Both the position numbers and the translations under genes were made by a program. Source: Flavobacteriaceae bacterium (GTDB lineage Bacteria > Bacteroidota > Bacteroidia > Flavobacteriales > Flavobacteriaceae). From it: a DNA stretch of 55,055 nucleotides. This document shows positions 1-55,055 of this stretch, one piece after another. Positions within the stretch are counted from its first letter, which is position 1. Each line of letters starts with the position of its first letter. The DNA lies in contig JAFMCA010000011.1 in NCBI GenBank assembly GCA_017858055.1, positions 1-55,055 on the forward strand, given 5' to 3'. Below the pieces are notes generated by a model that saw nothing but the letters and a program-made list of their open reading frames with translations, made no database searches and was not told the origin of the DNA.

Positions 1-290
1 AAACGGCTTTTGAAATTATTCAAACCCTTTTGGATTCTTATTAAAGACCAAATAGAAGTCCTACCTTCAAAATTAATCTCATTCTTAAATTGGTGAATTC
101 GGGTAAATGCTTTGTAAAAAGCGATCATTAAAACATCTTCAGCATGCTGTAAATCTTTGACATAATATCGGGTTACAGCTAGCATTTTCTGGGCATGTTG
201 ATTATACAGCATGAGTTGTGCAACTCGATCATCAGCTTTTGCTTTTTTGATGAGTTCGGACTCTTTTGGGTAAAGTGTTCGTATTGTCAA
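1..290 (-). CDS. ECF-type RNA polymerase sigma factor, 5' part only
   Basis: The gene runs off the left edge, so only about 96 N-terminal residues are seen. The reading LIKKAKADDRVAQLMLYNQH followed by AEDVLMIAFYKAFTRI matches sigma-70 region 2, the core-binding and -10-recognition part of extracytoplasmic-function sigma factors. The start is taken as TTG at 288-290, because an in-frame stop lies 12 codons upstream and there is no ATG before residue 25. After residue 76 (FEG) the sequence reads RTSIWSLIRI, whereas relatives usually continue with a Trp-rich region 2.4 such as GWLRRI; a frameshift near the edge is possible. The family acts with core polymerase in the cytoplasm. Its target genes cannot be inferred from this window. 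Confidence 0.7.
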   Translation of the reverse strand, partial: MTIRTLYPKESELIKKAKADDRVAQLMLYNQHAQKMLAVTRYYVKDLQHAEDVLMIAFYKAFTRIHQFKNEINFEGRTSIWSLIRIQKGLNNFKSR

Positions 291-371
291 AACGGATTGA
301 GTTCTTATTGGTAAGACGCAACTTTAGTTAAAAAGGTTGCAGTTGAGGGGTGAATTATTATTTTACTGCGT

Positions 372-2699
372 CTAGTTTCGATCAGCAGCGGTCATTTTTG
401 AAATATAGTGATAATGATTTTTCAAAAGAAGATTTGAGGTTTTAGAATCCTTTTGAGCACGTTTATGAAGGATTCTTTTTTGAGCAGCGAGGGTTGTTTT
501 AATTCTTGGGTTTACCTCATCCTCTTCAATTAAAGTAGTAAGTTGATTTACAAAGTGAATTTGAAGAGCCATTAGGGAATCGTCCACTAAAGTAATTTTT
601 TCAAATAGGGAAGTGTAAAGGGAATTGATCAATTGGTCTGGACTCAAACCCGTCCCAACTAAAGTGGTCTGGGTAGAAAGCATTCGGTTTAGTAAATCCT
701 TACTTAAAATTCTATTTAAAGCAGAACGCTGAAGGTTTTGTAGGAGTTCTAATCCCCCTGCTTCTTTAATTTTTGAAATTAAAGAGGGTTCCATTAACCA
801 GGTTTGAGTTGTCCAAAGATGTTGTTCTAAAAAATGAAGTGCCTCCAATTGTTGAGAGCGGTTCACATTTTCATAGGGAAGGAGTTCTTGCCCTTTATTG
901 AGTAGGGTTTCATGTACCCCACCAAGGGTTCTAATTACATGATAGAGATACCTTCTGTACACGCTGATGAGTTCTGCATACAATTCCTCCAAATCGTCAT
1001 AGGATTGGCCGTTTTTGGTTGTCCATTTCTCTAAATTGGAAGCTACAATTTTTAAATTTTTTAATCCGTAGTTACTCGCTTTAATGGGATCATCCCCAAT
1101 GTTTTCGGTTTGAGAATCGGGATCAAAACCATTGTAACCAAACATATAAATAGGATTTGTGCTTTTTTCATCCACCATTCGTTTTAAATAAACTTTTTCA
1201 GTTTCCGAAGTTTCCGTAGGAAAATAACGGTATCCCCATTCTATAGCATAATCGTCATAAGGGCCTAATTGGCGAACAAAGCGAATGTTTTTATCCCCTG
1301 GTTGAGCAATGTAATTGTAACGTGCATAGTCCATTATTGTGGTTGCTATTCCCATTTTTTGGGTAAAATTTCCCGATCGGAGGGAATCGACTGGATAGGC
1401 CGAACTGGCTTTCATGTTGTGGGGCAATCCTAAAGCATGACCGATTTCATGAGAAATAACTCTTCGCATCATCTCTCCAATTTCTTCCTCGGGAGTGTCT
1501 AGTGTTCTTGCTTTCGGATTCGCTGCACCAGTTTCTAATAAATAGCGATTTCTATAAGAACGCAAATGGTTGTGATACCAAATGATGTCACTTTCAATAA
1601 TTTCACCTGTTCTTGGATCAGACACACTGGGTCCGGTGGCATTTCGAGTGGTTGATGCTACATATCGTACCGTGGAGTACCGACTGTCTTCTGGACTAAA
1701 GTCCGGATCTTCTTCTTTTGTCGGGGGGTCTTTAGCGAGAATTGCATTTTTAAAACCAGCCTTTTCAAAAGCGGAATTCCAATCCTCAATCCCCTTCTTA
1801 AAATAGGGTCTCCATTTTAATGGAGTAGCCGGATCGAGATAATACACAATAGGTTTTACAGGTTCTACCAATTCTCCATTTTTATAGGATTCCATATCGG
1901 AGGGGACCAAACGCCATCTTCGAATTAGTTTTACTTCATCCGATTTTAACGCATCCGAACTGTAATTGTATTGTTTTAAGGTAAACCAGCCTACTCGGGA
2001 ATCTTCATAGCGAGCCTGCATGGGGTCTTCTGGCAAGGCTATGATGGAATGATTCATTTGAAAACTAAGTGTTTCGGCTTGATTGCCTGCTGGGGGTGAA
2101 GAGGCTGCATAGGTTAATGTATGGCGTATCTCTGTATTTTTTGGAAAACTTTTAACCTCATCAATAAAACTCCTTTTTTTGTCTATACTACCCAGTCCAT
2201 ATTCTTTTTTAAGACTTTTTCGAATCACATTAAAACCAGGTGCATCGGAATTAAAATAATCACTAACATCAAAAAGATAGCGATTGGATTCTTTGTTTTC
2301 TATTGTAAATGCTCCTAAAATAGGAGGGTAATTATTTTGTTCCACACTCAAACTTATAGGGTCTTCTTCCGCTGCTGTATTGACATAAGAATGTTGTGTA
2401 AGTAGAATCCGATCGCCTCGTTTTGAAAAGCGAATTAAAAGTTGGCTGGATTTAGAGCCTGCATTGGTGTAGGCATTAAAATTGGAAGGGAGTTGCACAT
2501 AACGGGTTACCATGAGCAAGTCTTTTTCCAATAAACTATCTTGCAGTTCCAAATATAATTTATCGCCTTTAAGGTAAGTTATCAGTAGCCCATGGTTGGA
2601 TTCATATTTTGAAACAATAGAATCTAAAGGTTTTTTATCCTGCGCTTTACTTGTTGTACTGAGAACTACGAATAGAGAAAAAATCAGGGATTTATACAT
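372..2699 (-). CDS. Secreted zinc metalloprotease, met-zincin type (DUF5117/DUF5118/DUF4953 family)
   Basis: A 775-residue protein with a Sec signal peptide (residues 1-19, ending SKAQ). Around residue 415 it has HEIGHALGLPHN, the long HExxHxxGxxH zinc site of metzincins: three His ligands and the catalytic Glu. The segment before it (KPIVYYLDPATPLKWRP) and after it (SSAYPVDSLRSG, SIMDYARYNYIAQPGD-like) fits the large Bacteroidota family annotated with DUF5118, DUF5117 and DUF4953 blocks, and the length is usual for that family. It probably acts in the periplasm or at the outer membrane; the substrate is unknown. It lies 82 bp downstream of the sigma-factor start on the same strand and appears unrelated to the sugar cluster. 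Confidence 0.88.
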   Translation of the reverse strand: MYKSLIFSLFVVLSTTSKAQDKKPLDSIVSKYESNHGLLITYLKGDKLYLELQDSLLEKDLLMVTRYVQLPSNFNAYTNAGSKSSQLLIRFSKRGDRILLTQHSYVNTAAEEDPISLSVEQNNYPPILGAFTIENKESNRYLFDVSDYFNSDAPGFNVIRKSLKKEYGLGSIDKKRSFIDEVKSFPKNTEIRHTLTYAASSPPAGNQAETLSFQMNHSIIALPEDPMQARYEDSRVGWFTLKQYNYSSDALKSDEVKLIRRWRLVPSDMESYKNGELVEPVKPIVYYLDPATPLKWRPYFKKGIEDWNSAFEKAGFKNAILAKDPPTKEEDPDFSPEDSRYSTVRYVASTTRNATGPSVSDPRTGEIIESDIIWYHNHLRSYRNRYLLETGAANPKARTLDTPEEEIGEMMRRVISHEIGHALGLPHNMKASSAYPVDSLRSGNFTQKMGIATTIMDYARYNYIAQPGDKNIRFVRQLGPYDDYAIEWGYRYFPTETSETEKVYLKRMVDEKSTNPIYMFGYNGFDPDSQTENIGDDPIKASNYGLKNLKIVASNLEKWTTKNGQSYDDLEELYAELISVYRRYLYHVIRTLGGVHETLLNKGQELLPYENVNRSQQLEALHFLEQHLWTTQTWLMEPSLISKIKEAGGLELLQNLQRSALNRILSKDLLNRMLSTQTTLVGTGLSPDQLINSLYTSLFEKITLVDDSLMALQIHFVNQLTTLIEEDEVNPRIKTTLAAQKRILHKRAQKDSKTSNLLLKNHYHYISKMTAADRN

Positions 2700-2784
2700 G
2701 CCGTTTTTCTTACAATATCGTAAAAATTGTTTTTAAAACGGAGATTGAAATTGATCTTAGGTATTCAAAGTAAGAAACCCTTGT

Positions 2785-2810
2785 GAAAAAGAATAACTTC
2801 CAGGGTTATT
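2785..2810 (-). terminator. Weak hairpin plus T-tract downstream of the haloperoxidase gene
   Basis: On the minus strand a 6-bp stem (AATAAC/GTTATT, plus-strand 2792-2797 and 2805-2810) with a 7-base loop is followed by CTTTTTC. It lies 39 bp past the stop of the gene ending at 2849. The stem is AT-rich, so the call is tentative. Confidence 0.35.
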
Positions 2811-2848
2811 TTTATTCCCGTTTATTCGAGAAATCAAGAGTAGGAAGA

Positions 2849-4312
2849 CTATTCCTCTCCAAGATGGGATTTGTAAAAATTCCAAACCTCACGAGCAACA
2901 TTTCGTCCCAATTCCAAGCCAGCTACATTATCGGCTTGAATGTGATAACCTCCCAAAACCCTCGAAATTCCTGCCATTTCGGCGGCTTCCGTAAAAGTTG
3001 GGAATTTTAAGGTAATGGTATCTCCTAAATGGTTGGGTTCAGTCATTGCACCAGCAACTAATTTTGCTTCTGAACCGAATTGATCATTTCCAGTCCAAAT
3101 TTTTAATGCCTCTCCACAACCCCCACTGATGGTACTATGACCAGATACATAACTGGGAAAAGGCGGACATAAGAAGGTTTCAGGAGAATAGGGTCTCCAT
3201 TGTTCCCCCTTCATTTCTATCATGCCTTTTCCTTCCCCACCCCAAGCTTTGATTATCTGATTTTCATAATATTCATGAACTAATGCATAGGGTCTGGCGT
3301 AATCATAGAACATTTTAGAATCCCAAGAGGCTATAAATGCATCCATGGCAACCACTTGATTGAAGAAATACATTTTAACATCTTGATCTAAAGTGTGTTG
3401 ATCTCTTCGCGAGACATCCTGAGCAAATTTTAACCAATGCCCTGCCTGTTGTACCGACTGAGGTCCGTCTCTCATAAACTCAACAAGGGCTTTTTGGTAG
3501 TCTGTCAAATTTGCCTGCATCTCAATTACTTCTTGAACTTCTTTTTCGAGTTGAGCAGAGCCAATAAGTGGGGGAGGACCGGGTCTAAATTGATCTCCAG
3601 ATTTTAAGGCAATAGGCTTCACTTTGTCCCAAAAAGGAGTCAAACAACCAGGCGCATATTCTCCTCCTTTGCCATCAGAAAAATATTTGGGTTGCCAACG
3701 ATTTGGATCGACATTTTTATCTGCAGAATTAACGGGTTCATAACCCACATAGTTAAAATACGCTTCTCCATTGGATCCTTCTTCTTCTCCATATTGATTG
3801 GCTCCATCTCCTTTTCTTGCTTCTATGACCGCTAGAGCAGCCAGATTACCTATGCCCTCTGGGGTAGTAGGGTCTAAACTTTGGTTGTTGGGATCCAAGC
3901 CTAATTCAAGCATAAAGTCACTAAACAATGCTTTGTCAGTGAAATAATATTCATTCATAGCGCCTAATGCAGCATAACTTATGGCTATTTCTTTGTTTTT
4001 TAAAGTATGTTCATTTTCTGGTCTTCTGGAAACCTCGTTTAAATAGACTGGAATGGCTTTTTGATCATAACGTGACCAAGCGTCAAATACCGCAACAAAA
4101 ATTAAGCCTAGATAGCGAGAGGTGATGGTTGGCCTGGGTTTAAAGCGTTCCGTATCATTTGCAGTGGCTGTCAGTGCCATTTGTCCCCATTTATAAGCAA
4201 CGTTATTAACTCCTATGGGTTCAGATGTAGATTCTGAGGGAACAGGTGAAGTGATGTTTTTACAACCCAATACTAAAATGAAAACAAGGGCAAAAAGCTT
4301 ATTTTTTTTCAT
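2849..4312 (-). CDS. Vanadium-dependent haloperoxidase / PAP2-superfamily lipoprotein
   Basis: 487 residues when started at the ATG at 4310-4312. The ATG nine codons upstream (4339) would put a poor leader before the signal peptide MKKNKLFALVFILVLGC, whose Cys is a lipobox. The three conserved blocks of vanadium haloperoxidases and PAP2 phosphatases are visible: ARP near residue 338, PSYVSGHS near 389 (acid-base His) and SRVLGGYHIQADN near 456 (metal-ligand His and Asp). The family oxidises halides with peroxide or hydrolyses phosphate esters; sequence alone does not decide which. Such proteins are common in marine Flavobacteria that grow on algae. A 97-bp gap separates it from the big uronate operon on the same strand, so it may have its own promoter. 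Confidence 0.85.
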   Translation of the reverse strand: MKKNKLFALVFILVLGCKNITSPVPSESTSEPIGVNNVAYKWGQMALTATANDTERFKPRPTITSRYLGLIFVAVFDAWSRYDQKAIPVYLNEVSRRPENEHTLKNKEIAISYAALGAMNEYYFTDKALFSDFMLELGLDPNNQSLDPTTPEGIGNLAALAVIEARKGDGANQYGEEEGSNGEAYFNYVGYEPVNSADKNVDPNRWQPKYFSDGKGGEYAPGCLTPFWDKVKPIALKSGDQFRPGPPPLIGSAQLEKEVQEVIEMQANLTDYQKALVEFMRDGPQSVQQAGHWLKFAQDVSRRDQHTLDQDVKMYFFNQVVAMDAFIASWDSKMFYDYARPYALVHEYYENQIIKAWGGEGKGMIEMKGEQWRPYSPETFLCPPFPSYVSGHSTISGGCGEALKIWTGNDQFGSEAKLVAGAMTEPNHLGDTITLKFPTFTEAAEMAGISRVLGGYHIQADNVAGLELGRNVAREVWNFYKSHLGEE

Positions 4313-4409
4313 TAAAAATGCTTTAAATTTTAAGACCATAAAGCTAAGAACTTCTCAGAAAATGTAGAGTATTTTTTTTTGCTTTTAGTTCATGGGGTCA
4401 ATTCCTTCT

Positions 4410-5195
4410 CTAAAACGATTTCAACAAGCCCCCATCAATAGGAATATTGGTACCCGTAATATAGCTGGCTTGTTCTGAGGCTAAAAAACATACTAAATTG
4501 GCATACTCTTCAGGCTTTCCGATTCGTTTCATAGGAACCGAAGCTTCCATTGCTGCACGAACCTCAGAGGGGGAGCGGTCCAGCTGTATTGCTTTTTGTG
4601 CATTCAGTTCTGCAATACGTTCCGTGTCAAAATAGCCTGTTAAGGTATTGTTGACGGTGATTTGATCTGAAGCAACGTCTAGAGAGATGCTTTTTGCCCA
4701 AGTGACTAATGCAGCTCGTAAGCTATTGGAGAGCGCCAAGTAATTAATGGGTTCGCGCACTGATATGGAAGCCACATTAATAATCCGTCCCCAATGTTGC
4801 TGTTGCATATGCGGTAAAGCAAGATTAGTAGTATAAACAGCACATTTAAAGAGTAAATCAAATGCCGCTTGGTAATCCTCAATAGAGAGTTCTAGTGCCC
4901 CTCCTGCTCTCGGACCTTGGGTATTGTTGATTAATATATCAACGGTGTTGGATTTAAAATAGTGTTCAATCAATTTCTGATATGCGTTGTAGTTAGAGAA
5001 ATCAACAACCAAAAACTGATGTTTTTGTCCTTTTGAAGTATCGAGTTGAGAAACCACATCTTGCAATAGGTTTTTATTACGCGCCATAAGGGTGACGCTG
5101 GCTCCAGATGCTGCTAAACGTTGAGCTATGGCACGACCAATACCTTTACTGCTTCCACCAACCAAGGCGTTTTTTCCTACTAAATCAATTTCCAT
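4410..5195 (-). CDS. SDR-family oxidoreductase, atypical active site
   Basis: 261 residues with a Rossmann fold. GGSSKGIGRAIA (residues 12-23) is the dinucleotide-binding glycine motif, NNTQG near residue 90 corresponds to the NNAG motif, and the C-terminus ITGTNIPIDGG is typical of short-chain dehydrogenases. Where classical members have YxxxK this protein reads NYLALSNSLRAALVTWAKS near residue 150, so a Tyr is present but the Lys four places on is Ser. It is the last gene of the operon and lies 2 bp after the KdgF-like cupin. That position suggests a deoxy-keto-uronate intermediate as substrate (a KduD- or DEH-reductase-like job), which is inference. The changed active site could instead mean a different chemistry. 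Confidence 0.75.
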   Translation of the reverse strand: MEIDLVGKNALVGGSSKGIGRAIAQRLAASGASVTLMARNKNLLQDVVSQLDTSKGQKHQFLVVDFSNYNAYQKLIEHYFKSNTVDILINNTQGPRAGGALELSIEDYQAAFDLLFKCAVYTTNLALPHMQQQHWGRIINVASISVREPINYLALSNSLRAALVTWAKSISLDVASDQITVNNTLTGYFDTERIAELNAQKAIQLDRSPSEVRAAMEASVPMKRIGKPEEYANLVCFLASEQASYITGTNIPIDGGLLKSF

Positions 5196-5197
5196 AG

Positions 5198-5509
5198 CTA
5201 TTTATAATCTTCTCGAACAGGACTAAAAACATCCATTAGTTTGCATGGAGTCAAGGCTTTACCACCATGGAGACTCTGTGAGGGAATGGAAACGAGATCA
5301 CCCGCGGAATAAACCTGGGTAGTTCCATTAAGAGTAAATTCAAATTCACCCTCTACGACATACATCATTTGTTCCTGTGGATGTTGATGTTCGGGGACGA
5401 CAGCATCTTGTTCTACAGTCCAAAAAGCCCAGGTAAAATGTTCACCATGCACCATTTTACCGTGGTAACCAGGCATAAATTCTATACTGGGAAGGGCATC
5501 TAGATTCAT
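5198..5509 (-). CDS. kdgF: KdgF-like cupin (unsaturated uronate linearisation)
   Basis: 103 residues from the ATG at 5507-5509. A start 13 codons upstream (5548) would overlap the preceding gene by 34 bp, so the shorter start is preferred. A single cupin barrel carries HQHPQEQ (residues 41-47), IPSQSLHGG and the C-terminal DVFSPVREDY. This combination matches KdgF, in which two His, a Gln and a later His bind a metal. KdgF converts 4,5-unsaturated uronate monomers, released by polysaccharide lyases or unsaturated glucuronyl hydrolases, into open keto acids. Its place in an operon with UxaABC, KdgK and aldolase agrees with uronate catabolism. KduI and a lyase are not visible nearby. A general sugar-binding cupin remains possible. 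Confidence 0.72.
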   Translation of the reverse strand: MNLDALPSIEFMPGYHGKMVHGEHFTWAFWTVEQDAVVPEHQHPQEQMMYVVEGEFEFTLNGTTQVYSAGDLVSIPSQSLHGGKALTPCKLMDVFSPVREDYK

Positions 5510-5514
5510 GTTCT

Positions 5515-6486
5515 TTATTGTGACCAAGTTGTAGGTTTTCGATCCCAACGATGGGTTCTTAGTTTTGCATAAAGTTCGGCATCCATGGGTACACCATCAC
5601 TACATTTCGTATTTGCCAAAACATTACGTTGTTTCCGCATGCCGGGGATAATCGTTCCAACAGTTTTATTTTCAAGAATAAACCTTAAGGCGAGGGTTGC
5701 CATATCGGAATCTTCTGGGATTAAGGGGCGTAATAAGTCCGCTCGATCCGCACTAGCATTCAGATTTTCTGCAACAAAATACGTCCCTCTCCAATCTCCT
5801 TCAGGAAAAGTAGATTCTCGAGTTATTGAACCCGTTAGCGTTCCTTCATCAAAAGGTACACGTGCAATAACAGCAATATCGTTGGCTTCACAAAATGGGA
5901 AAAGACGATCCTCGGGTGCTTGATCAAAAATGTTATAGATGACCTGAACAGCATCAATAAAACCAGTTTCAAGTGCTTCAATACCATTTTCAGGTTCCCA
6001 TCGATTCATGCTAATTCCCATAGCCCCAATTTTACCTTCTTTTTTTAGGTCCTCAACGGTGCGTTGCCATTCTTCTCGGTTTGACCACCCTTCATCCCAG
6101 GTATGAAATTGCATGAGGTCAATAGTTTCCTGTTTTAAGTTTTGAAGTGTTTTTTCGGTATACGCTCGAATATGTTCTGCTGGATAAGATTCTTCGAGGG
6201 TATAATTTGGTCTTGCTGGCCATTTAAAATTCTTTGGAGGAATTTTGCTGGCAGTATACAGTTTTTTTTCTGGATGGTTCTGAAGGAGTTTTCCCAATAA
6301 TCGCTCACTGTGACCTTCCCCATAGCCCCAAGCAGTATCAAAAAAATTAACCCCTTTTTCTACGGCTAGATTTAAGGATTCCATGGATTGTATATCATCC
6401 GATTCCTTCCAGCCTCCCATACCCCACATGCCATAGCCGATTTCGCTGAGTTGCCAATTTGTTCGTCCAAATCTCCTGTATTCCAT
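5515..6486 (-). CDS. Aldo/keto reductase
   Basis: 323 residues, a TIM-barrel NAD(P)H-dependent reductase. The catalytic tetrad is visible as Asp50 and Tyr55 in FFDTAWGYGEG, Lys81 in YTASKIPP and His128 in MQFHTWD. The N-terminus MEYRRFGRTNWQLSEIGYG and the C-terminal IIPGMRKQRNVLANTK are typical of the cytoplasmic AKR group that includes YajO/TAS-like proteins. It sits 5 bp upstream of the kdgF-like gene and 4 bp downstream of an esterase gene, so it is co-transcribed with uronate genes. Reduction of an aldehyde or keto group on a uronate-derived intermediate is likely but unproven. No signal peptide. Confidence 0.88.
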   Translation of the reverse strand: MEYRRFGRTNWQLSEIGYGMWGMGGWKESDDIQSMESLNLAVEKGVNFFDTAWGYGEGHSERLLGKLLQNHPEKKLYTASKIPPKNFKWPARPNYTLEESYPAEHIRAYTEKTLQNLKQETIDLMQFHTWDEGWSNREEWQRTVEDLKKEGKIGAMGISMNRWEPENGIEALETGFIDAVQVIYNIFDQAPEDRLFPFCEANDIAVIARVPFDEGTLTGSITRESTFPEGDWRGTYFVAENLNASADRADLLRPLIPEDSDMATLALRFILENKTVGTIIPGMRKQRNVLANTKCSDGVPMDAELYAKLRTHRWDRKPTTWSQ

Positions 6487-6490
6487 TGCT

Positions 6491-7411
6491 TTATTTTTTT
6501 AGAATTATTTTTAACCAATTTTCGGCATTTTTTGACCAGAACTCTTGGGATCCACCTCTTCCTAAGCCGTATCCATGGCCACCATCAGAAAAAGCATGCA
6601 TTTCACTAAAAACCTTATGCTCTTTAAGTTTTTCTAGATAAACCATACTATTTTCAATCGGAACTGCGAGATCATCCAACGAATGGATTAAAAGAGTAGG
6701 GGGGGTATTTTCATCAACTTGTAGTTCGTTTGAAAATTCTTCTACAGTTGTTTGAGCAGGGGAATTTCCCAATAAGTTTGTTCTTGATCCAGCGTGGGTC
6801 AGACCGTTTTTCATTGAGATTACTGGATAGACAAGAATAGAAAAATCAGGTCGAGCGGAAATAGCATTCTCTTTAGGATAAACCACTTTGTCGTATTGAG
6901 TTGACAAAGTAGCAGCAAGGTGACCTCCGGCTGAAAATCCCATTACACCAATTTTATCGGGTTGTAGCCCCCAAGCGGTGGCATTTTCTCGTATCATTCT
7001 TAAAGCTTTTTGCGCATCTTGAAGGGGACCAACTTTTTTATCTTCCATGATGCGATCGTCTGGTAATCGGTATTTTAAAACAAAAGCTGAGATTCCGATA
7101 CTGTTGAGCCATTCAGCTACTTGATAACCCTCATGATCGATGGCTAAAATTTTATAACCTCCTCCCGGGCATATCAAAACGGCTGCACCCGTGGCTTTCT
7201 CTTGAGGAGCAAGATATACTTTTAAACTAGGAGTTACTACTTGGTGAATTCTTAAAATTTCCCCGTTTTTATCTCCACTTTTGAATTCCTCTACTTCTTT
7301 TGTATCGATTCCTCCGGGAATACCTTGACTCCAGAGTAGAATTTCATTTTGGGCAAAACCAAAGTTGAAAATCAACCCCAAAAGAAGGAGGCTAGTTAAT
7401 TTTAATTTCAT
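6491..7411 (-). CDS. Secreted alpha/beta hydrolase (carbohydrate-esterase-like)
   Basis: 306 residues with a Sec signal peptide (MKLKLTSLLLLGLIFNFGFAQ). The oxyanion segment LICPGGGY, the nucleophile elbow GFSAGGH near residue 162, Asp in HSLDDLAVP and His in DGGHGYGLG form a full Ser-Asp-His triad. The fold and length resemble the BD-FAE/acetyl-xylan-esterase-like group, so removal of acyl or feruloyl decorations from a polysaccharide in the periplasm is plausible. It follows the Gfo/Idh/MocA lipoprotein gene by 49 bp, the largest gap inside the operon, which could hold a processing site or minor promoter. Confidence 0.82.
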   Translation of the reverse strand: MKLKLTSLLLLGLIFNFGFAQNEILLWSQGIPGGIDTKEVEEFKSGDKNGEILRIHQVVTPSLKVYLAPQEKATGAAVLICPGGGYKILAIDHEGYQVAEWLNSIGISAFVLKYRLPDDRIMEDKKVGPLQDAQKALRMIRENATAWGLQPDKIGVMGFSAGGHLAATLSTQYDKVVYPKENAISARPDFSILVYPVISMKNGLTHAGSRTNLLGNSPAQTTVEEFSNELQVDENTPPTLLIHSLDDLAVPIENSMVYLEKLKEHKVFSEMHAFSDGGHGYGLGRGGSQEFWSKNAENWLKIILKK

Positions 7412-7460
7412 GTGTTGTGTAGATTAATTTAAAAACTTCTTATGTATTAAAGAATTAGTA

Positions 7461-8810
7461 TTATTTCTTGGCGGCATTACTTTGAGCAAGTTTTAAAGCG
7501 TTGGTTGTTAAATAGTACTTACTGAGCATGTTGGTGATTTCCCAATCGGGTATTTTTTGATCTTTATAAAATTGAATAAAACGACGTGTGACTTGAGCAA
7601 AGTGCGCCTCGTGTCCTTCACGCAAGGACTCAGGGATATGGATACGCCAACGAGAATCAAGTTTTTCAAGCGTAATACCAGCATAGGTTTTAGACAATGC
7701 CTCAATAGCATCTGAAAGAGCATATTCATCAAAGGAATCGGTTGGATTTACATAAAGTGTAGGCACGTAATTTTCAAAGGCACCTTGGACAATTTCTAAA
7801 TTTGCTTTTGAACCCCTCATGATCGAATAATGCGTATCTCCAGTTCCTGTAGGAGCTTCAAAATTCCAAAGAACTTCTACTTTAGCGTGATGTCCCTTTA
7901 GGGTATAATTCATTGCTCCATTAGCATAAACTCGGAGGGTATCTTCTTCGATATAGGGAGATAAATAATCGGGATATTCCGATAAACCCGTAACCTGTTT
8001 AAAGTCATTTGGACTTAATTTTGTGGGCCATCGTTGAACACTTACCAGCTTAAGGTCTTCTTTCTCTATGGGTTGATTTGGGAAACATTCCCAAAAAGTG
8101 AGATCTACCAAATGCGCACTTACATCTACCAGACCTTCTCCTTGTTGTGTGGTGTCAAAGAACCAAGCGGGACGGATAAGTGGTTTGCCAGAGACTTCTT
8201 TGGCGTAATGATGTACGGAGGATTTTACTATCGCAGGAGCGTTTTCGTTCCCCTCTACCAGAGTTCCAAAGACGGTTTTCATTTGAGAAAGTTCTTTTTG
8301 AAGAACTGTAGTGATTTCAGAACGTTCGGTCATGATATCGTAAAGGAGTAAATTCTTTTCCTGAGCAATGAGAAAAGCCTTTTCTAAGGCTTTATATTCC
8401 TCGGGATGAATTACCATAGGTTTGTCTGCATAGACATGAAAGCCATTTTCAATAGCATTGAGGATGTATTCGGTTTTCTTTTTATTGTTTCCCGAAAGCA
8501 TGACTACTGAACCTTTTGCTTCCTTTTTAAAACGCTCATAAAAATCTTCTTTATCGTAAACTACCGATTTCCATGAAGTTGGATTTTCATCACGCTGGTT
8601 ATAGGCTTCTATTCGGTTTAGATGTAAATCCAAATCAGCACTGGACGTTCCATAAACGTGAACCTCGGGATTAATTTCAGGATACATTGTTTTTTGGACT
8701 AAAGCAGCATGAAAATGTCCAGGATCCAAAGTTATCCATTGAATTCTCTTTTCTGGAGAGGAACAAGCAGACCAAAGAAGGATAAGGAAAACGAAACTAT
8801 ATTTTTTCAT
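7461..8810 (-). CDS. Gfo/Idh/MocA-like lipoprotein with 'putative oxidoreductase C-terminal' domain
   Basis: 449 residues. The N-terminus MKKYSFVFLILLWSACSSP looks like a Sec lipoprotein signal. The Rossmann start reads WITLDPGHFHAALVQ in place of the usual GxGxxG, and the later ADKPMVI near residue 133 corresponds to the EKP motif. A segment with His (VSAHLVDLTFW) precedes the C-terminal domain. Proteins of this pattern are common in Bacteroidota and are named for a 'putative oxidoreductase C-terminal domain'. Without the glycine-rich loop, nucleotide binding is doubtful. The stop codon overlaps by one base the start of nothing downstream; its own start overlaps the stop of the upstream Tat Gfo gene (TAATG), indicating translational coupling with it. 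Confidence 0.8.
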   Translation of the reverse strand: MKKYSFVFLILLWSACSSPEKRIQWITLDPGHFHAALVQKTMYPEINPEVHVYGTSSADLDLHLNRIEAYNQRDENPTSWKSVVYDKEDFYERFKKEAKGSVVMLSGNNKKKTEYILNAIENGFHVYADKPMVIHPEEYKALEKAFLIAQEKNLLLYDIMTERSEITTVLQKELSQMKTVFGTLVEGNENAPAIVKSSVHHYAKEVSGKPLIRPAWFFDTTQQGEGLVDVSAHLVDLTFWECFPNQPIEKEDLKLVSVQRWPTKLSPNDFKQVTGLSEYPDYLSPYIEEDTLRVYANGAMNYTLKGHHAKVEVLWNFEAPTGTGDTHYSIMRGSKANLEIVQGAFENYVPTLYVNPTDSFDEYALSDAIEALSKTYAGITLEKLDSRWRIHIPESLREGHEAHFAQVTRRFIQFYKDQKIPDWEITNMLSKYYLTTNALKLAQSNAAKK

Positions 8811-10192
8811 TAGTATTGAATATTCGCTGTGCCATATGGGGCTCTTTGAGGTCGACTCAAATAGCTGTTTGCTTCTGCATCATTGAGGAAAAGCTCTGCT
8901 TTAGGATCCCAATTTAATTTTCTTGGGAGCTTCATAGCGACATGGCTGATTAAACATACCGAACAGGCTCGGTGTCCAATTTCAACTGGAGAGATGGGTT
9001 CTTCACCACTTTTGATACAATCCAGCCAGTTACCGTGTTGCTCTTTACTTTCGTATAGGTGAATTTCATTGGGTCCTATTACAGATTCTAAAATCCGTGG
9101 ATCACTTGCGTCTAAGGATTTCACACCATTTCTTTCAGGAATAGGATCTGAGGGCGTAGCTCTGTACGCTCCGCGCGTCACAAAGATCCATCCTTCTTCC
9201 CCTTCATATCGAATTCCATTAGGGAATCCTCCGCTAGTAAACATGGTGATCCCATTTTGATATTCTGCTTTCACCATAAAATCTCCATGAACGTCCCAAC
9301 TTCCATATTTTGGGAATTGAGCAACTGCTTCAACACTTATTGGTCCAGTATATTCGGTATTCATTCCCCATGCTGCTGAATCAAAATGATGTTGTCCCCA
9401 TCCAGTAATCATACCAGCTCCAAACTGTTCTTTGCGTAACCAACCGGGACGGTCGTATCCTACTTTAGGATGCACTAACATTTCAGAGTATTCCATCTCG
9501 GGAGTAGATCCTAACCAAGCATCATAATTTAAGGCTGCTGGAATGGCTTCAGTTTGGGCAATTGGACCTGAGGGGTCACCCGGGAGTCCTACCTTAACCG
9601 TATGAATTTTTCCAATTCTTCCATTACGGACGAGTTCTGCTGCATACCTGAACTGAGGTGAGGAACGCTGCTGAGTACCAACTTGAAAAGTAACTTTTTG
9701 TTCCTGAACTATCGAACTTAAAAGTCTTCCCTCTTGGACGGTTAATGAGGTGGGTTTTTGTAAATACACATGTTTTTTGGCAAGAACCGCTTCTATGGCA
9801 GGTTGAGCATGCCAGTGGTCAGGTGTACTGATGATAACAGCGTCAATATCTTTGTGAGCGATCAACTCTTGATAATTATCAAACATTTTGGTGTCCACTT
9901 TTTGCCCTTTTTCTTGGTAAAAAGAATCCACAAGTACTTTTCCGTCTTTTAATCGATTTTGATCCAAGTCGCAAACGGCAACCATTTGAGCGCTTTCGTG
10001 TTGCATGGTTCCGGGCATATCATGCACTCTAGCGATTCTACCACAACCGATTTGTCCTATCTGAATCCGATTACTCGGTGCGTTTTTTCCAAAAACAGAG
10101 GAAGGAACTATCGTGGGGATTGCAGCTGCGGCAAAAGCTGTTGTGGATGTTTTTTTAATGAAGGAGCGACGATTAAGTGTATTATTTTTCAT
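8810..10192 (-). CDS. Gfo/Idh/MocA-family oxidoreductase, Tat-exported
   Basis: 460 residues. RRSFIKK at residues 8-14 followed by a hydrophobic Ala-rich stretch is a Tat signal, so the protein is folded with cofactor in the cytoplasm and then moved to the periplasm. IGQIGCGRIARVHD is the dinucleotide-binding motif, LQKPTSL near residue 144 stands at the EKP position with Gln for Glu, and GWGQHHFDSAAWGM holds the conserved His/Asp of the active site. The C-terminal half has the bacterial-type Gfo/Idh/MocA extension. Members oxidise or reduce sugar carbonyls with NAD(P). It lies 12 bp after the DUF6807 gene and is coupled to the following lipoprotein. Sugar specificity is unknown. Confidence 0.88.
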   Translation of the reverse strand: MKNNTLNRRSFIKKTSTTAFAAAAIPTIVPSSVFGKNAPSNRIQIGQIGCGRIARVHDMPGTMQHESAQMVAVCDLDQNRLKDGKVLVDSFYQEKGQKVDTKMFDNYQELIAHKDIDAVIISTPDHWHAQPAIEAVLAKKHVYLQKPTSLTVQEGRLLSSIVQEQKVTFQVGTQQRSSPQFRYAAELVRNGRIGKIHTVKVGLPGDPSGPIAQTEAIPAALNYDAWLGSTPEMEYSEMLVHPKVGYDRPGWLRKEQFGAGMITGWGQHHFDSAAWGMNTEYTGPISVEAVAQFPKYGSWDVHGDFMVKAEYQNGITMFTSGGFPNGIRYEGEEGWIFVTRGAYRATPSDPIPERNGVKSLDASDPRILESVIGPNEIHLYESKEQHGNWLDCIKSGEEPISPVEIGHRACSVCLISHVAMKLPRKLNWDPKAELFLNDAEANSYLSRPQRAPYGTANIQY

Positions 10193-10204
10193 GAGAATAA
10201 GGTT

Positions 10205-11392
10205 TTATTTTAGAGTATAAACTAATGGTTTTGCAAATTGTTTCCAAGCTTCTTCGGCAGATGATTCATCCATAGTTCCATCGAATACCAGTAGACGATA
10301 TTGCAAAACGTATTCTTCCCCTGGATGAAAAGTCCAGTCCGTATTTTTAGTAGTGGCAAAATTGACAAACAAATCCCCTCTGCCGTACTGATCCTCTGGC
10401 CAAACCCGAAGGGGTTCGGGATGGTTATAATTTTCTGGATGAGAAAGCATGAGAGCACCACCACGACCCTCGTCCAGTTTTCCTTCTACAATACACCATC
10501 GAGCCGTACTTCCATCAGCATTTTTTCGAGTGTTCCCTTCTGAACTGAGTACTCTGCTGTTTTGGTTGTCCCATTCCTCTGTGGTTCTCCATCCAAATCC
10601 ACCATAGCGGTATTCTATGATGTTGAATGCTTCATCCGTAGCACATTGGTAAGTAATTTTAATATCCAAAAGGTATTGGTGATTGTCTATTGGGATGACT
10701 TTAATTTGTTGATTTTCGTTAAGGGCAATTTTTTCCTCTTCGCCTTTCAGTACTACATGTTCATGTAAAACCTCAAATTCACCAAATACGGGTCCAGTAT
10801 TTTTTTCTAAAAGTTTAGCAAATCGAACCGTTCCTTGTTTGGATCGGAGATTCCAAAAATCTAAAGTATCGCCTTCGAAAACAGTATGTGTCCAAGGATT
10901 CCAGATGCCGTAGTGATGGTAATGATCTTCAGGTTGAATTTGAGTTAGGCGTTTCCCTTTTGGAGTATTAACAGGGTGTAAGTACCCACTGCGTTTATAA
11001 GCAGGGTCAACCCCTTCAGGAACGTCTTGAACAGCCATTTGATACCCTACAACTTTGGTATTGTTTTGATAGATTTCCAGCTGACCTTCATTTTCCATCA
11101 TTTGAATGGGTTCCATTATAGAAGCGGTTTCTAGAACAATAGAATATTCTGCGTTTTCAGCAGGAGTTTTCCAATAAATCATGGATCCATCAATTTGAAA
11201 AGGGATTTCACTTTTTCCCTCCGAAGTCTGAGCGATAAGTTTAAAAGGTGTAGTCTTAAGTTTTTCAGTTAATTCCATACTAGCGATCACATTCGCTTGA
11301 GCGGTTGTTTCCGTGGTAAGTTTGAACTCGCTCTGACCACAAGACCATAGGCTCATAACTAAGGTGAGTAAAAATAAAATTCTATATTTCAT
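10205..11392 (-). CDS. DUF6807 (PmoA-like) lipoprotein
   Basis: 395 residues with a lipoprotein signal (MKYRILFLLTLVMSLWSC). The segment DHYHHYGIWNPWTHTVF and the following DTLDFWNLRSKQGTV mark the DUF6807 family, often labelled PmoA-like; that label does not indicate a methane monooxygenase. The His-rich block could bind a metal. No activity is known to me. Its start overlaps by 4 bp (ATGA) the stop of the Gfo/Idh/MocA gene upstream, and a Tat Gfo/Idh/MocA gene follows 12 bp downstream. The same DUF6807-Gfo/Idh/MocA pairing recurs at 28025-30442, which suggests that the two families work together on one substrate class in the periplasm. Confidence 0.82.
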   Translation of the reverse strand: MKYRILFLLTLVMSLWSCGQSEFKLTTETTAQANVIASMELTEKLKTTPFKLIAQTSEGKSEIPFQIDGSMIYWKTPAENAEYSIVLETASIMEPIQMMENEGQLEIYQNNTKVVGYQMAVQDVPEGVDPAYKRSGYLHPVNTPKGKRLTQIQPEDHYHHYGIWNPWTHTVFEGDTLDFWNLRSKQGTVRFAKLLEKNTGPVFGEFEVLHEHVVLKGEEEKIALNENQQIKVIPIDNHQYLLDIKITYQCATDEAFNIIEYRYGGFGWRTTEEWDNQNSRVLSSEGNTRKNADGSTARWCIVEGKLDEGRGGALMLSHPENYNHPEPLRVWPEDQYGRGDLFVNFATTKNTDWTFHPGEEYVLQYRLLVFDGTMDESSAEEAWKQFAKPLVYTLK

Positions 11393-12408
11393 AAGGTTTC
11401 TATTTTGATTATTTGTTTTGTTTTAGAAGCTTGATAAATAGCCTGTATAAGCGCAACTGATTTCCGAGCTTCTAAAGCACTAACTAAAGGTTGCTTGTCT
11501 TGATCGATCGCTTCTATAAAGTTATTTAAAATTGATTGATGCAGCGCTATACTATTTAATTTTGAACTGTTATTTGCCTGATTTGCTTGAGGTTTCTCTT
11601 TAGGTCTCCATTCTGGAAGACTACACGAATGAATCTGACCTGCTTCAAAGACCATATTTCCTTTGCTTCCATAAACGGAAATAGATTCTGGAAAACCCGG
11701 ATAGAGTGAAGTTCCGGCGCTTAAAGTTCCTAAAGCTCCATTTTGAAATTCAAAATGAGCTACCGCAAGATCTTCTCCTTCAATGGGTCTTGTTTTGGTC
11801 GCTACAAGTGCGCCAACTGTGGAGACCTCTCCCATTAAATCGAGGAGCAGATCTAAAGTGTGGATACCCTGATTCATCAGAGCAGCACCACCGTCCAATT
11901 CTAGAGTACCCCTCCATGGATTACTTTTGTAGTAGTCCTCGTCCCGATACCAATTGATTTGTGTGTTTACAAGTAAAAGTTTTCCGAGTTTACCGGATTG
12001 AATGAAATCTTTGAATTCCCTGTAGGCAGGATTCATCCGGTTTTGAAAAACGACCCCTAGTTTGAGTTTTGATTTATGGAGGGTTTGAATAAGGGAATCA
12101 ATTTTAGATAGAGTAGTTTCTAGTGGTTTTTCACAGAGTACATGTTTACCGTGACTTAAAGCTCTTATCGAACTCTCTCCATGAAGTCCACTTTCATTAC
12201 AAACGCAAACCGCATTGAGATTGGGTTGTGCGAAGAAAGCACTGGAGTCTGTAAACACTTCGGTTTTGTAAGTGGATGCGAACTCTTTTGCGCGTTTTCC
12301 ATTTCGAGTAAGAATCCCACAGAGATAAGCATTGGATTGTTCAAGGATACAGGATGCATGTATTTTAGCAATTGATCCACTTCCAACGATGCCTATACCT
12401 AATTTCAT
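11389..12408 (-). CDS. Gfo/Idh/MocA-family oxidoreductase, cytoplasmic
   Basis: 339 residues without a signal peptide. GIVGSGSIAKIHA (residues 5-17) is the nucleotide-binding motif, HVLCEKPLETT near residue 93 is a complete EKP motif, and NQGIHTLDLLLDLMG holds the catalytic-region His and Asp. Length and layout are those of standard NAD(P)-dependent sugar dehydrogenases such as myo-inositol or glucose-fructose oxidoreductase relatives. It is the only Gfo/Idh/MocA protein in the window without an export signal, so it probably handles an imported monomer. It lies 2 bp after uxaA and overlaps the DUF6807 gene by 4 bp. Confidence 0.88.
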   Translation of the reverse strand: MKLGIGIVGSGSIAKIHASCILEQSNAYLCGILTRNGKRAKEFASTYKTEVFTDSSAFFAQPNLNAVCVCNESGLHGESSIRALSHGKHVLCEKPLETTLSKIDSLIQTLHKSKLKLGVVFQNRMNPAYREFKDFIQSGKLGKLLLVNTQINWYRDEDYYKSNPWRGTLELDGGAALMNQGIHTLDLLLDLMGEVSTVGALVATKTRPIEGEDLAVAHFEFQNGALGTLSAGTSLYPGFPESISVYGSKGNMVFEAGQIHSCSLPEWRPKEKPQANQANNSSKLNSIALHQSILNNFIEAIDQDKQPLVSALEARKSVALIQAIYQASKTKQIIKIETL

Positions 12409-12410
12409 AC

Positions 12411-14036
12411 TTAAAGGGAAACTCCTCTTTTCCAGGGAATAAAATCGTGTTGTTTTAGCTGAACTGCTTTGGGAATTTCATCCCCACTTGCCACAGCAAT
12501 TATATATTCTAGCAAATCTTCTCCAACTTCTTCCAGACTTCTTTTTTCAGTAATTATGGTACCACAATCAAAATCGATGATGTCATTCATTTTTTGGGTC
12601 AAAATACTGTTGGAACTCACTTTGATGACAGGAGTGATTGGATTTCCTGTAGGGGTACCTAAGCCTGTTGTAAAGAGGATAATATTTGCACCCGAACCGG
12701 CTAATGCAGTGGTACTCTCTACGTCATTTCCTGGGGTACACAATAAGGAAACACCATCCGTATTTGCGTATTCTGTATAATCCAACACTTCACGAATTGG
12801 TGCATTCCCCGATTTTTTTGCCGCTCCTGCAGATTTCATAGCGTCTGTAATTAATCCATCTTTTATGTTTCCGGGTGAAGGATTCATGTCAAAACCAGAA
12901 CCCACTTTTTCTGCAGCATTTTCATATTGTTTCATTAAGCTTAAAAACTTTTGAGCGAGTGCATCGGAGGTGCATCGGTTGACAAGTTCTTGTTCAACAC
13001 CAGCCAATTCTGGAAATTCCGCGAGTATGGTTTTTCCCCCTAAAGCGGATAAAATATCAGAGACTTGACCTAGAGTAGGGTTGGCCGTGATTCCTGAAAA
13101 TCCATCGGAGCCTCCACACTCTAATCCAATGGTTAATTTGGATAAAGGTGAAGGAGTTCGTTTAATTTCATTGGCCTTTTGGATTTCTTCAAAAGATTGT
13201 GAGATTATTTTAGATAAAAACGCATCTACTGTTCCTTCTGTTTGTTGATCAAAAATTAAAACGGGTTTTTCATTTCCTTTTTGTAAATCGGAAAGGGCTT
13301 CCTTAAATACAGAAATTTCAAGGTTTTGGCATCCTAAACTCAAAACGGTAGCACCGGCTACATTGGGGTTATTAACGTAACCTGCCAATAATCTTGCTAA
13401 CGATTGTGCGTCCTGTCTTGTTCCACCACAACCCCCTTGATGGGTCAGAAAGCGAACTTTGATATTATCGTAGGGATTTGCTTTATGTGCTACTTTTTCT
13501 ATTGGACTGTTCCGTTCCGTATTCCCTTGAACAAGTTGGCTAAGCAATTGTTGTAAAGGCTCTTTTTCAGGGGGATTAAATTCTTTTTCAAAGATTACTT
13601 TTAGCTTTTCAATATTTCGATTTTCACAAAACACCAGAGGGAAAAACAACCAAATGTTCTCTGTACCAACTTGACCATCAGGGCGTGGATAGCCCATAAA
13701 AGTTCTTTTCTCCCACTTCGTGGTATCAGGAGCAGTCCATTCCCATGGAGCTGTTTTACCTTCTACCTTTTGAATTTTATGTTTAACGTTTTCAGTGGTT
13801 AATACACCACCTTGAGGGATGGTTACGAGGGCTTCACCGACAAGAACTCCGTACATATAGATGGGATCGCTCGGTTGAAATTCGACCAATGCAAATTTGT
13901 GTTTCAAAGGAATGGGGTCAACTAAATCAAAAGAAACGTTTTCCAATTGAATAGTGTAGCCTTTTTTCAGGTTATCCAAAGCAACAACAACGTTGTCTTT
14001 TGGATGAATTTTTAATATCGGAGCTCTAGAATTCAT
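12411..14036 (-). CDS. uxaA: Altronate dehydratase
   Basis: 541 residues. The N-terminal 95 residues form a SAF domain (IHPKDNVVVALDNLKKGYTI) and the rest is the D-galactarate/altronate dehydratase core with MGYPRPDGQVGTENIW, THQGGCGGTRQDA and LECGGSDGFSGITANP. It converts D-altronate to 2-keto-3-deoxy-gluconate in the cytoplasm, an iron-dependent reaction in the family. A full-length protein with both domains fused is usual in Bacteroidota. The start codon overlaps by 4 bp the uxaB stop, so the two consecutive pathway steps are translationally coupled. Confidence 0.96.
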   Translation of the reverse strand: MNSRAPILKIHPKDNVVVALDNLKKGYTIQLENVSFDLVDPIPLKHKFALVEFQPSDPIYMYGVLVGEALVTIPQGGVLTTENVKHKIQKVEGKTAPWEWTAPDTTKWEKRTFMGYPRPDGQVGTENIWLFFPLVFCENRNIEKLKVIFEKEFNPPEKEPLQQLLSQLVQGNTERNSPIEKVAHKANPYDNIKVRFLTHQGGCGGTRQDAQSLARLLAGYVNNPNVAGATVLSLGCQNLEISVFKEALSDLQKGNEKPVLIFDQQTEGTVDAFLSKIISQSFEEIQKANEIKRTPSPLSKLTIGLECGGSDGFSGITANPTLGQVSDILSALGGKTILAEFPELAGVEQELVNRCTSDALAQKFLSLMKQYENAAEKVGSGFDMNPSPGNIKDGLITDAMKSAGAAKKSGNAPIREVLDYTEYANTDGVSLLCTPGNDVESTTALAGSGANIILFTTGLGTPTGNPITPVIKVSSNSILTQKMNDIIDFDCGTIITEKRSLEEVGEDLLEYIIAVASGDEIPKAVQLKQHDFIPWKRGVSL

Positions 14037-15481
14037 TGATTTTTAAGGTGTTTATAATAGGAACTTTCGATATCATTTTGTTCAAAATCATTGAGTACCG
14101 CAGTCAGTTGGTCAGCTAATTTCGGAATTTCATTCAGATTCTGATCCCAAGAGGCGTGATCTGCTAAGATCTCTTTTACCCGCTCTCCCGTGGATTCGAT
14201 TTTCCAAAAGTTTTTGTATTTCATAACCACATTGGCATCATCTTGAACAGGAAGTTGTTTTCCTTTCCATTCTCCTTGATAAAATTTAATAAGACAGGCA
14301 AATGAGAATACTAAATTAGGGGGTAGTGTATTTGTTTTCTCAAAAAAAGAAAGTAGGCTAGGGAGTACCCGTACTTTAAACTTTGCAATGGAATTAAGTG
14401 CAATACTTGCCAAATAGTGGTTGATAAAAGGATTTTTGAACCGATCAAAAACAGCTTCTGTAAATTGTTTTAAGACGGTTTGATCCATTGCCAAAGTGGG
14501 TGCAATTTCATTTCTGACGGTTTGTTCAAGGAAATGTTGCGTAAATTCAGATTTGAATAAATCACTTACCGTTTGATGACCGTATAAAAGTGCCAAAGGT
14601 ACCGTGGAGGTATGTGCGCCGTTTAAAATTCGAACTTTCTGAGTTCTAAAGGGCTGTAAATCCTCGACAACTTTGATGTCTAAATCAATTTGATCGAGAT
14701 GTAATTTCGATTTTAATTGATCATTCCCTTCAATTACCCATAAAAAAAAGGGTTCTGCGGTAACGAGTAGGGTGTCCTTATAGTCCAATTGCTCCTCATA
14801 AAAGGCCAAATTTTCTCTAGGATAGCCGGGCACAATTCGATCCACGAGGGTATTGCAAAAAGTGTTTGCTGTTTCAATCCACTGAATAAACGAGGCTCCT
14901 AAATTCCAAAGGTGCGCATAATCCAACACGGTTTTCTTTAATGTGTCGGCATTGTAATTGATCAACTCGCAGGGTAAAATATGCAAACCAGAGGCATCGC
15001 TTCCGTTAAAGTGAGTAAATCGTTCCCAGAGGAGTCGAGTAAGTTTTGCGGGAAAACTGCTTGGGGGACGATCACTAAACTGATCCGAAGCTACAAATTG
15101 AATACCAGCCTCTGTAGTATTTGAAAAAATAAATTCCAAATCGGGAAGTTTTCCCAATTCAAGAAAAGCAGCAAAATCGACATAGGGATTGTTCGTTTTA
15201 ACAATCGTTTGAATCAGCTTTTTCTCTTGGATTTGTTTTGTATTCTGAAGCCCATTTAAAAATAAGGTATATGCTCCTCCTTGACTTTCCAGTTGGCTAA
15301 CCATTCCTTGTTCTATGGGTTGAATGACTGCTATACCGCCATTGTATTGTGCCTTTTGATTGAGTTGATGAACAACCTCCCCTATAAAAGCTCTGAGGAA
15401 ATTTCCTTCCCCAAATTGTAAAATCTTTACAGGAAGTTCACTCTGTTTTACTAATACTTTTTTATCTACTGAATTACTCAT
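14033..15481 (-). CDS. uxaB: Tagaturonate reductase (altronate oxidoreductase)
   Basis: 482 residues of the polyol-specific long-chain dehydrogenase family. ILQFGEGNFLRAF (residues 20-32) is the Rossmann motif, VRILNGAHTSTVPLA contains the catalytic-region NGAH, and KFKVRVLPSLLSF is typical of UxaB. It reduces D-tagaturonate to D-altronate with NADH, between the UxaC and UxaA steps. The gene lies 8 bp after the TRAP permease gene and overlaps uxaA by 4 bp. Length agrees with E. coli UxaB; no odd features seen. Confidence 0.94.
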   Translation of the reverse strand: MSNSVDKKVLVKQSELPVKILQFGEGNFLRAFIGEVVHQLNQKAQYNGGIAVIQPIEQGMVSQLESQGGAYTLFLNGLQNTKQIQEKKLIQTIVKTNNPYVDFAAFLELGKLPDLEFIFSNTTEAGIQFVASDQFSDRPPSSFPAKLTRLLWERFTHFNGSDASGLHILPCELINYNADTLKKTVLDYAHLWNLGASFIQWIETANTFCNTLVDRIVPGYPRENLAFYEEQLDYKDTLLVTAEPFFLWVIEGNDQLKSKLHLDQIDLDIKVVEDLQPFRTQKVRILNGAHTSTVPLALLYGHQTVSDLFKSEFTQHFLEQTVRNEIAPTLAMDQTVLKQFTEAVFDRFKNPFINHYLASIALNSIAKFKVRVLPSLLSFFEKTNTLPPNLVFSFACLIKFYQGEWKGKQLPVQDDANVVMKYKNFWKIESTGERVKEILADHASWDQNLNEIPKLADQLTAVLNDFEQNDIESSYYKHLKNQ

Positions 15482-15489
15482 TTCTATTT

Positions 15490-16785
15490 TTAAAAACCAA
15501 ATTTATGTGGAAGCCAAAGCGTTATTTGAGGGAAAAAGGTTATCAGCATTAAGGCAACAATCATGGCGATAAACAAAGGCATTAATGGCTTGATCACTTT
15601 TTCGATACTCGTCTTTGCAATTCCTATTCCGACGAAAAGTACTGAGCCTACGGGTGGAGTACACAAACCAATACATAAGTTGAGAACCATAATGATTCCG
15701 AATTGAATCGGATCGACTCCCAATGATTTGACTACCGGTAAAAAAATAGGTGTGAAGATTAAAACAGCAGGGGTCATATCCATAAACACCCCAACAAAAA
15801 GAAGTAATAAATTGATTATCAACAAGATGACAACTTTATTGTCGCTGATACTTAGAAGAAGATCGCTTAAACTTTGAGGTATATTTTCATAAGACATGAT
15901 CCAAGACATGCTCATCGATGCAGCAATCAATAGCATTACTACGGCACTAGTTTTTGCAGATTCTAATAAAATTTCAGGGAGGTCTTTGATTCCAATTTCT
16001 TTATAGGCAAACCCTAGCAGTAAGGTATAGATTACGGCTACTGCAGAAGCTTCGGTAGCGGTGAAATAACCCGCAACAATTCCACCAATGACGATAACCA
16101 AAAGCAATAAACTAGGGAAAGCGATAATAAAGGTTTTTAAAACTTGTTTTATACTACTTCGTTTAAAGGTTGGATACCCTTTTCTTTTTGCCCAGATAGC
16201 GGCTACAATCATGAGGAAAAGCCCAGTTAAAATTCCTGGCACATATCCTGCAAGGAAGAGCGCTGCAATGGAGACGCCTCCACTGGCAAGAGAATAAACA
16301 ATCAATACATTACTGGGAGGGATAACCAAACCAATAGTAGCCGAGGTAATATTTACCGCTGCACCGTATTCTTTGTCGTATCCTTCTTTTTCCATTTCGG
16401 GTCCGAGGATACTTCCCATAGCAGAGGCTGAAGCCATAGCTGAACCGGCGATTGCACCCATCAGCATGGCAGAAATAATGTTAATTAAGGCTAAACCACC
16501 CGGTAACGCACCTACTATGGTTTTCGCAAAACTGATTAATCGGTCCGCGATACCTCCATGGGTCATCAGTTGGCCAGAAAGGACGAAAAAGGGGATGGCG
16601 AGTAAAGCAAAACTATCCAATCCCGTTCCCATTCTCTGTGCAATGGTGGTAACTGCTGCTAAACTAGGGATAGAAACTAAGATGGTGAGCAAAGAGGAAA
16701 TGGCGATACTCCAAGCCACGGGAGTTCCTATTGCGATAAAAAAGATAAAACTGAATACGAGAATAAAAACTGGTAATAATTCCAT
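15490..16785 (-). CDS. dctM: TRAP transporter large permease (DctM type)
   Basis: 431 residues, hydrophobic along its length with about twelve predicted membrane segments. MTHGGIADRLISFAKTIVG, GSAMASASAMGSILGPEM and NLCIGLCTPPVGSVLFVG are hallmarks of the DctM/SiaM large subunit that forms the Na+-coupled transport path in the inner membrane. Genes for the small subunit and binding protein lie directly upstream (6 bp, then a 14-bp overlap). Placement among uronate genes makes hexuronates the probable substrate. Confidence 0.95.
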   Translation of the reverse strand: MELLPVFILVFSFIFFIAIGTPVAWSIAISSLLTILVSIPSLAAVTTIAQRMGTGLDSFALLAIPFFVLSGQLMTHGGIADRLISFAKTIVGALPGGLALINIISAMLMGAIAGSAMASASAMGSILGPEMEKEGYDKEYGAAVNITSATIGLVIPPSNVLIVYSLASGGVSIAALFLAGYVPGILTGLFLMIVAAIWAKRKGYPTFKRSSIKQVLKTFIIAFPSLLLLVIVIGGIVAGYFTATEASAVAVIYTLLLGFAYKEIGIKDLPEILLESAKTSAVVMLLIAASMSMSWIMSYENIPQSLSDLLLSISDNKVVILLIINLLLLFVGVFMDMTPAVLIFTPIFLPVVKSLGVDPIQFGIIMVLNLCIGLCTPPVGSVLFVGIGIAKTSIEKVIKPLMPLFIAMIVALMLITFFPQITLWLPHKFGF

Positions 16786-16791
16786 GAGCGG

Positions 16792-17250
16792 TTAGTTCTT
16801 GTTTTGCGTGAGTTTGTAAAAAATAATTAATAGTCCGCTGATGGGGATTATTCCATAGACCACGGCCAATGGAATTTTTAGGGAAGGTGAAAACTGTTCT
16901 AATTTAGCGGTGATATAAACCAATCGGCTCCCTCCAACGAGCATCCCGAAAAAAGCAAAACCGATCACGGAGAGTGTTATGAATCGAGCGATATTTTTTT
17001 GTCGTTTTTCAGAAAACTTTTTTGCAAAAAAATCGATTGCCACATGTTCGTTTTTTCCAGCAACATAGGCTGCCCCTAAAATCCCCAACCAAATCATTAA
17101 ATAACGAGCTAGTTCATCAGTAAATGAACTTGGGGTAGAAGTGAAAAATCGAGTAAAAACTTGCCACAACACATTGATTACCATGACACTGAGGATCAAA
17201 ATAAGTACACGCTCTACGATTTTATCTATTGTTGCTCTAATTGCTTTCAT
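16792..17250 (-). CDS. dctQ: TRAP transporter small permease (DctQ type)
   Basis: 152 residues with four predicted membrane segments. VFTRFFTSTPSSFTDELARY followed by LMIWLGILGAAYVAGKNEHV is the signature of DctQ subunits. It forms the inner-membrane complex with the 431-residue large subunit encoded 6 bp downstream. Its first 14 bases overlap the end of the binding-protein gene, which argues for coupled translation in the order DctP-DctQ-DctM. Confidence 0.93.
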   Translation of the reverse strand: MKAIRATIDKIVERVLILILSVMVINVLWQVFTRFFTSTPSSFTDELARYLMIWLGILGAAYVAGKNEHVAIDFFAKKFSEKRQKNIARFITLSVIGFAFFGMLVGGSRLVYITAKLEQFSPSLKIPLAVVYGIIPISGLLIIFYKLTQNKN

Positions 17251-18217
17251 TTCTTATACGATCTATTAATATTGAAATTTCTGGATCTTCTCTAAAGGAT
17301 TCATACATCGGCAGGGTTGCTTTCTGAAATAATCTTTTTTCGGGATAGCTTACTTCTACACCAGCTTCAATAACAGCTTGTAAAGATTCGTTTTCGGATT
17401 GAATCCAAAGCTCTCTTTGATAGGGTACGGAAAGGTCTATGGCCTTTTGCAACCATTCTTGTTCTTGAGGTTTTAATCGATTCCAAAGGTGGGTGCTAAC
17501 CAACAGTATGTCAGGAATCATGGTATGTTCATCAATAATGTAATATTTACAGACTTCATAATGCCTTGATAAATAAAAACTTGGTGGATTATTTTCAGCT
17601 CCATCTACAACTCCTTGCTGTATAGCGGTATACAATTCCCCCCATGAAATTGGAGTAGGGGAGCCTCCAAGTTGTTTTACCATTTCAAATGCAGAAGCAC
17701 TCTCTTGCACTCTAATTTTAAGTCCTTGTAAATCATCTGGTGTTTCAACAGGTCTTTCTCTTGTATAAAAACTTCGACTTCCAGAGTCGTAAAAACCAAT
17801 TCCCTTTAACCAATAGTCATCTCCTTCGCTTAATATTTCTTTCCCAATGGGTCCGTCCAAAACACGGAACAAATGCTGTTTGTCGTCAAAAAGAAATGGT
17901 AAACCAAAGATTCTGAGTTTTGGAGCAAAATTTTCCATAACTGCACCCGAGACTTTAGCCATATCCAAACTACCAATTTGCAATAATTCTAGACATTCCC
18001 GTTCACTACCCAACTGTTGGTTTGGGTAAATTTGGATTCTCATTTTTCCTCCAGAGAGTTTATTTAAATGTTCATCGGCTTTGATCATGGCTTGATGAAC
18101 TGAGTGGGTAACATCTAATCCGTGTCCAAGACGGATAATCCGTTTTGTAGAAACTGTATTGCACCCCATTAAAAAGCTACAGAAAAGCGTCAATAAAATC
18201 AATTTGCCTTGCTTCAT
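17237..18217 (-). CDS. dctP: TRAP transporter substrate-binding protein (DctP family), lipoprotein
   Basis: 326 residues. The signal peptide ends in FLMGCNTVS, so it is probably a lipoprotein, whereas most DctP proteins are soluble. IRLGHGLDVTHSVHQAM and SGGKMRIQIYPNQQLGSERE are DctP hallmarks. The Arg near residue 170 in LQGLKIRVQES matches the conserved carboxylate-binding Arg of the family, consistent with an acidic sugar such as galacturonate or glucuronate. Its start overlaps the aldolase stop by 4 bp. Confidence 0.92.
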   Translation of the reverse strand: MKQGKLILLTLFCSFLMGCNTVSTKRIIRLGHGLDVTHSVHQAMIKADEHLNKLSGGKMRIQIYPNQQLGSERECLELLQIGSLDMAKVSGAVMENFAPKLRIFGLPFLFDDKQHLFRVLDGPIGKEILSEGDDYWLKGIGFYDSGSRSFYTRERPVETPDDLQGLKIRVQESASAFEMVKQLGGSPTPISWGELYTAIQQGVVDGAENNPPSFYLSRHYEVCKYYIIDEHTMIPDILLVSTHLWNRLKPQEQEWLQKAIDLSVPYQRELWIQSENESLQAVIEAGVEVSYPEKRLFQKATLPMYESFREDPEISILIDRIRNESN

Positions 18218-18888
18218 GTAGATTTTTTTAAGGATTGTATAAGTGCCAAAGTAGATTTCACCGTTTCAGTCAATTCTGCATAGGCTTTGTTTTTGATGAC
18301 GGTTGTGGATATCAGTTGAGAACCCATCCCAACACAAGTAACTCCGGCATCAAACCAGGCTTTTAAATTATCAGCTTCGGTAGTTACTCCACCTGTTGGC
18401 ATTATACTTGTCCAAGGTTGAGGGCCTTTTATTGCTTTTACAAAACTAGGACCATATAGATTTCCAGGAAAAAGTTTTACGATTTCTGCACCCAATTCTT
18501 CTGCTCTTGCAATTTCTGTGAGTGAACCGCATCCGGGAGACCACAAGACTTTTCTTCGGTTACATACGATTGCTATATCTTCTCTAAAAACAGGAGTTAC
18601 GATAAAGTTAGCTCCTATCATCATATAATAACTTGCAGAAGCAGCATCGGTAACGGATCCTACCCCTAAAATCATACCGGGTAAATTGGTTCGTGTATAG
18701 TCGATTAGTTCTCGAAAAACTTCTTGAGCAAAATCTCCTCGATGGGTAAACTCCAATAAACGAGCTCCACCATCATAACAGGCTTTAATAATTTCTTTTG
18801 CTGTATCCGCATCCTCATGATAGAATAGAGGAACCATTCCATTTTGCTGTAGGACTGAAATAACTTCATGTCTAGTGTATTGTGCCAT
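18214..18888 (-). CDS. eda: 2-keto-3-deoxy-6-phosphogluconate aldolase (KDPG/KHG aldolase)
   Basis: 224 residues, a single class I aldolase barrel. LEFTHRGDFAQEV contains the catalytic Glu, GVGSVTDA is a phosphate-site motif and AEIVKLFPGNLYGPSFVKA holds the Schiff-base Lys. It splits KDPG to pyruvate and glyceraldehyde 3-phosphate, the last step of uronate breakdown. It lies 8 bp after kdgK, the preceding enzyme, and overlaps dctP by 4 bp. Confidence 0.95.
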   Translation of the reverse strand: MAQYTRHEVISVLQQNGMVPLFYHEDADTAKEIIKACYDGGARLLEFTHRGDFAQEVFRELIDYTRTNLPGMILGVGSVTDAASASYYMMIGANFIVTPVFREDIAIVCNRRKVLWSPGCGSLTEIARAEELGAEIVKLFPGNLYGPSFVKAIKGPQPWTSIMPTGGVTTEADNLKAWFDAGVTCVGMGSQLISTTVIKNKAYAELTETVKSTLALIQSLKKST

Positions 18889-18896
18889 AATAAAAT

Positions 18897-19937
18897 TTAT
18901 CGTGCAACGCGCCCTGAGGCATCGCCACTCATTAGTTTTTGAACTTCATCAACAGTTACCAAATTTGCATCCCCTTTAATGGTATGTTTCAAACAAGAGG
19001 CAGCTACCGCAAAATCAAGAGCATGCTGATCGTCCTCTGGGAAAGCAATGAGTCCATAGATTAAGCCACCCATAAACGAATCTCCACCTCCTACACGATC
19101 TACAATATGAGTAATTTGGTATTGAGAACTTTCATACATTTTGGATCCATCATAAAGAACCCCAGCCCAAGTATTATGTGAGGCAGAAATCGATCCTCGG
19201 AGTGTAGTGATTACTTTTTTTGCTTTTGGAAATTTGATCATCATTTGTTTACACACCGATAAAAATGCAGCTGCACTAACATCATGACCGTGTTTCGTAA
19301 CGTCAAGACCCTCAGGTTTGATTCCAAAGTGTTTCTCTGCATCTTCTTCATTCCCCAGAATCACATCGCAGTAGGAAGTTAATTCCGTCATAATTTTTTC
19401 GCGATCTCCACCATAATTCCAAAGTTTAGCTCTGTAATTCAGATCTGTGGAAATGGTAATCCCCATTTCACTGGCCGTTTTTACTGCTTCAAGACAAGCG
19501 TCCGCTGCACCTTGAGAAATGGCTGGGGTAATACCAGTCCAGTGAAACCATGAAGAATTTTTAAAAACCGATTTCCAATCAATCATCCCAGGTTTGATTT
19601 CAGCCATAGCTGAATGGGCACGGTCATACACTACTTTACTTCCCCTAGATACAGCACCCGTCTCTAAAAAATAAATCCCGAGACGATCTCCTCCTCGAAT
19701 AATATGCTCAGTGTTAACTCCTCGTTTACGCATTTCCATCAAGGCACAATCTCCCAAATCATTGTTGGGAAGTCTTGTGATAAAACTTGTAGGAATACCA
19801 TAGTTGGCAAGGGATACAGAAACATTAGATTCACCACCACCATAAACAACATCGAATTGATTAGTTTGTGAAAATCTCAAAAATTCAGGTGGAGAAAGGC
19901 GTAGCATGATCTCTCCAAAAGTGACTACTTGACTCAT
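18897..19937 (-). CDS. kdgK: 2-keto-3-deoxygluconate kinase (PfkB family)
   Basis: 346 residues of the ribokinase/PfkB fold. VTFGEIMLRLSPPEFLRFSQ is the typical KDG-kinase N-terminus, YGGGESNVSVSLANYG the sugar-binding region, and DRVGGGDSFMGGLIYG the PfkB signature 2 with the catalytic Asp. It phosphorylates KDG to KDPG with ATP. It sits 13 bp after uxaC and 8 bp before the aldolase gene, so gene order follows pathway order at this end of the operon. Confidence 0.94.
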   Translation of the reverse strand: MSQVVTFGEIMLRLSPPEFLRFSQTNQFDVVYGGGESNVSVSLANYGIPTSFITRLPNNDLGDCALMEMRKRGVNTEHIIRGGDRLGIYFLETGAVSRGSKVVYDRAHSAMAEIKPGMIDWKSVFKNSSWFHWTGITPAISQGAADACLEAVKTASEMGITISTDLNYRAKLWNYGGDREKIMTELTSYCDVILGNEEDAEKHFGIKPEGLDVTKHGHDVSAAAFLSVCKQMMIKFPKAKKVITTLRGSISASHNTWAGVLYDGSKMYESSQYQITHIVDRVGGGDSFMGGLIYGLIAFPEDDQHALDFAVAASCLKHTIKGDANLVTVDEVQKLMSGDASGRVAR

Positions 19938-19950
19938 TGTTGGTTTAAAA

Positions 19951-21348
19951 TTAGTAATTAAAATACGATTTAGCGTTTTGATATGAAATGTCGCTGATGA
20001 TAGAACCTATCCATTCAGGATCATTCGGTAAAAGTCCTTTTTTCATGTCATTACCGAACAAGTTACAGATTAATCTTCTAAAATATTCATGTCTTGGGAA
20101 GGAAAGAAAACTTCTTGAATCGGTAAGCATCCCGATAAAACAACTAATCAGCCCCATATTAGATAAAATATTGATTTGATCCGTCATGCCATCGAGTTGG
20201 TCAAGAAACCACCATCCGGATCCCCACTGGATTTTTCCTTTGACACTTCCATCGTTAAAGTTTCCAATCATTGTAGCCAGCATTTCATTGTCTGCTGGAT
20301 TCAGATTGTATAAAATGGTTTTGCTCAGCTGGTTATCGCGATCTAATGCGTTTAAAAATTGAGAAAGACTCCGGGCTGTAGGAAATTGCCCTATGGAGTC
20401 CCATCCGGTATCTGGGCCGAGTTTTTGGAACATGCGACTATTGTTGTTTCGCATGGCACCTAAATGAAATTGTTGAACCCAACCCAATTTATGGTAGCCT
20501 TTTCCAAGGAAGAGGAGAAGTGCTGTTTGAAATTTTTCTTTTTCAAGAAGATTAATTTCTCCTCCAGTTCGTTTCTTTTTAAAGATACTTTGGACCTCAT
20601 TTTCGGTAAAAGATTCAAAGGGAATGTACTCTAAACCGTGATCTGATAGGCGACACCCTTTACTGTGGAAATAATTCATTCTATTTTGCAGGGCAAGGCA
20701 TAGATCTTCGTAGGTATGTATATTTTGATTGGATGCTCGCCCCAACTGATCGAGGTAGTCATTATAGGCCTCCCCGTCAATAAACAAAGACTTATCAGGT
20801 CGAAAAGCAGTACTCACTTTTACATTAAAGTCAGAAGAGGCAAGAGTAGTATGGTGTTCTAAACTATCGATAGGATCTTCTGTAGTGCAAAGGATTTCTA
20901 CATTCATTTTTTGAAGCAACGATTGGGTAGAAAACTCTTTTGTTTGCACTAAAGCCGAAGTTTTTTCGTAAACGTTAACGGCGTTTTTTGCACTCAATAA
21001 TTCGTTAATTCCAAAATATCGACTGAGCTCCATGTGTGTCCAATGATAAAGTGGATTTCGGATCATGTAGGGGGTTGATTCAGCAAATTTGATAAATTTA
21101 TCCCTGTCATTAGCACTACCCGTTATGAAATTCTCACTCACACCTAAAGTACGCATGGCTCGCCATTTATAGTGGTCCCCAGCTAGCCAGAGGGAAGTTA
21201 TGTTCTTGTACGTTGTGTTGTTTGCAATGGCCTCAGGAGGGAGGTGGTTATGATAATCTATAATAGGAAGTTTAGCAGCGTATCCATGATAAAGGTTTTT
21301 TGCTTCCTTGGATTCCAGTAGAAAATCTTCATTTATAAAGTTTGTCAT
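19951..21348 (-). CDS. uxaC: Glucuronate/galacturonate isomerase
   Basis: 465 residues from the ATG at 21346-21348 (MTNFINEDFLLESKEAKNLY). An upstream in-frame ATG at 21381 would add eleven residues unlike the family, so the later start is chosen. DYHNHLPPEAIANN (residues 31-44) carries the metal-ligand His pair of this amidohydrolase-fold isomerase; GAMRNNNSRMFQKLGPDTGW and WGSGWWFLDQ are UxaC hallmarks. It turns D-galacturonate into tagaturonate and D-glucuronate into fructuronate, so it feeds both branches found in the window. It is the first gene of the sixteen-gene minus-strand operon and lies 153 bp from the 18-bp operator. A partial copy of the operator lies inside its coding region. 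Confidence 0.96.
   Translation of the reverse strand: MTNFINEDFLLESKEAKNLYHGYAAKLPIIDYHNHLPPEAIANNTTYKNITSLWLAGDHYKWRAMRTLGVSENFITGSANDRDKFIKFAESTPYMIRNPLYHWTHMELSRYFGINELLSAKNAVNVYEKTSALVQTKEFSTQSLLQKMNVEILCTTEDPIDSLEHHTTLASSDFNVKVSTAFRPDKSLFIDGEAYNDYLDQLGRASNQNIHTYEDLCLALQNRMNYFHSKGCRLSDHGLEYIPFESFTENEVQSIFKKKRTGGEINLLEKEKFQTALLLFLGKGYHKLGWVQQFHLGAMRNNNSRMFQKLGPDTGWDSIGQFPTARSLSQFLNALDRDNQLSKTILYNLNPADNEMLATMIGNFNDGSVKGKIQWGSGWWFLDQLDGMTDQINILSNMGLISCFIGMLTDSRSFLSFPRHEYFRRLICNLFGNDMKKGLLPNDPEWIGSIISDISYQNAKSYFNY
20965..20982. promoter_or_regulatory. Possible auxiliary LacI-type operator inside uxaC
   Basis: TTCGTAAACGTTAACGGC matches 15 of 18 bases of the palindrome at 21501-21518, including the central ACGT core and one full half-site minus its end. 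The centre-to-centre distance is 536 bp. LacI-family regulators often use a second weaker operator in the first gene for looping, as lac O2 does. The match sits in codons for AVNVYEK, so chance cannot be excluded. Confidence 0.35.
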
Positions 21349-21452
21349 AGAGGTAAAGTAATGTCCTAAAATAGTGCACAATAGTCCACGAAACCGCTTT
21401 GAATATTCACTTTAAAAGCCCTAAAATAGTTCTTTTTTAATTTTTTTAACTT

Positions 21453-21488
21453 TTTGTTAGAATATCCTAATATTTATTTCTAATATTG
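21453..21488 (+). promoter_or_regulatory. Possible Bacteroidota-type promoter for susC
   Basis: TTTG at 21453-21456 and TAATATTG at 21481-21488 resemble the -33 TTTG and -7 TAnnTTTG elements of Bacteroidota promoters, with one mismatch in the -7 box and a slightly long 24-base spacer. The predicted start would fall just before the operator at 21501, a normal geometry for repression. Weak support. Confidence 0.3.
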
Positions 21489-21500
21489 TTATAATTATGA

Positions 21501-21518
21501 TTCGTTAACGTTAACGAA
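21501..21518. promoter_or_regulatory. LacI-family operator in the uxaC-susC divergent region
   Basis: TTCGTTAACGTTAACGAA is a perfect 18-bp palindrome with a central CpG, the form bound by LacI/PurR-type regulators. It lies 33 bp before the susC start and 153 bp before the uxaC start, so it can control both directions. The same 18 bases occur at 31870-31887 on the other side of the LacI gene. Confidence 0.82.
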
Positions 21519-21550
21519 AGTAAATAAAATAACTTTAAATAAACATAAAC

Positions 21551-24500
21551 ATGAGAAATTTATTAAAAATTACCCTTACGTTTTCCTTTATGCTTATGAG
21601 TATTGTACTTTTCGCTCAAGGTACCGTAAGCGGTAATGTTTTTGACTCTGAAACAGGAACTCCTTTACCGGGAGTGAATGTTGTCGTTCAGGGAACTTCG
21701 ACTGGTGTTTCTACAGACTTTGATGGAAATTATCAAATTTCAGTTTCACAAGGAGCTGTTTTGGAGTTCTCTTTCATTGGATTCGAAACTCAATCGATTT
21801 CAGTTAGTGGAGATCAAATTAACGTTTCAATGATCCCCTCTGCAGATTCCCTAGACGAAATTGTTGTAACAGGGTATGGAACACAAACAAGAAGAGAAGT
21901 AACAGGTTCTATTGTTAGTATTGGTAGTGAAAGCATTGAAAAAATTGCTACCGGTAGTGGAGTAGATGCCATTAAAGGACAAGTTGCTGGAGTGGACATT
22001 ACCTCTGGTGGTGGACGCCCAGGTCAGAATCCTGTAGTACGGGTTCGTGGACGACGTTCAATTTCTGCTTCTAACGATCCCCTTTATGTTATTGATGGAA
22101 TTCCACAGACCAGTAGTACGGGTGATGGAGCTATCTTTGACATTAACCCTCAAGACATCCAGTCAATGGAAATCTTAAAAGATGCAGCAGCAACAGCGAT
22201 TTATGGATCTCGTGGTGCAAATGGTGTAATCTTAATAACAACTAAAAGAGGTAGAACTGGAGATACCAAAATCAACTATTCTGGATATTATGGTGTTAGT
22301 TCTGTAACCAATATTCCTGATATGATGAATGGTGAAGAATATGCCGCTGCAAGAAGAGAGGCATTTCGTCAAGACGCCAACAGTAGATATTCTTATGCGG
22401 GTACTATTCCTAATGATGAGGCTGTGTTTCTTGGAGATGCTGCACAATTGGAATCCATCAGAACAGGAAGATCTTTTGATTATCTAGATGCAGTATTAAA
22501 CCAAGGATACCAAAACAGTCATCAAATTTCTGCAAATGGTGGATCGGAGAGTACTCAATACAATGTCTCCGTAGGATACTTCAAAGAAGACGGTATTATC
22601 GATCAAATGGATTTTGAGCGTATTACTGGACGAGTAAATTTAGATCACAGAATCAACGATACATTCAAATTTGGAATTTCAATGCTGTTGAGTAACTCGG
22701 TAAACAACTGGGGTTCTTCAGCAGTAATGAGCGAAGCTTTAGCAAACATTCCAATTGGAAAGCCTTATGCTGATGATGGAAGTATAAATTTCTTTGCGTT
22801 TAATGACGGGATCAGAACAAACCCATTAAGTGAGTTGGTTCCTGGTGCTTATGTTGACGAAAGAATTTCTACACGTTTTTTCGCGCCTATTTATTTACAA
22901 GTAAATTTAGCAGAAGGTCTTCAATTCACTTCAACTTTTGGACCTGATATGCGTTTCAGAAGACGTGGAGAATTCCGTGATCGTTTTACCAATGACAATC
23001 GTGGAGGACCAGCAGATGCTGAAGTTGAAAACAAAAAAGAATTTGGATTTACTTTAGAAAACCTAGTTACTTACAATAAAGATATTGGACCTGGAAATTT
23101 AAAAGTTACCTTATTACAGTCTATCCAAGAGTTTAGTTCTGAATTTGCTAAAGCAGAAGTTCAAAACTTACCCTATTCTTCACAGTTATGGTATAATATC
23201 GGAACTGCTGAGGTTAAAGGAAATCTTTCTTCTGGCCTAAGCGAATGGCAACTTCAGTCCTATATGGGTCGAGTAAATTATAACATTGACGGTAAGTATT
23301 TATTTCAAGCTTCGTTGCGTGCGGATGGATCCTCACGTTTAGCTGAAGGAAACAAATGGGCATATTTCCCAGGGGTTTCTTTAGGATGGAGAGTACTTGA
23401 AGATATTTCTCCTGATAACGCTACTTTTGATGAATTCAAATTAAGAGCTTCCTATGGAGAAGTAGGGAATACCGCAATTTCTCCTTACCAAACTCAAGGA
23501 GCTCTTGCAAGAACGGTCTATGCTTGGAATGAAACTCCTGCATTTGGGTACCGTTTAAATGATATTCCTAATCCAGATTTAGGATGGGAAATTTCTAAAA
23601 CTATTGATGTTGGATTTGACTATAGTCTTCTAGAAGGAAGAATATCGGGTGCCTTTGATTATTATGTAACCAATACAACCGACTTACTCCTTGCAAGAAA
23701 CCTTCCCTATACTTCTGGATACACTAGTGTATTCCAGAATGTAGGAGCCACAAAAACCAATGGGGTAGAATTCAATGTGAACGCTGCAATCGTGGAAAGC
23801 GATAAATTCTCTTGGGATGTCAATTTTAATATTTCAGGATACAATGAAGCAATTGTTGAATTAGCTTTAAAAGATGAAAGCGGGAATCCTGTAGACGATG
23901 CTGGTAACAACTGGTTTATAGGACAACCCATCCGAGTCTTTTTTGACTATACCAAATCAGGTATTTGGCAACTCAATGAAGCTGATCAGGCTGCTGCTAT
24001 TCAGGGTACAGATCCTGGACAAATTAAATTGGCAGACATCAATGGGGACGGTAAAATTACCCCAGCAGATAGAAGCGTATTGGGTTCAGACGTTCCTGAA
24101 TATTTTGGAGGGATCACAAACACCCTCACTTACGGGAACTTTGATTTGAGTGCATTCTTCTACTTCCGTCAAGGACATATGATTCAGAGTGATTTCCACG
24201 TAGGAAATGCGAATGGTCAGTTGCGTTACAATCACTTGAATGTGGATTATTGGACACCAACAAATCCAACAAATGATTATCCAAGACCTAACTTTACACA
24301 AGAGCGTCCAGAAAATGGTTCTACATTAACGTATTTTGACGGGAGCTATGTGAAGTTAAGAAACGTTACTTTAGGATATAATTTTGAAAGCAGTACGGCT
24401 TCAAAATTAGGATTTGATAACCTTAGAGCCTATGTACAGGGACAAAACCTTTGGTTTAGTTCAGAATACGATACATTTGATCCTGAGGTTGGTGAGGCTA

Positions 24501-24565
24501 CTTTGGGATCTGGAACTACACCCAGTTCAAAGTTGATTGCTTTCGGAATCAGAGCTGGATTTTAA
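21551..24565 (+). CDS. susC: SusC/RagA-family TonB-linked outer membrane transporter
   Basis: 1004 residues. Sec signal peptide (residues 1-22, ending LFAQ), then a carboxypeptidase-regulatory-like domain (VSGNVFDSETGTPLPGVNVV, about 26-100), a TonB-box-like and plug region (DEIVVTGYGTQTRREVTGS, from about 103) and a large beta-barrel ending in IAFGIRAGF, whose terminal Phe suits BAM insertion. An EF-hand-like DINGDGKITPADRSVLG near residue 835 is usual in SusC. It imports glycan fragments over the outer membrane with the SusD lipoprotein encoded 18 bp downstream. Divergence from uxaC across a shared operator points to uronate-containing oligosaccharides as cargo. Confidence 0.96.
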   Translation: MRNLLKITLTFSFMLMSIVLFAQGTVSGNVFDSETGTPLPGVNVVVQGTSTGVSTDFDGNYQISVSQGAVLEFSFIGFETQSISVSGDQINVSMIPSADSLDEIVVTGYGTQTRREVTGSIVSIGSESIEKIATGSGVDAIKGQVAGVDITSGGGRPGQNPVVRVRGRRSISASNDPLYVIDGIPQTSSTGDGAIFDINPQDIQSMEILKDAAATAIYGSRGANGVILITTKRGRTGDTKINYSGYYGVSSVTNIPDMMNGEEYAAARREAFRQDANSRYSYAGTIPNDEAVFLGDAAQLESIRTGRSFDYLDAVLNQGYQNSHQISANGGSESTQYNVSVGYFKEDGIIDQMDFERITGRVNLDHRINDTFKFGISMLLSNSVNNWGSSAVMSEALANIPIGKPYADDGSINFFAFNDGIRTNPLSELVPGAYVDERISTRFFAPIYLQVNLAEGLQFTSTFGPDMRFRRRGEFRDRFTNDNRGGPADAEVENKKEFGFTLENLVTYNKDIGPGNLKVTLLQSIQEFSSEFAKAEVQNLPYSSQLWYNIGTAEVKGNLSSGLSEWQLQSYMGRVNYNIDGKYLFQASLRADGSSRLAEGNKWAYFPGVSLGWRVLEDISPDNATFDEFKLRASYGEVGNTAISPYQTQGALARTVYAWNETPAFGYRLNDIPNPDLGWEISKTIDVGFDYSLLEGRISGAFDYYVTNTTDLLLARNLPYTSGYTSVFQNVGATKTNGVEFNVNAAIVESDKFSWDVNFNISGYNEAIVELALKDESGNPVDDAGNNWFIGQPIRVFFDYTKSGIWQLNEADQAAAIQGTDPGQIKLADINGDGKITPADRSVLGSDVPEYFGGITNTLTYGNFDLSAFFYFRQGHMIQSDFHVGNANGQLRYNHLNVDYWTPTNPTNDYPRPNFTQERPENGSTLTYFDGSYVKLRNVTLGYNFESSTASKLGFDNLRAYVQGQNLWFSSEYDTFDPEVGEATLGSGTTPSSKLIAFGIRAGF

Positions 24566-24583
24566 ATTTTAAACACAAAAAAA

Positions 24584-26215
24584 ATGAAAAAACAGATTTT
24601 AAAAAACATTCTAGTAGTACTGGGGATTTCATTGTTCCTATCCTGTGAAAACTTCTTGGATGAGAACAATATTGCTGATGTTTCTGCAGGATCTTATTAT
24701 ACTACCTCGCAAGGGTTAGAAGATGCTGTAAAAGCAACATATGGGATCATGAAGGAATTTTATGGTACGGAATTAGGGTTCTCGATGAACGTATTCGGAA
24801 CAGATACCTATACGAATGGTGCCGATGGTAGCCATAAGTATTTGAACTGGTATAATAACCAACACAATTCCTCAGCGGCTTATTTCAGAGATACCTGGAG
24901 AATTATGTATCGAGGGATAAACCAAGCAAATGCGGTAATTAACAGAGCAGAGAGTATCGAAGATATGGATGCTGCTGTAAAAAACTCAAGAATTGCGGAA
25001 GTACGGTTTTTACGTGCGCTTTATTACTTTAATCTTGTCCGTTATTACGGGGATGTTCACCTGTCTCTAGAGGAAACTCAGGGAGTAGAAACTGAGGCAA
25101 ATAGAACTTCTGTGCAAGAAGTTTATGGTCAAGCAATTATTCCTGATTTGGAATTTGCAGCTTCTACTTTGCCTGCTACTCAATCTGAATACGGAAGAGT
25201 TACAAAGGCTGCTGCAGAATTTTTGTTAGCAAAAGTTCATTTAACAGCTCCTCAGGGAAGTGCAGCACAAGCCGCTAATTTGATGTCAAATGTAATCAAC
25301 AACTACAACTTCTCTTTATTAGAGGATTGGTCCGATTTGTGGGACATCAATAACGAAGAAAACTCAGAAGTGGTTTGGACTATTATCAATTCAAAACAAC
25401 AAGTGGATGAGGGATTAGATGACTATGGTCATAGAGGTCACTTATATTTCTTATTTGAGTATGATAAGCGTCCTGGTATGACTCGTGATACTGAAAATGG
25501 TCGTCCATGGAAGCGTTTTAGACCAACCAATCATTTATTAAGTCTTTGGGATAGAACAAAAGATGCTCGTTATGATAAAGGATACAAGCACGTATGGTAT
25601 GCAAATAATCCGATACCAGGTCAAAAAGTTGGGGATACTGCACTTTATATTCCTGGACCTGGGGTAGATCGTAACGGTGTAGATCAAGACGGAAAATGGA
25701 CTCAGGCTGCAAAAGACGGAGTACTTTTTCAAGTCTATACTACAGATCAGTACAACCAAGTTATCTTTCCTTCTTTAAACAAGTGGATTGATAACACAAG
25801 ACCAAACCGTCAGCATACGCAAGGACAGCGTGACTTTATCCTTATGCGATTAGCGGATGCCTATTTAATTCGAGCTGAAGCCAACCTAAAACTAGGGAAT
25901 GCTGCTCTAGCTGCAGAGGATTTAAACGTAATCCGTAAACGTGCAGCATGGGAAGGTCAACAAGCTGCAATGGAAATTACAGCCAATGACGTAACCATAG
26001 ATTTCATCTTGGATGAACGTGCTCGTGAGCTTGTAGGAGAAGGACATCGCTGGTTTGATTTGGTCCGTAACAATAAATTAATAGAGCGTGTAAAAGCGCA
26101 CAATATTGATGCTAAAGATAATATTCAGTCGTACCACATTTTAAGACCGATACCTTTAGATCAAATTGATAGAACTGAGGGTGGGTATGCACAAAACCCA
26201 GGATACACTCAATAA
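24584..26215 (+). CDS. susD: SusD/RagB-family glycan-binding lipoprotein
   Basis: 543 residues with a lipoprotein signal (LGISLFLSCENFLDE). The helical tetratricopeptide-like SusD fold shows in IAEVRFLRALYYFNLVRYYG and in the C-terminal block FILDERARELVGEGHRWFDL, followed by the conserved ending HILRPIPLDQIDR. It caps the SusC transporter at the cell surface and binds the oligosaccharide. Only a short spacer separates it from susC and the pair ends at a strong hairpin, so the two genes form a simple bicistronic unit. Confidence 0.96.
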   Translation: MKKQILKNILVVLGISLFLSCENFLDENNIADVSAGSYYTTSQGLEDAVKATYGIMKEFYGTELGFSMNVFGTDTYTNGADGSHKYLNWYNNQHNSSAAYFRDTWRIMYRGINQANAVINRAESIEDMDAAVKNSRIAEVRFLRALYYFNLVRYYGDVHLSLEETQGVETEANRTSVQEVYGQAIIPDLEFAASTLPATQSEYGRVTKAAAEFLLAKVHLTAPQGSAAQAANLMSNVINNYNFSLLEDWSDLWDINNEENSEVVWTIINSKQQVDEGLDDYGHRGHLYFLFEYDKRPGMTRDTENGRPWKRFRPTNHLLSLWDRTKDARYDKGYKHVWYANNPIPGQKVGDTALYIPGPGVDRNGVDQDGKWTQAAKDGVLFQVYTTDQYNQVIFPSLNKWIDNTRPNRQHTQGQRDFILMRLADAYLIRAEANLKLGNAALAAEDLNVIRKRAAWEGQQAAMEITANDVTIDFILDERARELVGEGHRWFDLVRNNKLIERVKAHNIDAKDNIQSYHILRPIPLDQIDRTEGGYAQNPGYTQ

Positions 26216-26243
26216 TTCAAGTGTTTTTAGTTTAAGTTTGAAG

Positions 26244-26273
26244 AAGGTCGCATTTGCGGCCTTTTTCTTTTTC
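26244..26273 (+). terminator. Rho-independent terminator of susC-susD
   Basis: An 8-bp stem AAGGTCGC/GCGGCCTT (one G-T pair) with a 4-base loop is followed by a T-rich tract. It lies 29 bp after the susD stop and abuts the end of the convergent LacI-family gene, so it separates the two transcripts. Confidence 0.85.
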
Positions 26274-27331
26274 TATAAGTTTTCTTTAAGGATTACTTCT
26301 ACAGGGATGGTATGGTTTAGTTCTTCATCCTCTTGTTCTGTAAGAAATTTGAATAGTCCTTTTACGGCACTATAGCCCTGAAATTCAGGCTTCTGATTGA
26401 TAATAAACTGAATCTTATTCTCTCTTAACAATTCAATATTCCCTGGATTAAGATCATAGCCAATCAGTGTACTCTGCGCTGCTAATCCAATTTTTTCTAG
26501 AATTTTTGGCAGCAAATAAGCCCGTGAATTGGTCACGAATATTCCTAAAGGTGTATGGTCTTTTTTGAAAGCAAGGAGTTTTTTTTCTAAAGAATTAATT
26601 TTAGAATCGTCAGCGGTTATCAAAAGTATGTTTGGCTTAAAATTTGGGACTTCCTCTTCAAAAAAGGATTTAAATCCAGATTCACGTTCTAAATTGTTTT
26701 TTTGAGTTTCTGTATTGTTATTAATCAAATTGAACACAAGATAATTCCCACGGTCTTTTATAATTTGATAAAGTATGCGTCCAGCTACTTTTCCACTTTG
26801 CAATGAATTCTGAGAGATGAAATAATTTTGTTCTTGATTTACATCGTGTTTTGTATCAATATAAACAATGGGAATATTCAGAGCATCCGCTTGCTCTCGT
26901 AGGGATTGGCATTCATCAGCAAAGAAAGGGACGGTAATTATCGCATTTGTCGCGTTTTTTAAAATTTGTTGACTTGCTCGCTTAAAAGATTTTTTGTTGC
27001 TAATATCAAAAACAAACAATTCATGAGAAATTCCCATTTCTTTGAGTTCTGCTACTGCCTTTTGTACCCCTAATAAGGGTAGATGCCAATAGTGATCTTC
27101 CAGGTAGGCTTCTTTTGGAAACAATACGGATATACTAATGGACTTACTCTTAGCCAGCTTTAGACGGCTTGCTACATTGTTTTTTTTGTAACCTGTATGC
27201 TTGATTACTGCATTGACATGCTTAGCCGTTTTTTTCGAAACGCCACTTCTGTTGTTAATTACCCGGTCAACAGTCCCAATGGAGACTCCTGACAATTCAG
27301 CAATTTTTTTTATTCCAACAGTATCTTTCAT
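26273..27331 (-). CDS. LacI-family transcriptional regulator
   Basis: 352 residues. The N-terminal helix-turn-helix GIKKIAELSGVSIGTVDRVI (residues 6-25) is followed by the hinge GYKKNNVASRLKLAKS (about 47-62), whose Leu is expected to wedge into a central CpG. The rest is a periplasmic-binding-protein-like effector domain (SISISVLFPKEAY, IITVPFFADEC, LIGYDLNPGNIELL) of the ribose-binding type. The gene lies between two divergent promoter regions that carry the same CpG-centred palindrome and is therefore the best candidate for binding both. The ligand is likely a uronate or a pathway intermediate. No copy of the palindrome was seen in its own upstream region. Confidence 0.93.
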   Translation of the reverse strand: MKDTVGIKKIAELSGVSIGTVDRVINNRSGVSKKTAKHVNAVIKHTGYKKNNVASRLKLAKSKSISISVLFPKEAYLEDHYWHLPLLGVQKAVAELKEMGISHELFVFDISNKKSFKRASQQILKNATNAIITVPFFADECQSLREQADALNIPIVYIDTKHDVNQEQNYFISQNSLQSGKVAGRILYQIIKDRGNYLVFNLINNNTETQKNNLERESGFKSFFEEEVPNFKPNILLITADDSKINSLEKKLLAFKKDHTPLGIFVTNSRAYLLPKILEKIGLAAQSTLIGYDLNPGNIELLRENKIQFIINQKPEFQGYSAVKGLFKFLTEQEDEELNHTIPVEVILKENL

Positions 27332-27396
27332 AGTCGGTACTAAAATAAAAAAAAGAAAAACATGATCTCCTTTTTAAATTTTACTTCAATAAAAAA

Positions 27397-28014
27397 TTAT
27401 AATTTTTTAATATAAATCTCTTTAAACATGATGTCCATGGTTCTTCCGGGATGCAATTGGAGTCCAACAGGACCTTGCAAGCTTGCGTTGTCAAGAGTAT
27501 AATCTAAAACACCTTCCCCATTAAGCCAAACCTCATAATGATTTTTAACTACTTTAATTAGCATGGTGTTCCAACCCTTAACATTAAGAAGGTTTTCAAC
27601 TTCTGCTTTTGCTGGATACCCTTGTTTTGGTACATAAGGCGAACCGGTCATGTCAACTTTTAACGATCCAGAAATTCCGATTTGAATCTGTGGACTTTCA
27701 GGATTTTCTCCTCTTAAAAAGACACCAGAGTCCACAGTTCCAGAACCCATTTTAAATTCTAAACGCATTAAAAAATCCTGGTATTCTTCTTGGGACCATA
27801 AATTTGAACCAGTCTCCTCAGCATCACTTTTTGCATAGAGAATTCCATCTTTAACGGACCACCAAATGTTTTCTTTGTCTGGAGTTACCGTCCAATTCTT
27901 TAAATTTCGCCCATTAAAAAGCCGATCTTTTTCAGAAAATTCTTCTTGACTTCTTCCTAAACTTAGTGCAAAAGCACAGAGTAGGGATGTTAATAAAAGC
28001 TGATTTTTACTCAT
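27397..28014 (-). CDS. DUF1080 (3-keto-disaccharide hydrolase-like) secreted protein
   Basis: 205 residues from the ATG at 28012-28014. A start at 28056 would overlap the preceding gene and place fourteen residues before the signal peptide MSKNQLLLTSLLCAFALSLG. The mature part is one concanavalin-like beta-sandwich: RLFNGRNLKNWTV opens it, and SGVFLRGENPESPQIQIG and the final IMFKEIYIKKL are DUF1080 hallmarks. Some members act on 3-keto-glycosides in the periplasm. It is the last gene of a four-gene minus-strand operon, 10 bp after the DUF6807 gene. Confidence 0.88.
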   Translation of the reverse strand: MSKNQLLLTSLLCAFALSLGRSQEEFSEKDRLFNGRNLKNWTVTPDKENIWWSVKDGILYAKSDAEETGSNLWSQEEYQDFLMRLEFKMGSGTVDSGVFLRGENPESPQIQIGISGSLKVDMTGSPYVPKQGYPAKAEVENLLNVKGWNTMLIKVVKNHYEVWLNGEGVLDYTLDNASLQGPVGLQLHPGRTMDIMFKEIYIKKL

Positions 28015-28024
28015 CTGTCTAAGA

Positions 28025-29074
28025 TTAATATCCATTTTGATTTGCAAGAGCCGCATCTACAGCTGCTCCATCACTTATCATTACGCGGAACTTAAATGTT
28101 AATTTCTCACCTTTTGGAATTGAGGCATTAAGTTCTAAAGCACCCTCTGAAAAAATCTTTTGACCTAGAGGATTAGCAGCAAAAAGTCCGTAGCCACGAG
28201 CATGCCAATAGGTAGGATACCCCAAGTTTTCAGGATGGTCATATATGGTAATTGCTACAGCTTCACCGTTTTGAATTCCGTTCAAAGCAACCCATTTTCC
28301 ACGAGTTCCCCAAACGTCATCTCCTTTGATGCCTTCAGAACTCAGATACTGTCCTGTTACCCCCTCGTTATTTAAAACTTTAACTTCGCTTGGAATACCA
28401 TTGGCATCCGTAAAGATTTCAGGTTTTGTACTGGGGTGTTCTAAAGCTCTACTTACGCGAATTCCTAAAAATCCCTCTTTATTATCTGTTAAACTGACCT
28501 CTTCTTTGGCGTGTAATGTGGATGTCCGATCGATAAAACGATGGTTGTCTTTTTCTGAAAAAACAAAATCGGTATGCTCTTCAATTAATACTGTCCCATC
28601 TGGCGCCTTCCATTCCGTAACAATTGATAATTTTCCTTTGGCTTCATCCACCTCAAAAGATACTGGAAAAACTGTTCCATATCCCTCTTTCTTGTCAGCG
28701 GGTATCGCGTCCGAGTGATTCCAAAAATCATACCCATTGACATCACCATAATTTAACCAATAGCCTACATGGTGCGGATGATCTACACGCTCATTGGGCT
28801 GAGGCTCAATAGGATATCCACGGGTTAATGATTGTCCGCTTTTTGTTATGAGCGGGTGAAGTACAGGTTTGTAATAATCTTCAACATAGAGATAGTTTGT
28901 AAACAACTGATCTCCAAAATACACGGCAACTTTTTTGTTTTCACTATCGTGTACAAAGTGAACAGCTGCATTCATGGGATTGGATTTTTGATCTGTCGAG
29001 TTCTTTTTAGCAGAAGAATTACAACTACTAACCAAGGCCAATAGTGCCATTCCAAAGACAATCTTCTTAATCAT
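28025..29074 (-). CDS. DUF6807 (PmoA-like) lipoprotein, second copy
   Basis: 349 residues with a lipoprotein signal (MIKKIVFGMALLALVSSC). DHPHHVGYWLNYGDVNGYDF is the His-rich block of the DUF6807 family, in line with DHYHHYGIWNPW of the paralogue at 10205-11392. Glycine and aromatic residues in the C-terminal part (YWHARGYGLFAANPLG) are also shared in style. Function unknown. It lies 12 bp after a Tat Gfo/Idh/MocA gene and 10 bp before a DUF1080 gene, so an exported multi-enzyme pathway is likely. Confidence 0.83.
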   Translation of the reverse strand: MIKKIVFGMALLALVSSCNSSAKKNSTDQKSNPMNAAVHFVHDSENKKVAVYFGDQLFTNYLYVEDYYKPVLHPLITKSGQSLTRGYPIEPQPNERVDHPHHVGYWLNYGDVNGYDFWNHSDAIPADKKEGYGTVFPVSFEVDEAKGKLSIVTEWKAPDGTVLIEEHTDFVFSEKDNHRFIDRTSTLHAKEEVSLTDNKEGFLGIRVSRALEHPSTKPEIFTDANGIPSEVKVLNNEGVTGQYLSSEGIKGDDVWGTRGKWVALNGIQNGEAVAITIYDHPENLGYPTYWHARGYGLFAANPLGQKIFSEGALELNASIPKGEKLTFKFRVMISDGAAVDAALANQNGY

Positions 29075-29086
29075 GTTTTTCGATTT

Positions 29087-30442
29087 TTAATATTTAAATA
29101 CTTGTCCTCCAGCTAATACGTTTTGTGTTTCTTTATCAAAAGTAGCTTTGAGTCCTGTGCGTAAAGCTGCAGTAGTCATAATATTTGCAATGGAGTGATT
29201 GTAGCCTGCCTCAATTGGTCCATTTGTCTTCGCTCTACTGCGAACACATTCCATCCAATTCAGCATATGGTTGGAAGTCATGTTGTCCACTCCAGTATTT
29301 GCTGAGGTAACTACTTCGACTTCAATATCACTTAAATTGTATTCGTCAAGTTTGTTTTCACTTAAGCCCATTCTATTGGCTTGACCCGCAGACAGACCTC
29401 CATTGGCTGACACTTTGTTGGTTTGTAAATTTAATTCCCCCCCATTAGAGTAATAAATTTCTTTAGTTCCACCAGCAGAGTTCGTAAAGCGCGAGGAGTA
29501 AACCACTTGGAATCCATTTTCTCCAGCTTCGTCGCCATAATCGAAAACAGAAGTCATGGTGTCGTAATTTTTTCTACCGTCTTTCCAGAGATAGATTCCT
29601 CCGTTTGCAGCAACACTTCTCGGGTGATCATATCCAGAGAACCAATGTACTGTATCAATCTGGTGAGACATCCACTGACCAGGAATTCCAGAGGAATAAG
29701 GCCAAAACAAACGGTACTCTAAATATTTTCTAGGATCCCAAGCTTCATAGGGACGGTTCATTAAATACCGTTTCCAGTCGGTATCAGATTCCCTGATTTC
29801 TTTTGTCAATTGAGGAAGTCTCCAACGTCCAGGTTGGTTTACATTCCATGACATTTCTACCATTACGATATCTCCAAATTTACCAGATTTGATAAATTGA
29901 TTGGCGGCATGGTAATTAGTCCCACTTCTTCGTTGTGAACCAATTTGAAAAACAATTCCAGACTCTTCAACGGCTTTTTTACCCACACGGGCATCATCCA
30001 TCGTTTCCGCAAAAGGTTTTTCTACATAAGCATCTTTTTTCGCATTCGCTGCTTGAACTGTATGAAGAGCATGTTGGAAATCTGCTGTTGAAATAATCAC
30101 AGCATCAATTTTATTGTCTTCGTACATTTCCTCATTATTTCTCCAGACCTTCATTTTGTCTCCAGTCTTTTCTTTAAGGTATGCAGCACCTTCTTCTCTT
30201 CGACGATTCCAGATATCAGAAACCCCAACAAATTCAAAATTGAGGTTTTTGTTATGGTTTAAAAACGCAGGGATAAGCGAACCTTTACATCGGTTTGAAA
30301 AACCAACGATACCGACCTGAACTCGGTCATTTGCTCCTAATACTCTGCCATAGCTTTTTGCACTAAGTCCTGATGCAACACCAAAGGTTAACGCTCCGGT
30401 TGCCAGTGATGTTTTCTTGATAAAATTTCTTCTTGTTGTCAT
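29087..30442 (-). CDS. Gfo/Idh/MocA-family oxidoreductase, Tat-exported
   Basis: 451 residues. TRRNFIKKTSLATGALTFG (residues 3-21) is a Tat signal. VGIVGFSNRCKGSL replaces the strict GxGxxG with a looser version, AYVEKPFAETM is an intact EKP motif and QWMSHQIDTVHWFSG holds the conserved His-Gln-Ile-Asp of the active-site helix. It belongs to the same subgroup as the divergently encoded protein at 31953, which has LSSHQIDFCNWF. Expected role: oxidation or reduction of a sugar hydroxyl or carbonyl in the periplasm with a tightly bound NAD(P). It lies between DUF6807 and tandem-DUF1080 genes. Confidence 0.87.
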   Translation of the reverse strand: MTTRRNFIKKTSLATGALTFGVASGLSAKSYGRVLGANDRVQVGIVGFSNRCKGSLIPAFLNHNKNLNFEFVGVSDIWNRRREEGAAYLKEKTGDKMKVWRNNEEMYEDNKIDAVIISTADFQHALHTVQAANAKKDAYVEKPFAETMDDARVGKKAVEESGIVFQIGSQRRSGTNYHAANQFIKSGKFGDIVMVEMSWNVNQPGRWRLPQLTKEIRESDTDWKRYLMNRPYEAWDPRKYLEYRLFWPYSSGIPGQWMSHQIDTVHWFSGYDHPRSVAANGGIYLWKDGRKNYDTMTSVFDYGDEAGENGFQVVYSSRFTNSAGGTKEIYYSNGGELNLQTNKVSANGGLSAGQANRMGLSENKLDEYNLSDIEVEVVTSANTGVDNMTSNHMLNWMECVRSRAKTNGPIEAGYNHSIANIMTTAALRTGLKATFDKETQNVLAGGQVFKY

Positions 30443-30460
30443 TGATTACCATTTAAGTTT

Positions 30461-31855
30461 TTAAAATTCTCTTATTTTAATGTTTTTGAAGGAGACTTGA
30501 TCTCCGTGATCTTGAAGTAAAATATTACCCTCTGGAAGCCTTCCAAAATTCTCCCATTTCTCGTATTTACTTTTCTCTACGAGCGCTTTAAAGGCTTGAC
30601 TAAAGCGATCAAAGGAAACCACTTTCACGTGATTAAGCCAATGTTCAACCTGTCCGTCTTTCACGACGATACGTGCATTATTCCACTCATTTATGCCTTT
30701 AAAATTTTTTCCTCGAGCCCCAGTTGTACTATTTTCAGCTCGGATAAGATCATACAAGGATCCCACGGTACGATTACCATTTTTTCCTTGCTTCGCATCG
30801 GGATGTTTTCTATCATCTAACACCTGAAATTCGAGTCCGATTGCAGAGCCTTCTTTTTTATTTAATTCTGGATCAACAAAATATTTAATTCCACTGTTTG
30901 CTCCTTCGGTTAGCATAAAATCAACACTCAATTCAAAATTGCTAAAAAGGTCTTGGGTTACGATGTCCCCCCCATTTCTTGATTCACTTCCATCGGAAGC
31001 TTCTACGGAAAGTGTTCCGTTTTGAATGGACCATCCGCTTGAAGGAAATTGGTCGCTTTTAGCAGAGCGCCAACCTTTTGAGGAAACTCCGTCCCAAAGT
31101 AAACGCCATCCTTTTCTTTGTTCAGAATTGCTTAATTTATTTTCTAAATAACTGATCTCGGGAGCATAGTCTGCAACAGGAAGTCGGTGTGATGCTACGT
31201 TATCAGTGATAATATTGATGTTTTTCCAACGAACAATTTTACCTGCGTCTTCTTCATTTCCAATGGCATGCACTTGGAAAGCAATAAAACCTTCAGCAGT
31301 GAGCGGATCAACAAGATTAGCGCACATAACCCCATTAATGAAGGTTCTAATTTCATCTCCGTAGGCTTCAATGCGGTAGTGATTCCATGTTCCATTAACA
31401 AAGGCCTCTTGTCCCACCGGGTTTCTTGTTAAAGGGTACAACCATCCGCGTCTAGCCTCATCGTATATTCCCCCAGCCCATTTTCTTGAACTGGTTTCTA
31501 TCTCACATTGATACCCGTGTACTCTACCGTTCTTGAAGTCGGCAAAACTGTTACTTCGAAATTGTACTCCAGAATTGAGACCAAAATCTACTTTTACATC
31601 AAACTCTAGTATAAAATCTCCGTATTTGTTTTTGGTGGCCATAAAACTGTTTGGGGTTTTCAATTTTGAGACCCCAACCATTTCACCATTTTCAATTCGG
31701 TATTCGGCATCACCGTTTAGTTTTTCAAAATTATTGAAGTCCTTCCCATTAAAAAGTGGTTTCCATGGGGAATCTTGGCTTAATACCGTTGTTGTAGCAA
31801 AGCAAAAGCTTATCAAAAGAACGATTTGAGAAAGCTTTATTTTTAATTTATTCAT
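30461..31855 (-). CDS. Tandem DUF1080 secreted protein
   Basis: 464 residues. Signal peptide (ending TTVLSQ), then two DUF1080 beta-sandwich domains: the first from [19 protein letters not shown] (about 31-215), the second from [20 protein letters not shown] (about 247-463), each with its own GVQFRS/GIKYFV-type strand and closing [15 protein letters not shown]. Most DUF1080 proteins have one domain. The family includes periplasmic enzymes that cleave 3-keto-glycosides. It is the first gene of its operon, only 14 bp from the operator at 31870-31887, so its expression should be strictly controlled by that site. Confidence 0.88.
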
Positions 31856-31868
31856 TAGTTATAATTCA

Positions 31869-31888
31869 ATTCGTTAACGTTAACGAAT
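31869..31888. promoter_or_regulatory. LacI-family operator in the second divergent region
   Basis: ATTCGTTAACGTTAACGAAT is a perfect 20-bp palindrome whose inner 18 bases are identical to the site at 21501-21518. It lies between the divergent genes starting at 31855 (minus) and 31953 (plus). The shared sequence links both halves of the locus to one regulator. Confidence 0.82.
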
Positions 31889-31908
31889 ATAAGATATTTT
31901 TTTTATTA

Positions 31909-31937
31909 TTGCATTTAATTAACTTTTTTTACATTAG
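31909..31937 (+). promoter_or_regulatory. Possible promoter of the plus-strand Gfo-SDR-uxuA operon
   Basis: TTG at 31909-31911 and TACATTAG at 31930-31937, spaced by 18 bases, resemble the Bacteroidota -33/-7 pattern with one mismatch in the -7 box. The operator lies just upstream. Weak support only. Confidence 0.28.
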
Positions 31938-31952
31938 TCAAAAATACCTTTC

Positions 31953-33149
31953 ATGATTAACAACAGACGCAAGTTCATGAAGCAAGGCGCTTCTGCTTTA
32001 GGTGCCACTTTAATACTACCCAGCCCCCAAAGTTTTTCTATCTTATCGAATTCACCCAACGAGACCGTACGTATCGGAGTTATCGGAACAGGTGACCGTG
32101 GTCAGGGTTTAATGAAAATTCTCAATCAAATTCCTAATATAGCACTGGTGGCAGTTTGTGATCCGTTAAACTTTCGCTTGGACGCCGCCTCAATGATTGC
32201 TCCCAATGCTAAAAAATATTCCAATCACAAAGCGTTATTAGCTCATCAAGGATTGGACGCTGTCATCATTAGTTCCCCCTTAAATACCCATGCTGAAATA
32301 GCCCATGATGCTGTTGATGCGAACGTTCATATTTATTGTGAAAAAACGATGGTAAAAGGAGATGAAGATACCATTACCTTATATAATAAGGTGAAGAGAG
32401 ATCACACAAAAATTTTCCAAACGGGTCATCAGTATCACAGTTCACGCCTTTATGCCCATATCGTAGAAATGATTCAGGCAGGAGAAATTGGAAAGGTAAG
32501 TGCTGTCCATGCCCAATGGAATCGAAATGGGAATTGGAGAAGACCGGTATCTGATCCAAAACTTGAGCGTCAAATTAACTGGAGAATGTATCGGGAGTAT
32601 TCTTATGGCTTAACAGCAGAACTCAGTTCTCATCAAATTGATTTTTGCAATTGGTTTACCGATTCACATCCAGAAAAAGTAACTGGATTTGGTGATATCA
32701 GCTATTGGAAAGACGGAAGAGAGACCTATGACAATACCCATTTATTGTACGCATACCCCAGTGGACTTAAAGCAAGTTTTACTTGCCTGACCTCAAACGC
32801 TAAAGACGATTATCAAATCAAAGTTCTTGGGGATCAGGGAAGCATCATCATAGACTACCAAAACGCATGGAAATACCCAGAAGGAAAATACGAAAAGCAA
32901 ATGGGAGATGTAGACGGTGTATCTGGGGCGACAGCAAGTTGGACTGAAGGAAAAGGAAACCCCATTGACTATGGACATAAGGAACCTACTCGTCAAGCTT
33001 TGGAAGATTTTCGAACTGCAATAGTTGAAAACAAAATCCCTTTATCCAACATCAAAAGTGGAGCAAAAGTAGCTTTTGCAGTCGATATGGGAATTCGAGC
33101 TATGGACAACAATGAAGTGGTTCACTGGGATCCAAAGTACAATCTTTAA
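31953..33149 (+). CDS. Gfo/Idh/MocA-family oxidoreductase, Tat-exported
   Basis: 398 residues. NRRKFMKQGASALGATLIL (from residue 4) is a Tat signal. VRIGVIGTGDRGQGLMKIL is a good nucleotide-binding motif. At the EKP position the sequence is IYCEKTMVKGD, with Thr for the usual Pro. LSSHQIDFCNWF carries the conserved active-site His and Asp. First gene of a plus-strand operon with the mannonate oxidoreductase and uxuA genes, 11 bp before the SDR gene. Co-expression with glucuronate-branch enzymes suggests it acts on glucuronate-containing glycosides, which is inference. Confidence 0.86.
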   Translation: MINNRRKFMKQGASALGATLILPSPQSFSILSNSPNETVRIGVIGTGDRGQGLMKILNQIPNIALVAVCDPLNFRLDAASMIAPNAKKYSNHKALLAHQGLDAVIISSPLNTHAEIAHDAVDANVHIYCEKTMVKGDEDTITLYNKVKRDHTKIFQTGHQYHSSRLYAHIVEMIQAGEIGKVSAVHAQWNRNGNWRRPVSDPKLERQINWRMYREYSYGLTAELSSHQIDFCNWFTDSHPEKVTGFGDISYWKDGRETYDNTHLLYAYPSGLKASFTCLTSNAKDDYQIKVLGDQGSIIIDYQNAWKYPEGKYEKQMGDVDGVSGATASWTEGKGNPIDYGHKEPTRQALEDFRTAIVENKIPLSNIKSGAKVAFAVDMGIRAMDNNEVVHWDPKYNL

Positions 33150-33160
33150 AATCATAAATT

Positions 33161-33964
33161 TTGTTTGAATTAAAAGGAAAAGTTATTGTGCTCACTGGAG
33201 CTACAGGTGCCTTGGGTAGCGCATTAGCTCTGAGTTTAGCTAAAGCCGAAGCCAAATTAGTTATTTTAGGAAGAAACCAAGCGCTCATGGATGCCTTGGT
33301 TGACCAACTTTCTGCTTTTACTACTGCTGTAGCCTATGCAGTGGACGTAATGAACAGGGATGATTTGATGCGAGTTCGAAAACAAATTGTGGGAACTTTC
33401 CAGCGAATTGACGTTTTAATAAATGCAGTTGGGGGGAACTTACCTGGAGCTGTAATTCCTGATGATCAATCAATATTCAATTTGTCTGTAGCTGATTTTG
33501 ATCAGGTTGTTGACTTAAATTTAAAAGGAACACTATTGCCCTCTATCGTTTTCGGGGAAGTGATGAGCCAACAAAAAAAGGGGTCAATTATAAATTACTC
33601 CTCAATGGCAGTAGATCGAGTTATTACAAGGGTAGTAGGATATTCAGCTTCCAAAGCTGCAATGGAAAATTTTACCAGATGGATGGCCGTAGAGATGGCT
33701 TTAAAATTTGGTGATGGTATTCGAGTGAATGCTATAGCCCCTGGCTTTTTTATTGGAAAGCAAAACCGTGACTTGTTGTTAAATAAAGACGGCAGTTTAT
33801 CGGAACGGGGAGAAAAAATTATTAGAAATACTCCAATGAAACGTTTTGGGGAAGCTGAAGAATTAAACGGCCCCATTCATTTCCTGTGTAGCGATAGCGC
33901 CAGCTTTGTTACTGGAATTGTACTTCCCGTTGATGGAGGATTTAGTGCTTACAGTGGAGTATAA
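33161..33964 (+). CDS. uxuB: SDR-family D-mannonate oxidoreductase (fructuronate reductase)
   Basis: 267 residues beginning at a TTG codon (no suitable ATG nearby; MFELKGKVIVLTGATGALGS is the natural N-terminus). TGATGALGSALA is the nucleotide-binding motif, NAVGGNLPG the NNAG-like motif and YSASKAAMENF a complete YxxxK active site; the C-terminus is TGIVLPVDGGFSAYSGV. Bacillus subtilis UxuB (YjmF) is an SDR of this kind, unlike the long-chain E. coli UxuB. Location 15 bp before uxuA makes reduction of D-fructuronate to D-mannonate the likely reaction. A KduD-like activity cannot be fully excluded. Confidence 0.8.
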   Translation: MFELKGKVIVLTGATGALGSALALSLAKAEAKLVILGRNQALMDALVDQLSAFTTAVAYAVDVMNRDDLMRVRKQIVGTFQRIDVLINAVGGNLPGAVIPDDQSIFNLSVADFDQVVDLNLKGTLLPSIVFGEVMSQQKKGSIINYSSMAVDRVITRVVGYSASKAAMENFTRWMAVEMALKFGDGIRVNAIAPGFFIGKQNRDLLLNKDGSLSERGEKIIRNTPMKRFGEAEELNGPIHFLCSDSASFVTGIVLPVDGGFSAYSGV

Positions 33965-33979
33965 TAAACACCTAGAATT

Positions 33980-35155
33980 ATGATAGAGTCCTTTCGATGG
34001 TATGGTCCTAATGATGTGGTTTCATTAAGAGACATCAGACAAGCAGGAGCGGTAAATGTAGTTTCTGCTCTGCATCATGTTCCCAACGGTACCGTTTGGG
34101 AAATAGATGAAATCAAAGCCCACCAAGATCTTGTCCGAAAGGCTGGGTTAGTTTGGGGTGTCGTAGAATCCGTACCGATTCATGAAGACATCAAGCAAAG
34201 GATTGGAGACTTTCAGCGCTACATTGATAATTACAAAAAGACACTGGAGAATTTAGCAAGTTGTGGGATATATACCGTTTGTTATAATTTTATGCCTGTT
34301 TTGGATTGGACCAGAACCCATCTCTACAAGCCCCTAGAGGATGGCTCTACAGCGCTTTCTTTTGAAGGAGATGCAATGCGAGCTTTTGATCTGTTCATAC
34401 TCAAAAGACCTCAGGCTAAAGATGAATACACCCCAGAGGAGATCAGTGCTGCGAGAACCTATTTTAACAACTTAACTCCCGAAGCGATTGAAGAGTTGAC
34501 AAAGAGTATCATTGCGGGCTTACCAGGAGCAGAGGAGGGCTATACCCTAGAACAGTTCAACCAGCGGGTAAATGCCTACAAACATTTGAGTAAAGAAGAC
34601 CTTCAACAACATTTAATTCGTTTCCTTCAGGAGCTCACCCCAACTCTTGAAAGCTCGGGAGTTCGGATGTGTATTCATCCCGATGATCCGCCACAACCCT
34701 TATTTGGAATCCCAAGAGTGGTAAGTACGGCAGAGGATATAGATAAATTGTTTAGTGGCGCACCTTCAATTCACAACGGATTGACTTTTTGCACAGGATC
34801 TTTCGGTGTTCGTCCAGATAACGATTTACTTGCAATGTTTACCAAGCATGCAAATCGAATTCACTTCTTGCATTTCAGAAGTACACAGAGAGATGGGAAA
34901 GGTAATTTTTACGAAGCGAACCATTTAGAAGGGGATGTGGATATGTATGCCATGGTCAAAGCTGCTTTAACCGAAGAAGCAAAGCGAAAGGCATCAGGTC
35001 GTTCCGATTGGCAAATCCCTATGAGACCCGATCACGGTCATCAAATGTTAGACGATTTAAATAAAATTACCAATCCAGGCTATTCTGCAATAGGGAGATT
35101 GAGAGGCTTGGCTGAGCTTAGAGGGTTGGCACTCGCTATTTCAAGAACGCTCTAG
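33980..35155 (+). CDS. uxuA: Mannonate dehydratase
   Basis: 391 residues, TIM-barrel metalloenzyme. [20 protein letters not shown] at the N-terminus, [33 protein letters not shown] and [14 protein letters not shown] contain the conserved metal ligands of UxuA, and [12 protein letters not shown] near the C-terminus supplies the catalytic Asp/His block. It dehydrates D-mannonate to KDG, which joins the KdgK-aldolase route encoded at 18-20 kb. The last 4 bp overlap the stop of the convergent VOC gene. Confidence 0.97.
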
Positions 35156-35601
35156 TAGGCTTCGTTGATTTCGATCCAATGTCCATCCGGATCTTGGATT
35201 TTTACCTGTCGGACACCATCTTTTCGAATACGGACAGTATTTTTTTTCCCTTCGTCTGTCCAATAATCAACCTTGTTTTTTTGCAGATGAGCAACAACCT
35301 TTTCAATATCTTTGGTGGAGAAGGCCATATGATTAACAATGGTATTGGGGGCTCCGTCCTCACTGGTGATAAGATGTAATTGTTTTCCCTCATGATTGAT
35401 CAGCCACCGCTTTGGAGGAATTTGACTTGCGGTTACTTCAATTTCTTCAAAACCTAAAATCTCAATATAAAAATCACCTGTTTTTTGGAGCTGTTTTACT
35501 GGTAGGGCTTGATGGTTGAAAGTCAATTTGAATTCTTCCTGCTGCGCACAAAGCAGTACAGGGAATAATAAAATTATTAAAATTGGTTTTAGAAGTTGCA
35601 T
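35152..35601 (-). CDS. Secreted VOC-superfamily (glyoxalase-like) protein
   Basis: 149 residues with a signal peptide ([20 protein letters not shown]). The body has one vicinal-oxygen-chelate domain: [20 protein letters not shown], a metal-site His in [12 protein letters not shown] and a final Glu in [16 protein letters not shown] proteins bind a metal and act as isomerases, lyases or dioxygenases. Periplasmic versions are uncommon; the substrate is unknown. It converges on uxuA with a 4-bp overlap and is divergent from the NIPSNAP gene across 52 bp. Confidence 0.82.
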
Positions 35602-35653
35602 CTTTTGTCTTTTTTAATGTTTAAATTTAGTCTTAATTTTTAAAATAAAATAA

Positions 35654-36394
35654 ATGAAAAAGTATCTTTTATTCCTAATGGTTAGCTTTTCTCTTACTGT
35701 TGTTGCACAGAAAGAATATTATGAACTACGAACGTATTCAATTCCTTTTAACGGAGCAGAACAAGCTTTGCACAAGTATTTAAAAGACGCTCTTTTACCT
35801 GCTTTAAATCGCCATGGAGTGAATCATGTAGGTGTTTTTGAATCTTTAGGTAGTCCAACTCCAAAGCAAATTTTGCTATTGATACCCTATAAAGATATTG
35901 CCACTTACGGTGAGGTCGTCATGGCTCTGGGTTCGGATGACACCTACCTAGAATCCAGAAAACCATATGATGCCGTTCCACATACTAACCGAGTTTACAG
36001 TCGTTTTTCCAGTTCCTTTTATATAGCATTTGATGGGTTGCCTCAAATGATTAAACCCAAAAAAGGCTCACAGCTTTTTGAATTACGAACGTATGAAGGA
36101 TACAGTGAAGATGCTGTACGTAGAAAAGTGAAAATGTTTAACAAAGAGGAATTTTCAATCTTTGAAGCTACGGGATTACATTCCGTATTTTTCGGGGAGC
36201 AAGTTTCAGGACCCCTGATGCCTGCATTAACCTATATGCTCTCTTTTAGTTCCATGGAGGAACGCGATGCCAATTGGGATAAATTCAGAGTTCATCCAGA
36301 TTGGAAAAGAGTTTCGGCTCTTCCAGAATATGCAAATTCTGTTTCAGACATCAAACGAACATTTTTAACTCCTTTGGAATATTCCCAGTTGTAA
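35654..36394 (+). CDS. Secreted tandem NIPSNAP-domain protein
   Basis: 246 residues with a signal peptide (MKKYLLFLMVSFSLTVVAQ). Two dimeric alpha-beta barrel repeats are visible: YYELRTYSIPFNGAEQALHK (from about 22) and LFELRTYEGYSEDAVRRKVK (from about 143), both opening with the ELRTY motif of NIPSNAP proteins. The second repeat holds GVHSV/GLHSVFFGE-type strands. The biochemical role of the family is unclear. It is the only plus-strand gene between uxuA and the Gfo gene at 39618; the facing ThuA gene ends 3 bp away. Confidence 0.85.
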   Translation: MKKYLLFLMVSFSLTVVAQKEYYELRTYSIPFNGAEQALHKYLKDALLPALNRHGVNHVGVFESLGSPTPKQILLLIPYKDIATYGEVVMALGSDDTYLESRKPYDAVPHTNRVYSRFSSSFYIAFDGLPQMIKPKKGSQLFELRTYEGYSEDAVRRKVKMFNKEEFSIFEATGLHSVFFGEQVSGPLMPALTYMLSFSSMEERDANWDKFRVHPDWKRVSALPEYANSVSDIKRTFLTPLEYSQL

Positions 36395-36397
36395 TGA

Positions 36398-37165
36398 TTA
36401 GTTGCTGAGAAGATATTCTAGACCTCCTTGCAAATGTTTTTGGAACCAGGGCAAAGCATACATTTCCTTGCTGTGACCTAATGCGGTGTACCATTGTTTT
36501 CCTCCATCTAAGGTATTATACCAGCACAAAGGAGCTGTTTTCGGTCGATAGGGATTTTTATTGTTGTCTTTTTCTGAGACCGTAGTTAAATCTGCTTCCA
36601 ATAAAATTTTAAAGCTGGGATTGATATTTTTTATAAAATAGCATTCATCATCCAGATCAAAATGATCTCCTAAATGTTTGGTGGAGGGGTGCTCTCTTAT
36701 AGATACGTTTACGGTAAAGGTTTGAAAAGGGGGATGACGTAGAAAAGAGCCACCGATTAATTTCCAAAACCAAGGCCAATTACGTTCGGAGCCTATCGCT
36801 GAATGAAGCCCACCAAAACTTTTTCCACTTTTACAAAAATTCTGAAAAGCTGTTCGCTGTTCCTCATTATCAAATGCCTCGTTATTTGTGTTGGAAAAAA
36901 AAACGGCATCAAAAGTCATCATCTGATCAGAAGTGAAAATTGCAGGATCCTCACTAACAACACTTTCTACACCAATCTCATCACAGATATTTTGTAAAGT
37001 TTCAACACTGGTGGCAATATTTTCGTGGACATATCCCTTTCCGTTTTTGGTATAAATTAAAATCTTTTTTCCCTCTAGGGCTTTGTTTTGTGCCCAAGCA
37101 CTATGGAATACTAAACCAATTAAAAGGAATAAAGCAGTAGTTCGAGTAAATTTTAAATGGATCAT
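36398..37165 (-). CDS. ThuA-domain secreted protein
   Basis: 255 residues from the ATG at 37163-37165, which gives the signal peptide MIHLKFTRTTALFLLIGLVF; the ATG at 37222 would overlap the GH95 gene and add nineteen unsuitable residues. The body is a ThuA/trehalose-utilisation fold of the glutamine-amidotransferase-like class: KILIYTKNGKGYVHENIATS, DAVFFSNTNNEAFD, GKSFGGLHSAIGS and the terminal GHSKEMYALPWFQKHLQGGL. ThuA proteins are found in 3-keto-sugar utilisation operons, which agrees with the Gfo/Idh/MocA and DUF1080 genes around it. It is downstream of GH95 with a 31-bp gap. Confidence 0.85.
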   Translation of the reverse strand: MIHLKFTRTTALFLLIGLVFHSAWAQNKALEGKKILIYTKNGKGYVHENIATSVETLQNICDEIGVESVVSEDPAIFTSDQMMTFDAVFFSNTNNEAFDNEEQRTAFQNFCKSGKSFGGLHSAIGSERNWPWFWKLIGGSFLRHPPFQTFTVNVSIREHPSTKHLGDHFDLDDECYFIKNINPSFKILLEADLTTVSEKDNNKNPYRPKTAPLCWYNTLDGGKQWYTALGHSKEMYALPWFQKHLQGGLEYLLSN

Positions 37166-37196
37166 TGATTTTTTGATTTCGTTAGTTTTGAAGGTC

Positions 37197-39557
37197 CTAT
37201 AAGATGAGTTCGATGGGAACACCAGCTTTTAAGCTTACAGGAATCTTCTCGTCCTTGTATAAGAGTTGAGTGTCAACATTGAATTTTGACACCAATTTAA
37301 TTTGTTTGAGTTCACTCCTTTCCCAATGAAGATCTACGATAATATTCCCTCTTGCTTTTAGTCCGCGGACGATTCCGTTTTTCCAAACAGGTGGTAAGGC
37401 AGGGAGCAAACGAATGATTCCGGGTTCGTGGGATTGAACTAATATTTCTGCTACACCAGCAGTATATCCAAAATTTCCATCAATCTGAAAAGGGGGATGA
37501 GCATCAAAAAGATTTGAAAAAATTGACTTTTCGAATAGCAATTGAATATGCTCTTCCGCCATATTCCCATTCATTAAGCGGGCAGCACAATTGATAAGCC
37601 ATGCTCGACTCCATCCTGTTCCGGCTCCCCCATTTTTAAGTCTGAAGTCTAAAGTTTTACGAACAGCTTCTAAAAGTTCAGGTGTTTTAGATAAACTGAT
37701 CTGATCTCCAGGATGAAATCCATACAGATGGGACATATGTCGGTGTCCAGGTTCGTGTTCTGTATACTCCCGATCCCATTCCAATATTCTTCCATCGGAT
37801 CCCAATTGAAAACCGGGACGGAGTCGGTCAAGTTGCTCTTTAATTCGGGAAGTCCAATCATTTTTGATTTGTAAAATCGAAGCAGCTTGTAAGTAATTAG
37901 TAAAAACTTCAGTGACGACTTGTTGATCCATTGCACTTCCCAAACAACTTGCAACAGGATTCCCTTCCTTGTCTAAATATCTATTTTCAGGGGAGGTTGA
38001 AGGAGCTGCAATAAGGCTTCCGTCGCGTTTGTCTTCGATTAGCCAATCGCTGTAAAATTGAGCTACTGCTTCAATAGCAGGAAACCCCCTAGATTTTAAA
38101 AATTCGATATCATGGGTAAAGAGGTAATGTTGCCAATAATGCTGGACCATCCACCCTCCAGCTCCAAAGGACGCCCCCCAATAAGCCGTGGGGGCTCGAA
38201 GCCAAGTCGGTGTCCAAATGTCCGTAGCATGAGGTAAAAATGATCCACGGGAGCCAAAGTTTTTCGTTGCAGTGGTTCTTCCACTTTGGAGGAGTCGATC
38301 TACAAAATCAAATAAAGGAGTATTAAGCTCGTCCAATTGAGTGAGATTCGCCAACCAATAATTCATTTGTAAGTTGATATTGAGGTGGTAATCCGCATTC
38401 CACGGCGCATTGATATGAGGATTCCACAATCCTTGAAGATTAGCGGGAAGTGTTCCCTCTCTTGAGGATGCGATTAGGAGATAGCGTCCATAATGAAATA
38501 AGGTTTCTTGTAGTTCTAAATCGACACCCCCCTGCTTTACAGCTTCCAAACGTTTGTCTGTTGGTATTTTTTGAAGTGTATTTTCAGTAAGGAGATTAAA
38601 TTGAAGTCGATTGAATAACGATTGGTGGTCTTCAATATGAGCTTGTTTAATGTATTCAAGTTGAGTCTTAGCGAGTTGATCGAGCTGAATTTCGTTTTGC
38701 AAGCTGTAATTTTCAAAATAGTACGAAGAGTTAGATACGATATAAAGTTCGAGTTCTTGAACTCCATTTAATTCTAAAGAGTTGCCCTGCGCAGTAAGGG
38801 TTCCACCTTTGAATTTAGGTTTTAAAACGGTTTGAAACTGTACACCGTTTAAAATAGGTGCGGGTTTAGAATCAAACGACCCTTTCCTTTGGGTGACTTC
38901 ACCTTCCATGATGAGATTTCCATCTTGAACAAAGGTTTTTGCTGTGTCAACGCCTTCGTCCTTGGGGCGATCGAGACGGAGTGTCCCATTTAGGCCCTCA
39001 GGATGTTCGCTTTTAAGCGTAATCACTATGGCTTGATGGGGAGCGGATACAAAGGCATTTTGAGAAACAGGATACCCTTCCGTTTGATAGTTTACTTCCA
39101 CCACGGCTTCATTTAAGTTAAGGCTTCTCTTGTAATTTGTAATGACTGTATGTTTGAGATTTAGAAACAGATCTCCTAGGGTTTGATGTGACCGAACGAC
39201 TGTTTTTCTCGAAAACTTTTCAACTAAAAGAGAATCTACAGTTTGGATAGCTCCTTCAAAAAGAAGCTGACGGATCTCTGCTAAATCTTTTGGGGTACCA
39301 GGGGGATGATCCCAATTTAAATCCTTTGGCCAAAGGGAGTCATCGTTTAATTGAATACGTTCTGAGATAGGATCTCCAAATACCATAGCTCCAAGCCGAC
39401 CGTTTCCAAGGGGAAGGGCTTCCTCCCATACAGTAGCAGCTTGTTCATACCATAAAACTTGTATATTTTCTGTGCTCGTATCCGTAGGGGATTGGCAGGC
39501 TATAAAAACACTTACTGCGATTAGAAGTATTAAACGTTCGGAAATCTTTATGATCAA
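37197..39557 (-). CDS. GH95-family glycoside hydrolase, lipoprotein
   Basis: 786 residues. A lipoprotein signal (LILLIAVSVFIACQS) precedes the GH95 N-terminal beta-domain, recognised by EEALPLGNGRLGAMVFGDPI and LNDDSLWP, then the (alpha/alpha)6 barrel with NLQGLWNPHINAPWNADYHL and NINLQMNYW, then the C-terminal block IDGNFGYTAGVAEILVQSH. Family members are inverting alpha-1,2-L-fucosidases or alpha-L-galactosidases. This is the only clear glycoside hydrolase in the window. The substrate may be a fucose- or L-galactose-decorated algal glycan. It is divergent from the Tat Gfo gene at 39618. Confidence 0.92.
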   Translation of the reverse strand: MIIKISERLILLIAVSVFIACQSPTDTSTENIQVLWYEQAATVWEEALPLGNGRLGAMVFGDPISERIQLNDDSLWPKDLNWDHPPGTPKDLAEIRQLLFEGAIQTVDSLLVEKFSRKTVVRSHQTLGDLFLNLKHTVITNYKRSLNLNEAVVEVNYQTEGYPVSQNAFVSAPHQAIVITLKSEHPEGLNGTLRLDRPKDEGVDTAKTFVQDGNLIMEGEVTQRKGSFDSKPAPILNGVQFQTVLKPKFKGGTLTAQGNSLELNGVQELELYIVSNSSYYFENYSLQNEIQLDQLAKTQLEYIKQAHIEDHQSLFNRLQFNLLTENTLQKIPTDKRLEAVKQGGVDLELQETLFHYGRYLLIASSREGTLPANLQGLWNPHINAPWNADYHLNINLQMNYWLANLTQLDELNTPLFDFVDRLLQSGRTTATKNFGSRGSFLPHATDIWTPTWLRAPTAYWGASFGAGGWMVQHYWQHYLFTHDIEFLKSRGFPAIEAVAQFYSDWLIEDKRDGSLIAAPSTSPENRYLDKEGNPVASCLGSAMDQQVVTEVFTNYLQAASILQIKNDWTSRIKEQLDRLRPGFQLGSDGRILEWDREYTEHEPGHRHMSHLYGFHPGDQISLSKTPELLEAVRKTLDFRLKNGGAGTGWSRAWLINCAARLMNGNMAEEHIQLLFEKSIFSNLFDAHPPFQIDGNFGYTAGVAEILVQSHEPGIIRLLPALPPVWKNGIVRGLKARGNIIVDLHWERSELKQIKLVSKFNVDTQLLYKDEKIPVSLKAGVPIELIL

Positions 39558-39617
39558 AATGTTTTCGGTATTTTGCTGTTTGTTTTTTTAAATTTAATTG
39601 AAAAAATTGGGAATCAT

Positions 39618-40994
39618 ATGGAAGAGAAGCTATTTAATATTAACAGAAGACATTTTCTGAGAGGAAGTTTTGCATCCCTAGTTCTTTCTACGTACGGACT
39701 ATACGGATTCGATCTGATGAACCCGACAAAAAGGTATCGTGTGGGACTTATTGGCACAGGATGGTATGGGAAGAGCGATCTTTTTCGGTTAATGCAAGTC
39801 ACCAAAATCGATGTGGTCTGTCTTTGTGATGTGGATGAGTATCAATTAAAAGAAGCTGCTGATCGCATTCAAAATAGACAGCCTGGTTCAAAACGTCCTC
39901 AACTTTATAAAGATTATCAAACCATGCTAGTTCAGCATGAATTGGACATTGTATTGATTGGTACACCCGATCATTGGCATGCTTTACAATGTATTGCAGC
40001 AATGGAGTCTGGGGCTCATGTTTATCTACAAAAACCGATCAGTGTTGATGTCCTAGAAGGGGAAGCGGTTGTAGCCGCAGCAAATAAAATGAATAAAGTT
40101 GTACAAGTTGGTTTGCAGCGAAGAAATACCCCCCATTTGGTAGAGGCAAAGCAAAACATCGTCGATGCTGGTTTGTTAGGAAAAATTGCACACGTAGAAC
40201 TTTGTTGTTATTATCACATGCGGTCTCAAGCCAATCCATCTCTTCAAGAAGTCCCTGATCATTTAGATTATGAACTTTGGACGGGACCTGCTCCACTTCG
40301 ACCTTATGACGGTTTACCACACCGAGGATGGTGGCGTGCTTTTATGGAATACGGCAATGGAATTATGGGGGATATGTGTGTGCATATGTTTGATGCCACC
40401 CGCTGGCTTTTAGATTTGGATTGGCCAAATCGCATCTCCTCTCAGGGAGGAATATATGTTCAAAAGGTGGGTAAATCCAATATTTCAGATACACAAACGG
40501 CAGTTTTTGAATACGATAACCTTCAATGTGTTTGGCAGCATCGTTCTTGGGGAACACCCGCAGACCCAGAATATCCTTGGGCTTTTAAAATTTATGGTGA
40601 GCATGGAACATTGGCGGGTAGCCCAATGAAGTACGATTTTATTCCAAATTCGAAGGAAAAAAAAATCCACAAAGACTGCCATTATGAAAGAACACAATTT
40701 CCAGAGGACTTGACCGAAAAAGATATAGAACTTCATGCTGCCCCAGCAACACGACTTCATATGCTCGATTTTCTTAAAGCGATTGAAGAAAAGCAGCAAC
40801 CCATCGCAAGTATTGAAGAAGGACATCGCTCAACGGCAAGTTGTATCTTAGCAAACCTCTCTATGAAATTAAATAGACCTCTGGAGTATGACTCTCAACT
40901 TAGAATAGTCAAAAACGATCCAGAGGCTACAAAACTTTTAAAAAGATCATACAGAGAAGGATGGAGACATCCCTTACCCGAGGACTTTAATTAA
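39618..40994 (+). CDS. Gfo/Idh/MocA-family oxidoreductase, Tat-exported
   Basis: 458 residues from the ATG at 39618-39620; the upstream ATG at 39573 would precede the Tat signal with a hydrophobic leader not seen in the family. NINRRHFLRGSFASLVLS (from about residue 7) is the Tat motif. VGLIGTGWYGKSDLF is the nucleotide-binding loop, VYLQKPISVDV stands at the EKP position with Gln, and GDMCVHMFDATRWLL holds the active-site His/Asp. It resembles the protein at 8810-10192 (also QKP), so these two may share a specificity. Its 3' end overlaps the convergent TIM-barrel gene by 8 bp. Confidence 0.87.
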   Translation: MEEKLFNINRRHFLRGSFASLVLSTYGLYGFDLMNPTKRYRVGLIGTGWYGKSDLFRLMQVTKIDVVCLCDVDEYQLKEAADRIQNRQPGSKRPQLYKDYQTMLVQHELDIVLIGTPDHWHALQCIAAMESGAHVYLQKPISVDVLEGEAVVAAANKMNKVVQVGLQRRNTPHLVEAKQNIVDAGLLGKIAHVELCCYYHMRSQANPSLQEVPDHLDYELWTGPAPLRPYDGLPHRGWWRAFMEYGNGIMGDMCVHMFDATRWLLDLDWPNRISSQGGIYVQKVGKSNISDTQTAVFEYDNLQCVWQHRSWGTPADPEYPWAFKIYGEHGTLAGSPMKYDFIPNSKEKKIHKDCHYERTQFPEDLTEKDIELHAAPATRLHMLDFLKAIEEKQQPIASIEEGHRSTASCILANLSMKLNRPLEYDSQLRIVKNDPEATKLLKRSYREGWRHPLPEDFN

Positions 40995-41820
40995 TGGAAA
41001 TATTGTTTAAGAAAGAAAGACTTTTAGGAACTTGATTGATAACTCTTGAAGATTCATCTTCAATGAACATGTAGCGAACTCCCTGACTGTATGCTTTTTT
41101 AACAACGCCTTCAATATCAATTTGACCTTCTCCTAAAATCACATTGGTTTCCACATCTTCAGAACCGCTGTCATTGCCTTTAATTCCCTTTTGCATGTCT
41201 TTAAGGTGAAGCATTACAACAAAATCAGGATATTTTTCTAGTAGCGCGATTGGGCTTTCTCCTCCATGAGTAATCCAAAAAACATCCATTTCCAAGGAAA
41301 AGTTTTTGGCATTTTTAGCCATATAATCAAAAAGGGTTCCGTATTCATAAGGTCTGAATTCGTATCCGTGCGCGTGATAAGCTAGTGTAATGCCTTCGCG
41401 TTTTAGTATTGCACCAGCATCATTAAAAACTTTTACTGCCGCTTGAGTATTCTCAATATCAAATCGATTCCCATCGTGAGGAATCCATGCACACATTACA
41501 AAACGGGCCCCGTAACGCAAAGCTTTTTCAGCAACTGCCTTTGGATTATCTCTTAATTCTTCATAATCAGCACCAATACTTATTGGGTTTAAATCGTATT
41601 TATTCAATAATGCTCTGAACTCGGCTTCCTCCATACCATAGGTATCACCACCTTCAATTGTTTTAATTCCCCAATCTGAAATGGTTTTCAAGGATTGCTC
41701 CACATTCTCTTTGAATTGATTTCTCAAACTGTAAAGTTGGATACCAAATTCTTGAGCATGGATATAGGGTCCTGCAAACAGAGATAGGATAAAGAGGCTA
41801 AAGAAATATTTTAATTTCAT
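40987..41820 (-). CDS. Secreted TIM-barrel sugar isomerase/epimerase-like protein
   Basis: 277 residues from the ATG at 41818-41820, which opens a standard signal peptide (MKLKYFFSLFILSLFAGPYIHAQ); a start at 41853 adds eleven residues before it. The barrel begins EFGIQLYSLRNQFKENVEQS and shows the metal-site residues of xylose-isomerase-like proteins: Glu/His in ITLAYHAHGYEFRP, Asp in SLEMDVFWITHGG, His in VMLHLKDMQKG and Glu in YMFIEDES. In keto-glycoside pathways exported relatives of this fold act on 3-keto sugars. Convergent with the Gfo gene before it, so likely co-functional but separately transcribed. Confidence 0.86.
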   Translation of the reverse strand: MKLKYFFSLFILSLFAGPYIHAQEFGIQLYSLRNQFKENVEQSLKTISDWGIKTIEGGDTYGMEEAEFRALLNKYDLNPISIGADYEELRDNPKAVAEKALRYGARFVMCAWIPHDGNRFDIENTQAAVKVFNDAGAILKREGITLAYHAHGYEFRPYEYGTLFDYMAKNAKNFSLEMDVFWITHGGESPIALLEKYPDFVVMLHLKDMQKGIKGNDSGSEDVETNVILGEGQIDIEGVVKKAYSQGVRYMFIEDESSRVINQVPKSLSFLNNISIN

Positions 41821-41892
41821 GATAAATAATTTGAATTTGAATGTTTTATACAATAAGGTTATTTACTTTTAAAGCTTAAATATACTTCTTCA

Positions 41893-43512
41893 TTGAAAAA
41901 CTTCTTTCACTTTGGTAAAAACATTTTAAATTCTACCAAATTCATCCTTCTTCTGACCCTGTTCTTTTCTTGTATTGATCCCATAGCCCCTGTATTTGAT
42001 TTTAAAGAAGATTTAATTATAATAAACGCCTTAGCAACTACGGTCCCAGGCACTACAAATATTACTGTTGAAAAAACAGCCATTGAGTTTGGAGAATACA
42101 GATCAAATTTTGTCTCGGGTTGTAGTATCGATTTGATCAATTCGGAGAGCAAAGAGCGATATCCTTTCGTAGAAAAAGACAATGTGTATAGTATTTCTGA
42201 TGAATTTGCAATCCTTCCCGGTTCTCGGTGGGAGGTAGAGGTTACCTTGCCCGATGGGTCGGTGTATCGATCTACTTCTGAGTTGGCCCCCCGAACAGTT
42301 CCCATCCTTGAGATATATCAGGATTTTAACCCTGAAATGACCTACGACGAAGGGTATGGAGGCTATATCCCTGGACATGAAATTAAAATTGATTTTCAGG
42401 ATCCACCCGATGAAAAGAACTTTTTTTTATATCAATACCGTGCCTACCAAGAGGAGTTGTATTGTAAGATATGTGAAAATGGAATTTTAAGAGATGGAGA
42501 ATGTTTATCACAAATCAATAATCCATTACTTACAAAAGAGTATTATACCTACATCTGTGATCAGAGTTGCTGGAAAATAAGCTATAATGATGAAGTTATT
42601 GTTTTTGATGATCAATTTACTAACGGTAAATTCATAGCAAAACTCATCGTAGCAAGATTGCCCTATATCTCCAATCAGGATGTGCTCATGGAAGTGATCA
42701 AGCTTAACATTTCCGAGGAATCCTATAATTATTATAAAACGGTTAAAGATTTAGTTGACAATAACAGTGGATTAAATGCGCCTTTACCTACGGCTCTCAT
42801 AGGAAATTTCTATGGAGTATCGGATCCAGATCAGACCGTTTTAGGTCGTTTTACTGCGGGATCTTCTGTGATTAAATCTATCTTCATTGAACGTAATTCA
42901 ATGAGCGAGCCTACTTTAGGGAGGATCAAACTCCCTGAACCCGAAGCTTTTGGTGATCCGATTCCCAATCCGTTAACCTATGAAACCCCTTGTGAAGAGT
43001 CTCAGTATCGAACCTCGGTTTTGAGCGCAGATAAGCGACTGTTATTTGGCGAAATCGAAGTGGGAGAACAAGATCTAGATAAGGATGGGATTTTGGATTT
43101 AGAGGACAACTGTATTACTGTTGCTAATCCCGATCAAGCTGATTTGGATGGTGATGGTATAGGAGATATATGCGATAATGATGCCGATGGGGATGGATAT
43201 ATAATTTTTTATGAAAATGCTTGTAAATCAGAAGATACGGATGCCAATAGCATACCCTTAGATACGGATGGTGATTTTATTCCAAACTGTGTAGATACGG
43301 ATGATGATAACGACGGGTATTCAGATGAATTTGAAGATATTGCAGAAACCGACCCGCTCGATGTAAATAGTGTTCCACTTGATACCGATCAAGATGGTTT
43401 ACCTGATGCTGTAGAAATTGCGAGAAGAACAAATCCTAACAATCCAGACACCGATGGTGATGGTTTTAAAGACGGAGAAGATAATTATCCAAGAGATCCT
43501 AATCGACACTAA
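41893..43512 (+). CDS. DUF4249-type lipoprotein with thrombospondin type 3 repeats
   Basis: 539 residues starting at TTG (the only start that includes the lipoprotein signal KFILLLTLFFSCIDPIAP). Residues about 30-385 form the DUF4249 region (DLIIINALATTVPGTTNITV, VEVTLPDGSVYRSTSELAPR), which is regularly paired with a TonB-dependent receptor, as here with the gene 2 bp downstream. From about residue 396 there are Asp-rich calcium-binding repeats: DKDGILDLEDNC, DLDGDGIGDICDNDADGDGY, DTDQDGLPDAVE, DTDGDGFKDGEDNYP. The repeat tail is unusual for DUF4249 proteins. It is probably a surface substrate-binding partner of the receptor. Confidence 0.82.
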   Translation: MKNFFHFGKNILNSTKFILLLTLFFSCIDPIAPVFDFKEDLIIINALATTVPGTTNITVEKTAIEFGEYRSNFVSGCSIDLINSESKERYPFVEKDNVYSISDEFAILPGSRWEVEVTLPDGSVYRSTSELAPRTVPILEIYQDFNPEMTYDEGYGGYIPGHEIKIDFQDPPDEKNFFLYQYRAYQEELYCKICENGILRDGECLSQINNPLLTKEYYTYICDQSCWKISYNDEVIVFDDQFTNGKFIAKLIVARLPYISNQDVLMEVIKLNISEESYNYYKTVKDLVDNNSGLNAPLPTALIGNFYGVSDPDQTVLGRFTAGSSVIKSIFIERNSMSEPTLGRIKLPEPEAFGDPIPNPLTYETPCEESQYRTSVLSADKRLLFGEIEVGEQDLDKDGILDLEDNCITVANPDQADLDGDGIGDICDNDADGDGYIIFYENACKSEDTDANSIPLDTDGDFIPNCVDTDDDNDGYSDEFEDIAETDPLDVNSVPLDTDQDGLPDAVEIARRTNPNNPDTDGDGFKDGEDNYPRDPNRH

Positions 43513-43514
43513 AT

Positions 43515-45932
43515 TTGAAAAAACAGAACACAATACAATACATTTTGATGGGACTATTTCTCCTTGGGATCCATGCATGGTCTTTTGCTCAGGAATACTC
43601 CTTAACATTAAACATTAGTGACCAAGAGACTGAAGAACCATTAAACGGGGTTACCGTGTTGATTACTCCCTGTAATTGTGGAGGGATTTCCAATGCAAGT
43701 GGAATCTTTTCCAAAAGGCTCCCAAAAGGAAAATATCAACTCCGTGTTGAATATTTGGGGTATGGAACTCAAATTTTAGATGTTGAGCTAAACAAAAGTG
43801 AAAACTTTGTTGTTGCTATGCCCGTGGAAGAAGAACAACTCTCTGAAGTGGTCTTGTTAGCTCAGAAACAAAATCAAAATGTCGAAAGTCCTCAAATGGG
43901 TGTTTTGGAGCTCAATGTGCGAGATTTAATAAAAGTTCCAACAGCTTTGGGAGAATTTGATGTATTGAAAAGTATTACGCTAATGGCAGGAGTCAATAGT
44001 TCTGGCGATATTAGTAATGGAGTTTCCATACGAGGAGGATCATTGGATCAAAATCTATTGCTTTATGATGGTGCACCGGTATTTAATCCCACTCACCTTT
44101 TTGGATTGTTTTCGGTTTTTACTCCTGATGTAATTTCTGGTGTAGATATTTACAGAGCAAATATCCCTGCAAAGTATGGAGGTAGAATAGCTTCAGTTCT
44201 CGAAATTAAAGTAAAAAATCCTTATACCGATTCCTTTAAATTAGAAGGAGGAATTGGACTGATTTCAAGTAGATTAACCCTTACTGCGCCGATAATTAAG
44301 GATAAACTGATGCTGATTGCTGGAGGAAGATCGGGGTTCAGCGACATCCTCTTTCCTCTATTGATTCCAAGGCTTAAAAACACCAAGGCAAACTTTATCG
44401 ATAGCACTGTTAAGCTGCTTTATCTTTTGAACGCCAACAATCAAATTACCTACACCAATTTTCTTTCTAATGATTTTTATCAATTAGATCTTATCTCCTC
44501 GATTGAAAATATAGTAGCAGAATCAAATCAATACGATTTTAAAACACGAAATCATTCTCTGAAATGGCTGCATACCTTTACTAACGAAACCAATTTAACT
44601 GGGCGTTTGGTTCATAGCAATTACAAACCCCAAAATCTTTTTCCCGAGATTGATTCAGACAACATCATTAAGTTTACGTCCCAAATTCAGTATTCCAGTG
44701 CACAACTCGAGTACACTGATTCCAAAAAAGAAGCGTTGTCCTATTATGCGGGTTTTGAAATGAAACGCTATCAAATTCGTCCGGGGAGTTTAGATCCTGG
44801 TACCGGAACAACGATTAACCCTGTTCAATTGAACAAAGAGACAGGATTTGAATCTTCTGCCTATGCAAACCTTGATTGGAAGCCTCTACCTGACCTTACG
44901 TTTTCTACAGGACTTCGATTAACTCAGTTTGCTCTTATCGGACCTTTTGACGAGGCTCAGTACGATGCAGATGGTTTGTATGAAGGGGTAAAATCTTTTG
45001 GGAACCAAGAAACCGTTTCAAGCTATTTCAATCCGGAGCCTCGTTTGGGACTGAATTATAAACTTAGAGAAAACACCTCTGTAAAAATGAGCTATGCTCG
45101 TATTTTTCAATACATACAAAACATATACAATACCAATACACCACTTCCAACCTCCCGTTGGAAGGTCTCTGACCGCTACATTACTCCACAAAAAAACAAT
45201 ACCTATGGGGTAGGTCTCTACCAAGATTTTCCCAATTCCAATTTGGAGTTTTCCGCGGAAAGTTATTATAGAAAAACGGAAAATAACCTGACCTATCGAC
45301 CGGGAGCGAATTTTTTCCTTGCAGAGTTTATAGAAAAAGAGATCACTCAGGCTGAAGGGAAATCTTATGGTGTAGAGCTCAGTTTGCGAAAAACCTTTGG
45401 GAAAGTGAATGGCGTAATGAATTATACCTGGTCACGGAGTTTGTTAAAAACAGCTGAAGAAAAACCTCAAAACAGAATTAATAATAATAAATGGTTTGCC
45501 TCAGACTTTGATCGACCCCATACGGTAAATGCAACTGTCAATTTTGAAGGAGACCAATACAATACGTTTAGTTTTAGTTTTGTTGGTCAAACGGGAAGAC
45601 CCTATACCATTGCCAATGGAATATTCGAGCAGGAGAATGTGACAATCCCCATTTATTTATTTCGAAATAACGCTCGTTTACCACTCTATCATCGTTTAGA
45701 TTTTTCATGGAAAATAGCGTATAGTAAAGCTCCTGAAAACAGATTTAAAGGGGATTGGATTTTTACAGTGTACAATTTATACAGCAGAAAAAATCCGTAT
45801 AACATCTATTACACCCAGAGAAATGGAGTAGAAGATGGGGAAGTGTTTTTGGGAAGTCCACTAGGTTCCTATGAGCTTTCCATCTTACGAGGAGCCTTAG
45901 TTTCCCTATCGTATAATTTTAAATTCCAATAG
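43515..45932 (+). CDS. TonB-dependent receptor (non-SusC type)
   Basis: 805 residues beginning at TTG. A signal peptide (MGLFLLGIHAWSFAQ part) is followed by a carboxypeptidase-regulatory-like domain (DQETEEPLNGVTVLITPCNC), a plug (GVSIRGGSLDQNLLLYDGAP) and a barrel with a C-terminal LVSLSYNFKFQ. At 805 residues it is shorter than SusC and is the usual partner of DUF4249 lipoproteins. It probably imports an unknown nutrient with the upstream lipoprotein. The coding regions are 2 bp apart, which indicates one transcript. Confidence 0.92.
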   Translation: MKKQNTIQYILMGLFLLGIHAWSFAQEYSLTLNISDQETEEPLNGVTVLITPCNCGGISNASGIFSKRLPKGKYQLRVEYLGYGTQILDVELNKSENFVVAMPVEEEQLSEVVLLAQKQNQNVESPQMGVLELNVRDLIKVPTALGEFDVLKSITLMAGVNSSGDISNGVSIRGGSLDQNLLLYDGAPVFNPTHLFGLFSVFTPDVISGVDIYRANIPAKYGGRIASVLEIKVKNPYTDSFKLEGGIGLISSRLTLTAPIIKDKLMLIAGGRSGFSDILFPLLIPRLKNTKANFIDSTVKLLYLLNANNQITYTNFLSNDFYQLDLISSIENIVAESNQYDFKTRNHSLKWLHTFTNETNLTGRLVHSNYKPQNLFPEIDSDNIIKFTSQIQYSSAQLEYTDSKKEALSYYAGFEMKRYQIRPGSLDPGTGTTINPVQLNKETGFESSAYANLDWKPLPDLTFSTGLRLTQFALIGPFDEAQYDADGLYEGVKSFGNQETVSSYFNPEPRLGLNYKLRENTSVKMSYARIFQYIQNIYNTNTPLPTSRWKVSDRYITPQKNNTYGVGLYQDFPNSNLEFSAESYYRKTENNLTYRPGANFFLAEFIEKEITQAEGKSYGVELSLRKTFGKVNGVMNYTWSRSLLKTAEEKPQNRINNNKWFASDFDRPHTVNATVNFEGDQYNTFSFSFVGQTGRPYTIANGIFEQENVTIPIYLFRNNARLPLYHRLDFSWKIAYSKAPENRFKGDWIFTVYNLYSRKNPYNIYYTQRNGVEDGEVFLGSPLGSYELSILRGALVSLSYNFKFQ

Positions 45933-45968
45933 CATTCAAAACACTTAAAAAAGTGTATTTTTAGAGAC

Positions 45969-46853
45969 ATGGATTCAAATAAAATTGTTTGTTTCGGAGA
46001 AATATTATGGGATCTCTTCCCAAGTGGAAAAAAAATTGGTGGTGCTCCATTTAATGTGGCCAGTTCCCTCAAAGGACTTGGTGCTTCAGTTGAATTCATT
46101 AGTCGTATTGGACAAGATGCTCTTGGGGAAGAGATTTTAAATCATTTGACCCGTGTAGGGATATCTAAAGAATATGTCCAGCTGGATGGGCAACATGCTA
46201 CAGGTAGAGTCCTCGTGACTTTAGATGAAAAGGGGTCTGCTCAATATGAAATTGAAACTAATGCAGCTTGGGATTTTATAGAATCGACACCCTCAACCCT
46301 AAATTTAGTAAAGCAATCCCATGCTTTTGTCTTTGGTAGCCTTATTACACGAGCGCAATCGTTTAAAGCATTGAGAGCGTTTTTAAAAGTAGCTCGTTTT
46401 AGTGTTTTTGACCTCAATTTGCGTCCTCCGTATTACAGTGATTCTGTTTTAATTGAATTAATGAATACTGCATCGATGCTAAAATTCAATGATGAAGAGT
46501 TGTATCAAATTGCGGACTTATTAAAATCACCGTATCACAGTATGGATCAGCACATCAGCTACATTGCACAAAAAACAAATACTGAATTGATTTGTGTAAC
46601 AAAAGGAAAATTTGGAGCAGTCCTTTACTACAAAAATGTGTGGTATTTTAACAGCGGATATCAGATACAAGTAAACGATACGGTAGGGGCAGGGGATTCG
46701 TTTTTGGCAACACTAATTCATGGAATAGTTAATGATAATGATCTGCAAAAGACACTGAATCGGGCATGTGCTATGGGCGCATTGGTTGCAGGAAGTGCTG
46801 GAGCAAACCCCTCAATTTCAGAAGTTGATTTAATAGAATTCATGAAAATTTAA
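45969..46853 (+). CDS. Fructokinase-like PfkB carbohydrate kinase
   Basis: 294 residues. VCFGEILWDLFPSGKKIGGA at the N-terminus and NVASSLKGLGASVEFISRIG are typical of bacterial fructokinases of the ribokinase family; NDTVGAGDSFLATLIHGI (about 236-253) is PfkB signature 2 with the catalytic Asp. It phosphorylates a hexose, most likely fructose, with ATP in the cytoplasm. It follows the TonB receptor by 36 bp and may be co-transcribed. No link to uronate catabolism is evident. Confidence 0.88.
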   Translation: MDSNKIVCFGEILWDLFPSGKKIGGAPFNVASSLKGLGASVEFISRIGQDALGEEILNHLTRVGISKEYVQLDGQHATGRVLVTLDEKGSAQYEIETNAAWDFIESTPSTLNLVKQSHAFVFGSLITRAQSFKALRAFLKVARFSVFDLNLRPPYYSDSVLIELMNTASMLKFNDEELYQIADLLKSPYHSMDQHISYIAQKTNTELICVTKGKFGAVLYYKNVWYFNSGYQIQVNDTVGAGDSFLATLIHGIVNDNDLQKTLNRACAMGALVAGSAGANPSISEVDLIEFMKI

Positions 46854-46864
46854 TTTCAACCCCC

Positions 46865-47569
46865 GTGCGCAAAGTCCTCCTATTTTTATTTTTCACTCTA
46901 TCCCTATTCTTAAACAGTCAGACCATCTCCGGTGAGGAATTGTTAAATAAGGCGATCGAATATCATGATCCAAATTCCAATTGGAGCCATTTTAAGGATT
47001 CCTTTAAGGTTACCATGGAGAGTCCAGACAAACCAAAGAGAATCAGCACGATTACTATAGACCTCCCCAATTCGTTTTTTAAAATGGAAGTTCAGCTGGG
47101 TGAAAACCACTGGAGCTCAACTTTAGATCAAGAAAATTGTGAATTGCGATTTAATGAAACTGATCGGATCACACCAGAAATTGAAAAAGAATACCGACTG
47201 AATTGTGATTCGGCTTGGCGTTATAGAGATTATTACACCTACCTATATGGACTTCCGATGAAATTAAAAGATCCAGGTACACGCATTGATCCCCAGGTTG
47301 TTGAAAAAACTATCGCAAACAAAACCTATTGGGTTTTGAAGGTAACCTACGATCCTGAAGTCGGAACGGATACTTGGTATTTTTACTTTGATCAAAAAAC
47401 TTTTGCGCTTAAACGGTATCAATTTTTTCATGACGAGTCAAAAAACGATGGAGAATATATTATTTTGCAAGAGGAAATCGAGCTTTCAGAAATACGAATC
47501 CCAAAAAACAGGAGTTGGTATTTCAACGCAGACAATACTTTTTTAGGAACAGATCTATTAACAAAATAA
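46865..47569 (+). CDS. DUF6503-like secreted protein
   Basis: 234 residues starting at GTG, which gives the signal peptide MRKVLLFLFFTLSLFLNSQ. The mature N-terminus SGEELLNKAIEYHDPNSNWS is the hallmark of the DUF6503 family, a set of secreted Bacteroidota proteins of about 230-260 residues. The fold is expected to be an outer-membrane-lipoprotein-sorting-like beta structure. Function unknown. It lies 11 bp after the kinase gene and 11 bp before a DUF1080 gene. Confidence 0.75.
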   Translation: MRKVLLFLFFTLSLFLNSQTISGEELLNKAIEYHDPNSNWSHFKDSFKVTMESPDKPKRISTITIDLPNSFFKMEVQLGENHWSSTLDQENCELRFNETDRITPEIEKEYRLNCDSAWRYRDYYTYLYGLPMKLKDPGTRIDPQVVEKTIANKTYWVLKVTYDPEVGTDTWYFYFDQKTFALKRYQFFHDESKNDGEYIILQEEIELSEIRIPKNRSWYFNADNTFLGTDLLTK

Positions 47570-47580
47570 AACAAAAAACG

Positions 47581-48522
47581 ATGCTATTAAAACTATACAA
47601 CATCCTGGGAATCCTAATGATTTCCTTGCTTTTTCCATTTCTTGCCACTGCTCAAAATCAACAAGATATTATCGGGAAATGGGATTTAGAAATACAAAAA
47701 GGAAATGTGGTCTTACCTTCCTGGCTTGAGGTTAAATTGTCAGGAAACAAGACCTTGGTTGGGCATTTTGTTGCTCATAATGGAAGTGCTCGCCCTATAT
47801 CGGAAGTTTATTTTCATCAAGGGTTGGTAGATTTTAGTATTCCACCACAATGGGATGGAAATGTGTACCTGCATTTTTCTGCAAAAGTTTCAGAGGGTCA
47901 ACTGAAGGGAACCTTGATCACTAATGAAGGGGAAGTCGTGACGTTGAGTGGAACCCGAGCTCCAAAGTTAGTTCGTAAAGATCCCGTTCATTGGGGAAAA
48001 CCTACTGTTTTGTTTAATGGTAAAGGAATGGATCAATGGAAGGCTTTGGAAACAGACAGAAAGAATCAATGGGAAGTTCAAGATGGACTTTTGGTGAATC
48101 CACGATCAGGGGTAAACTTGATTACTAAGGAGCAGTATTCTGATTTCAAACTTCATGTTGAGGCCCGTTATCCTGCTAACAGTAACTCCGGAATTTACTT
48201 GAGAGGACGTTATGAAGTACAGATTGAAGACAGCTATGGAAAAGATCCCGATGCTATTTTATTCGGTGCAATTTATGGATTTCTGACACCCAACGAGATG
48301 GCAGCTCAAAAGGCAGGGGAATGGCAAATATTTGACATTACTTTGATTGGAAGACGAGTAACCATCGTAGCTAACGGAAAAACAGTTATTAACGATCAAA
48401 TCATTCCTGGAATAACAGGAGGTGCTATTGATAGCAAAGAGGGCGCACCAGGACCTATTATGTTACAAGGGGATCATGGAGTTATTGCGTTTAGAAATAT
48501 CAGCATTCAAACTCCGCGTTAG
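47581..48522 (+). CDS. DUF1080 secreted protein with extra N-terminal domain
   Basis: 313 residues from the ATG at 47581; the longer reading from 47515 overlaps the upstream gene and lacks a sensible leader. The signal peptide ends ATAQ (about residue 22). Residues about 25-125 form a beta-rich domain (IIGKWDLEIQKGNVVLPSWL, LKGTLITNEGEVVTLSGTR) that I do not recognise as DUF1080. Residues about 137-313 are a DUF1080 sandwich opening with VLFNGKGMDQWKALE and containing SGIYLRGRYEVQIED. The family is linked to keto-glycoside cleavage. This copy lies 12 kb from the LacI-controlled genes and has no operator nearby. Confidence 0.85.
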   Translation: MLLKLYNILGILMISLLFPFLATAQNQQDIIGKWDLEIQKGNVVLPSWLEVKLSGNKTLVGHFVAHNGSARPISEVYFHQGLVDFSIPPQWDGNVYLHFSAKVSEGQLKGTLITNEGEVVTLSGTRAPKLVRKDPVHWGKPTVLFNGKGMDQWKALETDRKNQWEVQDGLLVNPRSGVNLITKEQYSDFKLHVEARYPANSNSGIYLRGRYEVQIEDSYGKDPDAILFGAIYGFLTPNEMAAQKAGEWQIFDITLIGRRVTIVANGKTVINDQIIPGITGGAIDSKEGAPGPIMLQGDHGVIAFRNISIQTPR

Positions 48523-48526
48523 GCAT

Positions 48527-49399
48527 TTATTTTTTTTGGACAAAACCATGTCCTAGCTGGTTTATAAAGTTTGGAGATAGTTTTTCATCTCCCGGGAAAC
48601 CGAGTTTGATTTCACCATTTGTGTCTGGAACGTGATCGGTGTGAAAGAGGTAATCCCAGAGGCTCAAGCTTATTCCAAAATTGACTCCAAACCTTCCTCT
48701 TGGCAAATCGTACGCATGATGATACAGGTGCATAATGGGATTATTTAAAATGTATTTTAAAGGACCCCATGAAAGCTTGATGTTGGCATGATTGAGATGC
48801 CCTATTGTAATAGCAATAAAATGAACAATATAAGCTTGTTCTGGTTCAAAACCCCCTAAAATCATGACTCCAAAAGTTTTTAAGGGTTTGTACAACAGGT
48901 TTTCCATCCAATGATAGCGGAGGTGAGCTGCAAATCCCATTTCCTTAACACTGTGATGAATCTGATGGAATTTCCAAAACACAGGAATTTTATGCAATAG
49001 AATGTGGGTTGTCCATTGTACAAAGTCTAGTACAACAAAGAAAATCAACAATTGAATACCGCTTGGGAGCTCAGACAAATCAAGCAATACAAAACGGGTA
49101 TTGGAAATTCCTAAAGAACTAAAAAAAAGCTGAATCAAATCATAAAAGCCACTGATGGCGATAGAAAATAAAAAGAAATTAAAAAACATATAAAAGGCGT
49201 CTAGCCAGAAATCTTTTCTAAATACCCCTTGCTTTTTTCTCCAAGGGAAAGCAATTTCTAAACCCCAAATCATGAAAGAGAGGAGAAGGAGTCCCCAAAA
49301 ATAGTTGGTATACCAAGGCACCTGAAACCCTATGGAGTTCAGCGTCCAGTTTAAAGTACCAAGGAGGCTTTCTGAAAAAGTATTGAATATCGAATTCAT
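48527..49399 (-). CDS. Sterol desaturase / fatty-acid hydroxylase superfamily membrane protein
   Basis: 290 residues from the ATG at 49397-49399; an upstream ATG at 49429 adds ten residues. Several membrane segments surround His clusters of the di-iron hydroxylase family: HILLHKIPVFWKFHQIHH (about 145-165), HLRYHWMEN, GHLNHANI and HLYHHAYDLPRG. It probably hydroxylates or desaturates a lipid at the inner membrane with O2. It converges on the DUF1080 gene with a 4-bp gap. No link to sugar metabolism is visible. Confidence 0.88.
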   Translation of the reverse strand: MNSIFNTFSESLLGTLNWTLNSIGFQVPWYTNYFWGLLLLSFMIWGLEIAFPWRKKQGVFRKDFWLDAFYMFFNFFLFSIAISGFYDLIQLFFSSLGISNTRFVLLDLSELPSGIQLLIFFVVLDFVQWTTHILLHKIPVFWKFHQIHHSVKEMGFAAHLRYHWMENLLYKPLKTFGVMILGGFEPEQAYIVHFIAITIGHLNHANIKLSWGPLKYILNNPIMHLYHHAYDLPRGRFGVNFGISLSLWDYLFHTDHVPDTNGEIKLGFPGDEKLSPNFINQLGHGFVQKK

Positions 49400-49483
49400 C
49401 AAAAAATTATAGTACTCAAAAATAAGCAAGAATTCTTCGACGAAGGTAATTTAGGTTACACGAAGACCACAAGGTTCAACAAA

Positions 49484-50518
49484 CTACTTTGTTTTTTTTA
49501 GTTTAAAGGTTTTTTCATAAAAGGCAACGATAGGAGGGAAGGGGCCGTATTTGTGCTGTTCTGGGCTAAAATCGTCTGTCCAGGGTCCGTATGGTGTAGA
49601 AATGGGTTTTAATTTTTTATCAGGAAAATCGGCATCAGTATTCTGCTTTTGTGGCCTTGAAAAACTATTGATATAACCAGCAACATGAAAGGCTTCCAAA
49701 TCACTTAGTTTAGGATTTTCCCAACTCGCTTGGAGGTAGGGCATGTTGTTTTTAATAAAGGCTGCAGCAGTAAGTACACGATGCATGCCTGCTCCAGTGT
49801 TGTAGGAATCTTCACCCCAAAGAGGAGGGTATTGATACCCTTTTTCTTTTTCTTGAAAGCGAATCCCCGCTCCATCACTCCCGTGACAAAGGAGACACTC
49901 TCGGGTGTAAATTTGTTTTCCTAAATCCAGGTCTACCGCTACTTCTGGAAGAATAATATCAGGATACCCAGAGATGATTTTGGAATTGACTTGTGGTATT
50001 TCAGAACTGATCCAATCCATATAGGCTACAATTGCTTTCATGGGATAGGAGGGAACAGGGAGCGGAATTCCATTCATACTTCGCTCCATACAGCCGTTAA
50101 TTCGATCTTCAATAGTTCCAATACGATTCTCTCTTCCTCTAAATTGTGGAAATCGGTCCAATATGCCTATCCAAGAGGCTGAACCACTCAGCGTTCCTCC
50201 GTTTAAGTGACAGTTGGTACAGGACAAAGTATTCCCAGCATACTGTTGTTCGGGTTCTTTCGCATTCGGTCCAATATAGTTCGCACTCTCGGACACGATA
50301 TAATATCCATCTCGAACCAGATCGGGGAGCATTGGATTGTCCAAGACTAGTTTTTGAGCATCCCATTCAGCGAATAAACGTTCATTTTCAATATACTCCT
50401 CTTTATCCACACCCCCTTCATAGGTAAGAAGCACTAGAGCAATGAATAAAAGTGTACCCATGAGAGTTAAAATAAGAAATGCTAACCGACGAACAAATTG
50501 CTTAAAAATAGTTTCCAA
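49484..50518 (-). CDS. Di-haem c-type cytochrome, thiosulfate-dehydrogenase (TsdA)-like
   Basis: 344 residues starting at TTG. One N-terminal membrane anchor (RRLAFLILTLMGTLLFIALV) is followed by two haem c motifs, CTNCH (residues 100-104) and CLLCH (about 207-211). The first domain contains GRENRIGTIEDRINGCMERS, the SoxA/TsdA-type block with a Cys that in TsdA is an axial ligand to the haem. The second domain is a standard cytochrome c fold. It would transfer electrons in the periplasm; thiosulfate is the candidate donor, or it could accept electrons from other periplasmic dehydrogenases. A DsrE-like gene is divergent across 139 bp. Confidence 0.82.
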   Translation of the reverse strand: METIFKQFVRRLAFLILTLMGTLLFIALVLLTYEGGVDKEEYIENERLFAEWDAQKLVLDNPMLPDLVRDGYYIVSESANYIGPNAKEPEQQYAGNTLSCTNCHLNGGTLSGSASWIGILDRFPQFRGRENRIGTIEDRINGCMERSMNGIPLPVPSYPMKAIVAYMDWISSEIPQVNSKIISGYPDIILPEVAVDLDLGKQIYTRECLLCHGSDGAGIRFQEKEKGYQYPPLWGEDSYNTGAGMHRVLTAAAFIKNNMPYLQASWENPKLSDLEAFHVAGYINSFSRPQKQNTDADFPDKKLKPISTPYGPWTDDFSPEQHKYGPFPPIVAFYEKTFKLKKTK

Positions 50519-50540
50519 GAGACTTCTGATTGAAGTCTCT
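50518..50540. promoter_or_regulatory. Perfect stem-loop at the start codon of the cytochrome gene
   Basis: AGAGACTTC/GAAGTCTCT is a perfect 9-bp inverted repeat with a 5-base loop. On the minus strand its last base is the first base of the TTG start codon, so in the mRNA it could close the initiation site. It could also be a DNA operator palindrome. Confidence 0.5.
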
Positions 50541-50657
50541 AAGATACTTATTTCTATTTTTCACAAAGTAACCTTACTTATATTTAGTATTTAAAAAACA
50601 TGACCGAACAGCTTTTCCTTTTGTATTTTTAGATTTTAATTTCAAAATTAAATTTCA

Positions 50658-51206
50658 ATGAAAAAATCTCTATTCAGTCACCTCCTCCTATTTAGCACAA
50701 CGATTTATATGTTGAGCCCCAGTCAAATTCTAGCACAAGAGTGGCAAACTCCATACATTGAAGGATACGGTGAGATTAAATACTTTGAGGATGCAGCGGA
50801 ACAACCTGACCCCACCTTGGAATACAAACTCCTTTTTGATATTACTTCTGACCAACAAAAAAGTGGAGTCAATAAGCGACTCTGGGTGATAGCACGCACA
50901 ATGAATATGCTATACGTAGCAGGAGTACCTAAAGAGCAAATAAAAATAGTAGCTGCTTTTCACGGCTCAGCTACCTTTGATGTGGTTACTGAAGAGGCCT
51001 ATCAAAAGAAATTTGGAAAATCCAATCCCAATTTGGATTTAATTAAAAAACTTCAAAAAGAGGGGGTTCTTCTGTATGTTTGCTCTCAAGCTACAGCAGC
51101 TCGAGGGGTGGCAAATGAAGACGTTGTTCCAGAGGTTATTCCAGCACTTTCTGCACTGAGTGTTTTATCAAATTATCAAATTCGAGGATATGCTTTAATG
51201 CCCTAA
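50658..51206 (+). CDS. Secreted DsrE-family protein
   Basis: 182 residues with a signal peptide (ending ILAQE). The body is a DsrE/DsrF-like alpha-beta fold: KLLFDITSDQQKSG, KEQIKIVAAFHGSATFDVVT and the segment KLQKEGVLLYVCSQATAARG, in which Cys lies at the place of the sulfur-carrying Cys in some members. Export is usual for a Bacteroidota subgroup. It may handle a persulfide or related sulfur species; the adjacent TsdA-like cytochrome gene on the opposite strand fits a small sulfur-related set. That pairing is inference. Confidence 0.8.
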   Translation: MKKSLFSHLLLFSTTIYMLSPSQILAQEWQTPYIEGYGEIKYFEDAAEQPDPTLEYKLLFDITSDQQKSGVNKRLWVIARTMNMLYVAGVPKEQIKIVAAFHGSATFDVVTEEAYQKKFGKSNPNLDLIKKLQKEGVLLYVCSQATAARGVANEDVVPEVIPALSALSVLSNYQIRGYALMP

Positions 51207-51233
51207 AGGTATTTTCTGTGAGTAAATCGTATT

Positions 51234-52157
51234 TTAATCCAACAAGGTATTTCGAATAAAATCCTGAGGAAAATTCACATAAGCCCCTGAAATGGGCAAA
51301 CCCACTTCAATAGCTTTTGCCCTCAAGAAGTCTGCGTGTTTATAGCTATGAAAAAGGACATCCAAATTAAGTGTCTCTCCAGAAAAAACATCCTCCTCAT
51401 AGGTTGGGTTATAGAGATAAAGCGGTGGGTCATTCCCGTCCATTTGATTGCTAAAATCTAATCGAATACCTTTCTCAGAGGTGTATTCACCACCATAAAA
51501 CTGAGTGAACAACGTTTCGATATCTGAATTTTGATTTCGAATACTGTCTAAGTCAAAATCTTCAAAAAGGGAATTCCACTGATACAGGTCGTAACTGCTT
51601 TGAGCATAAAGCGCCAAAATTCCTTCGACTTCTGCATTGGTTTGTTCAGAAAAGCCATTCCATAATGCAATTCCTGCGCCTGCAGAAACCCCAGCTAATA
51701 TAATTTTGTTTGAAGGAATGTTTAAAGCAGCACTATTTTTTCGAAGAAAGTCTATCGCGTCAGAGCCATTTTCGAGTGCTGTAAACACACCTTCAGACTG
51801 TGCGTCGGTAATAAAAGTATAGCCAACACTTGCAAAAGCTATATTGTTTTCTAGTGTTGCTTTTAGAATGGGTTGGAGTTCTTCTCGATAAAGATCTTCT
51901 TTTGATCCAAATTGAAACGAACCTCCATGAAAAAAAACGACCAGTCCTTCAAGAGCTTTATTGTTGGGAAGAAGCAGGTCCATTTTCTCTCGATCACCAC
52001 TTCCGTAAGGGATATCTTTATAAAAAACAACATCAGCCTCCAGTGGTGGCTCAGAGGAGAAAACACCTTGAAAGGTGTTTAATGATGAGGACTCTTCTTC
52101 ATTAGGGGTACATGCAAAGAGGATTAAAAAGAAAAAAGGAGCGATAAATTTAGTCAT
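51234..52157 (-). CDS. Alpha/beta hydrolase lipoprotein (esterase-like)
   Basis: 307 residues with a lipoprotein signal (MTKFIAPFFFLILFACTPN). VVFFHGGSFQFG provides the oxyanion hole of the HSL/carboxylesterase group, IILAGVSAGAGIALW holds the nucleophile Ser in GxSxG, and a late His is in FHSYKHADFLRA. The acidic residue is less clear. It probably hydrolyses an ester at the cell envelope. The 28-bp gap to the convergent DsrE-like gene has no hairpin that I can see. The substrate is unknown. Confidence 0.82.
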   Translation of the reverse strand: MTKFIAPFFFLILFACTPNEEESSSLNTFQGVFSSEPPLEADVVFYKDIPYGSGDREKMDLLLPNNKALEGLVVFFHGGSFQFGSKEDLYREELQPILKATLENNIAFASVGYTFITDAQSEGVFTALENGSDAIDFLRKNSAALNIPSNKIILAGVSAGAGIALWNGFSEQTNAEVEGILALYAQSSYDLYQWNSLFEDFDLDSIRNQNSDIETLFTQFYGGEYTSEKGIRLDFSNQMDGNDPPLYLYNPTYEEDVFSGETLNLDVLFHSYKHADFLRAKAIEVGLPISGAYVNFPQDFIRNTLLD

Positions 52158-52215
52158 TTGTAAACCTAGCTATTTTTGATAAAAAACCGCTCCTAAATAC
52201 CATTAAAATCAGAAT

Positions 52216-52341
52216 TTATTTTTGAGATTTAAGCTCAGATAAGATGGAATTAAGCAATTCATTTTGCTTTTTTAATTCTTCTAAAATCTCGCGATCGTTA
52301 ACTTTTTGTTCAATGGTTCGCGTTTTGTTGTAATATTTCAT
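52216..52341 (-). CDS. Small coiled-coil protein, 41 residues
   Basis: ATG at 52339-52341 and stop at 52216-52218 give a 41-residue ORF: MKYYNKTRTIEQKVNDREIL opens it and the remainder is almost wholly charged and Leu-rich (EELKKQNELLNSILSELK), with heptad-like spacing of hydrophobics that predicts one short coiled coil. There is no signal peptide. It lies 58 bp upstream of the esterase start on the same strand. I do not recognise a family; the helix pattern supports a real small protein rather than a chance ORF. Confidence 0.5.
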   Translation of the reverse strand: MKYYNKTRTIEQKVNDREILEELKKQNELLNSILSELKSQK

Positions 52342-52687
52342 AATTAAAAATATTATCACCGATAAATCAATCGAGCTTAAAAGGACCCTTTAGTTTAAAA
52401 CAGTTTCAAAAAAGAATGGATCGCTGTACTTGAACAAAAGAATTACCTCCTTTAAGACTCAAAATAAATTTACAGATGAGTTAAAAATACGTAACGATTG
52501 TTTCGGATGCGTTCTCTCCACCCGCGACTCTATTATTGAATTCCAGTCCACACGGAATAGAATCTAAATTAATATTTTTTTTAATAACAAAAAACTTCTT
52601 AGCCTTTAAAACCGATTTTTACAAATTGAAAAGAATACATTTAAGGACTAAAAAAACAAAAAAGCATAGGTATCCTAATTTTCAATA
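52342..52687. other. Intergenic region, 346 bp
   Basis: AT-rich spacer between the divergent small ORF and the TIM-barrel gene at 52688. It should hold promoters for both. I see no copy of the LacI palindrome, no strong hairpin and no further ORF with convincing content. Confidence 0.6.
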
Positions 52688-53632
52688 ATGAAAAGAAGAA
52701 CATTTTTAGAAAGAGCCGCAGCCGCTGGTCTTGCTCTTTCCATAGCCCCCTACCCAAGTTTATCCAACAGCCAAAGCATTGGAATTAATTTATTTTCACT
52801 CCCTAAAGTTTTAGAAAGTGATTTTGGAAAGGGCCTAGAAATGCTTAGTAAAATGGGCTATAAAGAAATTGAAATGTACGGTCCTTATTCTTTTAGTGAT
52901 GAAAGGGCAAAAACAAGATGGAAAACCTTAGAACCTTTAGTTGGATTTACTGGAAGTGGTTTTTTTGGGCACACTTCACAGGAAGTTCATTCTATGATGG
53001 AAGCCAATGGACTAAAAGTTCCTTCCCTTCATACTGATTTAGACACCTTAACCCATCATATGGGAAGCTTGGCGGAAGCTGCAAATATATTGGGTTCAAC
53101 TTATGTTGTTCTTCCTGCGATACCCGATAAGGAAAGAAAAAACCTCGATGCGTATAATATAATGGCCGAGCGATTTAATCGAATCGGTGAAGATGCAAAA
53201 GCAAATGGAATTCGATTTGCATATCATAATCATGGGTATGGACTTACTGAAATGGAGGGAGAAATCCCCTTAGAGATCATTTTAAATCAAACTGATAAGG
53301 ATACTGTATTTTTTGAAATGGATTTATTTTGGACAACAGCAGGTAGAATGGATCCGATTGAATTGCTGCAAAAGCACAGTGGACGTTATAAACTGATGCA
53401 TATTAAAGACATGAAAAAAATAGTTCGCTTTTCTGGAGACGGAGGCACAGCAGATCAATGGACAGCGTTGTGGGGGGAAATGACAACTGCAGGAGACGGC
53501 GTATTGGTTTTACCCAATATTATACACGTAGCTCAAGAAAACGGCTTAATGCATAGTGTTGTAGAACAAGATATCGTTGCTCACCCTGAAATCGCTTTAA
53601 AACGAAGTATCGACTACCTCAAATCCCTATAA
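52688..53632 (+). CDS. Tat-exported TIM-barrel sugar isomerase/epimerase-like protein
   Basis: 314 residues. MKRRTFLERAAAAGLALSIA is a Tat-type signal, in contrast with the Sec signal of the paralogue at 40987-41820. The barrel shows IGINLFSLPKVLESDFGKGL, the metal-site His/His of IRFAYHNHGYGLTEM, Asp in FFEMDLFWTTAGRMD and His in YKLMHIKDMKK, then Glu in VVEQDIVAHPE. It is a member of the xylose-isomerase-like superfamily that often accompanies Gfo/Idh/MocA genes in carbohydrate clusters. It stands alone on its strand. The activity could be epimerisation or elimination on a keto sugar. Confidence 0.86.
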   Translation: MKRRTFLERAAAAGLALSIAPYPSLSNSQSIGINLFSLPKVLESDFGKGLEMLSKMGYKEIEMYGPYSFSDERAKTRWKTLEPLVGFTGSGFFGHTSQEVHSMMEANGLKVPSLHTDLDTLTHHMGSLAEAANILGSTYVVLPAIPDKERKNLDAYNIMAERFNRIGEDAKANGIRFAYHNHGYGLTEMEGEIPLEIILNQTDKDTVFFEMDLFWTTAGRMDPIELLQKHSGRYKLMHIKDMKKIVRFSGDGGTADQWTALWGEMTTAGDGVLVLPNIIHVAQENGLMHSVVEQDIVAHPEIALKRSIDYLKSL

Positions 53633-53873
53633 ACATAAAAATGAGTTTATTGTTGATTTATGAAAACAAGAATAAACACGGACAATTTTATCTCTAAATC
53701 CGTTTTTTGATAAACTAAATGATTTTAGACGTTTTGGATAAAAACTAATCCTCATCACATATCCCTACATCCCCCAAACAAACACTCCCTACAACCACTA
53801 CAAAGAATCTCAGGGTTAAGGTAATGATATCAATGGATTAGAAGGAATTGGGATTACAACTATTGGTGTAAAA
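53633..53873. other. Intergenic region with a possible decayed reading frame
   Basis: Spacer between the TIM-barrel gene and the next convergent gene. From about 53757 the plus strand has a protein-like frame with an internal stop (GNDINGLEGIGITTIGVKEK lies after the stop) that continues to about 53942. It has no start codon and I cannot identify it. It may be a remnant or chance. Confidence 0.25.
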
Positions 53874-53897
53874 GAAAAACCCTCCACTTGGGAGGGT
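53874..53897 (-). terminator. Rho-independent terminator of the gene ending at 53922
   Basis: On the minus strand ACCCTCC/GGAGGGT forms a 7-bp GC-rich stem with a 5-base loop, followed by TTTTC. It lies 25 bp past the stop of the minus-strand gene. Confidence 0.8.
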
Positions 53898-53921
53898 ATT
53901 ACCAATGTTTTACAAATAGTA

Positions 53922-54611
53922 TTAGAAATCCATTACTCTTAAGAAAAGAGTGGTTGTGATCATTTTACGTATTCCTGAAACTTTTTTAGAGAAGTCCGCA
54001 AATAAGGGGTCTGACATCATTTGCTTTGTTCTAGTGAGTGCCGTTTCTAGATCAGGAGCTCCTACCCAAACAAAATGGGAGAATTCCGCTGATTTTCCAA
54101 CAATGGGATAGGCTAAACCAAATGAGTTGTTTTCAAATCCTAACTTTTTCGCTAATTTAGGAGTAAAGCTTTTGAATTCGGCTAAATAAGTAGCCGGGTC
54201 GCTCACTTGCATTTTATAAAATACAAAAGCATCGTCATTTGCCCAGTCTTGACCATTATACCAAATGGGAGTGTTTAAAGTTTGAGAAACATTTTGAATA
54301 TATTTACCCAGTTTTTCGCCAAATAGTTGTGCCTCAATAGACGTTCCAAAGGAATTGAAAAAAGCGCCTAGAGCCTTTTCATCAGGAAAACAAAATTGTA
54401 TGGAATGGGTGGCTTGATTCGTTCCGTTAAACTGATAGGCAAAAAGTGATTTTGTTCCCTGAATGTTTTTACCCCAACCAGTTTCCATCATACCTTTTAA
54501 GGTAGAAACAACCATTTCCGGGTTTTTTGCTTCAAAATCGTAAAATATACAATATTGTGCATTTAAAGCTAGTGTGCTAAATAACATTAATGATACTACA
54601 AGTTTTTTCAT
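53922..54611 (-). CDS. Secreted protein of unknown function, 229 residues
   Basis: A signal peptide (MKKLVVSLMLFSTLALNAQ) opens the protein. The rest is a soluble alpha/beta pattern without membrane segments, apparently with two halves of similar style: YCIFYDFEAKNPEMVVSTLK (from about 20) and FVFYKMQVSDPATYLAEFKS (from about 125). Both read like strand-helix units of dimeric ferredoxin-like domains, as in monooxygenase-ABM or NIPSNAP proteins, but I cannot assign a family. It has its own terminator and about 200 bp of spacer upstream. Likely a monocistronic gene. Confidence 0.7.
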   Translation of the reverse strand: MKKLVVSLMLFSTLALNAQYCIFYDFEAKNPEMVVSTLKGMMETGWGKNIQGTKSLFAYQFNGTNQATHSIQFCFPDEKALGAFFNSFGTSIEAQLFGEKLGKYIQNVSQTLNTPIWYNGQDWANDDAFVFYKMQVSDPATYLAEFKSFTPKLAKKLGFENNSFGLAYPIVGKSAEFSHFVWVGAPDLETALTRTKQMMSDPLFADFSKKVSGIRKMITTTLFLRVMDF

Positions 54612-54806
54612 TTTAATTGATTTATGATTAATAATTCCCCTAAGATAGAAAGAAAGAAAGGATTACATATCAAATCGTATTCTCCTATTCCAATAGAAAA
54701 ACCGTTTTCTAAAACCCATGCCACTGTTTAGGTAAAGAGCGGTTGAGAGGTTTTGGGGTAATAAAATGTATTTATTGTATGAATGCCGTACAAGATAAAA
54801 AATAAA
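54612..54806. other. Intergenic region upstream of the secreted-protein gene
   Basis: AT-rich spacer of about 195 bp holding the presumed promoter of the minus-strand gene at 53922-54611. No ORF, repeat or operator copy seen. Confidence 0.5.
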
Positions 54807-54845
54807 AAATCCCTAAACTATTGATATTCAATAATAAAGGGATTT
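54793..54845 (-). terminator. Terminator of a former tRNA/tmRNA gene
   Basis: On the minus strand AAATCCCT and AGGGATTT pair (plus-strand 54838-54845 and 54807-54814), with an inner ATTGA/TCAAT hairpin between them, followed by TTTATTTTTTATC. It stands 5 bp after the 3'-end remnant at 54851-54863, exactly where a stable-RNA terminator would be expected. Confidence 0.65.
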
Positions 54846-54850
54846 GTTAA

Positions 54851-54863
54851 GTGGAGTCGGCGG
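54851..54863 (-). other. 3'-end remnant of a tRNA or tmRNA gene, probable attachment site
   Basis: Read on the minus strand the 13 bases are CCGCCGACTCCAC: four bases of a T-stem 3' strand, seven of an acceptor stem (CGACTCC), discriminator A and C. This is the form of a tRNA/tmRNA 3' terminus; I believe tmRNA is the better match. The adjoining bases do not contain a T-loop (no TTCGA), so the rest of the RNA is absent. Tyrosine recombinases commonly insert at such ends and leave a copy. Confidence 0.5.
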
Positions 54864-55037
54864 CTCCTTTTCATTTGTCCTCTATTGTCATGTATTTGTA
54901 TACAATTAGCGGACAATCATTGATTTACAATTATATATGTCCTCAAAAGTTACCCATTTTAGGGTAGTATTGTGACATAGTTCAGGCAACTATCCAGGCA
55001 ACTGGAATTGTAAATGTATAATTTTAATTGATGTAGT
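54864..55037. other. Short repeats near the element boundary
   Basis: Contains the palindrome TTGTATACAA (54896-54905), the inverted pair TTGTCC/GGACAA (54875-54880 and 54911-54916) and the 9-base direct repeat CAGGCAACT at 54983-54991 and 54995-55003. These could be recombinase arm or core sites or an operator. No ORF longer than a few codons lies here. Confidence 0.35.
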
Positions 55038-55055
55038 ATGAATTTTAAGTTAAAA
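55038..55055 (+). CDS. Possible start of a tyrosine-recombinase (integrase) gene, cut by the window edge
   Basis: ATG at 55038 opens a frame reading MNFKLK to the window end. Many Bacteroidota integrases begin with a similar short basic stretch. The position, 174 bp after a tRNA/tmRNA 3'-end remnant, supports the idea, but six residues cannot prove it. Confidence 0.25.

Follow-up and report, generated by a model that had tools for sequence, protein, structure and literature searches.

The tDNA islands of Islander, as outlined in their description, are marked by displaced RNA-gene fragments, target restoration, tandem islands and frequent target switching, and they include a class with crossover in the T-stem region (PMC4383910). 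The locus described here is like these islands in having an intact RNA gene at one edge and, at the opposite edge, a 3' fragment displaced from it and lying in the same orientation; the tyrosine integrase gene expected between them is represented in the window by a putative start of six codons. Measured against that outline there is no basic difference, except that the present edges are split between two contigs, with the interior absent, and that this lineage has two features of its own, a small HUH Rep and a pair of repeats next to the integrase. The length criterion of Islander is 2-200 kb (PMC4383910), and the nine relatives in which both ends were located here span 12-31 kb. From its description, the 10K genomic island of Riemerella anatipestifer, whose integration and excision were shown by experiment, is likewise flavobacterial and has a tyrosine integrase at an RNA gene; it uses tRNA-Arg and a 53-bp repeat, whereas the present locus has a core of ~15 bp at the end of ssrA, and the likeness is one of description (PMC6764341). 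Tycheposons, as summarised in the literature, are likewise islands of small genomes that are anchored at tRNA genes, use a tyrosine recombinase and carry metabolic genes, but they belong to different phyla and are compared here by description only (PMC10872708). No paper on this particular island family was recognised in the literature searched, in which general descriptions of such islands were found.

The stretch of DNA analysed here (the window) comprises 55,055 nucleotides and is a complete contig (C27) of a Flavobacteriaceae genome (G000) of 67 contigs and 2.0 Mb. The right edge is accordingly one set by the assembly, and the element runs beyond the contig end. Judging from the sequence comparisons below, we are highly confident that positions 54849-55055 represent the attR-like junction at which an integrative genomic island in the 3' end of ssrA ends on its right side.

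The displaced tmRNA 3' end and the right end of the element

The features at the right edge of the window are as follows.

54803-54849, minus strand: terminator stem-loop 3' of the displaced tmRNA end, host side (from its arms and fold)
54849-54863, minus strand: att core, the displaced tmRNA 3' end, bounding the element on the right (exact 15-bp match to the tmRNA 3' end on contig C66; empty-site alignment)
54864-55055, no strand assigned: right end of the integrated element, 192 bp up to the contig end (identity to the right ends of relatives)
54983-55004, minus strand: direct-repeat pair, 12 bp apart, with CAGTTGCCTGGATAGTTGCCT at 54984-55004 (counterpart at C66:27225-27245; putative arm-type integrase sites)
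55038-55055, plus strand: start of a tyrosine integrase gene, six codons (MNFKLK), cut by the contig end (homology to the longer copies in G017 (L068), G019 (L071) and G057 (L108))

The minus strand reads ...GGAGCCGCCGACTCCACTT and then continues into a stem-loop and U-tract, the arms of which are 22 nt long and 82% complementary (RNA fold -17.4 kcal/mol, z -6.1). The 13-mer GTGGAGTCGGCGG at 54851-54863 has a single site elsewhere in the genome (≤1 mismatch), which is exact and forms the 3' end of the tmRNA gene on C66; the stretch that the window has in common with C66 extends to 15 bp. An earlier sequence-only reading had proposed a minus-strand stable-RNA terminator beside 13 bases resembling a tRNA or tmRNA 3' end. 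Both elements of this proposal are borne out, and the match to C66 narrows the choice to tmRNA. A simple consensus terminator scanner did not list the stem-loop, its sole entry being a plus-strand hairpin at 54853-54867. Neither ARAGORN nor Rfam gave a complete RNA gene in the window, as is to be expected because the core is a displaced fragment.

A core this short, in a window without a recognised RNA gene, might suggest a chance likeness of 13 bases beside an ordinary terminator with no element at all. However, the expectation for the exact 13-mer is ~0.008 occurrences per whole genome (single-base composition of the window), an RNA 3' end terminates all eight homologous right ends that were read (judged by sequence), and the empty-site alignment presented below crosses the junction. 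Coincidence is thus extremely improbable.

On the element side of the core, the short repeats that had been noticed previously are two copies of CAGGCAACT at 54983-54991 and 54995-55003. The stretch of 54864-55055 is about 75-85% identical to the right ends in G003, G017, G019, G020 (part only) and G010, and 79-80% identical to those in G057 and L161. The ORF at 55038 consists of an ATG and five further codons before the contig ends. Relatives share the ~200 bp upstream of it at 75-85% identity, and this stretch precedes an integrase gene that starts with MNFKLK in G017, G019 and G057; the suggested integrase start is thereby identified, through homology to the longer copies, as that of a tyrosine integrase. 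No integrase was found in G000 at E ≤ 1e-40. Three integrase-family matches in this genome (on C25, C42 and C40) were not accepted as the element's own enzyme, since none reached E 1e-40 against the element integrase; the C42 match resembles a XerC-type gene by eye, and the one on C40 belongs to a different enzyme and is truncated where the contig stops.

A separate observation concerns positions 54600-54760 (minus strand), where a leader of ~55-160 bp lies upstream of the ATG of the gene at 54611, as it also does in L074 and L075. This leader recurs before many different genes in the genus, many of them with secreted-protein-like starts, and one contig often has several copies of it, all oriented alike. 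It may represent a regulatory leader that these genes have in common, or else the boundary of a cassette. As a part of the attachment site it was discarded, because it recurs upstream of many unrelated genes.

The intact tmRNA gene and the empty site

The sequence-only reading had asked for an intact tRNA or tmRNA gene with the same 3' end. Such a gene, a complete tmRNA gene and the only one found in the genome, is present at C66:26784-27183 (L038:11785-12182). ARAGORN gives an odd tag peptide for it, which is probably a mis-call, as the GENNYALAA of relatives can be read in the sequence by eye. The gene is followed by a different terminator (fold z -5.0), then by the repeat pair CAGTTGCCTGGAGCGTTGCCT and then by an HUH-type Rep ORF, which is cut by the contig end 522 bp past the tmRNA gene. 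The repeat pair, at 27225-27245, is the partner of the pair on the element side of the window core. One further copy of the pair in the genome (≤2 mismatches) lies on C39 directly after tRNA-Ser(GCT), with nearly the same terminator; on sequence grounds we assign it to the same family, as the left end of a second member located at a different RNA gene. The complete RNA gene of one edge and the displaced piece of its 3' end that marks the other are thus both present, on separate contigs (C66 and C27). Both contigs break off within the element, and the interior of this copy is absent from the assembly. The same two edges, likewise on two contigs, were observed in G017.

The genus contains 29 tmRNA loci, 27 of which have an intact 3' end within the available stretch. 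The left end of the element is present at six of the 27 (G000, G014, G016, G017, G029 and G037) and is degenerate in G024. Repeats of the TTGTACGG type, scored by eye with divergent copies included, occur at nine, among them G009, which has the terminator type of the present element. Eleven loci, one of them cut short, have neither the left end nor TTGTACGG repeats.

An empty site in relatives is a supporting feature that lies outside the filters of Islander as these are outlined; here it was found in relatives selected by their flank, namely six of the nine TTGTACGG-type loci. When the outer flanks in G000 were joined at the core, they aligned unbroken across the junction with the tmRNA loci of all six, at 73-81% identity (G001 81% over 305; G035, G009 and G007 78% each; G023 75%; G020 73%). 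When C66 was instead read past the junction, the alignment went no further than the junction, to about position 98-103, in five of the six and reached 140 in G009 (mosaic). In some of these relatives the family is found at other RNA genes; at ssrA they lack the element. The match is a local one and is not unique to ssrA, because the relatives were chosen by flank and this type of flank also occurs after tRNA-Ser(TGA). Taken together, the core, both edges and the empty-site comparison, which the sequence-only reading had also called for, agree with the proposed attachment-site pattern and with an element continuing to the right.

Because the joined flanks align with TTGTACGG-type ssrA loci, the flank in the window probably marks the margin of an earlier insertion at ssrA by another family. 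To the left of the core, the terminator itself is similar to the left end of such an older, different element, and a further feature is found next to it.

54772-54794, minus strand: degenerate TTGTACGG-type repeat pair (aligns with tmRNA and tRNA-Ser loci carrying TTGTACGG repeats)

This pair is probably a left-end remnant of an older element from a different family that used the same tmRNA gene. The repeats of the older family would also suit a more complicated history, with islands stacked at ssrA and the C66 and window edges stemming from different insertions of the same family. A relative from another genus (G207) indeed has an extra internal core between its tRNA gene and the outermost core. 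Nevertheless, the genome has no third ssrA core (≤1 mismatch) and the same repeat family is found on both edges, so that we regard stacking as rather improbable. Our preferred interpretation is that C27 and C66 would be joined by one island.

Elsewhere in the window (14000-26300), genes for sugar-acid catabolism (UxaC, KDPG aldolase) adjoin a TonB-receptor/SusD pair. This carbohydrate-use cluster is on the host side of the ssrA junction, and may perhaps be an older island in its own right.

Integrase family, left ends and bounded islands in relatives

The same right end precedes a tyrosine integrase in G017, which belongs to the same genus, and in G057 from another genus, and the two integrases are 97% identical. 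The G017 integrase, on which the Pfam run was performed, matches PF00589 and PF13102 and begins with MNFKLK like the ORF at 55038. The gene in G057 has one internal stop, the integrase of L161 (98% identity) is in two pieces, and G019 has a piece of 283 residues that is 68% identical and cut by a contig end. Six right ends are located at ssrA (G000, G017, G003, G010, G057 and L161), one at tRNA-Ser(GCT) (G019) and one at tRNA-Ser(TGA) (G020), the number of right ends in the genus being at least that counted here. The intact partner RNA gene was looked at for two of these eight, G000 and G017.

These relatives bear on whether the window junction might be the decayed end of an island without integrase, a fossil rather than a functional attR. 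The same right end does occur without a working integrase in G003:C17 (remnants only) and G010:C41 (start only), and the G057 and L161 integrases are interrupted by an internal stop or frame break. On the other hand, the start codon, reading frame and repeats in the window are intact up to the contig end, and the near-identity of the G057 and G017 integrases across genera speaks for recent movement of the family. A fossil junction is therefore unlikely, though it deserves to be taken seriously, and we favour an island that may still be mobile at present.

A sampled search (E ≤ 1e-40) detected the integrase family in 27 of 199 genomes, with 31 matches; G000 and G012, both from the genus of the window, gave no match among the genomes listed in this search. 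The tree comprised 32 rows, i.e. 30 loci of the family search plus G017 and G019, and its target labels were assigned by eye and from motifs. One clade of 19 rows (support 100/100) takes in every row whose core is of tRNA-Ser (11) or ssrA (8), and within this clade four switches between tRNA-Ser and ssrA targets occur. The remaining 13 rows have other or unassigned cores. No relatives of Rep or integrase were found among viral contigs; the repeat pattern occurs there in two stretches, and ARAGORN finds no tRNA gene in either.

Longer stretches were taken for 11 of the 31 integrase matches. As the G057 locus is cut by its contig end, ten loci were available (two read across 20 kb, eight across 40 kb), all from other genera. 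Nine of the ten have an intact tRNA-Ser(TGA) or tmRNA gene on the far side, 12-31 kb off, and no intact RNA gene was seen in the 40 kb read for G115. The spans calculated from the core positions are, in kb, 12.1 (G097), 14.1 (G141), 15.6 (G079, at tmRNA), 16.6 (G173), 20.1 (G049), 20.5 (G135), 24.5 (G190), 25.6 (G091) and 30.7 (G207). The bounded island of G173 contains the integrase, an HTH_17 protein, Rep and nos genes (nos_propeller, NosD, NosL and ABC ATPase; Pfam), and type I restriction genes are present in G097, G079 and G135. No virion structural or packaging genes were recognised by eye in the bounded relatives listed. In L161, of which the right edge is seen, the element side carries the integrase and Xis-like genes followed by MFS, GH65 and two alpha-amylase-family genes, an alpha-glucan cargo, and a rhamnosidase lies beyond the left end in G029:C5. 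Nos genes beside tRNA-Ser(TGA) were noted twice, in L109 (G173) within the island bounded at both ends and in L174 (G023), by eye, next to a Rep-bearing left end.

The left end was searched for in 38 genomes of the genus and matched in 21. Among the 20 left-end rows with at least 170 aligned bases, the RNA gene just upstream of the match is ssrA in 5, tRNA-Ser(GCT) in 8 and tRNA-Ser(TGA) in 6, with a gap of ~75 bp between tRNA gene and match in G032:C4. The one row without a recognised RNA gene is G032:C5, where a Rep-bearing left end (L171:7912) follows a CTTCTCCGC core with no tRNA gene before it; the target here was perhaps a core that a previous island had left behind. When short matches are included, 27 of the 30 scanned left-end loci have a stable RNA gene. 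Two more left ends, at tRNA-His and tRNA-Asn, have the Rep sequence in common but different repeats.

Rep, the left-end gene, encodes ~122 amino acids, and its H-x-H and Y-x-x-K motifs, which we take to be HUH motifs, are conserved in seven homologues. By profile search only, Rep matches ORF119 of SIRV1 (PDB 2x3g) over most of its length with these motif positions aligned (E 4e-4), a similarity that is weak and sequence-based and concerns an archaeal virus protein. The latter is presumably a small HUH Rep, the PDB listing being that of a hypothetical protein. Single Rep members match REP_ORF2-G2P below the curated cut-off, and tblastn of Rep against phages gave weak, partial matches only (E 0.3-0.8). 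Rep matches were obtained in six of nine genomes at E ≤ 1e-10, and none in the genome of L161, G020 or G010 at this threshold. These features suggest that Rep may be an HUH endonuclease for rolling-circle copying or mobilisation.

Proposed mechanism and implications

The tyrosine integrase would recombine the attP of the island with the T-stem/acceptor end of ssrA. A copy of the final ~15 bp of ssrA would come with the island, as would a new terminator, and because of this ssrA on C66 would stay complete. The original 3' fragment would be displaced to the far end, where it would now be found at 54849-54863 ahead of its old terminator. The repeat pairs at both edges are most likely arm-type binding sites of the integrase. 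As judged from the relatives, the Xis-like helix-turn-helix protein probably has a role in excision, and the HUH Rep probably in copying or mobilising the excised circle.

Such integration is familiar behaviour, as are restoration of the target gene, islands in tandem and a switch of target, and the finding is ordinary in kind. The part worth following is the lineage-specific combination of repeats, Rep and metabolic cargo. We tentatively suggest that small-genome Flavobacteriaceae may share an island superfamily in which a near-constant Rep-bearing left end is combined with interchangeable integrase and repeat modules. The integrase would keep its repeat pair and shift among tmRNA, tRNA-Ser(GCT) and tRNA-Ser(TGA) by swapping a few overlap bases before the common CTCCRC, and copies without an integrase would be moved in trans. 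Carbohydrate and nitrous-oxide clusters might spread in this way and stack at the same RNA genes.

The junction provides a boundary for mobile islands of these small-genome flavobacteria that is exact and can be checked, and the core, terminator, repeat pair and Rep together offer a sequence handle by which cargo clusters can be recognised as mobile even when a metagenome genome is fragmented. Should the cargo pattern hold, these islands would be a concrete means by which genes for polysaccharide and nitrous-oxide use spread.
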